Below, piece after piece: positions 1-52,222 of a stretch of DNA of 52,222 nt; the stretch's first letter is position 1, and each line of letters opens with the position of its first letter. The position numbers were made by a program, and so were the translations under genes. The stretch covers positions 1-52,222 of the forward strand of contig CAIRTK010000050.1 in assembly GCA_903881475.1 (NCBI GenBank). The letters are read 5' to 3'. The DNA comes from an uncultured Opitutia bacterium (GTDB taxonomy: Bacteria > Verrucomicrobiota > Verrucomicrobiia > Opitutales > Opitutaceae). The notes under the pieces were generated by a model, which saw nothing but the letters and a program-made list of their open reading frames with translations, was not told the origin of the DNA and searched no databases.

Positions 1-148
1 CGCGGTGGGCCGCCGCGACCTTCGCCGCGATGCCCACGTCCTCGCGCTGCCGGGTGCTCGGTCGCTGCTGGCGCCAACGGTAATAACCGCTGGCTGACAC
101 GTTGAGCAGTGCGCACAACATGCGGATCACCGCCGAGTTGCCGGACGA
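1..148 (-). mobile_element. IS3-family transposase OrfB, N-terminal fragment running off the left edge
   Basis: Read on the minus strand, this stretch encodes a peptide containing VIRMLCALLNVSASGYYRWR followed by QQRPSTRQRED. That is the typical start of IS3-family OrfB, the helix-turn-helix segment ahead of the rve integrase domain with its GYY-W signature. The frame stays open to base 1, so the DDE catalytic domain would lie outside the window. The orfA part and terminal inverted repeat expected to its right are missing, because a pilN-like gene begins there instead. The element is therefore at least 5'-truncated. The exact junction cannot be fixed and lies between about 130 and 170. It shares its right end with the start of the plus-strand pilN-like frame. 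Confidence 0.75.
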
Positions 149-674
149 TCGCGTGGTCAGCAGCCGGTTTCTCGTCAACCTTCCCTTCGGCCTGGTCACC
201 CTCGGGCTGCTGATGTTCTTCGGCTGGAAGTTTTCCACCTACCTCAGCCTGCGCTCGAACATCGATGACTGGGGCCGGCGGCTGGCCGACTCCCGCATTG
301 AGATCGCCAACATCAAACAGCTTCAGCGGGAATACGCCGGGGCGGCGGCCAAGATCGAACTCGCCCACAACCTGATCAATGCGCCGCTTTTCATCACGCA
401 TTTCACCACCCAGCTCAGCCACACCCGGCCCGAGCAGATGGTGATCGACAGCATCGAATCGGTTGAGGCCAACATCACCGTTCGCGGCCGGCTCGCGGAA
501 ACCCCGGAGCGGGCCACCGTCCTGATCGGCACTTACATGGACCAACTGCGCAAAGATCCCCTGATCGGTCCGCATTTCCGGGATATCTCGCTCACAAATT
601 TCGACCGGGCGGCGAACGGCATCCAGCAGAACTTCGAGCTCACCTTCAAGTCCGCCACGGAGGGCTCGCCATGA
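102..674 (+). CDS. PilN-like type IV pilus assembly (inner-membrane) protein
   Basis: The protein has about 190 residues: a short cytoplasmic start, one membrane segment at roughly residues 27-48 (LVNLPFGLVTLGLLMFFGWK), a coiled-coil stretch and a small alpha/beta C-terminal domain. This is the PilN/GspL-C fold plan. The call rests on this topology and on the following PilO-like and PilP-like genes, not on strong identity. In type IV pilus machines PilN and PilO form the inner-membrane alignment complex. The start is uncertain: TTG at 102 and ATG at 120 are both in frame, and both lie opposite the transposase fragment. The first 15-20 residues may therefore be insertion-derived and the native 5' end lost. 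It overlaps the next gene by 4 bp (ATGA). Confidence 0.6.
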   Translation: MSSAHNMRITAELPDDRVVSSRFLVNLPFGLVTLGLLMFFGWKFSTYLSLRSNIDDWGRRLADSRIEIANIKQLQREYAGAAAKIELAHNLINAPLFITHFTTQLSHTRPEQMVIDSIESVEANITVRGRLAETPERATVLIGTYMDQLRKDPLIGPHFRDISLTNFDRAANGIQQNFELTFKSATEGSP

Positions 675-1228
675 ACCCGTTTGATTCCGCGCAGCTGATC
701 GGCATGATGCGCCGGTATCTGTTCTGCTCCATTTGCACCGGCGTGAGCGTGGTTCTGCTCATTGCGATCTGGATCCTGTGGCAGTTCACCCATTCGCTTG
801 AAACCGTGTATCGCGAGCGCGATCAGGAAGGTCAGGCCATGCTGACTACGCTGGCTTCGGGACCGGTCATCCGGCAGGAACTGGCCCGGGTCAAGGACGT
901 CGTCCAGCAGATCGAGGACAACCTCGTGATCGAGTCAAAGCTCGAGGAAAATTACAGCTATTTCTATAAAATCCAGAATGAGACCAAGGCCGACCTCATC
1001 TATCTGCGCCGGCTGAATTCCGATCCGTCTGGCGACGGCTACGACTACAAGCTCATCCCCTTCTCGCTTCAGCTTAGCGGCACCTACGAACAGCTGGCCG
1101 CCTACCTGCTAGAGATCGAGACCGGCCCAAAGCTGGCGCTCATCAAGTCGTTCAGCTTCCGCCGGCGCGAACTGGGATCGCCTTATCTCACGCTGAACAT
1201 TGAGCTGCGGCTCCTCGGGAAACGATGA
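671..1228 (+). CDS. PilO-like inner-membrane protein
   Basis: The protein has 185 residues with one N-terminal membrane helix (about residues 16-40), a periplasmic coiled coil (about 45-100) and a compact C-terminal domain containing YKLIPFSLQLSGTYEQLAAY. The LSGTYEQLAAYL-like segment is characteristic of the PilO/GspM ferredoxin-like domain, where 'xGxYxxLxxfl' is common. It starts at ATG 671, overlapping the upstream pilN-like stop by 4 bp, and its stop overlaps the next start, so the three genes are translationally coupled. The likely role is partnering PilN in the periplasmic alignment complex of a type IV pilus or related secretion machine. Identity to any named PilO was not tested. Confidence 0.6.
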   Translation: MNPFDSAQLIGMMRRYLFCSICTGVSVVLLIAIWILWQFTHSLETVYRERDQEGQAMLTTLASGPVIRQELARVKDVVQQIEDNLVIESKLEENYSYFYKIQNETKADLIYLRRLNSDPSGDGYDYKLIPFSLQLSGTYEQLAAYLLEIETGPKLALIKSFSFRRRELGSPYLTLNIELRLLGKR

Positions 1229-1722
1229 ACGTCCGCCCGCCGCTCCTCCTCGTCACCTCGCTGCTGGTCCTGGGTGCCGGCACGGCCTCCCTGCGCGCCG
1301 CCACCGCCGTGCTGGGCGAGCAGCTTTTCAAGGACACCAACGCCCGGATCGAGGACCTGTTCCAATACCGCAACAATCCACCCAAGCCGCCCGGGCCAGC
1401 AGACAATCCGTTTCGCATCAACGATGCTCCCATCGCCCGGGCCATGCCGACCGACTCCGCCGGCACCAAGGCGGGAACGGTCGGCAAGCGAGAAACTCCC
1501 GATGAGATCCTGCTCAGCCAGGCCTATGGCAGCCTCAGTTTTGGCGGCCTTCTTCAGGTCGGCGACCGCCTGATGCTCATCATCAACAAGACACCTTACA
1601 AGGAGGGCAGCCTCTTGACCGTGAAGGTCCAGGGTAGCTCGGTCTATCTTCGGGTCATCACCCTCACGAAGGACAGCGTCACGCTCGGCCTCAATCAGGC
1701 GCGGCTCACCTTGTATTTTTGA
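1225..1722 (+). CDS. Exported protein in the PilP position of a pilNO-like operon
   Basis: The protein has 165 residues with a cleavable-looking signal peptide (hydrophobic core around residues 7-25, ending near SLRAA). A Pro-rich linker (YRNNPPKPPGPADNPF) follows, then a C-terminal beta-rich segment from about residue 95 (SYGSLSFGGLLQVGDRLMLI-like). The order pilN-pilO-this gene, the short linker and the small beta domain fit the role of PilP, the periplasmic protein that links PilNO to the PilQ secretin. There is no lipobox Cys near the cleavage site, unlike classical PilP lipoproteins. It begins with ATG 1225, overlapping the upstream stop by 4 bp. The function is inferred mainly from position. 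Confidence 0.45.
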   Translation: MNVRPPLLLVTSLLVLGAGTASLRAATAVLGEQLFKDTNARIEDLFQYRNNPPKPPGPADNPFRINDAPIARAMPTDSAGTKAGTVGKRETPDEILLSQAYGSLSFGGLLQVGDRLMLIINKTPYKEGSLLTVKVQGSSVYLRVITLTKDSVTLGLNQARLTLYF

Positions 1723-1768
1723 TCCGCGGCGACGGCCCGGACCCGCCTTGTCGCAGGTCGCGCGGATC
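1721..1768 (+). other. Inverted repeat at the end of the pil-like operon
   Basis: GATCCGCG at 1721-1728, overlapping the stop codon, is matched by CGCGGATC at 1761-1768 across a 32-base loop. There is no T-run, so it is not a standard intrinsic terminator. It could stabilise the 3' end of the transcript or be chance. Confidence 0.25.
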
Positions 1769-2049
1769 ATGGTGGTCAACGTGTCGCGGAGGTCCTTGAA
1801 CGCAGGCCGGACCCGGCAGTCACACCGGGTTCTTAAATTTCCGTGAAATCGCCGAAGGGCCGCGCAAGATACCTAAGTACGTACCCCGGCGGGTCAGAAT
1901 CATTTGACAGCCACTGGTTAGGCGAGCGTAGTGAGGCCCTATTCGTTGGAATTTTTTGAAGCCGATGGAGATGCCTAATTCACCGCTGTCCCCCGTCAGC
2001 CGGCGCGCGCCCGAAGCCGCTTTTCCTCCGCCAAGCCCATCAGCCGGCA
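1769..2049. other. Intergenic region upstream of the hybrid kinase; weak promoter candidate
   Basis: Together with the preceding inverted repeat this makes about 327 bases without a gene. The middle is more AT-rich than the surrounding genes. A perfect -35 hexamer TTGACA lies at 1904-1909, and 17 bases downstream is CGTAGT at 1927-1932, a poor -10 (3 of 6). The segment AAGTACGTACCC near 1875-1887 contains the palindrome GTACGTAC. I see no RNA gene or repeat here. The promoter call is tentative. Confidence 0.25.
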
Positions 2050-4881
2050 ATGTTTGAACGCATGCCATTACGCTGGCGGCTCACGCTGCTGATCACTTCG
2101 ATTTGTGCGGTAACCCTGCTCACGGCGTTCGGCAGCTATATCGTCGTCGAGTGGTTCAAGATCAAGCAGAGCTTCCAGGACCGGATGGAGACCAACCAGC
2201 GCCTGCTGGTGCAGAACACGATCACCATCCTGTCGCATGACCCGAAGGCCACGGACTTCCCGTTGAGCACCCTCGAGTCGGACCCCACGATTGTCGCGGC
2301 CGCGGTTTACTCCGCTGACAACAAGCTGCTCGCGAAATTTGTGCGCCCCGGAGCCGTGGAATACATCCCCTTCGCCAAGGGAACGCGCCTGAATTTCTCC
2401 GCGGGCAACGTGACCATCTTCCGTCAGCTGAGCTATGAGGGCCAGAAGCTTGGCACGCTGTACCTGAAGGGACAGTTCGGCGGACTCGCCCAGGAACGCC
2501 TCGAGGAGCCGGTCCGGGCCATGGCCATCCTCTTCCTGCTCTCGATGCTATTCGCCCTGCTGGCCTCGCGCTACATGCAGCGCGGCATCTCCGACCCCAT
2601 TACCCGCCTGGCGATCGCCGCGCGCAAGGTGGCGGGCGAAGGCGACTACAACGTCCGCGTGGACAGCAAGGTCGGCGGCGAAACCGGCATGCTGGTGGAT
2701 GCGTTCAACTCGATGCTCGCAGCCATTCAGCAGCGTGACGCCGACCTGCTCGTGGCCCGGGACAACGCCGAGACGGCCCGCCAGCGCCTTGCCGAGATCA
2801 ACAGCGTCCTCGAGGAGGTCAACCGCACCCTCGAGCAGAAGGTGAAGGACCGCACCGTGGAGCTGGAGAAGATGATGCTCACCGTCAAGGAGGCCAACCA
2901 GGCGAAGAGCAGCTTCCTCGCGAAGATGAGCCACGAGCTCCGGACGCCGATGAACGCCATCATCGGCTACTCCGAAATCCTGCTGGAGGACGCGACCGAC
3001 TCCCGGAACAAGAGCGCCATCGACGACCTCGGCAAGATTCTGAGCGCCGCCCGCCATCTCCTCGGTCTCATCAATGACGTCCTCGACCTCTCCAAGATCG
3101 AGGCCGGCAAGATGGATCTTTTCCTGGAGACGTTCGACGTCGGCAACCTGGTCCGGGAAGCCGCCACCACCGTGGCCCCGCTCATCGAGAAGAAAAACAA
3201 CCGGCTCGTCGTCGAGTGTCCCGAGCACATCGGCGTGATGCATGCCGACGCGACCAAGCTGCGCCAAGTGCTGCTCAACCTGCTCAGCAACGCCTCAAAA
3301 TTCACGACGGCCGGCCAGGTCACCTTGCGCGCCCGCCGCGAACTGGGCGCCCGCGGCGACTCCATCGTCATCGAGGTCGTCGACACCGGCATCGGCATGA
3401 CGCCCGAGCAGATGGGCCGCCTTTTCCAGAGTTTTGCCCAGGCCGACTCCTCCACCACCGCCCGGTACGGCGGCACGGGGCTCGGGCTCGCGATCTCCCG
3501 CCAGTTTGCGCGGCTGATGGGCGGCGATGTCACCGTGGAAAGCACGCCTGGCGAAGGCTCCGTCTTCACCGCGCGCATCCCGGCCTTGGTCACGCCTCCG
3601 AAGCCGGTCGCCTCGCTCCTGGATGAACTGCCCGAAGCCAAGCCGGCGGCCGCCCCGGGCGTGGCACCCGTGGTCACCGTACCCGTTCCGGTCGTGGCGT
3701 CCGCCCGCGTGCTGGTGATCGCCGACGACCAGTCGGTGCACGGTGCACTCGCGCCGCTCCTCCCCAAGGAGGGCTACACCATCAAGGGCATCCCGAGCGA
3801 CCGCGAGGCCCTGGCGCGCGCCAAGGACTTCAAGCCGGACGTCATTATCCTCGATACCTTCAAGCCTGAGCTCGATGGCTGGAACCTGCTGGCGCAGTTC
3901 AAGGCGGAGCCCCAGCTCGCCACGACGCCGGTCATCCTCCTGACGATGGTGGACGATGCGAAGACGGCCGGCACCGCGCTGGGTGCCTCGGACTTCCTGA
4001 CCAAGCCGCTCGACGGCACAAAGCTGCTGCCGATCCTGGCGAAGCACAGCGTCCCGCGGCAGGAGACCTCCATTCTCGTGGTCGAGGACGATCCGCCGAC
4101 CCGGGACATGATCGTACGCCTGGTGGAGCGGGAGGGCTGGATGGCCATTCCCGCCGAGAATGGCCGGAAGGCGCTGGACCTGCTGAAAACCTTCACCCCT
4201 TCCCTCGTCCTCCTCGATCTGCTGATGCCGGAGGTGGACGGCTTCGCCGTGCTGCGGGAAATGCGCTCCAGCGCCACCTGGCGGGATATTCCGGTCGTGG
4301 TGGTGACCTCCCTCGATCTGACCGGCGAGGTCCGCCGCCTGCTGCAGCAACAGGCCGAGCGCGTCCTGCAAAAAGGCCGGTACACGACTTCCGAACTCCT
4401 CAATGAGGTTCGCAACTCCGTCAGTGAATTTATCCGCCGCCAGGGCAGCGCCCCGCGGCTCCCGCCTCCCGCTCCGCCGCTTCCTAGCCATTTGCTCCCC
4501 GCCATGAACAAAATACTTCTCGTCGAAGACAATGAAATGAACCGCGACATGCTGGCCCGCCGCCTCCAGAAGCGCGGGTATGAGGTGCTGCTTGCGATCG
4601 ACGGCCTGCTGGCCGTCGAGATGACCCAGAAGGAGAAGCCCGACCTGGTGCTGATGGACATGAGCCTGCCGGGGCTCGACGGCTGGGAGGCCAGCCGCCG
4701 GCTCAAGGCGGACGCCGCCACCGCTGGCATTCCCATCATCGCTCTCACCGCCCACGCCATGGCCGAGGACCGGGAGAAAGCGCTCGCCGCCGGGTGCAAC
4801 GAGTTTGAGACCAAGCCCGTCGACCTCACCAGCCTCCTAGCCAAGATGGAAACCCTGCTGGGCGGCAAACCCACGGCGTGA
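2050..4881 (+). CDS. Membrane-bound hybrid histidine kinase with three receiver domains
   Basis: The protein has 943 residues. Order: membrane helix (about 10-31), an extracytoplasmic sensor resembling CHASE8 (32-153), second helix (154-173), HAMP (174-228), coiled coil (228-285), HisKA with phospho-acceptor His295 in [14 protein letters not shown], HATPase (about 395-510; [15 protein letters not shown]), then three receivers with acceptor Asp602, Asp723 and Asp870. Receiver 2 looks degenerate after its Asp. Receiver 3 follows a Pro-rich linker and ends with a canonical TKPVD lysine. The kinase autophosphorylates and passes phosphate to its own receivers and probably to the product of the next gene, whose GTG overlaps this stop by 4 bp. 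ATG 2050 is chosen because it leaves a short cytoplasmic tail; ATG 2062 is also possible. Confidence 0.92.
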
Positions 4882-6485
4882 GCCAGCCCACCCCAGATTC
4901 TCGGCCTCCGTCGGAGCGGGATCAACCGGCCGATCCTGCGGGCATGCCCGGCTCCAGCGAGGCGATCAAGCACCTGCGCCATGACTTGCGCACGCCGCTC
5001 AACCAGATGATCGGCTACAGCGAGATGCTGATCGAGAGCGTCACCGAGAGTGGCCCCGCCGAGCTGCTGGACGACCTCCAGCGGCTGTGCGGCTCGGGCG
5101 GCGAGCTCCTGACCATCCTCAACGAGTCATTGGCCCAGTGGAAGGTCGAGGCGGGCAAGATTGACCTCGTCGGCCTCCGCCGCGCCATGCTCGGGCCCCT
5201 CAATGCGTTCGTCGGCTACCGCGACCTGTGCGAGGAGGCGGCCCGCGTGCTGGGGCGCAATGAGATCATGGCCGACCTGGGGAAAATTGATCAGGCGACC
5301 TCCAACCTCCGCAAGCTGCTCGAGGCGGACGCGTTCGCGACCCGCTACACTTTCGCCCCGCCGCCCTCCGCCTCGACGGTCACCGTCGCGCCGTTCGCCT
5401 CCAGCAACGCGGCCACTCCCCCGGCGCCGATGATCACGGCCTGGGGCCGCATCCTCGTCGTCGATGACGAGCCGCTGAACCGCGAGATGCTGCTGCGCCG
5501 CCTGGCGCGCATGGGCTTCAGCACGGCCGGGGTGGAAAACGGCCAGAAGGCGCTGGAGCTGATGGCGCGCGAGTCCTTCGACCTCGTGCTGCTGGACATC
5601 ATGATGCCCGTGATGGACGGCTTTGAAACCCTCGACCGGCTGAAGGCGGACCGGAAACTGAAGCACATTCCCGTCGTGATGCTCACGGCCTTGGACGAGG
5701 TTGCCAGCACCGTCCGCTGCATCGAGGCCGGCGCCGAGGACTATGTCCCCAAGCCGTTCAACCCGGTCATCCTGCGGGCCCGCATGGGCGCTTCCCTCGA
5801 CAAGAAGCGGCTACGCGACCAGGAGCGGGCCTATCTTGCGGAGATCCAGGCCGAGCGCGCCAAGTCGGAGCGCCTCCTCCTCAACGTGCTGCCCAAGGCC
5901 ATCGGCGAGCGACTGAAGGCCGGCGAGCAGACGATCGTCGACGCCGTGCCCGAGGCCACGGTTATGTTCGCGGATATCGTCGGGTTCACCCGCATCGCGG
6001 CCAGCTTCACGCCGGCGCGCACCGTCAGCCTGCTCAACGAGATCTTTTCCGAATTTGACCAGATGAGCGAGCAGGCCGGGATCGAGAAGATCAAGACCAT
6101 CGGCGACGCCTACATGGTCGTCGGCGGCGTGCCGCTGCCGCTGGCCGACCATGCGCTGCGCTGTGCGAGGATGGCGTTCGAGATGCTGGCCGCCATCCAC
6201 CGGTTCAACCTGCGCCACCAGTTTCAATGGCAGATCCGCATCGGCCTGCACACCGGGCCGGTCGTCGCCGGCATCATCGGGTCCACCAAGTTCGCCTACG
6301 ATCTCTGGGGTGACACGGTCAATATCGCCAGCCGGCTTGAGTCCCATGGCGAGCCAAACGTGCCCCAGGTCTCCGAAATCACCGCCGAGCTGCTCAAGGA
6401 TCATTTCGTGGTGGAGCCGCGCGGCCACATCGACCTCAAGAACCGCGGCAAGATGAAGGTCTTCCGCCTGCTGCGGCCGGTCTGA
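4878..6485 (+). CDS. HisKA (H-box only)-receiver-class III adenylate cyclase
   Basis: The protein has 535 residues. An H-box reading [20 protein letters not shown] (His35) resembles a HisKA dimerisation domain, but no HATPase follows. A complete receiver comes next (ILVVDDE, acceptor Asp240, PKPF lysine), then a short helical linker ([14 protein letters not shown]) and a class III nucleotidyl cyclase. The metal aspartates are Asp366 (FADIVGF) and Asp410 (GDAYM). Lys406 and Asp475, in the purine-selecting positions, indicate ATP as substrate and cAMP as product. The GTG start at 4878 overlaps the upstream kinase stop (GTGA), so co-translation is likely. Phosphorylation of the receiver probably gates the cyclase. 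Soluble; no membrane segments. Confidence 0.88.
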
Positions 6486-6550
6486 TTTGGACGGTCATTG
6501 TTCCATGCGGGGCGGGTCGCTAACTCCGCGGCTTGAGAAGTAGGGCGAAT

Positions 6551-6577
6551 TATCCGGATGAGCCGTCGCACCGGATA
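6551..6577. other. Hairpin between convergent genes
   Basis: TATCCGG (6551-6557) pairs perfectly with CCGGATA (6571-6577) around a 13-base loop, in the 128-base gap where the cyclase gene and glgB converge. There is no T-run on either side, so it may be a weak or Rho-assisted 3' end for one or both transcripts. Confidence 0.35.
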
Positions 6578-6613
6578 GGCGGGAGGCAGCGATCCCGGCC
6601 TGCCTTGCCCCCG

Positions 6614-8839
6614 TCACGCCGTCCACTTGAACACCACGGTGTTGAACGGCGAGAGCGTGACGTTGATCGACTGGCTGTGGCCGTCGCTCGCAACGTCCTC
6701 TGTCTCCCGCCCACCCTCGTTGCCCAGGCCGCTGCCGGCGTAATACTGGCTGTTGCTGTTGATCACCTCGCTCCACCGCCCGCGGCGGGGCACGCCGATG
6801 CGGCAGGTGCGGGTGGCGCCGGTGAAGTGTCCGACCACGGCAAAAAACACCTGCTCCGCCGCATCGCTGCGGAGGTATGCGATCAGGCCCGCGCCGGCGT
6901 CATGGCACGAGATCCAGCGAAAACCCTGCGGGTTGAAATCCGCCCGGCTCAGCACCGGCTCGGCCACATAGAGGCGGTTGAGGTCGCGCACCAGCAACCG
7001 CACGCCCTCGTGGTCGGGATACTGGCAGAGATGCCAGTCGAGGCTCGCGTCGTGATTCCACTCCCGCGACTGCGCAAACTCGCCGCCCATGAACAGCAGC
7101 TTCTTGCCCGGGTACATCCACATGTGCGCATACAGCGCCCGGAGATTGGCCGCCTTCTCGGCGATGTGCCACACCCCCATCTTGAAGAGCAGCGAGGCTT
7201 TCCCGTGCACCACCTCGTCATGGGAAAACACGCTCACGAAATTCTCCGCGTACTGGTAGAGCATGCCGAAGGTCAGGTCGCTCTGGTGCCATTGCCGGTA
7301 AATCGGCTCCTTGCTGAAATACCGCAGCGTGTCGTGCATCCAGCCCATGTTCCACTTGTAGTCGAAGCCCAGGCCGCCGTCCGCCGCCGGTTTGGTGACG
7401 CCCGGGAAGGAGGTGCTTTCCTCCGCGATCATGAGCGCCCCCGGGTGATAGTGGTGCACCAGCCCGTTCACCTGCTTCAGGAAGTCGATGGCCTCGAGAT
7501 TCTCCCGGCCGCCAAATTTATTTGGGATCCACTGCCCTTCCTTCCGCGAGTAATCGAGGTACAGCATTGAGGCGACGGCGTCCACCCGCAGACCGTCGAT
7601 GTGGTAGCGCTCCAGCCACGCGAGGGCATTCGCGACGAGGAAACACCGCACTTCATTGCGGCCGTAGTTGAAGATCAGGGTGCCCCAGTCCATGTGCGCC
7701 CCCAGGCGAGGGTCGGCATGCTCGTAGAGATGCGTCCCGTCGAACTCCGCCAGCGCGAAGCTGTCGCGGGGGAAATGCGCCGGCACCCAGTCCATGATCA
7801 CCCCGATCCCGCGCTGGTGCAGGTAATCGACCAGCCAAGCGAAATCCTCCGGCCGGCCGAAGCGGTGCGTCGGGGCGAAGAACCCGGTGACCTGGTAACC
7901 CCACGAACCGTCGAAGGGAAACTCGGCCAGCGGCATGAACTCCACGTGGGTGAATCCCATTTCGCCCACATAGTCGGCCAACTGTGGCGCCAGCTCGCGG
8001 TAGCTCAGCGGGCGGTTCGCATCCTCCGGCTTCCGCCGCCATGAACCCAGGTGCACTTCGTAAATCGACACGGGCCGGTCCGTGCTCCCGGCCTCGGCGC
8101 GCCGCCGATCCATCCACGCGCTGTCATTCCAGGCAAACCGGGTCGTGTCGCAGACCACCGAAGCATTGTTCGGCGGCGCCTCGAAATACGTGCCGTACGG
8201 GTCGCTCTTCAGTCGCACCAGGCCCGCCCGGTCGCGCACGGCATATTTGTACACCTCGCCCTCGCCCAGCCCCGGGACAAACAGCTCCCAGACGCCGGAG
8301 GCGCCCAGCGAGCGCATGCTGTGATAGCGGGTGTCCCAGTGGTTGAAATTGCCCGCCACCGAAACCTGGGTGGCGGCCGGCGCCCACACGGCAAAGGACA
8401 CCCCGGGCACGCCGTCGATCGTGCGCAGGTGGGCACCGAGCTTGTCGTAGATCCGGTGCTCATTCCCCTCATTGAAGAGATACAGGTCCTGCTCCCCCAA
8501 GGTCGGCAGAAAGGCATAGGGGTCAAAAAACTGCCGGACCTCGCCGCCCGGGCGCGTGGTCCGCAGCTGGTAGCGAAACACCTTGAGCCGTTTGGGAATG
8601 AACACCTCAAAGAGACCCTCGGGCGCCAGCCGGGTCATCGGCCAAGCGCCCTTGCCCTCCACTTCCACCACGGTGCATTCGTTTGCATCCCGAATCAGGG
8701 CCCGGACCACCACCCCCTTGCCGCGGCCCTGCTTGTGCGGATGCATGCCCAGCAATGAGTGGGGCGACGCATGGCGGGCCTGCAGCAGGGCCTGGAAGTC
8801 AGTCTGAGAAAGAGGCAAGCAATTCGGGGTTGCTCTCAC
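6614..8839 (-). CDS. glgB: 1,4-alpha-glucan branching enzyme (GH13)
   Basis: The 741-residue protein is close to the usual bacterial length (about 730). An N-terminal GlgB domain and CBM48 (VWAPAATQVSVAGNFNHW) precede a GH13 barrel. The nucleophile is Asp420 in DGLRVDAV and the acid/base Glu473 in IAEEST; the 53-residue spacing equals that of E. coli D405/E458. FSHDEVVHGK supplies the third catalytic Asp. A C-terminal all-beta domain ends in NTVVFKW. The enzyme cuts alpha-1,4 chains and rejoins them as alpha-1,6 branches in cytoplasmic glycogen. It starts at GTG 8839, 24 bases after the ppc stop, so the two are probably cotranscribed. No other glg gene is present. Confidence 0.97.
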   Translation of the reverse strand: MRATPNCLPLSQTDFQALLQARHASPHSLLGMHPHKQGRGKGVVVRALIRDANECTVVEVEGKGAWPMTRLAPEGLFEVFIPKRLKVFRYQLRTTRPGGEVRQFFDPYAFLPTLGEQDLYLFNEGNEHRIYDKLGAHLRTIDGVPGVSFAVWAPAATQVSVAGNFNHWDTRYHSMRSLGASGVWELFVPGLGEGEVYKYAVRDRAGLVRLKSDPYGTYFEAPPNNASVVCDTTRFAWNDSAWMDRRRAEAGSTDRPVSIYEVHLGSWRRKPEDANRPLSYRELAPQLADYVGEMGFTHVEFMPLAEFPFDGSWGYQVTGFFAPTHRFGRPEDFAWLVDYLHQRGIGVIMDWVPAHFPRDSFALAEFDGTHLYEHADPRLGAHMDWGTLIFNYGRNEVRCFLVANALAWLERYHIDGLRVDAVASMLYLDYSRKEGQWIPNKFGGRENLEAIDFLKQVNGLVHHYHPGALMIAEESTSFPGVTKPAADGGLGFDYKWNMGWMHDTLRYFSKEPIYRQWHQSDLTFGMLYQYAENFVSVFSHDEVVHGKASLLFKMGVWHIAEKAANLRALYAHMWMYPGKKLLFMGGEFAQSREWNHDASLDWHLCQYPDHEGVRLLVRDLNRLYVAEPVLSRADFNPQGFRWISCHDAGAGLIAYLRSDAAEQVFFAVVGHFTGATRTCRIGVPRRGRWSEVINSNSQYYAGSGLGNEGGRETEDVASDGHSQSINVTLSPFNTVVFKWTA

Positions 8840-8863
8840 CGTGGCCTACGCCCGCACGCCGGT

Positions 8864-11629
8864 CTAGCCCGTATTTTTAAGGCCGCCACTGATGCCGTTG
8901 ATCGTGAGCTCGATCACCGCGCGCACCTCGTCGGCTTCGGCGGCGGACAGAAGCTTTTCCGTCCGCAGGCGCCGCAGCATGTCCACCTGGATGTAGTTCA
9001 GCGGATCAATGTAGGGATTGCGCAGCTGCACCGACCGCAGCAGGACCGGCTCGCCCGCGAGCAACTGGCGCTGGCCGGTCACGTCGAGGATTGCCGACTC
9101 GGTGCGTTCAAACTCCGCGGTGAGCAGGCCGCCGATGCGGCGGCGAATCTTCGGCTCCACGACCAGGTCCGCGTAGAGACCCGCGATCCCCATGTCCGCC
9201 TTGCGCATGGTCAGCTGGGCATTGTCGATCAGCGTCTGGAAAAACGGCCAGCCGGCGTGCATCTCGCGCAGCAGGCGGCGCCCCTTCGGCCCGCGCTTCA
9301 GGACCGCCGTAAGTGCACTCCCCAGCCCGAACCACCCGGGAAAATTGAATCGGCTCTGCATCCAGGAGAAGACCCACGGGATCGCCCGCAGATCCGCCAC
9401 GCTCTGCGTCGCGCGCCGGTAGGTCGGCCGGGAACCGAACTTCAGGTTGCTGATCTCGTCGATCGGCGTCGCCTGCCGCCAAAACACCAGGAATTCGGGA
9501 TCGTCGTGCACCAGTGCCTTGTACGCTGCAAATCCGGCCGCGCTCATCGTCGCCATCGCCTCCCGCCACTCGGCCGGGACCGTCGATTCGGACTCCGCCG
9601 CGTGCGTCCCCAGCATCACGCCATAGGTCATCTGCTCGAGGATGCGGTGCGCCAGATCCGGATCGTGGTACCGGGTCGACAGCACCTCGCCCTGCTCGGT
9701 CACGCGGATGCCGCCATCCCTCAGCCCGGCTGGCTGCGCCAAAATCGCCTTGGCCGCCGGCCCGCCGCCACGGGCGATGCTGCCGCCGCGGCCGTGAAAC
9801 AGGGTCAGCTTCACGCCATGCGCCGCGCCCACACGCGCGATCGATTCCTGCGCCTGGTACAGCGCCCAGTTGGCGGTGAGATAGCCGCAGTCCTTGTTCG
9901 AATCCGAATAGCCAAGCATCACATGCTGGTGCGCGGGAGCCGCCCGGTTGGGCAGCGTGAACAGGGCGGTGAGGATCTCGGGCGCTCGCTCGAGGTCATC
10001 CAGCGTCTCGAAGAGCGGCGCCACGGGCAGGTTGGCGCCGGTCAGTTTCTGGAGCAGTTCCACCTCCAGCACGTCCGACACGCCGTCGGTCATACTGATG
10101 ATGTAGATGCCCAGCGCCGCCGGGCCGAGGGTCGCCGTGGCGCGCGTCACCAGGGTCAGCGGATCGAGGACGTGGTGCGTCGCCGGCGAGAGTTTCTCCA
10201 ACGCCTTGGGGCTGAGCGGCGCGGCGCCGGCCAGGGCCGTCAGCAGCAGCTTGATCTTTTCCGGCTCTTCCAGTCGCGGATAGAAGGGCTGCCCGAGCAC
10301 TTCGGCCACCGCGGCCTCGTGCAGCGAGGAATGCTGCCGCAGATCCAGCCGGGCCGTGTGCAGGCCGAAAATCTCCAGCTGGTCGGTCATCGTGCGCAAC
10401 TCGCCGCCGGTCAGCATCGCCCCCCGCCCTGCCGCGAGGCTGGCCCGGATTGTCTCCAGCGTCTCCTCCACCGTGCGGCGGTCCAGGCAGGTTCCCACCA
10501 GCGCCTCCGCCGTCAGCAGGCTCCCGTCCCGCACCTCTCCCACCGCCTGGGTCAGGCGCTCGCGCAGCACCCCGAGCAGCAGCCGGTACGGCTCGTGCGG
10601 GTAACGCTTGCTGAGCTCCTCCAGGTGCACGGAGAGGTGCAGGTTGTCGCTCAGCTCCTTCTTGAGGGCCGGCACCACCGAGTCCCGCCGGTCGCTCACG
10701 CTCAGCGTGCGCGACAGGTCGCGGGCCGCGAGCCGGAGCTTTTCCAGCGCCAGCCGGCGGTGGAGCAAAAGCACCTCGGCGCTCACCGGCGCGGTGACGT
10801 TCGGATTGCCATCGCGGTCACCACCGATCCAGGAGCCAAACGACAGCCACCGGTGCGGCGGCCGCACCCCGGGATAATGCCGGGCCAGCGCACGCTCCAT
10901 GTCGGCCTGCAGCCGCGGCAGCGTGGCATAGAGGGTGGAGTCAAAATACCAGAGGCCGGTGCGGGCTTCGTCTGTCACCTCGGGGCGGGCCGTGCGACTG
11001 CGGTCCGTGAGCCAGAGCGAGGCAATCTCCCGCTCGACGCAGTCCGGCTCCAGCAGCGCGATGTCCGCCGTGAGTTCGGGTTGAGCCCGGTCGCGGAGGA
11101 TCTGGCCGAGCCGCTGCAACTTCGTCAGCAGTGTGCGGCGCTTGGACTCCGTGGGATGGGCCGTAAACACCAGCTCGATCGCCAGCCGGTCCACCAGGGC
11201 CTGCATCGCCGCCGCATCCACTCCGCGCTGTTTGAGTTCCAGGACGGCAGCCTCGATGGTTTCGCGCATCGGGCCGACCTGGTCCGTGCCAATGAAATTG
11301 AGGGCCCGCCGGCGCCGCAGCAGCGCCACGCGGAAATTCTCCTCGGCCAGGTTGACCAGCTCGAAGTAGAGCGTGAAAGCCATGGCCTGGCTGAGCGCCG
11401 CCGCCGGGCTCAGCCGGCCGACCGCGTCGCTGAGCTGCCGCTCGGCGGCCGCCTCGCCCATCCGCCGCAGCTTGGCCAGACGGCGGAGCAACTCGACCGT
11501 CTCGAAGGTCTCCTGTCCCTCGATCCGCACGATGACGCGGCCCAGCGCCTTGCCCAGTTCACGGATGTCCGTGCCGAGCCGGCTCATTTCCCGGAGTGCT
11601 GTGGAGCGGCGGTCTTTGCGTTTAGCCAT
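8864..11629 (-). CDS. ppc: Phosphoenolpyruvate carboxylase
   Basis: The product has about 921 residues and the full set of PEPC signatures: TAHPTESKRRTLL with the catalytic His, WIGGDRDGNPNVT, the mobile loop FHGRGGSIARGGGP, GYSDSNKDCGY, the MQSRFNFPGW segment and the terminal NGISGGLKNTG whose last residues bind in the active site. It carboxylates PEP with bicarbonate to form oxaloacetate, refilling the TCA cycle. The start is placed at ATG 11629 (MAKRKDRRSTA); an in-frame extension to 11692 is unlikely because it adds a non-conserved tail. It is divergent from lptD, with starts about 115 bases apart, and precedes glgB. Confidence 0.96.
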   Translation of the reverse strand: MAKRKDRRSTALREMSRLGTDIRELGKALGRVIVRIEGQETFETVELLRRLAKLRRMGEAAAERQLSDAVGRLSPAAALSQAMAFTLYFELVNLAEENFRVALLRRRRALNFIGTDQVGPMRETIEAAVLELKQRGVDAAAMQALVDRLAIELVFTAHPTESKRRTLLTKLQRLGQILRDRAQPELTADIALLEPDCVEREIASLWLTDRSRTARPEVTDEARTGLWYFDSTLYATLPRLQADMERALARHYPGVRPPHRWLSFGSWIGGDRDGNPNVTAPVSAEVLLLHRRLALEKLRLAARDLSRTLSVSDRRDSVVPALKKELSDNLHLSVHLEELSKRYPHEPYRLLLGVLRERLTQAVGEVRDGSLLTAEALVGTCLDRRTVEETLETIRASLAAGRGAMLTGGELRTMTDQLEIFGLHTARLDLRQHSSLHEAAVAEVLGQPFYPRLEEPEKIKLLLTALAGAAPLSPKALEKLSPATHHVLDPLTLVTRATATLGPAALGIYIISMTDGVSDVLEVELLQKLTGANLPVAPLFETLDDLERAPEILTALFTLPNRAAPAHQHVMLGYSDSNKDCGYLTANWALYQAQESIARVGAAHGVKLTLFHGRGGSIARGGGPAAKAILAQPAGLRDGGIRVTEQGEVLSTRYHDPDLAHRILEQMTYGVMLGTHAAESESTVPAEWREAMATMSAAGFAAYKALVHDDPEFLVFWRQATPIDEISNLKFGSRPTYRRATQSVADLRAIPWVFSWMQSRFNFPGWFGLGSALTAVLKRGPKGRRLLREMHAGWPFFQTLIDNAQLTMRKADMGIAGLYADLVVEPKIRRRIGGLLTAEFERTESAILDVTGQRQLLAGEPVLLRSVQLRNPYIDPLNYIQVDMLRRLRTEKLLSAAEADEVRAVIELTINGISGGLKNTG

Positions 11630-11744
11630 GGCGGCGCGCGAAACATGGGGAGTGCGGCACCGATGCAAAAGCCCAAAATGGGGATAAGTCACACAATGAC
11701 ACCGAGGCTTGCTTGCCTGCGTCGCGCCGCCTTTGCTGCGAATC

Positions 11745-13868
11745 GTGACCCGCCGTTTGCTCCTCCCGCTGCTGCCCGCCCTCCTCGTCTGCCTGCCCCC
11801 GGGCCGGGCCGCGGACGCACCCCAGCCGGTCTTTTCCAGCCAGGAATCCTCCTACGACGACCGCACGAAGGAGGCCGTGGGCGTCGGCAATGCCGAACTG
11901 ACTTATGGCGACACCCTGATCACCGCGGATGACTGGCGCTACAACCCGGTCACTCGCATCGTGGTATTTCACGGCCATGCCACCCTGACCAAGGGCGCCC
12001 GCCGCCTGCTGGCCGATGTCATCACCTATCACCTGGATGACGGAACCTATGCGGTCGAGAACGTGCGCATGGGCGAGTATCCGCTTTATGTCACGGGCAC
12101 GAGTGCGACCGGCGACAAGGTCACGCTGACCGTCAACGATGCGCGGATCACCGTCCAGGAGCCCGGCCCCTTCGTTCCCACCCTGCATGCCGCCAGGATC
12201 TTCTACACGCCGGGCCAGAAGCTGCGCGCGGAGGGCGCCAACCTGGGCGTGGGCGAGGTGCGCCCGGTCATCTTCGGCCTTTTCCAGCAGAACCTCAAGG
12301 AGCCCCTCATCTCCTATGTCTCGCTCACGGGCGGTTACCGCTCCTCGCTCGGCGCCTTCATCGAGGCCGGCCTGCACCTGCCCGTGGCCGATGGCATCAA
12401 ACTGGGCGGCGACCTGGGCATCTACACCAACCGCGGCGTGATGTTCGGTCCTTCCGGCAGCTACCAGGGAGTGACGGACGGGGGCGACTACCAAGGGCAT
12501 TTCCGCTCTGGATTCATCGATGACCACGGCGACCGCCTGACCGACGTGCTCGGCCGTCCGGTTCCCGAGAACCGCAGCTATGTGGAATGGGTGCACCAGC
12601 AGCAGCTCACGCCGGAACTCACCGTCACAGGCGTGCTCAATTACTGGAAGGATTCCGAGATCCTCCGCGATTTCCGGCCGGAGGAATTTTTCCCCGTGCA
12701 GCAGCCGGACACGTTCCTGGAGTCGGTCTACACCGGAAACAATTACTTCGTCTCCCTCTTTGCCCGGTTTGAGCCCAACAACTTCGAGTCCGTCCAGCAA
12801 CGCCTGCCAGAACTGCGCTTCGATCTGCTGCCCCTCGCGCTCGGCAATGGCTTTTATGAGCGGTTCAACGCGGGCGTGGCCGTGCTGCGCGACGATCCGC
12901 CCGACGGCACCGGGCCCGACCTGAGCACCAACCGGCTCGATGCATATTATGCGCTCAGCCGCACCTTCGCGCCGCAGGACTGGCTGAGTTTCACCCCGGT
13001 GGCCGGCGGCCGGCTGACTTATTATAGTGACGCGCTGGCCGGTCGCAGCACCTACACCCGCATCCTGGGCGAGGTCGGATTCGACTCCGAACTGCGAAGC
13101 AGCGCCGTTTACGACTACAAGAACGAGGCTTGGAAAATCGATGGGATCCGTCACCTGCTGACCCCGCGCATCTCGTATCGCTACATCCCCGAGGCGGACA
13201 AAGGGCAGGCCTACATCCCACCGATCGACCTGCAGACCTTCAGCACCTACCTGCCGCCGCTCGGCCTCGGCGACGTGCGGAACATCGACCAGCTGACCGC
13301 CACGAATACCCTCCGCCTCGAGCTCGACAACACGTTCCAGACCCGGGACCCCGGCTATGGCTCGCGCGACCTGGTGGTCCTCAACGTGGCCAACGATTTC
13401 CGGTTCACGCGCCAACCGGACGAGCGCAGCGTCTCCGTGATCCAGGCCCAGCTGGCCCTTATGCCGGCACGCTGGCTGCAGTTCGACGCCTTCCAGAGTT
13501 TCACGCCCCAGACGATGACGCTCCAGGAATTCAACACCGGCGTCACTGTGCACGACGGCGACCAGTGGTCGGTGCGTTTTTCGAGCAATTACCTGCGCCA
13601 GCAGCCCCCGCTGGTGCTCCAGCCCCTGGTCGGGCAGCCCCTCGATTCGTACAACTTGGACGGCCAGTACCGGATCAATGAGGCCTACGAGGCCGTCACC
13701 CGCCTCCAATACGACGCCGTGATGCACCGCTTCAACGAGCAGACCTATGGTGTCCGCCAGAAAATCTCGCATCTGTGGGTCGCGGAATACGACATCACCA
13801 TTTACAACGGGCCGAGGCGGGAAAGCGGCTTCGGCTTCAATGTCAGGCTCAACGTGCTCGCGTTCTGA
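11745..13868 (+). CDS. lptD: LPS-assembly outer-membrane protein LptD-like
   Basis: A product of about 707 residues with a signal peptide (TRRLLLPLLPALLVCLPPG, cleavage near GRAADA). An OstA/LptA-like N-terminal domain follows (VGVGNAELTYGDTLITADDW, then GHATLTKGARRLLADVITYH). The long C-terminal part alternates aromatic and polar residues as in a beta-barrel and ends NVRLNVLAF with a terminal Phe, as outer-membrane barrels do. The predicted role is insertion of LPS into the outer leaflet. GTG 11745 is preferred because it gives a normal signal peptide; TTG 11709 would add 12 residues. It is first in a plus-strand run with the rsmB-like gene, scpA and trxA. Confidence 0.82.
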   Translation: MTRRLLLPLLPALLVCLPPGRAADAPQPVFSSQESSYDDRTKEAVGVGNAELTYGDTLITADDWRYNPVTRIVVFHGHATLTKGARRLLADVITYHLDDGTYAVENVRMGEYPLYVTGTSATGDKVTLTVNDARITVQEPGPFVPTLHAARIFYTPGQKLRAEGANLGVGEVRPVIFGLFQQNLKEPLISYVSLTGGYRSSLGAFIEAGLHLPVADGIKLGGDLGIYTNRGVMFGPSGSYQGVTDGGDYQGHFRSGFIDDHGDRLTDVLGRPVPENRSYVEWVHQQQLTPELTVTGVLNYWKDSEILRDFRPEEFFPVQQPDTFLESVYTGNNYFVSLFARFEPNNFESVQQRLPELRFDLLPLALGNGFYERFNAGVAVLRDDPPDGTGPDLSTNRLDAYYALSRTFAPQDWLSFTPVAGGRLTYYSDALAGRSTYTRILGEVGFDSELRSSAVYDYKNEAWKIDGIRHLLTPRISYRYIPEADKGQAYIPPIDLQTFSTYLPPLGLGDVRNIDQLTATNTLRLELDNTFQTRDPGYGSRDLVVLNVANDFRFTRQPDERSVSVIQAQLALMPARWLQFDAFQSFTPQTMTLQEFNTGVTVHDGDQWSVRFSSNYLRQQPPLVLQPLVGQPLDSYNLDGQYRINEAYEAVTRLQYDAVMHRFNEQTYGVRQKISHLWVAEYDITIYNGPRRESGFGFNVRLNVLAF

Positions 13869-13920
13869 ACGCCGGGTACCCAAGGCCGTTGAAAACCCTC
13901 CGCCGCCGGGCCCCGTTCCC

Positions 13921-15120
13921 ATGAGCGTTGTCAGCAGCCAGCAGCAGGTTTTCCTGCGCCTGCTCGGCAAATTGCGCCCGCGATGGCATCAGGACCTGGC
14001 GCTGCCCGCCCAGATCCAGCGGATGCTCGGCGGCGAGCGCAGCTTCGGCTCGCGGGACCGGCGGCTCTACCGGGAACTGATCTACACCACGCTGCGCTAT
14101 CTGCCGTGGATCGAGCCCTGCCTCGACCGCGATCCGGCCCGCGCGATCAAGGTGGCGGCGTGGCTGGCGGCGGACACCCGGGATACCCGGGCCTACCGTG
14201 CCGGCACCTGCGCCGACTGGCCCGGCCTGCCCTCACTCGCGGCCCGCGCCGAATTCCTGAATGCTTCCGCCGCCGACCTTCTGCCCGCGTGGTTTCGCGA
14301 TCATTGCCCGGCCGTTTTCACGCCGCGTGAGCTGGAGGCCCAGCTCGCCCGTGCCCCCCTGTGGCTGCGATTGCAGACGGCGGATCCCGCTGCGATCGCC
14401 GAGGAGTTTTCCGCGCTGGACTGGCGCACCCAACCCGCCCCGGCGCTGGGATCCGCCTGGCGCGTCCTCGACGAAGCCGACGTGACCAAGACTGACGCTT
14501 ATGCCGCAGGCCGCATCGAAGTCCAGGACCTCGGCTCGCAAATGGTGTTGGAAACCCTCCGCATCACACCCGGCGAACGCTGGCTCGATGCCTGCGCCGG
14601 GGCCGGCGGCAAGACGCTGCAACTCAGCCAAAAGGTCGGGCCCGCCGGTTTGGTCGAAGCGCATGACACCCGTCCGGCCGCCTTGGATGAGCTGCTGGAG
14701 CGCGCCGAGCGCGCCGGCCTGGAAAATATCCGCATCACCGCGCAACCCGCCGCCGGCCGGTATGCCGGCGTGCTCGTGGATGCGCCGTGCAGCGGCTCCG
14801 GCACCTGGCGGCGCTCGCCGCATTTGAAATGGACGACCACACCCGCGCTCGTCGCCGAACGCGCCCGGCTGCAGCGCACCCTGCTCGACCGCTTCGCCGC
14901 CTGCGTCCAACCCGGCGGCCGCCTCGTCTATGCCACCTGCTCGCTGAGCCACGTGGAAAACGAGGACATCATCACGGCGTTCCTTGCCGCGCACCATGAC
15001 TTCGGCGTGGAAGCCCCGGCGCAGATCTTCGGCTTCGAGGCCCGGCCGGACGGCCTGACCATCCTGCCCGCCCGGCATGACACCGACGGATTCTTCACGG
15101 CCGCGTTGCGCCGGCGCTGA
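13921..15120 (+). CDS. RsmB/NSUN-type 16S rRNA (cytosine-C5) methyltransferase
   Basis: The product has 399 residues. A short helical NusB-like region (about residues 1-130) precedes a SAM-dependent methyltransferase domain: the glycine-rich loop LDACAGAGGKTLQL binds SAM, and the two family cysteines lie in DAPCSGSGTWRRSP and YATCSLSHVENED. The second Cys attacks C6 of the target cytosine and the first assists product release. RsmB (C967) is the best guess because of the N-terminal region, but RsmF or another NSUN member cannot be excluded. ATG 13921 is used; the frame runs 58 codons further upstream, overlapping lptD out of frame, and is rejected. Confidence 0.85.
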   Translation: MSVVSSQQQVFLRLLGKLRPRWHQDLALPAQIQRMLGGERSFGSRDRRLYRELIYTTLRYLPWIEPCLDRDPARAIKVAAWLAADTRDTRAYRAGTCADWPGLPSLAARAEFLNASAADLLPAWFRDHCPAVFTPRELEAQLARAPLWLRLQTADPAAIAEEFSALDWRTQPAPALGSAWRVLDEADVTKTDAYAAGRIEVQDLGSQMVLETLRITPGERWLDACAGAGGKTLQLSQKVGPAGLVEAHDTRPAALDELLERAERAGLENIRITAQPAAGRYAGVLVDAPCSGSGTWRRSPHLKWTTTPALVAERARLQRTLLDRFAACVQPGGRLVYATCSLSHVENEDIITAFLAAHHDFGVEAPAQIFGFEARPDGLTILPARHDTDGFFTAALRRR

Positions 15121-15161
15121 ATTTCCCTTGCCGCCTCCGGCACCAGCCCAAGCATCGGGGC

Positions 15162-15944
15162 GTGGTTCCCGACTCCGATTATCGCATCAAGCTGCAGGTC
15201 TTTGAAGGCCCGCTCGACCTTCTCCTTTTCCTCATTCGCAAGAACGAGCTCGATATCTACGACATCCCGATCGAGTCCGTGACGCGGCAGTACATCGACG
15301 CGCTGCATGCGATGCAGCAGCTCGACCTCGACCTGGCCGGCGAATTTTTCGTCATGGCGGCCACCCTGATGGAGATCAAGAGCCGCATGCTCCTGCCCAA
15401 GGGCCAGCACGCCGTCGACCCCAATGCCGAGGATGAGGAACTCGATCCCCGCTGGGAACTCGTCCACCAGCTGTTGCAGTACAAGAAATTCAAGGAGGCC
15501 GCCGCCCGGCTCGGCGAACTCGCCACGCTGCGCCAGGACCTGATGGAGCGCTACGTGTCGGCGCTGTCGGGCGACCCGCTCGACCGCCCGCTCAAGCAAG
15601 TGGACCGGATCGAGCTCTGGAATGCGTTCAACATCGTGCTGCGGCGTCTCGCTGAAAAGCTCGTGGTCGGGGAGATTCACGACGAACAGGTGACCGTCGC
15701 CGACCAGATGGAATACCTACTGGAACGCACGCGGACGCAGAAGACGTTCCTCTTTTCCGAGCTGTTCCCGGGCAAGGTTTCGCTGCGCAAGCTCGTCGCC
15801 ACGTTTCTTGCCGTCCTCGAACTCACCCGGCTGAAGCGCCTGCGGCTGCGCCAGGACGAGGCCTTCGCCGATATTGCCTGCGACGCGGTGGATCCGGAAA
15901 TCCCACTTGAAACCGCGGCAAACCCGAGCACGGTGACCGCGTGA
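15162..15944 (+). CDS. scpA: Segregation and condensation protein A
   Basis: The 260-residue kleisin begins YRIKLQVFEGPLDLLLFLIRKNELDIYDIPI, the hallmark of ScpA (F-x-GPLDLLL--I-k--idi-dIPi). A helical middle with the MEIKSRMLLP motif and a C-terminal winged-helix-like domain follow. ScpA bridges the SMC heads together with ScpB in chromosome condensation. The GTG start at 15162 matches the conserved N-terminus. No scpB is nearby; instead the stop overlaps a small unknown gene by 4 bp (GTGA). Confidence 0.94.
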   Translation: MVPDSDYRIKLQVFEGPLDLLLFLIRKNELDIYDIPIESVTRQYIDALHAMQQLDLDLAGEFFVMAATLMEIKSRMLLPKGQHAVDPNAEDEELDPRWELVHQLLQYKKFKEAAARLGELATLRQDLMERYVSALSGDPLDRPLKQVDRIELWNAFNIVLRRLAEKLVVGEIHDEQVTVADQMEYLLERTRTQKTFLFSELFPGKVSLRKLVATFLAVLELTRLKRLRLRQDEAFADIACDAVDPEIPLETAANPSTVTA

Positions 15945-16192
15945 GCAAAAAGAAGAAACGTCGCGCCCCGGCCGCGGGCCTGATCGGCCTCGGCCTGGAC
16001 AATGCGGATGGCCACAAGCGCATCACCACCGGGGAGCAGTTTGCCATCGTGGGCGGCTCGGAGGAAACGCACGGCCGCATGACCGAGACCGTCATCAAGA
16101 CCTTCGAGGAGCTCAAGACCCGCGGCAAGCAGCTGCACCAGGTCGAGCCGGTCGAACTGGCCGAGATTGTTCATCGCTCCACCCCGCGTTGA
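15941..16192 (+). CDS. Small basic protein of unknown function coupled to scpA
   Basis: The product has 83 residues and starts with a Lys/Arg-rich stretch (SKKKKRRAPAAG). A segment with HKRITTGEQFAIVGGSEETH and a helical C-terminus (MTETVIKTFEELKTRGKQL) follow. No membrane segment or known motif is visible. The GTG start overlaps the scpA stop by 4 bp, so it is probably made together with ScpA. I do not recognise the family. The position suggests a chromosome-related or housekeeping role, but that is only context. Confidence 0.6.
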   Translation: MSKKKKRRAPAAGLIGLGLDNADGHKRITTGEQFAIVGGSEETHGRMTETVIKTFEELKTRGKQLHQVEPVELAEIVHRSTPR

Positions 16193-16263
16193 GTGTCTTA
16201 AGCGGCCTCCCAGTTTGCATCCTGGCCGATTACGAGTCTCCTTATCTTACAACCGCCCTCTCC

Positions 16264-16590
16264 ATGTCCGACAAAATCGACAACCTGACCACCGATACCT
16301 TCAAAGCCGCCATCACTTCGGCCACCACTCCCGTGTTGGTTGATTTCTGGGCGCCGTGGTGCGGGCCCTGCAAGGCCATCGCCCCGATTCTCGAGGAGCT
16401 GGCCGTGGAGCTCAACGGCAAGCTGAAGATCACGAAGGTCAACATCGACGAGAACGACGCCATTGCCGTGGAATACGGCATCCGCGCCATTCCCACGATG
16501 CTCCTTTTCAAGGGCGGCCAGATCGCCGAGCAAATCGTCGGGATGATGCCCAAGGCCGCCCTCAAGGCGAAAGTGCTGGCCCACGTCTGA
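16264..16590 (+). CDS. trxA: Thioredoxin
   Basis: The 108-residue protein has the thioredoxin fold and active site WCGPC (Cys33, Cys36), the buried Asp region (VLVDFWAPWC) and the cis-Pro loop (RAIPTMLLFKGG). It is a cytoplasmic disulfide reductase. ATG 16264 gives the standard length; a TTG-initiated extension to 16189 would add 25 non-conserved residues and is rejected. It is last in the plus-strand run that begins at lptD. Confidence 0.96.
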   Translation: MSDKIDNLTTDTFKAAITSATTPVLVDFWAPWCGPCKAIAPILEELAVELNGKLKITKVNIDENDAIAVEYGIRAIPTMLLFKGGQIAEQIVGMMPKAALKAKVLAHV

Positions 16591-16621
16591 TTCATCGTCG
16601 GCCGGTCGCAGCGAGTGGGCA

Positions 16622-16649
16622 GCAGCCAAGGTAACGAGGCTGCGGATTT
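16622..16649 (+). terminator. Weak stem-loop downstream of trxA
   Basis: GCAGCC (16622-16627) pairs with GGCTGC (16638-16643) around a 10-base loop and is followed by GGATTTTGG. The T-run is only four, so it is at best a weak intrinsic terminator. It lies in the 135-base gap where trxA and menA converge. Confidence 0.3.
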
Positions 16650-16725
16650 TGGAAATTACCAAGCCGGACAGCGGCAAGGTTGGACTTTGATCCCTGGCTT
16701 CTCCGTGCTTCGACGTCCTCCGGCC

Positions 16726-17619
16726 TCAGCCGCAGTGCAGCACCAGCCCGGCCGTCAGCGCGAGTGCGTACAGCGCGAGCAGCTTTCCCGCATCGCCCAG
16801 CAGCCTGATCTGCTCAACCGGATCGTTCTGCCGGCGTAAGCGCCGGATCTGGCCCCACGCCATGGGCGCCAGCACGAGCGGCAAGAGCCGCCAGGCGCAC
16901 CGCTCCTTCCAGGCGAGCAGCAAGGGAACCGCCACCAATGCCACCGCCAGCGAGACGCCAAACTGAGCGCGGGCAAAGCCGCGACCAAAGCGCACGACGA
17001 GGGTCCGCTTACCCGCCGCAGCGTCCGTCGCGACATCCCGGTAATTGTTCACGACAAGGATATTTGCTGTGAGCAGCCCGATGGGAATTGCCGCAATGAC
17101 CGCGTCGGTCGCCAGCCTCCCGGCTTGCACGAAGTAGGTCGCCCCGACCGCCACCAGCCCGAAAAACAGAAAGACAAATACATCGCCGAGCCCGTGGTAA
17201 CCCAGCGGCCAGGGCCCGCCGGTGTACGCCAGGCCGCACACGATGCTCGCGACTCCCACCGCCAGCAGCCCCGGCCCGCCCCAGGCGATCAGGCCGAGCC
17301 CGCAGGCAAACGCCGTGGCGAAAACCGCCCACATGGCGCGTCGCATCGTGACGGGCGCAATCAGCCCCGCGGCCACAGCCCGCCGCGGTCCCACCCGCGC
17401 GGCCGTGTCGGCACCCTTGATGAAATCGTAGTAGTCGTTGGCAAAATTGGTGCCGATCTGCACCAGCAGCGCGAAACCGAGGCAAAGCCCCGTCGCCCGG
17501 CCGTCAAAATGCCCGTCTCGCCACGCCAAGCCGGAACCCACCAGCACCGGCGCCACCGCTGCGGGCAGCGTCCGCGGACGGGACGCTGCGACCCAGGTCT
17601 TCCATGCCCAGGAATTCAT
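16726..17619 (-). CDS. menA: 1,4-dihydroxy-2-naphthoate polyprenyltransferase (UbiA family)
   Basis: The 297-residue integral membrane protein has about eight to nine hydrophobic helices and both Asp-rich motifs of UbiA prenyltransferases: NDYYDFIKGAD (first) and NNYRDVATDAAAGKRT (second). The SRPRTLPAAVAPVLVGSGLA start and the NYRDxxTDxxAGKRT form are typical of MenA rather than UbiA. MenA attaches the polyprenyl tail to DHNA in menaquinone synthesis. ATG 17619 (MNSWAWKTWV) is chosen because conservation begins there. It is the last gene of the acyP-ABC-unknown run, separated from the unknown by about 84 bases. Confidence 0.9.
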   Translation of the reverse strand: MNSWAWKTWVAASRPRTLPAAVAPVLVGSGLAWRDGHFDGRATGLCLGFALLVQIGTNFANDYYDFIKGADTAARVGPRRAVAAGLIAPVTMRRAMWAVFATAFACGLGLIAWGGPGLLAVGVASIVCGLAYTGGPWPLGYHGLGDVFVFLFFGLVAVGATYFVQAGRLATDAVIAAIPIGLLTANILVVNNYRDVATDAAAGKRTLVVRFGRGFARAQFGVSLAVALVAVPLLLAWKERCAWRLLPLVLAPMAWGQIRRLRRQNDPVEQIRLLGDAGKLLALYALALTAGLVLHCG

Positions 17620-17703
17620 CGGGGCTTGGTCGGGAAGTCGGTTGAACAAATCGGCACGTTGGTGAAGAGGAAACCGAATGAATGAAGTCACCAGGGAAAA
17701 GTG

Positions 17704-18540
17704 TCAAAGGCTCCTCCCATTGCGGGGCGAGATCAAAGGTAGCCCGGGTTTCTGACCCGTCCTGTCTTCCGTCACCCGATAGGCCCGTTCCGCCGGAATC
17801 CCAAGCTCGAGCTCCAGCGCACGGATCCGGGCGAGCACCAGCTCCGCACCCGCCGCTTCATCGCCGGCGGGCAACCGGGGATGGAGATTCACCAGCCACG
17901 CCAGGGCGGCGTCCTTCGCTCCCATGCGTCGCAGCAATTCGGCATGCAGCCGCGCCGCGAAGAACGGGGCCTCCGGCTGTTCCCACGCCCGACGATAACT
18001 CTCCGCGGCCGCGCGCAGGTCGCGAAGCTGGTTCAACTCGATGTTCGCCCGCTCGACCCATAGCGCCGCACTCGCGGGATGGAACTTCATCGCCTCGTCG
18101 AGCAAGGCCAGCGCCCGCCGGGCCTGCTCGCGGATGATCCGCTGCCGCGTCCCGGCCGGGCCGGCTCCATGGCCACCGACATCCGCACACCGCCACGCCG
18201 CCAAGTCGTAGGCCACGATCCGCGCGCCATTCAGCCAGAAATAGAGCGGCTCCGGATCAATCACCGCCACCAACTGCAGCGTGGATTCCGTCGCGGGCAG
18301 GTTTCGCTCCTCCCAGGCCCCGGACATTCGGAGCCAAAGCAAATCGGCCACCGCCGGACGGAATCCTCCCGCCACGCCCAGCAGCACACCCTGCCCTGCC
18401 GCCATGAAACGGGAGTCCAGCCGCAGGGCCGGCCGACCCGCCCGGGTTTCCGCCCACAGCGATGATTCCACGTCCTGCAGCCCCCATCCTGTCAGGGCGA
18501 GGCCGCCCACGATCGCCAGACAGGTGCCCCGTCTAGAGTT
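17704..18540 (-). CDS. Membrane-anchored TPR-like protein of unknown function
   Basis: A product of about 278 residues with an N-terminal membrane anchor (RRGTCLAIVGGLALTGWG). An extracytoplasmic region with helical repeat character follows (EQARRALALLDEAMKFHPAS, then ALWVERANIELNQLRDLRAA), suggesting two or three TPR-like hairpins. The start is taken as GTG 18540, which overlaps the permease stop by 8 bp (both frames run through GTGAACTCTAG), so translation is coupled to the ABC exporter. It may be an accessory factor of that exporter, but no catalytic motif is seen. Confidence 0.6.
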   Translation of the reverse strand, partial: NSRRGTCLAIVGGLALTGWGLQDVESSLWAETRAGRPALRLDSRFMAAGQGVLLGVAGGFRPAVADLLWLRMSGAWEERNLPATESTLQLVAVIDPEPLYFWLNGARIVAYDLAAWRCADVGGHGAGPAGTRQRIIREQARRALALLDEAMKFHPASAALWVERANIELNQLRDLRAAAESYRRAWEQPEAPFFAARLHAELLRRMGAKDAALAWLVNLHPRLPAGDEAAGAELVLARIRALELELGIPAERAYRVTEDRTGQKPGLPLISPRNGRSL

Positions 18541-19348
18541 CACGGCGGCGGAAACTGATAGTCGCCAGAGCACATGCCGCCGCCACATACGCCAGGGCAT
18601 ATCCTGTGACCCGGATCAGGTACTCACCTCCCGCGGCGGCCGGGCTGAAGAGTTGAAAATTGGGAAAGATCCAGCCCAGCAACCGTACTGTTGTCCGCAC
18701 CAAGGCCGAATCGGACCGGGCGGCGGCGTCCTGCGCGAAGGACTGCAGATGGCAGATCAGGAAGACCAGCGCTCCCGTCGTTGTGGTGAAAAGCGCCGTG
18801 CGGGCGTAGCTCGCCACCAGCAGGGTCAGGGATCCGAGCACCGTGAGTTTGAGCCAAAGCAGCCCGCCGGTGATAGCGAGTTGCCAATAGTTGACGGCCT
18901 GCCCGTTTGCAAAGGCCTCCGGATAGTCCCGCATAAGTGTGGTCTCCCGCGACCAGAGCACGGCCGCCAGCAGGAGTGTGAGCATACCGCAGAACAGCCC
19001 GGTGACCGCCGCGGCGCCGAGAAATTTTCCCAGCACAAATTCCGCGTGCCCGAGCGGCTTGGCCAGCAGCGTCAGCACGGTACGGTTTTCCAGCTCGCTG
19101 AAAAAGAGCTGCGCGGTCGCCGTCACGGCCAGCACCGCACCCAACAGCCCGATCGCGCCAAAACCCAGGTCGGCGATGAATCTGAGCTCGGGTGTGCCAA
19201 AGTTGAATTCCTGGAAAAAGTGCACTCCCAGCACCAGCCCGAGCGCCAGCAGCAGCAAAAATCCAAACACCCGCTGCCGCACCGCCTCGCGCAGCGTGTT
19301 CTGCGCGATGAGGCTTAGGCTCCGGATCGAAAACGTCGCGGTCGTCAT
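18533..19348 (-). CDS. ABC-2 type transporter permease
   Basis: A product of about 271 residues with six predicted membrane helices and the ABC-2/NosY-like opening SLIAQNTLREAVRQRVFGFL. The ENRTVLTLLAKPLGHAEFVLGKFLG segment is the coupling-helix signature of this permease class. It follows the ATPase gene by 17 bases, and ATG 19348 is the first start that gives the conserved N-terminus. The substrate is unknown. Similar pairs in other bacteria are often annotated as multidrug or membrane-protein maturation exporters, which cannot be decided here. Confidence 0.85.
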   Translation of the reverse strand: MTTATFSIRSLSLIAQNTLREAVRQRVFGFLLLLALGLVLGVHFFQEFNFGTPELRFIADLGFGAIGLLGAVLAVTATAQLFFSELENRTVLTLLAKPLGHAEFVLGKFLGAAAVTGLFCGMLTLLLAAVLWSRETTLMRDYPEAFANGQAVNYWQLAITGGLLWLKLTVLGSLTLLVASYARTALFTTTTGALVFLICHLQSFAQDAAARSDSALVRTTVRLLGWIFPNFQLFSPAAAGGEYLIRVTGYALAYVAAACALATISFRRREL

Positions 19349-19365
19349 CGGCACTCGTTCGCTGC

Positions 19366-20214
19366 TTACGTCCGCCGCCGTCCTACCCGCTGCAGAAATA
19401 CCTGCTCCAGCCGCGCACGCGGCCGTTCCATGGACTCGATCATCCGGCCACGCGCGCCGAGCCACGCCCGCAATTCGGCCAGTTCACCGGCCGGAAGATT
19501 ACCCAGCACCAGGGTCACGCGGTCTTCATCGCGGGTGAGTTCGTCGACCCGGCCTTCCAGCATCAGGCGTCCGTGATCGAGAATCGCCACGCGGTCGCAG
19601 ACCTCTTCGATCTGCCCGAGCAGATGGGACGTGATCAGCACCGTTTTCCCGGCGGCCCGGAGCTTGAGGATCATTCCGGTCATTGCCGCCGTCCCGGCCG
19701 GATCCACCCCGGCGGTGGGTTCGTCGAGCATCACGAGGTCGGGATCGTGCACCAGCGCCTGCGCCAGTCCGATCCGCTGCAACATCCCCTTCGAATAGGT
19801 CTCCACGCGGCGGTCCGCCGCTTCGTCGAGCCCCACCCATGCGATCACTTCCCTCACCCGCACGCAGAGCCCGGGATCGCGCAGGCCGCAAATCCGTCCG
19901 TAAAACGCGACGAGCTCCCGGCCGGTCAGGAAACGGTAAAAATAAGGCGACTCCGGAAGATACCCGATACGGCGCCGGGCCTCACTCTGCTGGCTGGGTT
20001 GGCCGAAGACTGTGCACGTGCCGACGGTCGGTCTCAGCAGGCCCAGCAGGATCTTGAGGATGGTGCTTTTGCCGGAGCCATTCGGTCCCAGGAGTCCATA
20101 AACCTGTCCGCCTTCGATGCTGAGATTAACATGGTCCACCGCGCGCAACCGCGCCCCGCTCAGGCCCGCGTCAAAATCCTTCGTCAGCCCACGCAGTTCG
20201 ATCGCCGGAATCAT
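19366..20214 (-). CDS. ABC transporter ATP-binding protein
   Basis: The 282-residue ATPase has Walker A GPNGSGKST, Q-loop region YLPESPYFYR, signature YSKGMLQRIG, Walker B DLVMLDEP and the switch His in ITSHLL. The YSKGM form and the C-terminal extension place it with ABC-2 exporters of the NosF/CcmA-like type. The start ATG overlaps the acyP stop by 4 bp, and the permease gene follows directly. It powers the permease encoded at 18533-19348. Confidence 0.93.
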   Translation of the reverse strand: MIPAIELRGLTKDFDAGLSGARLRAVDHVNLSIEGGQVYGLLGPNGSGKSTILKILLGLLRPTVGTCTVFGQPSQQSEARRRIGYLPESPYFYRFLTGRELVAFYGRICGLRDPGLCVRVREVIAWVGLDEAADRRVETYSKGMLQRIGLAQALVHDPDLVMLDEPTAGVDPAGTAAMTGMILKLRAAGKTVLITSHLLGQIEEVCDRVAILDHGRLMLEGRVDELTRDEDRVTLVLGNLPAGELAELRAWLGARGRMIESMERPRARLEQVFLQRVGRRRT

Positions 20215-20486
20215 TTGATTTCGAATCCGGAGTGTTGCGGCGGACGCTTTTGCACGGATCGCTCGGTTTTGCGGATGAAGCCGTGCATCCGCTCCTCCAC
20301 CGCGGCGATGAACGCGGACACTTCCGCCGGCGCTCCCTCCACCTGCACCTGCACGCGGCCGTCGGTCAGGTTACGCACATGGCCCGCGACATCGAACTCC
20401 TTCGCCACCTGCAGCGTGGCATAGCGAAAACCCACGCCCTGCACCCGGCCGGCAAAGTAAACGGTCTCGTGATGCACATCAGCCAT
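20211..20486 (-). CDS. acyP: Acylphosphatase
   Basis: The 91-residue protein begins ETVYFAGRVQGVGFRY, the acylphosphatase signature with the catalytic Arg in GVGFR. The second motif GHVRNLTDGRVQVQVEG contains the catalytic Asn. It hydrolyses acyl phosphates. ATG 20486 gives the standard length. It is the first gene of the minus-strand run and overlaps the ABC ATPase start by 4 bp (ATGA), a pairing with no obvious metabolic logic. Confidence 0.94.
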   Translation of the reverse strand: MADVHHETVYFAGRVQGVGFRYATLQVAKEFDVAGHVRNLTDGRVQVQVEGAPAEVSAFIAAVEERMHGFIRKTERSVQKRPPQHSGFEIK

Positions 20487-20602
20487 CGGTGTCGCGCAAC
20501 GTGGCGCGCGTCCTGCCACGCTTCAATCCGCAAAGCCGCTCCGGCATCACATGATTTAGATTTGCATTTCCCGACGACGCGGACTCAGTTTCGACCTATT
20601 CA

Positions 20603-21289
20603 ATGAGCGACTTTGATTCCGACAGCAGTCCGGAGAACGAGTGGGAAGAGCGCGGCGACCTCGCCTGGAATGAATTTGATTGGGAGCGTTACCTCCGCGA
20701 GCAGGACGACAGCATTCACCGCTACCTCGGCTTCTACGAGGCATTCCGCCACAGCCCGACCCGGATCGACGCCGTCGCCGAGCAGATGGGCTGGGGCACG
20801 GGCAACTGGAGCGATGAGGAGGAGCCGGCCGAATTCCCGGAAACCGAGGTTTCCGCCGAGACTTCCGACCGCGAGGAAGCCGAGATCTACACGCTGCACA
20901 AGAACCCCATCTTCATCGCGACCAAGGCGATTTACCTGAGCGTGAAGCGCCCGTGGGAACTGAACGCCGGTGATGCCGCCAAGGTTCCCCCGCCGCTGGC
21001 CCTGGGGCTGCTCGCCGCGCTGCATCGCGGCGAGGAGCAGGCGGTGCAGGCGATCCATGCCCTCGATTTTGGCGACTACGCCATGGCCATCAGCCTGTTC
21101 AAGCGGGCCCTGAGCGCGCTCAATTCCACGCTGGCGCTGCTCAACGCCGACTCGGCGACGGCACATCGCGCCGTGATGGCTTACCGCGAGGAAACGCTGC
21201 CCAAGCTGTTCGATCTCCGGGAAATCTGGCTGCGGGTCATTTCCGAATGCCGTGAGGAGCTGGACCGGCCGGTTGACGAGGAGAGCTGA
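20603..21289 (+). CDS. Acidic protein of unknown function
   Basis: The product has 228 residues. The first 95 are strongly acidic and probably disordered (MSDFDSDSSPENEWEERGDL; WSDEEEPAEFPETEV). The rest is helical, with YTLHKNPIFIATKAIYLSVK and a long C-terminal helix pair (FKRALSALNSTLALLNADSA). There are no membrane segments or known motifs. It is divergent from acyP, with about 116 bases between the starts, and is followed by a tRNA gene. I do not recognise the family. Confidence 0.7.
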   Translation: MSDFDSDSSPENEWEERGDLAWNEFDWERYLREQDDSIHRYLGFYEAFRHSPTRIDAVAEQMGWGTGNWSDEEEPAEFPETEVSAETSDREEAEIYTLHKNPIFIATKAIYLSVKRPWELNAGDAAKVPPPLALGLLAALHRGEEQAVQAIHALDFGDYAMAISLFKRALSALNSTLALLNADSATAHRAVMAYREETLPKLFDLREIWLRVISECREELDRPVDEES

Positions 21290-21354
21290 CCCGCGCTGCG
21301 GCGAAATCCGCCTTGCACTTTCCTCGTGCCGCGTTTGCCTCGGCAACCTGATTC

Positions 21355-21448
<94 letters not shown>

Positions 21449-21452
21449 GTTT

Positions 21453-21494
21453 AAACACAAACCCCGCGCCTTTGCTGGCGCGGGGTTTGTGTTT
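21453..21494. terminator. Strong bidirectional hairpin terminator between tRNA-Ser and ahcY
   Basis: AAACACAAACCCCGCGCC (21453-21470) pairs perfectly over 18 bp with 21477-21494 around the loop TTTGCT. The GC core is flanked by A-rich and T-rich ends on both strands, so it can terminate both the tRNA transcript (plus) and the metK-ahcY transcript (minus), whose stop is at 21522. Confidence 0.85.
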
Positions 21495-21521
21495 GGCAGA
21501 CCGGACAACGGATGCGGCCGC

Positions 21522-22955
<1,434 letters not shown>

Positions 22956-22972
22956 GGTCGGTAGTTTTGAGA

Positions 22973-24139
<1,167 letters not shown>

Positions 24140-24190
24140 AGGAAAGGCGGAGAACCAAAGCCCGGGCCCCTCTCCTAGCAAGATAAATAT

Positions 24191-24216
24191 CAACGCATGC
24201 CTATTTCATGATGCGT
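24191..24216. promoter_or_regulatory. Stem-loop in the metK/HPt divergent intergenic region
   Basis: AACGCAT and ATGCGTT form a perfect 7-bp inverted repeat around a 12-base loop, inside an AT-rich patch (TATTTCATG, TTTATTTTGG) within otherwise GC-rich DNA. It sits 52-77 bases upstream of the metK start and about 95 bases upstream of the HPt start. It could be an operator for either gene or a leader hairpin for metK. It does not match a SAM or SAH riboswitch that I can recognise. Confidence 0.35.
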
Positions 24217-24308
24217 TTATTTTGGAAGCATTCCCTGCCGCTTGCCCGGTCATTGTGTTCTTGCGGGCTCGTGGACGCCGCGCCTTAGTTCCGCACCCTG
24301 CCACCCGC

Positions 24309-24668
24309 ATGTCCGCCCCCGTTGTCATCGACCTGCAGGCCATCGAAAATCTCCGGGAACTGAACCCGGACGACAACGACGCCTTCATCCGCGAAATCAT
24401 CGGCATCTTCCTTGAGGACACGCCTCAGCGCATTGCCGATCTCGAGGCCAGCCTAGCCGCGGCCGATGCGCCGAAATTTTCCCGGACGGCCCACAGCATC
24501 AAGGGCAGCTCGGCCAACCTCGGGGCCACGGCCCTGCGCAATCTAGCCGAGCAGCTGGAACAGCGTTCGCACCAGGAAGGCCTGGCGAACGTCGCGGGCC
24601 TGCTCGTCGGCCTGAAGCAGGAGTACGGCCGGACGCAGGTGGAACTCCGGAAACTCTTTCCCGCCTGA
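24309..24668 (+). CDS. Stand-alone HPt (histidine phosphotransfer) protein
   Basis: The 119-residue four-helix protein has the HPt motif TAHSIKGSSANLGA, with phospho-accepting His62. It shuttles phosphate between hybrid kinases and response regulators in the cytoplasm. ATG 24309 is chosen because the domain begins at VIDLQAIENLREL; the longer frame overlapping metK is not used. No kinase is adjacent. The triple-receiver kinase at 2050-4881 is the only hybrid kinase in the window, but a partnership is speculative. Confidence 0.9.
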   Translation: MSAPVVIDLQAIENLRELNPDDNDAFIREIIGIFLEDTPQRIADLEASLAAADAPKFSRTAHSIKGSSANLGATALRNLAEQLEQRSHQEGLANVAGLLVGLKQEYGRTQVELRKLFPA

Positions 24669-24680
24669 GGCGGCGGCGAC

Positions 24681-25604
24681 TTACGCCCGGTCGAGGAAAA
24701 ACCCGCGCTGCTTGACGGTGATCGCCAGGCCGGCGCGCTCCATGACCTTGAGCAGGTCCTCCCAGATCATCCGCTTGGAGCGGTTGGACTGGTTGCGCAG
24801 GATATAGCTCGGGTGATACGTCACTATCAGGGGCTTACCCGCGAATTCCCGCCAGCGCCCGCGCACTTCGCCGAGCGCCTTGAACGTGCCCGGGCCGAGC
24901 AGGCCCTGCGCGGCGGTCGCCCCGAGTGCCACCAGCAGGTCGGGATTCACGACCTCGATCTGCGCCTTCAGGTATGGCAGGCAATACGCCAGCTCGGACT
25001 CGGTCGGAGGACGGTTGCCAAACTGCATCCCGCGCGCATCGACCGGCATCTCGGGCCGCCAATTCATGATGTTGCCAATATAGACCTCCTCTCGTTTCAG
25101 GCCCATCGCCCCGATCATTTTGTTGAGGAGCTGACCGGCCGGCCCGACGAACGGTTCGCCCTGCACTTCCTCCTCCGCCCCGGGGGCCTCGCCGACAAAC
25201 ATGATTTTCGCATCCACCCGGCCGACCCCAAAGACGACCTGCTTGCCCGGCCGGACATGCGCCCGGCACACCGGATCGCCCAGCACGTGGGCGCGCAAGG
25301 CCGCCCAGCGTGCGACCTTGTCGCCTTCGGGGAGCATGAAGGCCACCGGCGCGGGAACCGTGGCAACGTCCGGCGCCACCGCCTTTGCTGCAAACTCGCG
25401 CGCCGGCGCCCGATAAGCGGGCGGTACTGCAACCGGGGACTCAGGCTTGGCCGCGGCTGCGGGCACGGCTGATCGCGGGCCGGAATGCGCCGTGACAACC
25501 TCGCGCAGCTTCTTCAGGCTTTCCTCTGACACCGACAGCGTCTTCACGCCGCTGGCCTTGAGCCGTTTCAATTCGGCGGTGAGGGCGGTTAGCGAGGCGT
25601 GCAT
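24681..25604 (-). CDS. Family-4-like uracil-DNA glycosylase lacking two usual Fe-S cysteines
   Basis: The product has 307 residues. A Lys/Ala-rich helical and disordered N-terminus (about 1-95) precedes a UDG domain: motif 1 [29 protein letters not shown], and motif 3 HPSYILRN. These are family 4 (UDGa) features, and the enzyme should remove uracil from DNA. Classical family 4 enzymes hold a 4Fe-4S cluster with four Cys. Here only Cys113 and Cys208 remain in the expected places: Asp110 sits at the first CxxC position, and Trp182 replaces the Cys of KCRP (NWRPEM). It is followed 10 bases later, in genome order on the minus strand, by the end of ribE upstream. Confidence 0.82.
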
Positions 25605-25613
25605 GGCAACCGT

Positions 25614-26210
25614 TCAGGACTGACGCACCGCCAGCAGTTTCTCGACATATTTTCCCAGCAAATCGAATTCCAGGTTCACCCGGTCGCCGGGCTTTTTGTG
25701 TCCCAGGTTGGTCGTGGCGAGGGTGTGCGGGATCAGCCAGACCGCGAAGGCTTCGCCGGCCACCTCCGCCACGGTCAGCGATATCCCATCGATCGCGATG
25801 CTGCCCTTCAGGACGAGCCCCCGCCCGGAGCCAGCCGGCGCCTGCACGCGGAGAAAATAGTCCTTTCCCCGCGGCTCGAAAACCTGGATCACGCCCATTC
25901 CGTCGACGTGGCCGGTGACAAAATGCCCGCCGACCTTGCCATCGAACCGCAGGCTGCGCTCGAGGTTCACCGGTGCGCCGGTCGCGAGGTCCGAAAAATT
26001 CGTCAACCGGCGCGTCTCCTCCAGCACATCAAAGGTCACGCTGCCGGCGTCGAACCGGGCCGCGGTGAGGCAGCAGCCGTTCACGGCCAAGCTGTCGCCG
26101 GGCGCCAGCCCGCCCAAGGTCACGCGCGCCGTGATCTGCAGCCGCCAGGCGGCTGCCTCCGGCGTGAAGGCCGCGACCGTACCCGTCTCCTCGACAATGC
26201 CGGTGAACAT
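25614..26210 (-). CDS. ribE: Riboflavin synthase alpha chain
   Basis: The 198-residue protein has two similar lumazine-binding halves. It opens with MFTGIVEETGTV, and GGHFVTGHVDGMG and IDGISLTV carry the conserved ligand residues. NGCCLTA in the first half corresponds to IDGISLTV in the second. It dismutates two 6,7-dimethyl-8-ribityllumazine molecules to riboflavin. The start is the invariant MFTGIVE. The gene lies between the dead HtrA-like gene (5 bases away) and udg, probably in one transcript. No other rib gene is present. Confidence 0.96.
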   Translation of the reverse strand: MFTGIVEETGTVAAFTPEAAAWRLQITARVTLGGLAPGDSLAVNGCCLTAARFDAGSVTFDVLEETRRLTNFSDLATGAPVNLERSLRFDGKVGGHFVTGHVDGMGVIQVFEPRGKDYFLRVQAPAGSGRGLVLKGSIAIDGISLTVAEVAGEAFAVWLIPHTLATTNLGHKKPGDRVNLEFDLLGKYVEKLLAVRQS

Positions 26211-26215
26211 GCCGG

Positions 26216-27601
26216 TTATTTGAGTTTCACCCGCAGCACGGCGGTCTCCCCGCCCCGGCTCACTAGCATCACAAACTCCGCCCGCTGCAGGTCGGCCTCG
26301 ATCTCGCCCAGCTTTTGGGCCGCGGCCTCAAAGGAGGTCACCTCCACGCCGTCGATTTCCTTGATCCAGTCATCCGTACGCAAGCCAGCCACGCTGGCCG
26401 GCCCGTTGGGCTTGACGAAATGCGCGATCACCCCGGTCGCGCCCTTGGCCTTCACGCGCAGGCCGACCGCATCGCCATAGACAAATTCCCGCGCGGTCAG
26501 CCCGATCCGGTCAAAATATTTGCGCGACGCCTCGCTCATCAGGCGCGGTTCGTCGCCCAGCACCACCGTGAGATCCTGCTTCGACTCGCCGCGCAGCACG
26601 GTGATCACCATCGCGCTTGCCGGCGTCCGGCGCTCCACTTCCCGGTCCACGTAGCCGACCACGACACGGTCGGGCTTGAGCCGGGGCAGCGGCCGGCCGT
26701 CAATCGCCACGATGATGTCCCGGGCCTTCATGCCGGCCTTCTCGGCCGGGCTGCCTTCCAGCACTTCGCTGACCACGACCGCCGACTGGTTCTCAAGGTG
26801 GAGAAATTTCGCAACCTCCGGATCCACCGGCTGCAACCCGTCCGCCCCCAGCCAGGCGAGAGGGCGGCCAAAGACGTTCGCGGGAATCCGGCCCAGGTAC
26901 GGCAGCACTTCCGCCGCCACCTGAAAGGCACTGCTCTCCTCCACATTGACGAGGATCACCGGCGTACCCGAGCGGTCCATACGGGAAAATTGCACGAAAC
27001 TCTGGCCAAACGAGCTGGAGGCCAGGCCGATGAATTCGCCCGCGCGATTGAAGACCGGCAGACCCGGACCCGCCACTTCCTGTAGGGCGATGGCCGTGCG
27101 CTGGGGCAGCGACTGCACCAGCGCAACGCGGCTGCCGAGCAGGTATGGCGTGAAATCCTCGTCCTTGTTGCGGAGGCCGATGCCCCACACTTCCTCCGCC
27201 ATCGCGGGCTCGGCGGCTGACTTGCCCGCGAACACCGTGATCGGCACGAGCTGGCTGCGGATCGATTCCCCCGCGCGGACAAAATGCCAGCCCGTCAGCG
27301 CATCCTGCCCGAGGTAAACCGCCGGCACCCCGGTCGAGCTGCCCGGCAGATAGACCCGGAATTCCTTCAGCTGGTCGGGAGTCATCCGCGGGTTTACCGC
27401 GATGGAGGGCAGGATGATCGTGCCATCCCGGTCAATGACCGTCCCGTAGGAAACCGTCGGCCGGCGTTCCGTTTCGGTCTCGGTGTAAAACTCCACCGCG
27501 ACCACGGACTTCAACCGCTCGGCCCAAAGGGTTGGCAGGTCGGCGGCGTGTCCTGCCGCGCAGGCCAGGAAAAATGGGAGCAGGAGTCGGCGGTAATTCA
27601 T
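26216..27601 (-). CDS. Exported HtrA-like PDZ protein without a catalytic triad
   Basis: The product has 461 residues with a signal peptide (RRLLLPFFLACAAGHA). A trypsin-like fold remnant (about 30-240) follows, then two PDZ domains (about 260-350 and 380-455; SPAEKAGMKARDIIVAIDG, GPASVAGLRTDDWIKEIDG). The position of the HtrA TNAHV motif reads LPSIAV, so the His is gone. The GNSGGP serine motif reads GPGLPVFN, so the Ser is gone. It is therefore probably not a protease. Its ATG overlaps the stop of the active HtrA gene (ATGA), so the two are made together in the periplasm, which suggests a regulatory or substrate-binding partner. Confidence 0.85.
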   Translation of the reverse strand: MNYRRLLLPFFLACAAGHAADLPTLWAERLKSVVAVEFYTETETERRPTVSYGTVIDRDGTIILPSIAVNPRMTPDQLKEFRVYLPGSSTGVPAVYLGQDALTGWHFVRAGESIRSQLVPITVFAGKSAAEPAMAEEVWGIGLRNKDEDFTPYLLGSRVALVQSLPQRTAIALQEVAGPGLPVFNRAGEFIGLASSSFGQSFVQFSRMDRSGTPVILVNVEESSAFQVAAEVLPYLGRIPANVFGRPLAWLGADGLQPVDPEVAKFLHLENQSAVVVSEVLEGSPAEKAGMKARDIIVAIDGRPLPRLKPDRVVVGYVDREVERRTPASAMVITVLRGESKQDLTVVLGDEPRLMSEASRKYFDRIGLTAREFVYGDAVGLRVKAKGATGVIAHFVKPNGPASVAGLRTDDWIKEIDGVEVTSFEAAAQKLGEIEADLQRAEFVMLVSRGGETAVLRVKLK

Positions 27602-28920
27602 GGTTTCAAGACGTAGAGTGAGACTTGGTGGTTGCGCTGCGCCTCCACGAGCACCGGCGCGGGCTTGGCCTCGTACGCCGCATGGATGCCCTTGATCATC
27701 TCCAGGCTGCCGACCGGCTGCTGGTTGATCTTGGTGATGATGTCACCGCGCGAAAGTCCGGCCACATCCGCCGGGAACCCGGGCTGGACGCCGATCACAA
27801 AAACGCCCGTCGCGTCGTCGAGCTGGTTCACGCGGGCAAAGGTGCGGGAAACCTTCCGCACGCTGAGGCCCCATTTCTCGAGCACCCATTCCTCGCCGAC
27901 CCGGCTCTCCAGTTTTTCCGTCACCACAGTGTAGTCGCTGGTCTGCGGGCCGCGCTTGATCGTGAGCGTGATGGGCGAGCCGACCGGGGTGCTGGCAATG
28001 AGGTTCTGGATGGGCGGCAGTTGCTCGGGAAAGCGGCCGTCCACCTTCGTCCCGTTGATTGCGAGCAGGATGTCCCCGGCCCGCAGGCCGGCCTTGGCCG
28101 CCGGCGAACCCCGCTCGACGCTGCTGATCAGGACCCCGGTGTTCAGTGCGAGGGCGTAAAATCCTTCCAGGTCCTGCAGCGCGCTGGGTACAATGCCGAT
28201 GTAGCTGCGCGTGATCACGCCGTCATGGACCAGCGCCTGCACCACGCGGATCGCCGTGCTCGCGGGGATCGCAAAGCCGAGGTTGTTCGCGCCCAGGTAA
28301 CCCCGGGACGAAATGCCGATCACCTTGCCATCCTCGGTCACCAGCGGACCGCCCGAGTTGCCAGGATTGATCGCCGCATCCGTCTGCAGCCATGTGTTGA
28401 AGGCCCCGGTCTCGTAGCCGTTCACGCCGTTGCTGTCCTCAAAGTAGCGGTTGTTGTTGGAGATGATGCCCCGGGTGGCCGTGCGCGTGAGGCCGAAGGG
28501 CGTGCCCACCGCATACACCGTCTGGCCGACGAACAGACGGTTGCTGTCGCCGAACTCGGCGTGGGTGAATTTCAGCCCGCGGCGTTTCACCTCGGCCAGG
28601 TCCAGCTGGAGCACGGCAAGGTCGGTCCAGTGGTCCCAGCCGACCAGCTTGGCACTGACACGCTCCAGGCTCGCGAGCGTGACCGAAAGCTCCACCGCAC
28701 GCGGGCTCGCGACATGCGCGTTGGTCAGGATCAGGCCGTCCGCCGAAAGGATGACACCCGAGCCGATGCTGGCCGAAAACCGCTTCGCGCCGTCCTCGAA
28801 GGCGATTTCCCGCACGTCGATGCGGACCACCGCGTCGAAGAGCTGGTTGAACCCTTTGCTCATCGCCGCCGAGGCGGAGGCGGCGCCAAAAGCCAGGCCG
28901 AGGACGGCGAACCTGAGCAT
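27598..28920 (-). CDS. HtrA/DegP-like periplasmic serine protease
   Basis: The product has 440 residues: signal peptide (LRFAVLGLAFGAASASA), trypsin-like domain with His69 (TNAHVAS), Asp100 (WTDLAVL) and Ser189 (PGNSGGP), then two PDZ regions (about 260-345 and 370-435). It is probably a quality-control protease or chaperone of the periplasm. ATG 28920 is chosen because it gives the signal peptide; the frame continues far upstream, antisense to leuS, and this is rejected. The stop overlaps the start of the catalytically dead paralogue. It is divergent from leuS with only 45 bases between starts. Confidence 0.93.
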   Translation of the reverse strand: MLRFAVLGLAFGAASASAAMSKGFNQLFDAVVRIDVREIAFEDGAKRFSASIGSGVILSADGLILTNAHVASPRAVELSVTLASLERVSAKLVGWDHWTDLAVLQLDLAEVKRRGLKFTHAEFGDSNRLFVGQTVYAVGTPFGLTRTATRGIISNNNRYFEDSNGVNGYETGAFNTWLQTDAAINPGNSGGPLVTEDGKVIGISSRGYLGANNLGFAIPASTAIRVVQALVHDGVITRSYIGIVPSALQDLEGFYALALNTGVLISSVERGSPAAKAGLRAGDILLAINGTKVDGRFPEQLPPIQNLIASTPVGSPITLTIKRGPQTSDYTVVTEKLESRVGEEWVLEKWGLSVRKVSRTFARVNQLDDATGVFVIGVQPGFPADVAGLSRGDIITKINQQPVGSLEMIKGIHAAYEAKPAPVLVEAQRNHQVSLYVLKP

Positions 28921-28965
28921 GATTGACCGGGAGGTTGAAAACTTCACTGTGTTAAATTTCACGCA

Positions 28966-31539
28966 ATGGCTACCAAGTGCAAAGAGTACAATTTTCTGGA
29001 GATTGAGCCCCACTGGCAATCTTTCTGGGAGGAAAATCATTCGTTTCGGACGGAAAGCAACCCGTCGAAGCCCAAGTACTACGTGCTCGACATGTTCCCG
29101 TATCCCTCCGGGGCGGGACTGCACATCGGCCATCCCGAGGGCTACACGGCGACGGACATCGTCGCCCGCTTCAAGCGCGCGAAGGGATTCAATGTCCTGC
29201 ACCCGATCGGCTGGGACGCCTTCGGCCTGCCGGCGGAACAGCACGCCGTGAAAACCGGCACCCACCCGGCCTCGAACACGCAGAACAACATCGTCAACTT
29301 CCGGCGCCAGATCAAGTCGCTCGGGTTTTCCTACGACTGGGACCGCGAGATCGATACGACCGACCCGAAGTACTTCCGCTGGACGCAGTGGATCTTCCTC
29401 CAACTCTTCAAAAAAGGCCTGGCCTACGTCGATGAGCGCCCTGTCTGGTGGTGCCCGGAACTCCGCACCGTCCTCGCCAACGAGGAAGTCATCGACGGCA
29501 AAAGCGAGGTCGGCGGCTTTCCGGTCGAGCGCCGCAACCTGCGCCAATGGGTGCTGCGCATCACCGCCTATGCCGACCGCCTGCTCGCCGACCTGAAGGA
29601 CGTCGACTGGCCCGAATCGACCAAGCGCATGCAGGAGGCCTGGATCGGCCGTAGCGAGGGCGCCGAGATTCTTTTCGACCTGGAAAACAAGGCGCTCGGA
29701 CAGCTGAAGATCTTCACCACGCGGCCGGACACGCTTTTCGGCTGCACCTACATGGTGCTCGCGCCCGAGCACCCGCTCGTCGAGGCGCTCACCACCGAAG
29801 GGCAGCAGGCGGAGGTCGCTCGCTACCGGAAGACCACCGCCGGCAAAAGCGATCTCGAACGCACCGATCTCGCCAAGGACAAATCCGGCGTGTTCAGCGG
29901 CTCCTATGCGGTGAATCCTGTCAACGGGGAACGCGTCCCGATCTGGATCGCCGACTATGTGCTCATGGGCTATGGCACCGGCGCCATCATGGCAGTGCCG
30001 GCGCATGACGAGCGCGATCATGAGTTCGCAGTGAAGTATTCCCTGCCCATCGTGCAGGTGATCGAGGCAGAAGGAACCGAGGCAAAGCTGCCTTATGTCG
30101 GCGACGGCCGGCTGGTTCGTTCCGGCACCTACTCCGGCTTGGACTGGCCCGAGGCCAAAAAGCGCATCACCACCGATCTCGCGGCCCGCGGCTTGGGCAA
30201 GGCTACCGTCAACTTCAAACTCCGCGACTGGCTCTTCTCCCGGCAGCGCTACTGGGGCGAACCCTTCCCGATTGTCTGGCTCAACGAGGCCGATTATCGG
30301 CACGCCATCGCGCACCGCGCCGGCGATGTTCCCGCCACCCCTGTCACCTTCACCAGCGGGGGAGTCACGCATTACGCGCTCCCGCTGCCTGCCGGTGCGC
30401 TCCCGCTGGAATTGCCGTCCGTGCAGTCCTATCTGCCGAGCGGCAATGGCGAAAGCCCGCTCGCCAATGAAACCGCCTGGCTCGAAATCTGGTTCAATGT
30501 CGAGACCGGCGCCGCCGTGCCCGCTGCCCAGCCGAAACCCGCCGGCGGGGCCTGGGTCCGCGGCCGCCGCGAGACCAACACCATGCCGCAGTGGGCCGGC
30601 TCCTGCTGGTATTATCTGCGGTTCACCGACCCGAAAAACGACACCGCCCTCGCCTCCCCCACAGCGCTCCACTACTGGGGAGTGCCGGACCTCTATGTGG
30701 GCGGCGCCGAACATGCCGTGCTCCACCTCCTCTACGCGCGTTTCTGGCACAAGGTGTTGTTCGACCTCGGCGTGGTGCCGCAGAGCGAGCCCTTCACCAA
30801 GCTGTTCCACCAAGGCATCATCCTCGGCGAAGATGGAGAGAAAATGTCGAAAAGCCGCGGCAACGTGGTCAATCCCGACACGCTCATCGCGAGCCACGGC
30901 ACCGATACCCTGCGGCTTTACCTGATGTTTCTCGGGCCGCTCGAGGCCATGAAGCCATGGAATCCCAACGGCATCGAGGGCGTGCACCGCTTCCTCCAGA
31001 AAGTCTGGCGTGAGTGCCTCGGCCGCGAGGGCGAGCTGAATGCCAAGATCACCGACGATCCGCGGTCCGACTCGCCGGAACTCACCCGGCTGCTGCACGA
31101 GACCATCCGGAAAGTCGGCGAGGACATTGAGTCGCTTCGCCTGAATACCGCGATATCACAGATGATGATCTTCGCGAACGCGCTCCAAAAGGCGCCGCAG
31201 GTCAGCCGCGCCACGGTCATGGCATTTCTGCAACTGCTCTCGCCTTTTGCGCCACATATCACGGAAGAACTCTGGGCCCGGCTGGGTGGAATGGGTTCCA
31301 TCCTGCATGTCCCGTGGCCGAAATTTGATCCCGCCAAGCTTGTTGCGGATTCCGTCAAACTGGTGTTTCAAGTGAATGGAAAGCACCGCGGCGACCAGCT
31401 CGTGCCGATCGGCCTTCTCGAAGGCGACGCGGTGAAGCTAGCCCAGATCCACGCTCAAGTAACCCCACATCTTGCCGGTAAACACTTGAAACGAGTGATT
31501 TACGTACCTGGGAGAATCCTGAATCTCGTCGTTGAATAA
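28966..31539 (+). CDS. leuS: Leucyl-tRNA synthetase
   Basis: The 857-residue class I synthetase is of normal length. The HIGH motif is in [20 protein letters not shown]. The CP1 editing domain includes [20 protein letters not shown], and the leucine-specific [14 protein letters not shown] segment is present. The KMSKS loop is K626-S630 ([10 protein letters not shown]). An anticodon-binding helical domain and a small C-terminal domain complete it. It charges tRNA-Leu. The ATG start matches the conserved N-terminus [14 protein letters not shown]. It is divergent from htrA. Confidence 0.98.
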
Positions 31540-31564
31540 TATCCCGACTAATCAACTTGCATAA

Positions 31565-31582
31565 CTAGGGTCTACACCCTAG
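31565..31582. promoter_or_regulatory. Perfect palindrome upstream of the Tyr-rich exported protein gene
   Basis: CTAGGGT (31565-31571), loop CTAC, ACCCTAG (31576-31582) lies in the AT-rich 93-base gap after leuS, about 50 bases before the next start. There is no T-run, so it looks more like an operator or processing site than a terminator. Confidence 0.4.
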
Positions 31583-31632
31583 ATATAACTGCAACTCAAA
31601 GTCATCTGCGCCATCTTTGCCAAACTTCCAAA

Positions 31633-32037
31633 ATGAACCCTCATTTCCGCCTTTTTCACCGCTTGCCGGCCTTGGGTACGGTTGCAATGAGCGCCACCCT
31701 CGCCTTCGTTACGCTCAGCCTGCATGCGCAGGAGAAAAAGAAGAATCCCTCGAGCAAAATCTACGTCGCCAGCATGGAGGGCCAATCCCAGATCAATCAG
31801 GGCGACAAGATCGCGGATCTGACCCAGAAGTCGGCCTATAACGCCGAAGGCATCTATGTCTGCCGTTTCAATCGCGCCTACCGTAAGCACATCCGCCTTT
31901 ATATGAAGGCGCTGCGCAACGGCAAAAACGAGGTGCTCGGCGTCGTGCTCAACGGCCTCTCGCCCCGCCGCATCGAGTATTACACGAACTACCGGTACTA
32001 CCGGAGCTACAAGAAATACTACGGCTCGCAGGGCTGA
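31633..32037 (+). CDS. Small exported Tyr-rich protein of unknown function
   Basis: The 134-residue protein has a signal peptide (hydrophobic core about residues 14-29; cleavage near SLHAQ). A Lys-rich start of the mature part (EKKKNPSSKIYVAS) and a middle with CRFNRAYRKHIRLYMKALRN follow. The tail IEYYTNYRYYRSYKKYYG contains ten Tyr in about 20 residues, alternating with Arg and Lys. Such tails can bind polysaccharide or form cross-links, but no family is recognised. It has its own AT-rich upstream region with a palindrome and is followed by a GC hairpin at 32089-32113. Confidence 0.65.
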   Translation: MNPHFRLFHRLPALGTVAMSATLAFVTLSLHAQEKKKNPSSKIYVASMEGQSQINQGDKIADLTQKSAYNAEGIYVCRFNRAYRKHIRLYMKALRNGKNEVLGVVLNGLSPRRIEYYTNYRYYRSYKKYYGSQG

Positions 32038-32088
32038 GCGCGCGAGTGCGCTCCGCGTGCTGCCGGGTGAAGGCTGAGGCTTGAACGT

Positions 32089-32113
32089 GCCCGCGTGCCA
32101 TTCCTGCGCGGGC
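32089..32113 (+). terminator. GC-rich hairpin downstream of the Tyr-rich protein gene
   Basis: GCCCGCG (32089-32095) pairs with CGCGGGC (32107-32113) around an 11-base loop, followed by CCGGTCTTTCAACTTTC. The T content downstream is modest, so this is a plausible but imperfect intrinsic terminator. Directly after it, CTTTCAA occurs twice in tandem ahead of CTTTTGG. Confidence 0.4.
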
Positions 32114-32160
32114 CCGGTCTTTCAACTTTCAACTTTTGGGTTTCCACCCTTAATCAGCCT

Positions 32161-33009
32161 GTGCCCCCGCCCTCTGCGTTTCTTCCCGCCGGCTTTGATC
32201 CGACCCGTCCGGTCACGCTCATTGCCGGGCAGGGCATTTATCCCGTGCTCATCGCCGCCGCCGTGCGCCGCGCCGGGATTCCGCTCCGGCTCATTGCGTT
32301 CGATGAGGAGACCCTTCCCGACTTGGTCGCCTCGTTTCCCGAGCGGGAGCGCCGCACCCTGCTCGTCGGCCAGCTCGGCAAGATGCTCAAGGCACTGCAG
32401 GAATTCGACTCGGGCTACGCGCTCATGGCCGGCCAGATCACGCCGCGCCGGCTGTTCAAGGGCCTCCATCCCGACCTCAAGGCGACGAAGATCCTCTTCT
32501 CCCTCAAGCGCCGCAACGCCGAGACCATCTTCGGCGCCATCGCCGGCGAAATTTCCGCCCTCGGGATCCAGTTGCTCGACGCCCGTTCCTTCATGGATGC
32601 CCAGCTCACCACCGCCGGCCCCATGACCGGCCGCAGCTTCCCCATCGAGACCGATTATGTGGAGCACGGCATCGCCATTGCCCGCGAATGCGCCCGGCTC
32701 GACATCGGCCAGGGTTGCGTCGTCCGGAAGGGCACCGTCCTCGCCGTCGAGGCGTTCGAAGGCACCGACGAGATGATCCGCCGGGCCGGCACGTTCAAGA
32801 CCGACGGCGCCCTGTTCGTCAAGACGGTCAAGTCCCGCCAGGACTACCGCTTCGACGTGCCTTGTTTCGGTCAGCGCACGCTCGAGACGATGCGCGAGGC
32901 CGGCCTGTCGGCCGCCGCGCTCGAAGCCGGGCGGGTCATCATTCTCGACCGCCCGGCCGTGATCGCCCAGGCCAAGACCTGGGGGATCAGCCTGCTGGGC
33001 TTCGAGTAA
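32161..33009 (+). CDS. lpxI: UDP-2,3-diacylglucosamine diphosphatase LpxI
   Basis: A product of about 282 residues with the DUF1009/LpxI plan: N-terminal Rossmann-like domain (VTLIAGQGIYPVLIAAAVRR), helical linker (FDSGYALMAGQITPRRLFKG) and C-terminal catalytic domain (DIGQGCVVRKGTVLAVEAFE; GTDEMIRRAG; DVPCFGQRTLETM). It hydrolyses UDP-2,3-diacylglucosamine to lipid X in lipid A synthesis, the same pathway that LptD serves. GTG 32161 gives the normal length; an upstream GTG at 32095 lies inside the hairpin and is less likely. Confidence 0.92.
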   Translation: MPPPSAFLPAGFDPTRPVTLIAGQGIYPVLIAAAVRRAGIPLRLIAFDEETLPDLVASFPERERRTLLVGQLGKMLKALQEFDSGYALMAGQITPRRLFKGLHPDLKATKILFSLKRRNAETIFGAIAGEISALGIQLLDARSFMDAQLTTAGPMTGRSFPIETDYVEHGIAIARECARLDIGQGCVVRKGTVLAVEAFEGTDEMIRRAGTFKTDGALFVKTVKSRQDYRFDVPCFGQRTLETMREAGLSAAALEAGRVIILDRPAVIAQAKTWGISLLGFE

Positions 33010-33084
33010 AGGCGGACCGTCCGTCTCCCGGTCCCGCCACTCCGCCCGCTTGCGCTTTGCCGGTCGGCCCCCACTCTTTCCCGC

Positions 33085-33552
33085 ATGAAACACGACGTCG
33101 TCGCCGTCACCGTCAAGGGGGTCATGCCCACCGCCAACGGCTGCGCCGTGTTCCTGGGTGATGACGCCAAGACCTTCGTCATCTATGTCGACCACTCCGT
33201 CGGCAACGCCATCCAGATGACCCTCGACGGCGTGAAGCGGGAGCGCCCGCTCACGCACGACCTCATCGGCAGCATCATGCTGGGGCTCGACACCAAGCTC
33301 GACCACATCGTCATCAACGACGCCCGCGAAGGGACGTTTTTCGCCCGCATCATCCTCCGCATGGAAAACGAACTGGGCAAAAAGATCGTCGAGATCGATG
33401 CCCGGCCCAGCGACTCCATCGTGCTGGCCCTGCAGCAAAAGCGCCCGCTGCTGGTCTCGCGCCCGGTCTACGACGCCGAGTCAGACCGGACCGAGATCCT
33501 CGAGCATTTCCGCCGGGATCAGGCCGATGAGACGGCCGGGGATGAGGGCTGA
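33085..33552 (+). CDS. Bifunctional-nuclease-like (DUF151) protein
   Basis: The 155-residue protein matches the BFN/DUF151 domain: an N-terminal beta-hairpin region (GCAVFLGDDAKTFVIYVDHS), the central RPLTHDLIGSIMLGLDTKLD (usually RPxtHdll) and the signature FFARIILRME with IDARPSDSIVLAL near the C-terminus. Plant members have RNase and DNase activity; the bacterial role is not settled. It overlaps the dus start by 11 bases. Confidence 0.87.
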   Translation: MKHDVVAVTVKGVMPTANGCAVFLGDDAKTFVIYVDHSVGNAIQMTLDGVKRERPLTHDLIGSIMLGLDTKLDHIVINDAREGTFFARIILRMENELGKKIVEIDARPSDSIVLALQQKRPLLVSRPVYDAESDRTEILEHFRRDQADETAGDEG

Positions 33553-34651
33553 CGCTGCCGTGGACCCTGTTGCCCGCCTTCCGTCCGGACATGTGCCCGG
33601 CCTTCCGCTCACCGCGCTGGCCCCGATGCAGGATGTCACCGACCTCGCCTTCATGCGCGTCATCTCGCACTATGGCGCGCCGGATTATTTCTTCACGGAG
33701 TTCTTCCGCGTGCACGCTCAGTCGCACCCGGAAAAGCACATCCTCCGCTCCTTGGACGAAAACCGGACCGGCCGTCCGATCTTCGCCCAGTTGATCGGCG
33801 AGGACGTCCACCATCTCGTGCGCACCGCCACCGACTTGCTCCGGCACCCGGTCGCCGGCATTGACCTCAACCTCGGCTGTCCCGCGCCCAAGGTGTACAA
33901 GAAGAACGTCGGCGGCGGGCTCCTGCGCGAGCCCGCGAAAATTGACGAAATTCTCGGCGCTTTGCGCGCTGCCATACCCGGGCTGTTCACGGTCAAGATG
34001 CGCATCGGGTTTGATGACACCGTCAATTTCGCGCGCATTCTGGAGCTCATCAATCTCCACCGCGTCGACCTGCTCAGCGTCCATGGCCGCACCGTGAAGG
34101 AGATGTACCGCAGCGAGGTCCACTACGATGCCATTGCCCAGGCCGTCGCCCGGGTCCGTTGCCCCGTGCTCGCGAATGGCAATGTCACCTCCTGCGTCCG
34201 CGCCGCCGGGATCCTCGCCGAGACCCGCGCCGCCGGCGTGATGATCGGCCGCCACGCCATCCGCAACCCGTGGATCTTCCGCCAGTGTCGCGAGCAGTTC
34301 GCCCGGGCGCCCGTCATCTTCCGGCCCACCCTCGCCGAAGTGCGCGAGTACATCGAGCGCCTCTATCGCGAGACGCAGCTTCCCGGCCTGCCCGAGCGCA
34401 TGCACGTGAATAAAATGAAGAAGTACCTCAACTTCGTCGGCCAGGGCGTCGATCCCGCCGGGGCCTTTCTCCATGACATGCGGCGGACGGAGTCGGAGGC
34501 CGCGCTGTTTGCCGTGTGCGACCGCCATCTGCTCGCCGAGCCCGACCGCGAATTCGCCGCCGAGCCCTACCCCGGCGTCATCGCCCGGCCCAACTGCGAG
34601 ACTCCCTCCGTGCTGTCCGACGGCTGCTCGCTCGAAACCATCACCGCGTGA
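33542..34651 (+). CDS. dus: tRNA-dihydrouridine synthase
   Basis: A product of about 369 residues with the FMN-binding TIM barrel of Dus enzymes. ALAPMQDVTDLAFMRV holds the N-terminal FMN-binding motif. IDLNLGCPAPKVYKKNVGGG contains the catalytic Cys. VKMRIGFDD and SVHGRTVKEMY lead to the phosphate-binding ANGNVTS and GVMIGRHAIRNPWIF. It reduces uridine to dihydrouridine in tRNA D-loops. ATG 33542 overlaps the preceding gene by 11 bases; longer in-frame starts are rejected. Whether it is a DusA, B or C type was not determined. Confidence 0.93.
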   Translation: MRADAAVDPVARLPSGHVPGLPLTALAPMQDVTDLAFMRVISHYGAPDYFFTEFFRVHAQSHPEKHILRSLDENRTGRPIFAQLIGEDVHHLVRTATDLLRHPVAGIDLNLGCPAPKVYKKNVGGGLLREPAKIDEILGALRAAIPGLFTVKMRIGFDDTVNFARILELINLHRVDLLSVHGRTVKEMYRSEVHYDAIAQAVARVRCPVLANGNVTSCVRAAGILAETRAAGVMIGRHAIRNPWIFRQCREQFARAPVIFRPTLAEVREYIERLYRETQLPGLPERMHVNKMKKYLNFVGQGVDPAGAFLHDMRRTESEAALFAVCDRHLLAEPDREFAAEPYPGVIARPNCETPSVLSDGCSLETITA

Positions 34652-35907
34652 AGGCTCACCTCCAGTACGGCACCGCCGGCCTCGACCTCGATCTAACCGG
34701 AATCAACGCGACGGTCCTGGCCCCGCGTTTCCTCGATGGGCTGCCGGACGAGGCCGCCGGCTTCATCGCCGCCCTGCGCTCACCGCTCGGCACGCGCCCC
34801 CTGCGTGAGTTGATCGCGGCCACCGACCGCGTCGCCGTCGTCATTCCCGACATCACCCGCCCGCTGCCCAGCGACCGCCTGCTGCCCTGGCTGTTTGCCG
34901 AGCTCGCCCATGTGCCGGCCGGAAATTTCACCATTCTCATCGGCACCGGTTCCCACCGCGCCAACACGCCCGCCGAGCTTGACCGCATGCTTGGGCCCGC
35001 CGTCGCCCGCGGCTACCGTGTCGTCAATCACCAGTCGGCCGAGCCCGCGACCCTCGCCTTCGCCGGCCGCTCCGCCATGGGCTACGACGTGAGTATGGCC
35101 CGCGATTACATCGCGGCCGACCGCCGGATCATCCTGGGGTTCATCGAGCCGCATTTCATGGCGGGATTTTCGGGCGGTTATAAGGCCGTGTTCCCCGGCC
35201 TGGCCGCCCTCGATGCTATCATGCAGTATCATGCCGCGCCTGTCATCGCGGACCCGAGCAGCACCTGGGGCGAGCTCGAGGACAACCTCACGCAGCGCCA
35301 CATCCGCGCCGGCGGTTCCTTGCTACCCGTCGATTTCTGCATCAACGTCACGCTTAATGCGCGCCGGCAAATCACGCGCTATTTCTGCGGCGACACCCTC
35401 GCGGCCCACCGCGCGGGAAGCGCCTTCATCAAGGCCACCGCCATGGCAGCCTGCCCGCATGACTTCCCGGTCGTCGTCACCACCAACAGCGGCTTTCCCC
35501 TCGATCAGAGCCTCTACCAGACCGTCAAGGGCATGGCCGCCGCCGCTCGAATCGTGCGCCCCGGCGGGCTCATCCTCACGGCGGCCCGCTGTAACGACGG
35601 ATTTCCCGCCCATGGCAATTTCCGCACCATGGTCGAGGAATCGGCCTCGCCCCGCGAGCTCCTGGACCGCATCCTGACGGGCACGACCGTGCTCGATCAA
35701 TGGCAGGCCCAGCATTTCGCGATGGTGCTGCTCAAGGCGCGGGTCGCGCTCTACAGCGAACTTTCCGACGCCGATGTCCGCCGCGCCCACGTCTCCCCGG
35801 TGCACGACCTGCGCACCGCCCTCGATGCCGAACTCGACCGCATCGGCCGCGATGCCCCTGTCGCCATCCTCCCCGAGGGCCCGCTGACGATTCCGTATCT
35901 GGTGTAG
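34648..35907 (+). CDS. LarA-like nickel-dependent racemase/epimerase
   Basis: The product has 419 residues and shares LarA (DUF2088) motifs: VVIPDITRPLPSDRLL, LIGTGSHRANT with His103, and IEPHFMAGFSGGYKAVFPG with His169 and Lys179. The spacing of ten equals that of H174/K184 in Lactobacillus LarA, where these residues bind the nickel-pincer cofactor. Family members racemise lactate or epimerise other alpha-hydroxy acids. GTG 34648 overlaps the dus stop by 4 bp (GTGA). The cofactor genes larB, larC and larE are not in the window. The exact substrate is unknown. Confidence 0.88.
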   Translation: MKAHLQYGTAGLDLDLTGINATVLAPRFLDGLPDEAAGFIAALRSPLGTRPLRELIAATDRVAVVIPDITRPLPSDRLLPWLFAELAHVPAGNFTILIGTGSHRANTPAELDRMLGPAVARGYRVVNHQSAEPATLAFAGRSAMGYDVSMARDYIAADRRIILGFIEPHFMAGFSGGYKAVFPGLAALDAIMQYHAAPVIADPSSTWGELEDNLTQRHIRAGGSLLPVDFCINVTLNARRQITRYFCGDTLAAHRAGSAFIKATAMAACPHDFPVVVTTNSGFPLDQSLYQTVKGMAAAARIVRPGGLILTAARCNDGFPAHGNFRTMVEESASPRELLDRILTGTTVLDQWQAQHFAMVLLKARVALYSELSDADVRRAHVSPVHDLRTALDAELDRIGRDAPVAILPEGPLTIPYLV

Positions 35908-36021
35908 GGCGGAGTCGTCCGTACAGGCTGCCCGCTTGCAGGCCCTTTCAGCGCTTCCCCGGGGTTGAATCGAAAAAGCGCGAAGCTGCGATACCCCGAG
36001 TGTAGGCCGGGCGACCGCCAA

Positions 36022-37128
36022 CTATGCCATCGAACCCCGGTCGTCAGATTTTTCCGCCAGCACCGCGTTGAGCTCCGCCGTGGCCTTGAGCAGCCGAGCT
36101 GGCCGCTGGATTCCGCCGGTATTGAGCGCCATCGCCGCGCTGAAATATCCGTCAATCAACCGGTACAGCCGACGGTCCACCGCGCCGTATTTCGCCGTAT
36201 ACGCGCGCCGGAAATGGTGGTGCCAGTTTAACTCGCGATACGGCAGCAAGGCCGGGTCGTCCCAGCGGATGCTCCAGGTGTAGCGGTCGTCGCAACCACC
36301 GATGCCGGTCACCGTCGCCCTCTCCGCCCGCAGGGCCACGAGTTCACCCGTCGCATACGATTCATACTTGACCAGGTCGAACAACGGGAGCGCCTGACTC
36401 ACGCCTGCCACGGAAACCGGATCCACCAGGATGAGCCGCGGTTCGTCTTCCCCTTCAGGCATTTGCCGCCAAAGGATGTTCTCGAGGAAAAAATCCCCGT
36501 GAATGCGCACCGACGGCACGCGATCCAGCGCCGCCAAAGCGTCCCCGTCCCGGATGATTCTTTCCAAGGCGCTCCGCGTTCCGACCGCCGTCACGCCGTT
36601 TAACTCGATCGTGTCCGCGTTAATCAGCCGCGCCAGCGCCGGCTCGGCCTGGAGTCCATCCAATGCCTGCCGAATCGTCAGGACCAGATGCACCGACAGG
36701 GGCTCGTCCCTCGCCGCCGGCTCGTGCAATCGTTGCAACACGGCCTCAGCCAGTTCCGTCTGGAACCGGTCGATCTCCCCCTGGCTCAGCGCGCGGTGCC
36801 GCGCGAGTTCGCCGGCATCGGTGTGGCGCGGGAAGAAAGGCATTTCGTAACCGATGTCGGGAACGCCGTCTGTTTCGCGGTCCCAACCGGCAAGCAGACG
36901 CGGCAGCACGCGGGCGGCACGCGGCGGCAAGGCCGTCAGGTATTTGATTTCCCGCCGCAGCGATTCAATGCCCCACGGGCCGGTAGCCGTTGGCTTGTTG
37001 CGCTTGCGCACGCGCCGTGAGCCGTCCGCGAGCTCGATCACCTCGGTACGATCCCAATAACCGTCCTTCAGCAGTCGAACCGTGCGGCCGGCGCTGGGCT
37101 GGGAGCCGGGTTCAGGCGGAGCGGACAT
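36022..37128 (-). CDS. Aminoglycoside phosphotransferase/kinase-like protein
   Basis: A product of about 368 residues with an APH/choline-kinase fold: a nucleotide-binding N-lobe (TEVIELADGSRRVRKRNK), then the catalytic loop RIHGDFFLENILW with the HGDxxxxN motif, then LILVDPVSV with the metal-binding Asp. The C-terminus is helical and aromatic-rich. It likely phosphorylates a small molecule such as a sugar or amino alcohol; no resistance function should be assumed. ATG 37128 (MSAPPEPGSQ) is preferred over upstream in-frame starts. It converges with larA across 114 bases and follows sufT. Confidence 0.75.
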   Translation of the reverse strand: MSAPPEPGSQPSAGRTVRLLKDGYWDRTEVIELADGSRRVRKRNKPTATGPWGIESLRREIKYLTALPPRAARVLPRLLAGWDRETDGVPDIGYEMPFFPRHTDAGELARHRALSQGEIDRFQTELAEAVLQRLHEPAARDEPLSVHLVLTIRQALDGLQAEPALARLINADTIELNGVTAVGTRSALERIIRDGDALAALDRVPSVRIHGDFFLENILWRQMPEGEDEPRLILVDPVSVAGVSQALPLFDLVKYESYATGELVALRAERATVTGIGGCDDRYTWSIRWDDPALLPYRELNWHHHFRRAYTAKYGAVDRRLYRLIDGYFSAAMALNTGGIQRPARLLKATAELNAVLAEKSDDRGSMA

Positions 37129-37205
37129 GCGCAGAAGTTTTTCGGAAGGATTCCGCGGGTCGGATTGGTTCCAATTCGTGGAGATTCTCCCCGCCTCTCG
37201 CCAGC

Positions 37206-37730
37206 TCACTCCAGCCCCAGCACCTTGCGTCCTTCGGGTGAAATCATCTGCGGCGTCCAGACCGGGTCCCAGACAATGTGCACCTTCGCCGACTCCACCG
37301 TCGGCAGCGCTGCGATCTTCTGGCGGGCATCCTCGGCGATCACCGGGCCCATGCCGCAGCCGGGCGCCGTCAAGGTCATCTTCACGTCCACCGTGTGGCC
37401 GCCGGACGTCTTCTCCACCGCCAGGTCATAGACGAGGCCCAGATCCACAATGTTGACCGGGATTTCAGGATCGAAGCAGGTCTTCAGCGCCGCCCAGACG
37501 GCCGGCTCGCTGAAGTCCCCCGCCACCTTCGTCGCTTCGGCGGTGGGCGAGTAGCCGGCCAGCGCGCCGGCGTTTTCCGCCGCGATGCGGAACAGGCCCC
37601 GGTCCGTGCGGACCGTGACGTTGCCGCCGAGTGTCTGCGTGATGAAGACGTCGGAACCGGCCGGCAGGGTAACTGCGTCACCGGCCGGGATGACGGTCGC
37701 CGGACAGTCGCGGGATAATTTATGGGTCAT
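37206..37730 (-). CDS. sufT: SufT-like Fe-S cluster assembly protein (DUF59)
   Basis: The 174-residue protein has a small N-terminal domain (VTLPAGSDVFITQTLGGNVTVRTD) characteristic of SufT, then a DUF59/MIP18 domain: DPEIPVNIVDLGLVYDL, MTLTAPGCGMGPVIAEDA with the conserved Cys, and VHIVWDPVWTPQMIS. It acts in maturation of Fe-S proteins in the cytosol. No other suf gene is adjacent. It lies 42 bases downstream of sppA on the same strand. Confidence 0.9.
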   Translation of the reverse strand: MTHKLSRDCPATVIPAGDAVTLPAGSDVFITQTLGGNVTVRTDRGLFRIAAENAGALAGYSPTAEATKVAGDFSEPAVWAALKTCFDPEIPVNIVDLGLVYDLAVEKTSGGHTVDVKMTLTAPGCGMGPVIAEDARQKIAALPTVESAKVHIVWDPVWTPQMISPEGRKVLGLE

Positions 37731-37772
37731 GGTAATTTGTCCCGGGCCTGGCTCAGGCGAGCGGCCCGGCGC

Positions 37773-39593
37773 TTAGTGAATGCTGAGCTCCACCGGCATC
37801 CGGGCGTAGACGCCCTGCGGGTCGTTAAAGGCCTGCAGCACCTTCAGCTCTTCCTGCAGGCGGTCCGCAATCTGGCCCACCAGGCCCGTGTGACCGAGGA
37901 CCTGGGAATTCGGCGAGATTCTGCCCAGGTACTCGCTGATCGCCTCCGCCAGCTCCTTTTTCTGCGGATATTCCACCAGCCGGTAATTCGTCCCCAGGCC
38001 GGCCTTCTCCGCGGCATATTTGACCGCGGCATCGAGCCCGCCGATTTCGTCGACCAGCCCGAGCTTCTGGGCTTCGGCGCCGGACCAGACGCGGCCCTGG
38101 GCGATCTCCTGCACGAACTCGAGCTTGAGGTGCCGGGAGTCGGCCACCTTCGCGGTGAACTGCTCGTAGATCCAGTCCACCATGCGCTGCAGCACGGCCA
38201 GTTCCTCGTCGGTCTTGGGCCGCGTGATGGTCAGGGAGCCGGCGAATTTCCCGGTCTTCACGCTATCAAAGGTCACGCCGAAATCGTTCGCCAGTTTCTT
38301 CACGTCGAACTGCATGCCGAACACCCCGATGGAGCCCGTGATGGTCGTCGGCTCGGCGAAGATGCGGTCGCCATAGGTCGAGATCCAGTAGCCGCCGGAG
38401 GCGGCGTAGCTCCCCATCGACACGATGACCGGCTTCACCTTGCGGGCCAGCCGTAGCTCCCGCTGGATCACTTCCGAGGCGGACGCGCTCCCACCCGGGC
38501 TGTTCACCCGCAGCACGATTGCCTTGATGCTGTCGTCCTGCCGCAGGCTGCGCACTTCGCGCGAAAATTTGTCCCCGCCAATTTCGCCCGGCTGGCCGTC
38601 ACCGTCCACAATGCTGCCCTCGGCATAGACCAGCGCGATCCGCCCGCCCTGCCCCATGGTCAGCCCGCTCAGCGCCGACGCCGGTCGGTCGACGGCCGTC
38701 CGCGCATAGCTGGCCAGGGTGATTTGCTTGAATGTTTCCTTTGCGCCCTGGCGGCCGGTCCGGGCCTTCAGGTCGTCGAGGATCTCGTCGCGATAGGCGA
38801 TGCGGTCAACCAGCTTGGCCGCCTTGGCCGCTTCGGGACGGATCAACCCCTCGGCGTCCACGGTCGCCTGGACGGCCCCCGGCGTGATCCCGCGGCTCTT
38901 GGCGATGTCGCCCACAAGGCTCCCCCAGATGTCGCTGAGCAGCTTCTGGACTTCCTCGCGATTCTCCGGGCTCATTTCCTTGCGGACGAAGGGTTCGACA
39001 TAGGATTTGTACTTGCCGACGCGCGTGACTTGCACGCCGATGCCGTATTTTTCAAAGGCCCCGGCGAAAAACACCGGCTCGCTCGCCAAGCCCGGGAGCA
39101 GGATCATGCCATAGGGATCGATGACGACTTCATCAGCCACGGACGCGAGGTAGTAGTCCTTGGGCTGGGCAAAGGTCAGGTACGCCAGCACCGGTTTGCC
39201 GGCGGCCTTGAAATCGGCGAGCGCAGTGCGGACTTCCCGCAGTGCGGCGAAGCCCGTGCCGTACCCGGACGGGGAAAGCGCGCCCTTGAGGAGCACTCCG
39301 GTGATGCGCTTGTCCTTGGCGGCGGCGTGCAGGGCTCGCGTGACGATCCGCAGCTGGAGTGTCTCGACGCGCTCACCGGTAAAGAGGCTGAGGTCCACCA
39401 GTGGCGGGCTGTCGGTGATGTTGGCGTCCAGGTCAAAAACCAGGTACGAACCCTGCTCCACCGTTTCGATCTTCTGCTTGCCGCTCATCGCCGCGATCGC
39501 ACCGATGAAGCCGATAAACAGGAGCCCTCCGCCCACCGTAAAAATGATCAGGGCCACCAGCGCACCCAGCATCGAGGTGAAAAAATTCTTCAT
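37773..39593 (-). CDS. sppA: Signal peptide peptidase SppA (long, two-domain type)
   Basis: The 606-residue protein has an N-terminal membrane anchor (LGALVALIIFTVGGGLLFIG) and two tandem ClpP/crotonase-like domains. The Lys general base is probably Lys196 in GKYKSYVEPF, and the Ser nucleophile is Ser399 in MGSYAASGGYWI. This split arrangement, Lys in the first half and Ser in the second, is that of E. coli SppA. It cleaves remnant signal peptides in the membrane. ATG 39593 is chosen because it begins the membrane anchor; a longer in-frame extension opposite the next gene is rejected. Confidence 0.94.
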   Translation of the reverse strand: MKNFFTSMLGALVALIIFTVGGGLLFIGFIGAIAAMSGKQKIETVEQGSYLVFDLDANITDSPPLVDLSLFTGERVETLQLRIVTRALHAAAKDKRITGVLLKGALSPSGYGTGFAALREVRTALADFKAAGKPVLAYLTFAQPKDYYLASVADEVVIDPYGMILLPGLASEPVFFAGAFEKYGIGVQVTRVGKYKSYVEPFVRKEMSPENREEVQKLLSDIWGSLVGDIAKSRGITPGAVQATVDAEGLIRPEAAKAAKLVDRIAYRDEILDDLKARTGRQGAKETFKQITLASYARTAVDRPASALSGLTMGQGGRIALVYAEGSIVDGDGQPGEIGGDKFSREVRSLRQDDSIKAIVLRVNSPGGSASASEVIQRELRLARKVKPVIVSMGSYAASGGYWISTYGDRIFAEPTTITGSIGVFGMQFDVKKLANDFGVTFDSVKTGKFAGSLTITRPKTDEELAVLQRMVDWIYEQFTAKVADSRHLKLEFVQEIAQGRVWSGAEAQKLGLVDEIGGLDAAVKYAAEKAGLGTNYRLVEYPQKKELAEAISEYLGRISPNSQVLGHTGLVGQIADRLQEELKVLQAFNDPQGVYARMPVELSIH

Positions 39594-39752
39594 ATGTCCG
39601 CGGAAGCTAGCCGCTTTCACCCGTTCCTCCAGTCGAAACGCGTCAAACGGTCCTAAAGCGGGTCCGGCGGTGTCCGATAAATGACTGATTCGTGACCTGG
39701 GGACTGCAGGAACGGGTTGCCGTCTCGCTCCGACCTCCACTACCTTATCCCC

Positions 39753-41246
39753 ATGGGCGAACAAAAGAATCTGCTTACGACCAACCGGAAGGCGCTCACG
39801 ATCAACCTCGACGAGCCCAAGTACGGGACGTTTGCCGAGATCGGCGCCGGTCAGGAGGTCGCCCGGGTCTTTTTCCAGGCCGGCGGCGCCTCGGGCACCG
39901 TGGCCAAGACGATCTCCGCGTATGACATGGCGTTCAGCGACGCCATCTACGGCAAGGCCCCGCGCTACGTCTCGCGCGAGCGCCTCGGCCTGATGCTCGA
40001 CCACGAGTACCAGCTCCTGCTGGAGCGGCTGGCCGCCACGCGCGGCGACCGCACCACCTTCTTCGTCTTCGCCGACACCGTGGCCGCCCGGAATTTCCTC
40101 GGCACCAACGAGGCCCACGGCTGGATGGGCATCCGCTTTCAGCTCGAGCCCGGCGGCCCGCCCAGCGAGATCGTGCTGCACGTGCGCATGTGGGACAAGG
40201 AGAACGTTCTCCAGCAGGAGGCCCTCGGCATCGTCGGCACCAACCTCATCTACGGCGCGTTCTATTACCGTGACGACCCGAAGAAGTTCACAGAGTCACT
40301 GCTCGACAACCTCAGCTCCGACCGCATCGAGGTCGACATGCTCCGGTTCAGTGGGCCCGCGTTCAAGAACGTGGACAACCGTCTCATGTCCCTGCACCTC
40401 GTGCAGTTCGGCCTGACCAACGCCGTCATGTTCGGCGAGAACGGCGAGGTGCTCCAGCCGTCCGAGGTCCTTCACCACAAGGCCATCCTCGTCGAGCGCG
40501 GCAGCTTCCGGCCCGTCACCCATGTCAACGTCGACATGCTCAACTGCGCCACCGCGCAGTTCGTCCAGGAGCCGCTCGTCAAGGGCAAGTCCGTGGTCGT
40601 GCTCATGGAGATCACCATGAACAACCTCCTCGCCGCTGGCGAACTCGACCCGCAGGACTTCCTGTCGCGCGTCGACCTGCTCGGGGACATCGGCTTCACC
40701 GTCCTTATCTCGAATTACTCCGAGTATTTCCGCCTCACCTCCTATTTCCGCCGCTATACGAAGGAGATGATCGGCGTCGCCATGGGCATCAACAACCTCC
40801 TCGAGATCTTCAACGAAAAATACTATGAGAACCTCGAGGGCGGCATCCTCGAGTCCTTCGGCCGCCTCTTCCGGAATTCCGTCCGCCTCTACATCTACCC
40901 GATGCGCCAGGAGGCCTACGACCATTACCTCTCCACCGGTCAGACCAACGTCCCGCCAGGCGCCGCCGCTCAGGCCCGGTCCTTCGCCGCGGGCGTCCTG
41001 ATCAACGCCAAGAACGTCCAGGTCGTCGATCACCTGCGGAACCTCTACAATCACCTGCTCGAGAACCACTACATCGACTGCATCGTCGGCTTCGATCCCA
41101 CCATCCTCCATATTTTTTCCCGCGACGTCCTCCGCCGCATCAAGGAAAACGATCCCACCTGGGAGCAGATGGTCCCCGACTCCGTCGCGGTCGCGATCAA
41201 GAAGCGCGTCCTCTTCGGCTACACGCCCGCCGGCGCCGCGAAGTAA
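39753..41246 (+). CDS. Conserved cytosolic protein of unknown function
   Basis: The 497-residue protein begins LTINLDEPKYGTFAEIGAGQ and continues EVARVFFQAGGASGTVAKTI and SAYDMAFSDAIYG. It has a central region with HVRMWDKENVLQQEALGIVG, and a later GVAMGINNLLEIFNEKYYEN. No signal peptide or membrane segments are seen. I recall similar proteins in other bacteria under conflicting names (a nucleotidyltransferase, even a TonB receptor), but no motif here supports either. It is divergent from sppA. ATG 39753 is preferred to an ATG 12 codons upstream because conservation seems to start after it. Confidence 0.75.
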   Translation: MGEQKNLLTTNRKALTINLDEPKYGTFAEIGAGQEVARVFFQAGGASGTVAKTISAYDMAFSDAIYGKAPRYVSRERLGLMLDHEYQLLLERLAATRGDRTTFFVFADTVAARNFLGTNEAHGWMGIRFQLEPGGPPSEIVLHVRMWDKENVLQQEALGIVGTNLIYGAFYYRDDPKKFTESLLDNLSSDRIEVDMLRFSGPAFKNVDNRLMSLHLVQFGLTNAVMFGENGEVLQPSEVLHHKAILVERGSFRPVTHVNVDMLNCATAQFVQEPLVKGKSVVVLMEITMNNLLAAGELDPQDFLSRVDLLGDIGFTVLISNYSEYFRLTSYFRRYTKEMIGVAMGINNLLEIFNEKYYENLEGGILESFGRLFRNSVRLYIYPMRQEAYDHYLSTGQTNVPPGAAAQARSFAAGVLINAKNVQVVDHLRNLYNHLLENHYIDCIVGFDPTILHIFSRDVLRRIKENDPTWEQMVPDSVAVAIKKRVLFGYTPAGAAK

Positions 41247-41273
41247 ACCGTCGGGGTTCAGCTGGAGTAATCT

Positions 41274-41329
41274 GGAACTCAGGAACTCTGGAAAACTCAG
41301 TCAGGCTCGTTCCAGCCTTCCTGAGTTCC
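41274..41329. repeat. Two-tier inverted repeat downstream of the 39753-41246 gene
   Basis: GGAACTCAGGAA (41274-41285) pairs perfectly with TTCCTGAGTTCC (41318-41329). Inside, CTGGAA (41288-41293) pairs with TTCCAG (41310-41315). The result is a long hairpin 28 bases after a stop codon and about 50 bases before dapF. It could be a REP-like element, a terminator (CATAAAATCTT follows) or both. The adjoining CTTCGTGTCTTCCGCGGG resembles a short degenerate interspersed repeat. Confidence 0.65.
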
Positions 41330-41381
41330 CCATAAAATCTTCGTGTCTTCCGCGGGCCCCGTGGTTCATTCGATTTACCCC

Positions 41382-42236
41382 ATGCGTTTTTATAAATATC
41401 ACGCCCTCGGCAATGACTACATTGTCCTGAATCCCGCTGATTTCCCCGCCTGGAAGCCCGCGCCCACCGTCGACCAGATCCGCGTCGTCTGTCACCGCAA
41501 TTTCGGCGTCGGCTCCGACGGCATCCTCTGGGGCCCGCTGCCGTCCCGGTCGAGCGAGTTCGGCCTGCGCATCTTCAATCCCGACGGCTCCGAGGCCGAG
41601 AAATCCGGCAACGGGCTCCGGATTTTCTCCCGGTTTCTCCGGGACCAGGGCCTGGTGAAGGCCCCGGTCTTCACCATCGAGACCCCCGGGGGAAACGTGC
41701 GGACCGAGATCAAGGAGCACGGCCAGCTTCTCACCATCGACATGGGGTGCGTGAGCTTTGACAGCGCGGAGATCCCGGTCCCCGGCGCCCCGCGCGAAGT
41801 CATTGCTGAGACGATCCGGATCCAGGACCGCGATTTTACCTTCAGCGCCGCGACCATCGGCAATCCGCACTGCGTGATTGTCCTGCCGGAAATCTCCGAG
41901 GCCCTCGCCCGCCGCTACGGCCCCGACCTCGAGGTCCATCCGAATTTTCCGCGCAAGACCAACGTCCAGTTCCTGAAGGTCATCGACCGCAATAATGTCC
42001 GGATCGAGATCTGGGAGCGTGGCGCCGGCTACACCCTCGCTTCGGGCAGCAGCTCCAGCGCGTCCGCCGCCGTCGCCCACCGCCTCGGCCTGGTGGACCG
42101 CAATGTCACGGTCCATATGCCTGGCGGAAAAATCGGCATTGAAATCGGCGACGGCTACTCGATCCGTATGACCGGCACCGTGAACAAGGTCGCGGAGGGT
42201 ACGATGTATCCGGAATTATTCCTGGTCAAAGTATAG
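41382..42236 (+). CDS. dapF: Diaminopimelate epimerase homologue with Ser in place of both catalytic Cys
   Basis: The 284-residue protein has the two-lobed DapF fold with MRFYKYHALGNDYIV, HRNFGVGSDGILW, IFNPDGSEAE, ATIGNPHCVI and TNVQFLKV. DapF normally uses two Cys, in MCGNG and TLACGTG. Here the first motif reads EKSGNGLRIF (Ser75) and the second TLASGSSSSA (Ser221), so both bases are Ser. The overall fold and substrate-site residues are otherwise preserved. It may still epimerise LL-DAP to meso-DAP by a modified mechanism, or act on another amino acid. ATG 41382 begins the conserved N-terminus. Confidence 0.85.
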   Translation: MRFYKYHALGNDYIVLNPADFPAWKPAPTVDQIRVVCHRNFGVGSDGILWGPLPSRSSEFGLRIFNPDGSEAEKSGNGLRIFSRFLRDQGLVKAPVFTIETPGGNVRTEIKEHGQLLTIDMGCVSFDSAEIPVPGAPREVIAETIRIQDRDFTFSAATIGNPHCVIVLPEISEALARRYGPDLEVHPNFPRKTNVQFLKVIDRNNVRIEIWERGAGYTLASGSSSSASAAVAHRLGLVDRNVTVHMPGGKIGIEIGDGYSIRMTGTVNKVAEGTMYPELFLVKV

Positions 42237-42307
42237 GCCGCCCATCCCGGTCCGCGCCTTCCCTTCTCCGGGTTTCTTTCTCGCTTATCCCGCGCCCGCG
42301 GCGCGTG

Positions 42308-43045
42308 TCACCGGTCGGCATACCAATAGGCCCAGACCATCTTGCGCGCGGCGCCGCGGGCGAAGCACAGCTTGAACGGCACACCGAGCATGATCCGGAA
42401 ATAGTGCCAGTCGCCGTGACGGTCGAACTTACGCGTGGACGTCATTGCCCGCGCCGTCGGCAGCCGCCGGAACCGCCCGCCGTGTTTCCGTCCATGCCGC
42501 TTTAGGCGCCACATGAAATCCACGTCCTCCGCCACCAGCATCTGCTCCCGGTAGCCGCCCACCGCGGCAAAATCTCCGCGCCGGCAGAACACCACCCCGG
42601 TGTCGACGCCCAGCAGCCGCGTCGCCGGCACCATCACCAGCCAAGTAGCCGCGATGCCCGCCGACATCCGCTCCATCCAGACTCCCGAGGCACCCACCGC
42701 GCAGCGCCCCGTCCGCATGACCTGCTCGATCTCGTTGAACGTCTCGGGATGCAAAATCGAATCGGCGTCGATGAAGCACAGGATTTCGCCGCGCGCCGCC
42801 CCTGCCGCGCCGTTGCGCGCCGCGGCAATCGCCCGCTTCGCCACGTCCACCACCAGGCAGCCCCGCGCCCGCGCAATCTCCGCCGTCGCATCCGTCGAGG
42901 CATTGTTGCCCACGATCACCTCGATCGCCTGCGGATCGTCCCCATGCCGCGCGCGCGCCACGTCGATGCTGTCCAGCAGCCGCGGCAGCAGCCGGGCCTC
43001 ATTGTAGGCTGGTATGATGACGGAAAAGAGCGGGAAAGTCGGCAC
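42308..43045 (-). CDS. Family 2 glycosyltransferase
   Basis: The product has 245 residues and a GT-A fold: SVIIPAYNEARLLPRLLDSI, the nucleotide-binding VGNNASTDATAEIA, the DxD-type metal motif CFIDADSILHPE, GVDTGVVFCRRGDF and the acceptor-side AEDVDFMWRLKRHG. It probably transfers a sugar from a nucleotide donor; the product is unknown. No membrane segment is obvious. GTG 43045 is preferred: an in-frame start 14 codons upstream would read into a purine-rich repeat. Confidence 0.88.
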   Translation of the reverse strand: MPTFPLFSVIIPAYNEARLLPRLLDSIDVARARHGDDPQAIEVIVGNNASTDATAEIARARGCLVVDVAKRAIAAARNGAAGAARGEILCFIDADSILHPETFNEIEQVMRTGRCAVGASGVWMERMSAGIAATWLVMVPATRLLGVDTGVVFCRRGDFAAVGGYREQMLVAEDVDFMWRLKRHGRKHGGRFRRLPTARAMTSTRKFDRHGDWHYFRIMLGVPFKLCFARGAARKMVWAYWYADR

Positions 43046-43057
43046 GGGGAGCGTGCC

Positions 43058-43117
43058 GAGGAGAAGGGAGCAGGAGGCAGGGAGCAAGCAAGACGCAGGG
43101 CGGGATTCCCTGCTCCC
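43058..43117. repeat. Purine/pyrimidine-armed repeat, copy 1
   Basis: GGGAGCAGG (43066-43074), within a longer purine run starting GAGGAGAAGGG, pairs with CCTGCTCCC (43109-43117). The sequence matches the arms of the repeats at 49046-49190 and 50477-50592. It lies just upstream of the glycosyltransferase start. Confidence 0.6.
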
Positions 43118-43138
43118 GCACTAGCGCGCCCACGCGCG

Positions 43139-43750
43139 TCAGTACTTCACCGAGCATCCATAGGGCTGCGTCGCAGCCTTCTCCACCGGCTTGCCCGCTT
43201 TCAGCGATGCCAGCGCCGCGGTCACATAGTTCGTGGCCCTGGCGATATCCTCCACCTTAGCCGAGCGGATGCTGTCAATCGCGCCATCGTAAACCAGCGT
43301 GCCCTCCGCGGTGATGATGAACAGGTGCGGGGTGGTCTTCGCGCTGTACAGGCGCCCGACCTTTCCGTCCTGATCTCGGAAATAGGCCGTCGGCGCCGCC
43401 CCCATTTTCAACGCCCATGCGGCCACTTGCGCCGGCGTAAAGTCGCCTTCCGCCCCCGGCCGGCCCGAATTGATCGAAAGCCAGATCACGCCGTCTGCTG
43501 TCGCCGCCTTCTGCAGGTTCGGGATGTTGCCGCTGCCATAGTGCTTCTGCACGAACGGGCACTCGGGATTCGTCCATTCCAGCACCACCGTCTTACCGCG
43601 GTAGTCCGACAGCTTGTGGACCCGGCCGGTGATGTCCGTGAGGGTAAAATCCGGCGCCGGCTGCCTGATGGCGACCGCCGCATTTGACGAACCGACCAAG
43701 CCAACCGCCAGCGCGGCGGCGAGAACGAGGAAACGAAGGGATGATTTCAT
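43139..43750 (-). CDS. Exported AhpC/TSA-type redoxin
   Basis: The 203-residue protein has a signal peptide (SLRFLVLAAALAVGLVGSSN). The redoxin domain starts IRQPAPDFTLTDITGRVHKL and has VVLEWTNPECPFVQKHYGSG, where the single Cys of PECPF is the candidate peroxidatic or thiol-active residue. It is not a CxxC motif. A second Cys lies near the C-terminus (PYGCSVKY). It is probably a periplasmic thiol peroxidase or redox protein. ATG 43750 gives the signal peptide. Confidence 0.85.
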   Translation of the reverse strand: MKSSLRFLVLAAALAVGLVGSSNAAVAIRQPAPDFTLTDITGRVHKLSDYRGKTVVLEWTNPECPFVQKHYGSGNIPNLQKAATADGVIWLSINSGRPGAEGDFTPAQVAAWALKMGAAPTAYFRDQDGKVGRLYSAKTTPHLFIITAEGTLVYDGAIDSIRSAKVEDIARATNYVTAALASLKAGKPVEKAATQPYGCSVKY

Positions 43751-43840
43751 GGGTGAGAGTCTTCTGTGAGACGCCCGAACAGTGGCCAAGGATTCATTCT
43801 TCGCCAGTCTCCAGCGCAGTATTGCAAGGACCCGATCCAC

Positions 43841-43920
43841 TTTAACCACGGATATCACGGATGCGGAATCCTGCGATCGGGTGGTTTTATCCGGATTGAT
43901 CCGTGTAATCCGCGGTTAAA
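43841..43920. repeat. Imperfect inverted repeat (ACCACGGAT/ATCCGYGGT type)
   Basis: The 22-base left arm (43841-43862; TTTAACCACGGAT then ATCACGGAT) and the right arm (43899-43920; ATCCGTGTAATCC then GCGGTTAAA) match at 19 of 22 positions as inverted copies, with a 36-base centre. It lies in the 277-base gap between the divergent redoxin and TPR-membrane genes. This kind of sequence recurs as a small dispersed palindrome in several bacterial phyla, as far as I recall. Confidence 0.75.
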
Positions 43921-44027
43921 AGCCTGCTCTCCGTTTCCTCCGTCCTTCCCATCGTCGCCGCCTCGCGATTCAATGTCTCCTTCCCGGTTGGTTTCGGTTT
44001 GCTGCCTCCATCGCCCCACGTAGGTTC

Positions 44028-45533
44028 ATGTTCGTGACTGGCTGGTTCGCCGATTTTTTCCGTCTTGTCTGGGGGCTGTCCTATTGGAACACACGCAAGT
44101 CATGGTTCCGCCTGCGGCGCGGACACGCGGCCTGCCCCTGCCAGAGCCCCAGTGATTCCGGCCGGCCACTCGAGACGCACTGCGATGCCGTCGTCCACTG
44201 GGCCAAAGCCCGGCGCTTCCAGCGCGTGTGCCCCTTGCTCGTCGAAACGCCTGGCGGCTGGCGGTGCTCCGCCCACACCGCCGATGTCCGCCCTTTCTGG
44301 GGCCGGGCCTTCGCCTACTATGGTGGCGCACTCGCCACATTGTACCTGATCGGAGCGATCGCCGCCTTCATCTTCCTGCGGATCGTCGGCTATCCCGTAA
44401 ACATCATCCAGGTCACCTGGCCGCCGTCCTGGCACCGTGTGGGTGAGGCCCGTGGCTGGTTCTTCCTCGATAAGGCGAGAAAAGCCTTCGCCTCCAACCG
44501 CACCGGCGAGGCCCTCCTCTACCTTTCCAATTCTTACGAGTTCGATCCCTCCAACTACGCCGCCGGCCTGACCCTCGCCAAGGCCCTCCAGTCCGGCCAG
44601 CCGGTGCCCTCCAACCGCATTTACGAGCGCCTGTTCCGCGAACATCCCGGCCAGCGCGAGACCACTGCCGAGGAATGGTTCCGGGCGCTGGTCGCCCGCG
44701 GGGACTTCACCGCGATTCAGTCCCTTGCACGCGACCGGATCCTGGACGGCACGCCCCATGCCTCCGTCTGGATGCGCGCCCTCGTCTTCGCCACGCGCCA
44801 ATCCCGGCGCGCGGATGAACTCCGCGACCTGCGCGATTCGCCCGTTCCCGCCGCGGCCGTCTGGCGGCCGCTGATCGAGACCGAGCTGCTGTTTCTCGGC
44901 GGGCAGGATGCCGGGGCGCGGGCCCGGCTGGACGGGACGGACTGGCGCCGGCTGCCGCCCTACGGGGTATACTATCAGGTCAGCCAGCTGATTGCCCTGG
45001 GCGATGTCTTCGCCGCGCTCGATCAGCTCGGCGTTGGCGCCGGACAGCTCGATTCCGAAACCCGCGTTGCGCTGCAGCTCTCCGCCTATGCCCGGCAGGG
45101 TGCCCGCCGGCCCCTCGATCAGCAGGTTGACCAGCTGCTGGGTTCCAAGCTTTCCCTCCCCGTCGTCAAGATCCTCTCCGCCCAGCTGATCCGGCAGCCC
45201 GATCCGGTCATCCTCGACCGGCTCTATGCCCGGCTGCAGCGGGAGCCCATCCCGTTCACCACCGACAGCGCCGGGATTTATTTCTCCCTCCTCTGTGCCG
45301 CGGGCGTGCAGGGCGACTGGATCAAGTTTCAGGACATCGGCCAGGTCATCAGCAACGGCGCCGGCCTGACGCCGCCCTTGTATGCCGCCGTCGAGGCCTT
45401 CTTTCGCGGCGAGTCGACCTCCAGCCGGGTCGTCTCCGTGCTGCCCGCGTTGCCCTTGCCCATCGAGGTCACGTATGCCCTGATCGAGCGCTACCCCGGC
45501 CCCCCCCCTGGCCCGCTGAAATCGAGCCCATGA
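44028..45533 (+). CDS. Membrane protein with Cys-rich N-terminus and TPR-like C-terminal region
   Basis: The product has 501 residues. The N-terminal 90 hold five Cys (36, 38, 52, 68, 80; ACPCQSPSDSG, THCDAVVHW, RVCPLL, WRCSAH) that could bind zinc. One strong membrane segment (about 97-120, ALATLYLIGAIAAFIFLRIV) is followed by a roughly 370-residue helical region with TPR character (FLDKARKAFASNRTGEALLY, LSNSYEFDPSNYAAGLTLAK). It is translationally coupled to the exosortase (ATGA overlap at 45530), which suggests a role in exosortase-dependent export or surface assembly. No known family is assigned. Confidence 0.75.
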   Translation: MFVTGWFADFFRLVWGLSYWNTRKSWFRLRRGHAACPCQSPSDSGRPLETHCDAVVHWAKARRFQRVCPLLVETPGGWRCSAHTADVRPFWGRAFAYYGGALATLYLIGAIAAFIFLRIVGYPVNIIQVTWPPSWHRVGEARGWFFLDKARKAFASNRTGEALLYLSNSYEFDPSNYAAGLTLAKALQSGQPVPSNRIYERLFREHPGQRETTAEEWFRALVARGDFTAIQSLARDRILDGTPHASVWMRALVFATRQSRRADELRDLRDSPVPAAAVWRPLIETELLFLGGQDAGARARLDGTDWRRLPPYGVYYQVSQLIALGDVFAALDQLGVGAGQLDSETRVALQLSAYARQGARRPLDQQVDQLLGSKLSLPVVKILSAQLIRQPDPVILDRLYARLQREPIPFTTDSAGIYFSLLCAAGVQGDWIKFQDIGQVISNGAGLTPPLYAAVEAFFRGESTSSRVVSVLPALPLPIEVTYALIERYPGPPPGPLKSSP

Positions 45534-47137
45534 GCAACCCGCCTACCCTGACTCCCTCCGCGAAACTCGCGCCGGCGGTGAAGCTGAGCCTCGGGTTGCT
45601 CGCGGGATTGACGCTCACGCTGGTCCTGGTGCTCTGGCCGCACTGGCGGCAAAACCCCGATCTCTCGCACGGCTACTTCATGCCGGTGATCTTCCTGGTG
45701 CTCCTGTACGAGAGCCGCTCGGGCACGCCGCGGTTCCTGCCGGCCGGAGCCGCCACCACTGCGGTCCTCGCGGTCTTGCTCGTCGCCGGCCTGCTCTCCC
45801 TCGTCGCGAGCGGACTTTATGCAGCCTCCCTCGGCTGGTCGCATGATCTCGTCGCCTTCACGCTTACCGTCTCCCTTGTCCTGTTGCTCGGCGCCGGCCT
45901 GGTCGTGCTGTCCTCCGCCCCGGTCCGCTGGGTGCCGTGCAACTGGAGCGCGGTGGTCGCCATCGGACTGTGGCTCCTTTGTGCGCCGATTCCACCCGGC
46001 ACCTATTCGCACCTGACCCTCAGTCTCCAGCTCATGGTTTCGGAAAATGCTCTCCGCGCCCTCCACCTGCTCGGCGTCGCCGCCGTCCGCCAGGGCAACA
46101 TCATCGAGCTCGCCACCACGAACGTCGGCATCGAGGAGGCGTGCAGCGGGGTCCGCAGCCTGGTTTCCTGCGTGTTCGCCGGCCTGTTTTTTTCCGCCAC
46201 CCTCGTGCGCCGGCCGTGGGCGCGCGCCCTCATCATCGTGCTTTCCGCCCCGCTTGCACTGGTGATGAATTTCCTGCGCTCGCTCACCCTCACCCTGCTC
46301 GCCAACTCCGGCGTCAGCATCGCGGGGGCCTGGCATGATTTCACCGGCTTCGCCGTACTCGGGCTCACCGCCGCCATCCTCGCCGGCCTGGCGCTCCTGC
46401 TGGAGCGAAAATCCGGCCTGACGCAGCCCGTACCGGCCCGCCCGGGCCCGGCTCAAGCCACCCTTCGGCGCGTGTGGATGCCCCTCTATCTGGCCGGGGT
46501 CCTGACCGCGGCCGCCGCCCTCGGCCTCTTCTTCCTTGTCGCCACCCGCCCCTCGCCCCGGCCCGCCGTCCCGGTGCCCAATCTTTTCGCGGTGCTGCCG
46601 GCCAAGGCAGCGGGCTGGCATGTCGAGACCAGCGCCGACCTCTACCAGTTCAGCGACACCTTGCAGACCGATCATCTGGCCCAGCGCACCTATTCGCGGA
46701 TGACCGCGCTGGGACCGGAACTCGTCACCCTCTACCTCGCCTACTGGCGCCCGGGGCAGGCATCCGTGAGCCTTGTCGCCGCGCATACCCCCGACGCCTG
46801 CTGGCCCGGCGCCGGCTGGGAACCCCTCGCCGTGACCACCCCCCGGGTGCAACTGAGGCTGGATGACCGGGTCCTCGCCGAGGGTGAATACCGGGCCTTC
46901 AAAAGCAGCCTGCTGCCGCAGAATGTCTGGTTCTGGCATATCTACGATGGCCACGTGATCAGCCACCAGAACCCCAATTCCCCGGCCGAGCTGCTCCGGC
47001 TTGCCCTCCGCTATGGCTTTCGCCGCGCCGGCGACCAGCTTTTCGTCCGGATTTCCAGCAATCGCAGCTGGGAAAATATCCGGCACGAACCGTTCATCGA
47101 ATCATTCTTTGCGCACCTTCAGCCGCTCGGACTCTGA
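45530..47137 (+). CDS. Exosortase with C-terminal EpsI-like domain
   Basis: The product has 535 residues. The first ~320 form a multi-helix exosortase/archaeosortase core with catalytic Cys205 (GIEEACSGVRSL), Arg250 (MNFLRSLTL) and His269 (AWHDFTGF). The C-terminal part (about 345-535) is EpsI-like: VETSADLYQFSDTLQTDHLA, VTLYLAYWRPGQASVSL, HTPDACWPGAGWE. Exosortases process C-terminal sorting signals such as PEP-CTERM on exported proteins. No PEP-CTERM protein is in the window. The ATG overlaps the upstream membrane protein stop by 4 bp. Confidence 0.93.
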   Translation: MSNPPTLTPSAKLAPAVKLSLGLLAGLTLTLVLVLWPHWRQNPDLSHGYFMPVIFLVLLYESRSGTPRFLPAGAATTAVLAVLLVAGLLSLVASGLYAASLGWSHDLVAFTLTVSLVLLLGAGLVVLSSAPVRWVPCNWSAVVAIGLWLLCAPIPPGTYSHLTLSLQLMVSENALRALHLLGVAAVRQGNIIELATTNVGIEEACSGVRSLVSCVFAGLFFSATLVRRPWARALIIVLSAPLALVMNFLRSLTLTLLANSGVSIAGAWHDFTGFAVLGLTAAILAGLALLLERKSGLTQPVPARPGPAQATLRRVWMPLYLAGVLTAAAALGLFFLVATRPSPRPAVPVPNLFAVLPAKAAGWHVETSADLYQFSDTLQTDHLAQRTYSRMTALGPELVTLYLAYWRPGQASVSLVAAHTPDACWPGAGWEPLAVTTPRVQLRLDDRVLAEGEYRAFKSSLLPQNVWFWHIYDGHVISHQNPNSPAELLRLALRYGFRRAGDQLFVRISSNRSWENIRHEPFIESFFAHLQPLGL

Positions 47138-47140
47138 CCC

Positions 47141-47233
47141 ATGCCGCTGCCTCTCACCGCGGTCGAACGCCGCATCCTTGCCGTCCTCGGCGCCGTCATT
47201 GTGCTCGGCCTTGTCGGGCTGGCCGTGCTTTAG
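47141..47233 (+). CDS. 30-residue transmembrane peptide after the exosortase
   Basis: ATG 47141, three bases after the exosortase stop, opens a 30-codon frame that ends with TAG at 47231-47233. The peptide has a short charged start (LTAVERRIL) and an uninterrupted hydrophobic helix (AVLGAVIVLGLVGLAVL). Position and composition suggest a real small membrane protein of the exosortase operon, but it might also be the surviving 5' end of a decayed gene. Confidence 0.5.
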   Translation: MPLPLTAVERRILAVLGAVIVLGLVGLAVL

Positions 47234-47445
47234 GCCGCATCCGGTCCGCCTGCCGCTCCGCGCCAATTTTATAAGCCCGGGCCGGCGAATTTCCCCGCCG
47301 ACCCGCGCAATCCGGTAGTGACAAGATTCCGCCCATCGCATCCTCTCCTCTCCGCCGCGCGTATGATGTTTAAATGTCCGTGCTCTCCTCATGCTGGTCC
47401 GCTGACTTCGCCGTCTTTCCGGCGTGGCGCGGCTCCCGTGCCCGC
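47234..47445. other. Intergenic region upstream of the ECF sigma gene
   Basis: These 212 bases contain a moderately AT-rich patch (CCAATTTTATAAGC near 47265) and a second one (GTATGATGTTTAAATG near 47360). Either could hold a promoter for the sigma/anti-sigma pair. No repeat or RNA gene is evident. Confidence 0.3.
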
Positions 47446-48054
47446 ATGAATCCGGCCGCTGACTTTGATCCCTCCGCGGCCAACGCGGAGCGCGCCCGGG
47501 TGGACGCCGATCTCCTCCGCCGCATCGCCCGTGACGACCGCGAGGCGTTCGCCCAGCTCTACGACCGTTTCTCCCGTCCGCTTTATGCGACCGCCCTGCG
47601 GGTCCTGAACAACCCGGCCGAGGCCGAGGACATCGTGCAGGATGTCTTCCTCGCGCTTTGGGAAAAGGCCGCCTCGTTCGAGTCCACCCGCGGCTCGGCC
47701 TTCGCCTGGGCCGTCACGCTCACCCGCAACCGCGCCATTGACCGCATCCGCATGCGGAACCGGCGGGCCGAACTGCTCAGCCAGACCACCGCGGAGGACG
47801 CCGGCACCCAGCCTTCCGACGCCGGCCCGGACTCCGCCACCCGGCTTCTGTTCAAGGAACAGACCGGGGCCGTCCGGGCGGCCGTCGCCGCGCTGCCGCC
47901 GGAGCAGCAACGCGCGGTCGAGCTCGCCTTCTTCAGCGGGCTCACCCAGCAGGAAATTGCCGCGCTGCTCCAGGAGCCCCTCGGCACCGTCAAGGCCCGC
48001 ATCCGCCGCGGCCTGCTCAAGCTCCGCGAAATCCTTGGAGGCCGCCATGATTGA
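47446..48054 (+). CDS. ECF-type RNA polymerase sigma factor
   Basis: A product of about 202 residues with sigma-70 region 2 (LYDRFSRPLYATALRVL, NNPAEAEDIVQDVFLALWEK) and region 4 (QQRAVELAFFSGLTQQEIAA, then GTVKARIRRGLLKLRE). Regions 1 and 3 are absent, as in ECF sigmas. ATG 47446 is the likely start; an earlier in-frame start adds a non-conserved 24 residues. Its stop overlaps the anti-sigma gene by 8 bases, so the pair is coexpressed. Confidence 0.93.
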   Translation: MNPAADFDPSAANAERARVDADLLRRIARDDREAFAQLYDRFSRPLYATALRVLNNPAEAEDIVQDVFLALWEKAASFESTRGSAFAWAVTLTRNRAIDRIRMRNRRAELLSQTTAEDAGTQPSDAGPDSATRLLFKEQTGAVRAAVAALPPEQQRAVELAFFSGLTQQEIAALLQEPLGTVKARIRRGLLKLREILGGRHD

Positions 48055-49021
48055 CGAACTCCACGAGGAACTCGCCTCGCTTTACGTCCTTGGCCTGCTC
48101 GAGGGCCCCGAACTTGCCGATTTCCAAGCCGGACTCGCCCGTGATCCCGCCCTGCAGACGCTCGTGCGCGAACTGAACGAGACGACCTGCCGGCTCGCTT
48201 ACGCGGCGCCCGCCGCGGCGCCCTCTCCGGCCCTGAAGGCCCGTCTGCTCGACCGGATCGACACGGCCGCCCGCTGGCGCGCCGAGCGCAGGGTCGTCCC
48301 CTTCACCGTGCCCGTATGGCTGCCCTGGGCCGCTGCCGCCTGCCTCGCCGTCTCGTGCGCATGGCTCGGCCAGCTGTACCTGGTCAGCCGTTCCGAGAAT
48401 GCCCTCCTGCGCGATCAGCAGACCCTCGCCGAATTCGAACTCAGCAGCGCCCGCAACCAGCTGAAGGCCGAGCGCCTCATCGCCGCGCACGAGGTGGCCA
48501 GCGCCACCGGCCAGCTCGCTACGCTCGAGCAGAACCTCAGGCGCGCCCGGCAGGAGGCCGACGACGCCAACCTCCAGCTCACCAGCGCACAGAAGCTCAT
48601 TGCCGCGCGCGACCTGCAGGTCGCCCAGAACAACGAGCGGCTCGCCGAGCTGGAGGCCAAGTCCGCGCACGACGCCGATCTCGCCAACTTCAAGATCTCC
48701 ACGCTCGCCTCCCTTCTCGGCAATTCGCCCCAAGCCCTTGCCGTCGCCGTCTGGAATCCCGCCCGCCAGGAGGGCGTCCTCCGCGTCGAGAAACTCCCCG
48801 CCCTCGCCGCCGACAAGGATTACCAGCTCTGGCTCGTCGATCCCCAGTATCCGATTCCCGTCGACGGCGGTGTCTTCACCGTCGACCCCGCCACCGGCGA
48901 GGCCCGGATCTCGTTCAAGGCCGACAAGCCGATCAAGGCTGTCGCCAAGTTCGCCGTCAGCCTCGAACGCAAGGGCGGCGTCCCCAAGGCTGAGGGCCCG
49001 ATGGTGCTGCTGAGCCAGTAG
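48047..49021 (+). CDS. RskA-like membrane anti-sigma factor
   Basis: A product of about 324 residues. The cytoplasmic N-terminus (ELASLYVLGLLEGPELADFQ) resembles the RskA anti-sigma domain. One membrane helix lies at about 88-112 (VWLPWAAAACLAVSCAWLG), then a long coiled coil (about 116-215) and a C-terminal RskA domain (LAVAVWNPARQEGVLRVEKL, then QLWLVDPQYPIPVDGGVF). The extended periplasmic coiled coil is longer than in typical RskA proteins. It should hold the adjacent ECF sigma inactive until an envelope signal is received. Confidence 0.88.
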   Translation: MIDELHEELASLYVLGLLEGPELADFQAGLARDPALQTLVRELNETTCRLAYAAPAAAPSPALKARLLDRIDTAARWRAERRVVPFTVPVWLPWAAAACLAVSCAWLGQLYLVSRSENALLRDQQTLAEFELSSARNQLKAERLIAAHEVASATGQLATLEQNLRRARQEADDANLQLTSAQKLIAARDLQVAQNNERLAELEAKSAHDADLANFKISTLASLLGNSPQALAVAVWNPARQEGVLRVEKLPALAADKDYQLWLVDPQYPIPVDGGVFTVDPATGEARISFKADKPIKAVAKFAVSLERKGGVPKAEGPMVLLSQ

Positions 49022-49045
49022 TCCGCGCGTTGCGTGGACGGAGCT

Positions 49046-49190
49046 GGGAGAAAGGAGCAGGGTCCGGAAACAAAGCGCGCTCCAGTGAAAGCTTGAGCCT
49101 TCCTCCGAAATGCCCTGCCCCCTTCTCCTTGCGCCCGCCTTCCGCGATCCGCCTGTCCCTTCTCCTCTCTTCTTGCGCCCTTCTCCTAAG
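49046..49190. repeat. Purine/pyrimidine-armed repeat, copy 2
   Basis: GGAGAAAGGAGCAGGG (49047-49062) matches CCCTGCCCCCTTCTCC (49113-49128) as an inverted copy at 14 of 16 positions. A pyrimidine-rich tail follows to about 49190, containing CCGCGATCCGCCTG (49142-49155) that also occurs, with few changes, in copy 3. The repeat fills most of the 238-base gap before fabV. Confidence 0.7.
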
Positions 49191-49259
49191 TACAGCGCGC
49201 CAGGCGCACTGCACTTGAAACTTGCCCCGCGTTCCATCCCCGGGGAACCTAGCGGTTGC

Positions 49260-50444
49260 ATGATCATCAAACCCAAAATTCGCGGCTTCATCTGCGTCAC
49301 CGCCCACCCCGACGGTTGCGCCGCTCATGTCCAGGAATGGATCAAGTACGTCAAGTCCAAGGGCCCCATCGCCGGACCGAAGAAGGTCTTGGTGATCGGT
49401 TCCTCCATGGGCTATGGCCTCGCTTCCCGGGTAACCGCCGCTTTCGGCTCCGGCGCCGCCACCATCGGCGTCTTTTTTGAGCGTCCTTCCGAGGAAGGAC
49501 GTCCGGCCACGCCCGGCTGGTATAATTCCATCGCCTTCACCCAGGCCGCCCGCGCCGCCGGCCTCTACGCCAAGAATGTCATGGGTGACGCCTTCTCCGA
49601 CGACATCAAGGCCCAGGTCATCGACGCCATCAAGGCCGACCTCGGCCAGGTCGACCTTGTGGTCTATTCCCTCGCCTCCCCCCGCCGCACGCATCCCAAA
49701 ACCGGCGTCGTCCACAAGAACTGCATCAAGCCCATCGGCGCCCCTTACACCAACAAGACCGTCGACACCGACAAGGGCATCGTCAGCGAGGTCACCATCG
49801 AGCCCGCCACCGAGGCTGAAATCTCCGATGTCGTCGCCGTCATGGGCGGCGAAGACTGGGAGCTCTGGATCCAGGCGCTCTCCGACGCCAAGGTGCTCGC
49901 CCCCGGCGCCCAATCCGTCGCCTATTCCTACATCGGGCCCGAGGTCACGTGGGCCATCTACAAGAACGGCACCATCGGTCACGCCAAGGACGATCTCGAG
50001 CGCGCCGCCAAGGCCATCGATGCGAAGCTCAAGGCCAACGGCAATGGCCGCGCCTTCATCTCCGTCAACAAGGCGCTCGTCACCCAGTCGAGTTCGGCCA
50101 TCCCGGTTGTCCCCCTCTACATTTCCATCCTCTACAAGCTCATGAAGGCGCGGGGTACCCATGAGGGCTGCATCGAGCAGATGCAGCGGCTCTTCGCGAC
50201 GCAGCTCTACAGCGGACACGCCACAAAGTTTGACGAGGCCGGCCGCGTCCGCGTGGACGACCTCGAGATGATCCCCGAGGTGCAAGATGCTGTCCGCCAA
50301 ATCTGGCCCGGCGTTACCACCGAGAATCTCGAGGCCCAGACCGACATCGCCGGTTACCGCAACGAATTCCTGAAGCTCTTCGGCTTCGGCCTTTCCGGTG
50401 TAAACTACGAGGCGGAAGTCGAGCCGCACGTGCCGATGATCTGA
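49260..50444 (+). CDS. fabV: FabV-type trans-2-enoyl-ACP/CoA reductase
   Basis: The 394-residue protein has [20 protein letters not shown], the NAD-binding [38 protein letters not shown] and the Y-X8-K catalytic pair Tyr234 and Lys243 ([10 protein letters not shown]). This is the length and architecture of FabV, which reduces enoyl-ACP with NADH in fatty-acid elongation and is naturally triclosan-tolerant. ATG 49260 begins the conserved N-terminus. Purine/pyrimidine repeats flank the gene on both sides. Confidence 0.97.
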
Positions 50445-50476
50445 GCGCCGCCCTTGGATCATTGCAGGAACAGGCT

Positions 50477-50592
50477 GGAGAAAGGAGCAGGGAGATAGGT
50501 TCGCACAATAGAGCCTTTCCTCTCCGCGCTTTCGCCCCTCCACGTCTCCGCGATCTGCCTGCCACTTCTCCTTTCTCCCTGCTCCCTTCTCC
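50477..50592. repeat. Purine/pyrimidine-armed repeat, copy 3
   Basis: GGAGAAAGGAGCAGGG (50477-50492) matches CCCTGCTCCCTTCTCC (50577-50592) as an inverted copy at 15 of 16 positions, enclosing an 84-base centre that contains CCGCGATCTGCCTG (50548-50561). It fills the gap between fabV and dtd and ends 8 bases before the dtd start codon. Confidence 0.75.
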
Positions 50593-50600
50593 ACCACGCC

Positions 50601-51116
50601 ATGCGGGCCGTCATTCAACGAGTGAGCTCCGCCCGCGTCACCGTGGGTGCCGAAACCGTCGGCGAGATCGGTCCCGGGCTTGTCGTCCTGCTCGGCATCC
50701 AGCAGGGCGACACGGAGGATGACGCGCGCTGGCTCGCCGCGAAGATCGTGTCCCTGCGTCTCTTCGAGGACGCCGAAGGAAAAATGAACCTCGCCCTCTC
50801 CGATCTCTGTTCCTCCTCCATCCTGCCCCCTGCTCCTTACCTCCTGCCCCTCCCTTCTCCCGCCACCAGCACGCCCTGCGTGCTGGTGGTGAGCCAGTTC
50901 ACCCTGATCGCCAGTACGCGCAAGGGCGCCCGGCCCTCGTTCAATGACGCAGCCCGGCCCGAAACCGCGATTCCGCTCTACGAGTCCTTTCTCCGTCACG
51001 CGGAGGCCGCCTTGGGCCGGCCCGTGGCCACCGGCCGCTTTGGCGCCATGATGGAGGTCTCCCTCGTCAACCACGGCCCCGTCACGCTGATGATCGACTC
51101 CCGCCTGCGCGAGTAG
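50601..51116 (+). CDS. dtd: D-aminoacyl-tRNA deacylase with an extra loop
   Basis: The 171-residue protein has [15 protein letters not shown], the catalytic SQFTL motif (SQxxF/T, residues 98-102) and the NxGPxT motif NHGPVT (157-162) at the dimer interface. It hydrolyses D-amino acids from tRNA. Typical members have about 145-150 residues. Here roughly 21 extra residues (about 69-93, [19 protein letters not shown]) sit between KMNL and VLVVSQF, where E. coli has a short turn. The insertion is encoded by pyrimidine-rich DNA like the nearby repeats and ends in a perfect 11-bp hairpin (50864-50888). Both catalytic motifs are intact, so it may be functional. Confidence 0.9.
50811..50860. repeat. 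Repeat-like insertion inside dtd
   Basis: This pyrimidine-rich stretch (CCTGCCCCCTGCTCC, later CCTGCCCCTCCCTTCTCC) resembles the right arm of copies 2 and 3 and encodes the extra Pro/Ser/Leu-rich loop of the deacylase. It is in frame. Confidence 0.55.
50864..50888. repeat. Perfect hairpin inside dtd
   Basis: CACCAGCACGC (50864-50874) pairs with GCGTGCTGGTG (50878-50888) around a 3-base loop, at the 3' edge of the extra loop-coding segment. Such a stable stem inside a coding region is unusual and marks the boundary of the inserted sequence. Confidence 0.7.
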
Positions 51117-51125
51117 CGGCGGCAC

Positions 51126-51158
51126 AAAAAAGCCGGCGGGGCGCGGGGCCCGGCCGGC
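51126..51158 (-). terminator. Intrinsic terminator of the TPR protein gene
   Basis: On the minus strand GCCGGC (51158-51153) pairs with GCCGGC (51137-51132) around a GC-rich centre that can itself pair, followed by six T (51131-51126). It lies 26 bases after the minus-strand stop at 51184 and close to the dtd stop. Confidence 0.8.
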
Positions 51159-51183
51159 AGGGTATCAGCGAAATTTCCCGTGC

Positions 51184-52050
51184 TCAGTGCGGCATGCGGT
51201 CCAGCTCGCTTCGGGCCTGGCGGAAATTGAGGGCGGACGGCGGCTCGTTCACGAACGACTCGTTGAACGCCTTGGACGCCCCGGCTTTGTCGCCCTTCAG
51301 GAGGCGGCCGACGCCGACAAAATAGTAGGCCTCAGAGCGCTCGTGCGCCTTTTCGGAGTCATCTGTCACATCGAACCCGGCGCGGCTCAGCAACTCGGCC
51401 TCGGGCAGCTTGCCGTTGACGTAGGCCGCGAGCGAACGCAGCCAGCGGCTCTTCCAGCTCGAGGCGGACTCGAACGTCTCCGTGCCGGCCCGGCCGCCAC
51501 GGTTGTAGTCGATCGCCCGGAACAGCGTCGCATACGCGATCTGCGTGGGATCCCCGCCAGTCTTCAGCTCGATGGTCTTGCTGTAGGCCGCCACGGCGTC
51601 CTCGAGGTTGTTCTGCGCGTCCTTGGCCAGCGCGAGGTGGAAATATGTCGCCCCATCCTCCGGCTTCAGTTCGGTCGCCTTCGTCAGGTCCTCGACCGCA
51701 CCGTCAATGTTGCCCTGGAGGTACTTCGCCTTGCCGCGCTGAAGGTAGGCCGCGGCATCGTTCGGACGGAACCGGATCACCTGGGTGAAATCGTTGATGG
51801 CCCCGTCGAAGTTGCCCTGTGCGCTCTCCGCGAGGCCGCGGTTGGCATAGGCGGAGATGTCCGCGGGCTTCAGTTCGATCACCTTGGTGAAGTCGGCGAT
51901 CGCACCATCGTAATTGCCTTCGGTCATCTTGCTCATGCCGTCGGCAGTATACTCTTCTGCCGTCTGGGCAGACAGCGCGGGCGTGGCCGCGAGGACAAAG
52001 GCGCCGGTTGCGACGGCACCCAACAGGCGTAACAGGGAGTTGAGTTTCAT
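51184..52050 (-). CDS. Exported TPR-repeat protein
   Basis: The 288-residue protein has a signal peptide (LLRLLGAVATGAFVLAATPA, cleavage near ALSAQ). Four to five clear TPR units follow (EGNYDGAIADFTKVIELKPA, QGNFDGAINDFTQVIRFRPN, QGNIDGAVEDLTKATELKPE, QNNLEDAVAAYSKTIELK). A more divergent helical C-terminus comes last. It is a periplasmic interaction scaffold; the partner is unknown. It is followed by an intrinsic terminator. Confidence 0.9.
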   Translation of the reverse strand: MKLNSLLRLLGAVATGAFVLAATPALSAQTAEEYTADGMSKMTEGNYDGAIADFTKVIELKPADISAYANRGLAESAQGNFDGAINDFTQVIRFRPNDAAAYLQRGKAKYLQGNIDGAVEDLTKATELKPEDGATYFHLALAKDAQNNLEDAVAAYSKTIELKTGGDPTQIAYATLFRAIDYNRGGRAGTETFESASSWKSRWLRSLAAYVNGKLPEAELLSRAGFDVTDDSEKAHERSEAYYFVGVGRLLKGDKAGASKAFNESFVNEPPSALNFRQARSELDRMPH

Positions 52051-52222
52051 GTTGATTCTGGATGTCCCGGACGCAGGGCGGCCGGTGGGTTGGGAATAAG
52101 TTGAACCGATCAGACGGCAAAATGCACGTTCAGTTTCAGAAAATGTTGCCGGCCAACTCCAAGCCCCGGCGCCCTACCTCATTGCGGGTAATTGGATCCG
52201 CAGCCTCATCGACCCGGCCTCA
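52051..52222. other. Right-edge region upstream of the TPR gene; no confident gene
   Basis: The last 172 bases contain the upstream region of the TPR gene (AT-rich patch around 52090-52140). From about 52135 both strands have short open frames reaching the edge: plus reads ...APYLIAGNWIRSLIDPAS, and minus reads ...ADPITRNEVGRRGLELAGNI with a stop near 52138. The minus frame looks slightly more like a protein C-terminus, but neither can be assigned. Confidence 0.3.

Follow-up and report, generated by a model that had tools for sequence, protein, structure and literature searches.

Heptameric G-rich repeats have been described in Xanthomonas (GGGNATC) and Nostoc (GGGGA(C/T)T) by Rehm et al. 2015 (PMC4692102), and these are the closest known systems to the one described here. 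In the parts of that study available to us, several bacterial groups show an excess of heptamer repeats, tract lengths change between relatives, the function of the repeats is open, and their origin is a hypothesis; a polymerase-contact hypothesis is cited for the unit length. Their 7-nt units are G-rich, degenerate, dispersed and mostly intergenic, with the G-rich strand directed away from the ORF, and convergent inverted pairs are reported (70 cases in Xcc, 75 in Xac). The tracts analysed here resemble them in these respects, but differ in that GGGAGNA is accompanied by several other words, that tracts lie in frame within loops of conserved enzymes, that outer hairpins match the host sequence, and that related species carry different words at one site. 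A term search of the main text of PMC4692102 finds 'hairpin' once and 'amino acid' nowhere. The TAACTGA repeats of Beggiatoaceae (PMC4679880) are likewise dispersed heptamer direct repeats, albeit of another word and intergenic, and the portion of that account available to us makes no mention of hairpins.

Dispersed small repeats lying in frame within metabolic genes are also known as Rickettsia palindromic elements (PMC10969869, PMC3733652, as far as these texts were available), although those fall into some ten families with a length of about 150 bp, whereas here recurrence is confined to the 7-nt word and the palindrome seems to derive from the host. GTAG-tagged REPs, to judge from the accessible parts of PMC3733652, occur in intergenic space and in genes, as the heptad tracts do too; O. 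terrae (Verrucomicrobia) is highly enriched in them, and different REPs stand at about the same recB site in two Xanthomonas species. Unlike in these REPs, no GTAG tag or common stem was noticed at the heptad tracts themselves, beside which GTAG-led palindromes do occur. Perfect stems from reverse-complement copying are known from template-switch hairpins (PMC8794818), and inverted repeats tolerated in coding genes from the mitochondria of Nematomorpha (PMC6649704); in the available portions of these papers, neither is tied to heptad tracts or insertions, as they are here. A literature search over titles and abstract openings, covering few subscription papers, returned nothing on heptad tracts with host-copied hairpins or on heptads in dtd. 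New here are hairpins at the outer ends of heptad tracts that match the host sequence, and different words at the same site; both point to how heptamer repeats arise and make their origin testable.

The window, meaning the whole stretch of DNA that was analysed, comprises 52,222 nt of the genome of an uncultured Opitutia bacterium (G000), and its relevant features are collected in Table 1. Near its end a trans-2-enoyl-CoA reductase gene is followed by dtd and by a gene that looks TPR-like by eye. In profile searches the dtd product matches Pfam Tyr_Deacylase (E=9.8e-54) and NCBIfam TIGR00256 (E=1.1e-48), both matches being split into two stretches of which the better begins at residue 94, past the loop. 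The TIGR00256 score of 165.4 bits, against a curated cut-off of 101.5, places the product in the DTD family, and the gene encodes an intact D-aminoacyl-tRNA deacylase. Its two best named relatives are labelled Opitutaceae. SQFTL and GPVT, which we take to be the catalytic motifs of DTD, are present and invariant across a 40-row alignment, in agreement with an earlier note on this DNA, made from its letters alone, that both motifs are intact. The same note had counted about 21 extra residues, and this was right: 30 residues separate KMN from VLVVSQF, compared with nine in short-loop relatives.

Table 1. Coordinates of dtd, its loop and the heptad elements in the window.
Feature	Position	Strand	Basis or remark
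Third heptad tract, GGGAGCA words	43057–43086	+	template scan
Second inverted-arm element, same family, upstream of the reductase gene	49040–49186		outer hairpins weak (scores 4 and 6)
G-rich heptad arm, 31 bases past the trans-2-enoyl-CoA reductase stop codon	50476–50499	+	heptad template, arm pairing
Body between the upstream arms, partly conserved in G009	50500–50569		G000–G009 comparison
C-rich arm (read on +), ending 7 bases before the dtd ATG	50570–50593	-	heptad template, arm pairing
dtd, D-aminoacyl-tRNA deacylase, 171 aa, with 30-aa loop (residues 64–93)	50601–51116	+	ORF without internal stop, profile matches
dtd loop codons, 30 residues (9 codons in short-loop relatives)	50790–50879	+	comparison of dtd loops
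Putative decayed heptad tract core, G-rich strand minus	50794–50855	-	template score 26; word-like sequence extends to about 50870 by eye
dtd hairpin, 12-bp perfect stem, 3-nt loop, adjoining the tract	50863–50889 (arms 50863–50874 and 50878–50889)		right arm in C-V-L-V-V codons, left arm its inverted copy

An AlphaFold model of the dtd product has a mean pLDDT of 91.2, falling to 58 for residues 71–80 and 56 for residues 81–90 between flanking blocks at 92 and 95; on this model the loop looks permissive to extra residues, as the earlier note had supposed. Comparison with the sister genome G009 gives a dN/dS of 0.16 outside the loop and of 1.4 within it, the latter from just 30 codons at 50% nucleotide identity, and outside the loop the gene is, by this comparison, under purifying selection. 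We note that dtd has no match at E≤0.001 in four of the 12 genomes of the same genus (G001, G007, G008 and G010), two of which are listed as 100% complete; in these four it may be dispensable or replaced.

The loop DNA is 82% pyrimidine, the pyrimidine richness having been remarked on before. Its best score of 26 against a GGGAGNA template is on the minus strand (P=0.008, 0.0055 and 0.003 with codon, dinucleotide and mononucleotide shuffles, respectively). A plain lag-7 test gave 10/14 (P=0.33), which is not significant, and one other lag also reached 10; the G000 loop, if a tract, is therefore a worn one. The G009 loop has the same length, CCCTGCTCCCTTCTCCATTCTCCCTTCTCCC, with 13/14 at lag 7 (P=0.001) and a template P of 0.0005, the floor of 2000 shuffles, so that clear periodicity is found in G009 and not in G000. 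The tract probably dates back at least to the common ancestor of the G000 species and G009. We favour, as a somewhat probable reading, that the G000 insert is a worn tract of the GGGAGNA heptad dispersed in its genome, lying on the non-coding strand, tolerated in the loop, and grown by slippage together with fold-back template switching.

Words of the same kind build the element just upstream of dtd, whose two arms (24 nt each) are inverted and 92% complementary. The earlier note had the repeat arms ending 8 bases upstream of the gene; the arms are there, although the distance to the ATG is 7. Positions 50470–50600 fold better than shuffles (z=-3.9), the element at 49036–49184 folds no better than shuffles (z=-0.3), and an Rfam search of positions 42000–52222 of the window gave no match at gathering score. 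Elsewhere in the window, about 195 bases each at 31681–31878 and 34902–35095 are present in G000 and missing in G009; both look coding by eye.

The loop region has 38 matches in its own genome at E≤10, mostly weak, and the upstream element has 57 at E≤1, the query being counted in each case. The loop is thus not unique in its genome, which the earlier note had named as a finding that would speak against a repeat. Scanned with the template, 812,899 bases (roughly one quarter of the genome, in part picked because of earlier matches there) yielded 66 tracts scoring at least 14, of which 53 score at least 16, in 36 elements. In the first 15 sources there were 15 tracts against two in the shuffle at a threshold of 14, and 30 against 23 at a threshold of 12. 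Counted by lag in a genome sample, there are 14 arrays at lag 7 and none to two for any of the remaining lags between 4 and 15, apart from lag 14, a harmonic, with seven; the period is therefore truly seven. Both this enrichment of tandem 7-nt units over other unit lengths and the dispersed, mostly intergenic occurrence with convergent pairs are as expected of heptameric G-rich SSRs. Runs on both strands are found in 10 of the 36 elements, and in all 10 the G-rich run comes first, a convergent arrangement; at least five of the 36 lie inside recognisable genes. The longest array, of about 14 GGGAGCA units, is at G000:C17:46795, and its G3N4 spacing only suggests G-quadruplex formation.

The recurring unit in the tract contexts inspected is the 7-nt word only: we noticed no unit of fixed length or sequence, no shared ends and no consensus of about 150 bp such as defines a Rickettsia family. 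No GTAG tag or shared stem was noticed by eye at heptad tracts, the stems varying by site. Set against the MITE pattern of terminal inverted repeats with a target-site duplication, the arms are inverted, but the compared sites showed neither a clean empty site nor a legible duplication; likewise no target duplication was recognised on reading the contexts. The earlier note had proposed a mobile or expanding small repeat, and its word is indeed common to the upstream arms and many genome sites. 'Expanding' is the better fit of the two, since we saw no copy-to-copy consensus beyond the 7-nt word, no target duplication was recognised, and the hairpin resembles inverted local codons.

This closing hairpin had been described as a perfect 11-bp hairpin; it is perfect, with a slightly longer stem of 12 bp. 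Folded as single-stranded DNA, positions 50790–50895 give z=-6.9. The hairpin looks as if local codons had been copied in inverted orientation, and it does not look like part of a dispersed repeat; similar structures recur at other tracts. Taking the outer end of a tract as the 5' end of its G-rich strand, a hairpin is often found there in which the outer arm belongs to the host and the inner arm repeats it in inverted orientation; the host arms include dtd codons (VLVV), hrpA codons (LGAI; LTP) and a gene end with its stop codon. Hairpins scoring at least 8 stand at the outer ends of 15 of 53 tracts (11 scoring at least 10), at the inner ends of none of the 53, and at 0.65% of random positions, it being understood that some tracts come from the same elements and so are not all independent, and that random positions were taken regardless of gene distance. 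In 20-nt bins round the outer end, 15 of the 53 fall at -10 to +9; moving outward the counts are 2, 2, 3, 2, 0, 1 and 1, and moving inward 0, 0, 1, 2, 3, 4 and 6. We tentatively read the inward rise to 6/53 at +130 to +149 as the outer hairpin of the partner arm. An outer hairpin at this score is absent in 38 of the 53 tracts, and none is evident by eye in the contexts of the CTCTCAR tracts of two other genera (g26 and g18, see below); fold-back would therefore not be a necessary step. With a strict lag detector on G000 and G009 samples, a hairpin scoring at least 8 was found at three of 30 ends of lag-7 arrays and at none of 42 ends at lags 5, 6, 8, 10, 11 and 13. We therefore rejected the idea that hairpins are a trait of all short-period arrays; they go chiefly with GGGAGNA tracts and the related GGGAGWT tracts.

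Where the host sequence differs between relatives, the inner arm may differ with it. At the left side of the hrpA insert the stem arms are GCTCGGCGCGA/TCGCGCCGAGC in G000 (11 bp) and GCTGGGGGC/GCCCCCAGC in G001 (9 bp); the host codons differ, and the inner arm follows the host arm. The dtd stems are 12 bp in G000 and 9 bp in G009, again with different inner arms. At hrpA-left (G000 versus G001) and at dtd (G000 versus G009) the inner arm repeats the local host allele in inverted form, and this is weaker or absent at 49040 and 49186 of the window. Three hrpA genes free of inserts have hairpin scores of at most 5 on either side. At eight boundaries compared between G000 and G009, which were not blindly chosen, both genomes score at least 7 in four: dtd (12/9), the ABC gene (7/9), L110:11287 (14/8) and L121:1819 (14/9), the last two being mismatched in G009. 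The other four are L110:10927 (10/6), L121:1729 (6/6), 49040 (4/5) and 49186 (6/6). Random 45-nt windows score at least 7 in 3.5% of cases and at least 6 in 11%.

The helicase gene hrpA is the best compared of the other coding hosts. Nine of 15 genomes have a short loop. Two-sided GGGAGNA elements occupy one loop in G000 and G001, G007 has other heptads there (GGTCATG and CCCAGCA types), G009 (L234) has a GTAG-led palindrome pair, and G003 and G008 have longer loops with no clear heptads. No clean empty site was seen in hrpA, since the native loop is replaced and not merely interrupted. As single-stranded DNA the whole hrpA insert forms a long heptad stem flanked by a hairpin on either side (z=-8.8). 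In-frame heptads of G000 are also found in an exosortase gene (two tracts), in a sulfatase gene and, if the start is taken at the upstream ATG, at the N-terminus of an ABC-transporter ATPase; as with the Rickettsia elements, insertions in conserved genes are thus in frame in dtd, hrpA, exosortase and sulfatase, the ABC case being conditional on its start. At L112:17036–17108, CTGCGAA- and CTTCTCC-type heptads lie adjacent and in frame within an exosortase gene.

By eye, the same sites in relatives carry different words. At 43057 of the window, the GGGAGCA words of G000 correspond to GGATACC/GGATTGC words in G009, which surround a GTAG-led palindrome. At L121:701–794 there are four different arm words (in G000, in G009, in G001/G007 and in G008), each inverted round a body, and none in G003. 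At L121:1729–1819 one word is common to G000 and G009 and another is found in G001/G007, with hairpins on both sides. Slippage alone leaves different words at one site unexplained. The G009 orthologue of L121:701–794 (L298) has inverted arms of nonamer-like CACGAAGGG words, which suggests that 9-nt words share the inverted-arm layout of the heptads. In contig C36 of G009, at the equivalents of window positions 21526 and 33020, there are palindromes led by GTAG or GTGG that are absent in G000 at the same places, and one GTAG/GTGG-led palindrome of G009 that is absent in G000 is coding, inside hrpA.

Loops of dtd were compared more widely. Broad retrieval gave 80 loci, the majority labelled as phyla other than Verrucomicrobiota; 39 of the 80, roughly half of which are labelled Verrucomicrobiota, were aligned, and every one of these has a short loop. 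A further survey of 51 loci was non-random, the first 31 being the best matches of the long-loop query and the last 20 chosen mostly for long open frames; it comprised 30 short loops (9–10 aa), 19 long loops (at least 15 aa) and two broken genes (G034, frame-shifted; G131, half a gene). Five of the 19 long loops (L032, L071, L074, L075 and L083) have lag-7 P≤0.012, uncorrected over 19 tests. The loop of G151, in genus g26, consists of near-perfect CTCTCAR heptads (CTCTCAACTCTCAGCTCTCAGCTCTCAACTCTCAGCTCTCAG; P=0.001), that of G036 in the same genus is a diverged form (P=0.001), and that of G116, in a third genus (g18), is of the CTCTCAR type (P=0.012); two other g18 genomes, G028 and G161, have 9-residue loops. 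Two to four perfect matches to a CTCTCAR triplet pattern are found in each of G151, G116, G036 and G177, and a search of G000, G009, G099 and G076 gave none. The loop of G034, from a fourth genus (g24), contains CCCCAAA-type heptads followed by a 7-bp hairpin (L323, G034:C155:25550–26300), with the dtd halves in different frames, a split for which assembly error is not excluded.

The earlier note had held that its reading would fail if the close relatives in other genera all had the same loop with unrelated DNA. Half of this is found: long loops with unrelated DNA exist, but genomes from three of these genera have heptads of another word there. Since these loops are again heptads, albeit of other words, they favour a loop that was filled repeatedly. 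With a short loop as the ancestral state, there would probably have been several independent fillings. The loop is a natural case in which different lineages lengthen one enzyme loop with unrelated repeat DNA.

In the mechanism that we propose, tracts would grow and change word by 7-nt polymerase slippage, and a 3' end would at times fold back and copy its own host strand by template switching, leaving an outer hairpin whose inner arm is inverted host codons. Fold-back template switching can also renew hairpins, according to the accessible part of PMC8794818. In intergenic space the same events, acting from both sides, would give inverted arms round a body. Within genes only in-frame products in permissive loops would survive, presumably as neutral changes; selection against frame shifts and misfolding would explain why the coding survivors sit in loops. 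As to the dtd loop, it could instead be an ordinary fast-evolving loop of low complexity, its codons for a Pro/Ser/Leu-rich linker being pyrimidine-rich and its likeness to repeats a matter of composition. Loop length does vary from 9 to 37 aa in the family, long loops without clear heptads exist (G003, G004, G123 and G199, for example), and the lag-7 result for G000 itself fits; yet composition would not account for the template values (P=0.003–0.008 in the window, 0.0005 in G009), the near-perfect heptads in the G009 and G151 loops, the 12-bp hairpin, or the same words in an arm 7 bases upstream, and we regard this account as unlikely. In-frame insertion of a mobile small element such as a MITE, a REP/BIME or a Rickettsia-like palindrome seems quite unlikely. 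The dispersed copies, inverted arms and in-frame coding hosts are indeed reminiscent of such elements, G000 has two Y1_Tnp genes (RAYT transposase domain), and G009 has a pair of GTAG-led palindromes in its hrpA loop. However, we saw no unit of fixed length or sequence and, short of a dedicated search, no target duplication; the site-specific, host-matching hairpins and the words that change between related species at one site make a fixed mobile unit inadequate as an explanation.

It seems quite improbable, too, that the elements are end-capping scars at breaks, in which 3' ends snapped back, G-rich heptads were added and the ends were joined, leaving on either side a G-rich strand directed 3' away from the host. 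This would account for hairpins at outer and not inner ends, for the convergence of all 10 two-strand elements, and for the hrpA layout of host, inverted copy, G-rich run, body, C-rich run, inverted copy and host, with its three hairpins; the Xanthomonas repeats, as presented in the available text of PMC4692102, also form convergent pairs with G-rich strands pointing away from ORFs. Against it, the words are degenerate and not cleanly templated, most tracts have no hairpin, and no heptad-adding enzyme was identified. A reverse transcriptase as the maker of the repeats was rejected, a profile search of G000 with RVT_1 (PF00078) giving no match, which argues against a telomerase-like route and not against a polymerase route. 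In a broader and unlikely version of this idea, tracts and host-copied hairpins would be scars of general bacterial end processing at breaks or stalled forks, made by snap-back, self-copying, G-rich extension and sealing on one or both sides; the word would change between species, the same sites would be rewritten with the architecture kept, and the dtd and hrpA loops would be surviving in-frame scars. Selection might instead keep hairpins and arms as RNA or DNA structures (terminators, mRNA stability), with the words as by-products. Hairpins are retained despite sequence change at some orthologous boundaries, many elements lie between genes, and the element upstream of dtd folds well, but similar hairpins inside dtd, hrpA and the ABC gene make no sense as terminators; with the missing Rfam match and the poor fold at 49036–49184, we think this very unlikely. 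Slippage with fold-back template switching remains our preferred reading of the dtd insert.

Two minor observations concern dtd in other genomes. In G131 (L331, G131:C76:101466–102260) the C-terminal half of dtd is in frame after an apparent enoyl reductase end, and a second dtd-like match lies at 95066 of the same contig. The dtd of L136 has 22 residues inserted after residue 14, in another hairpin loop; L087, likewise of 172 aa with a short 9-residue loop, probably has the same insertion.
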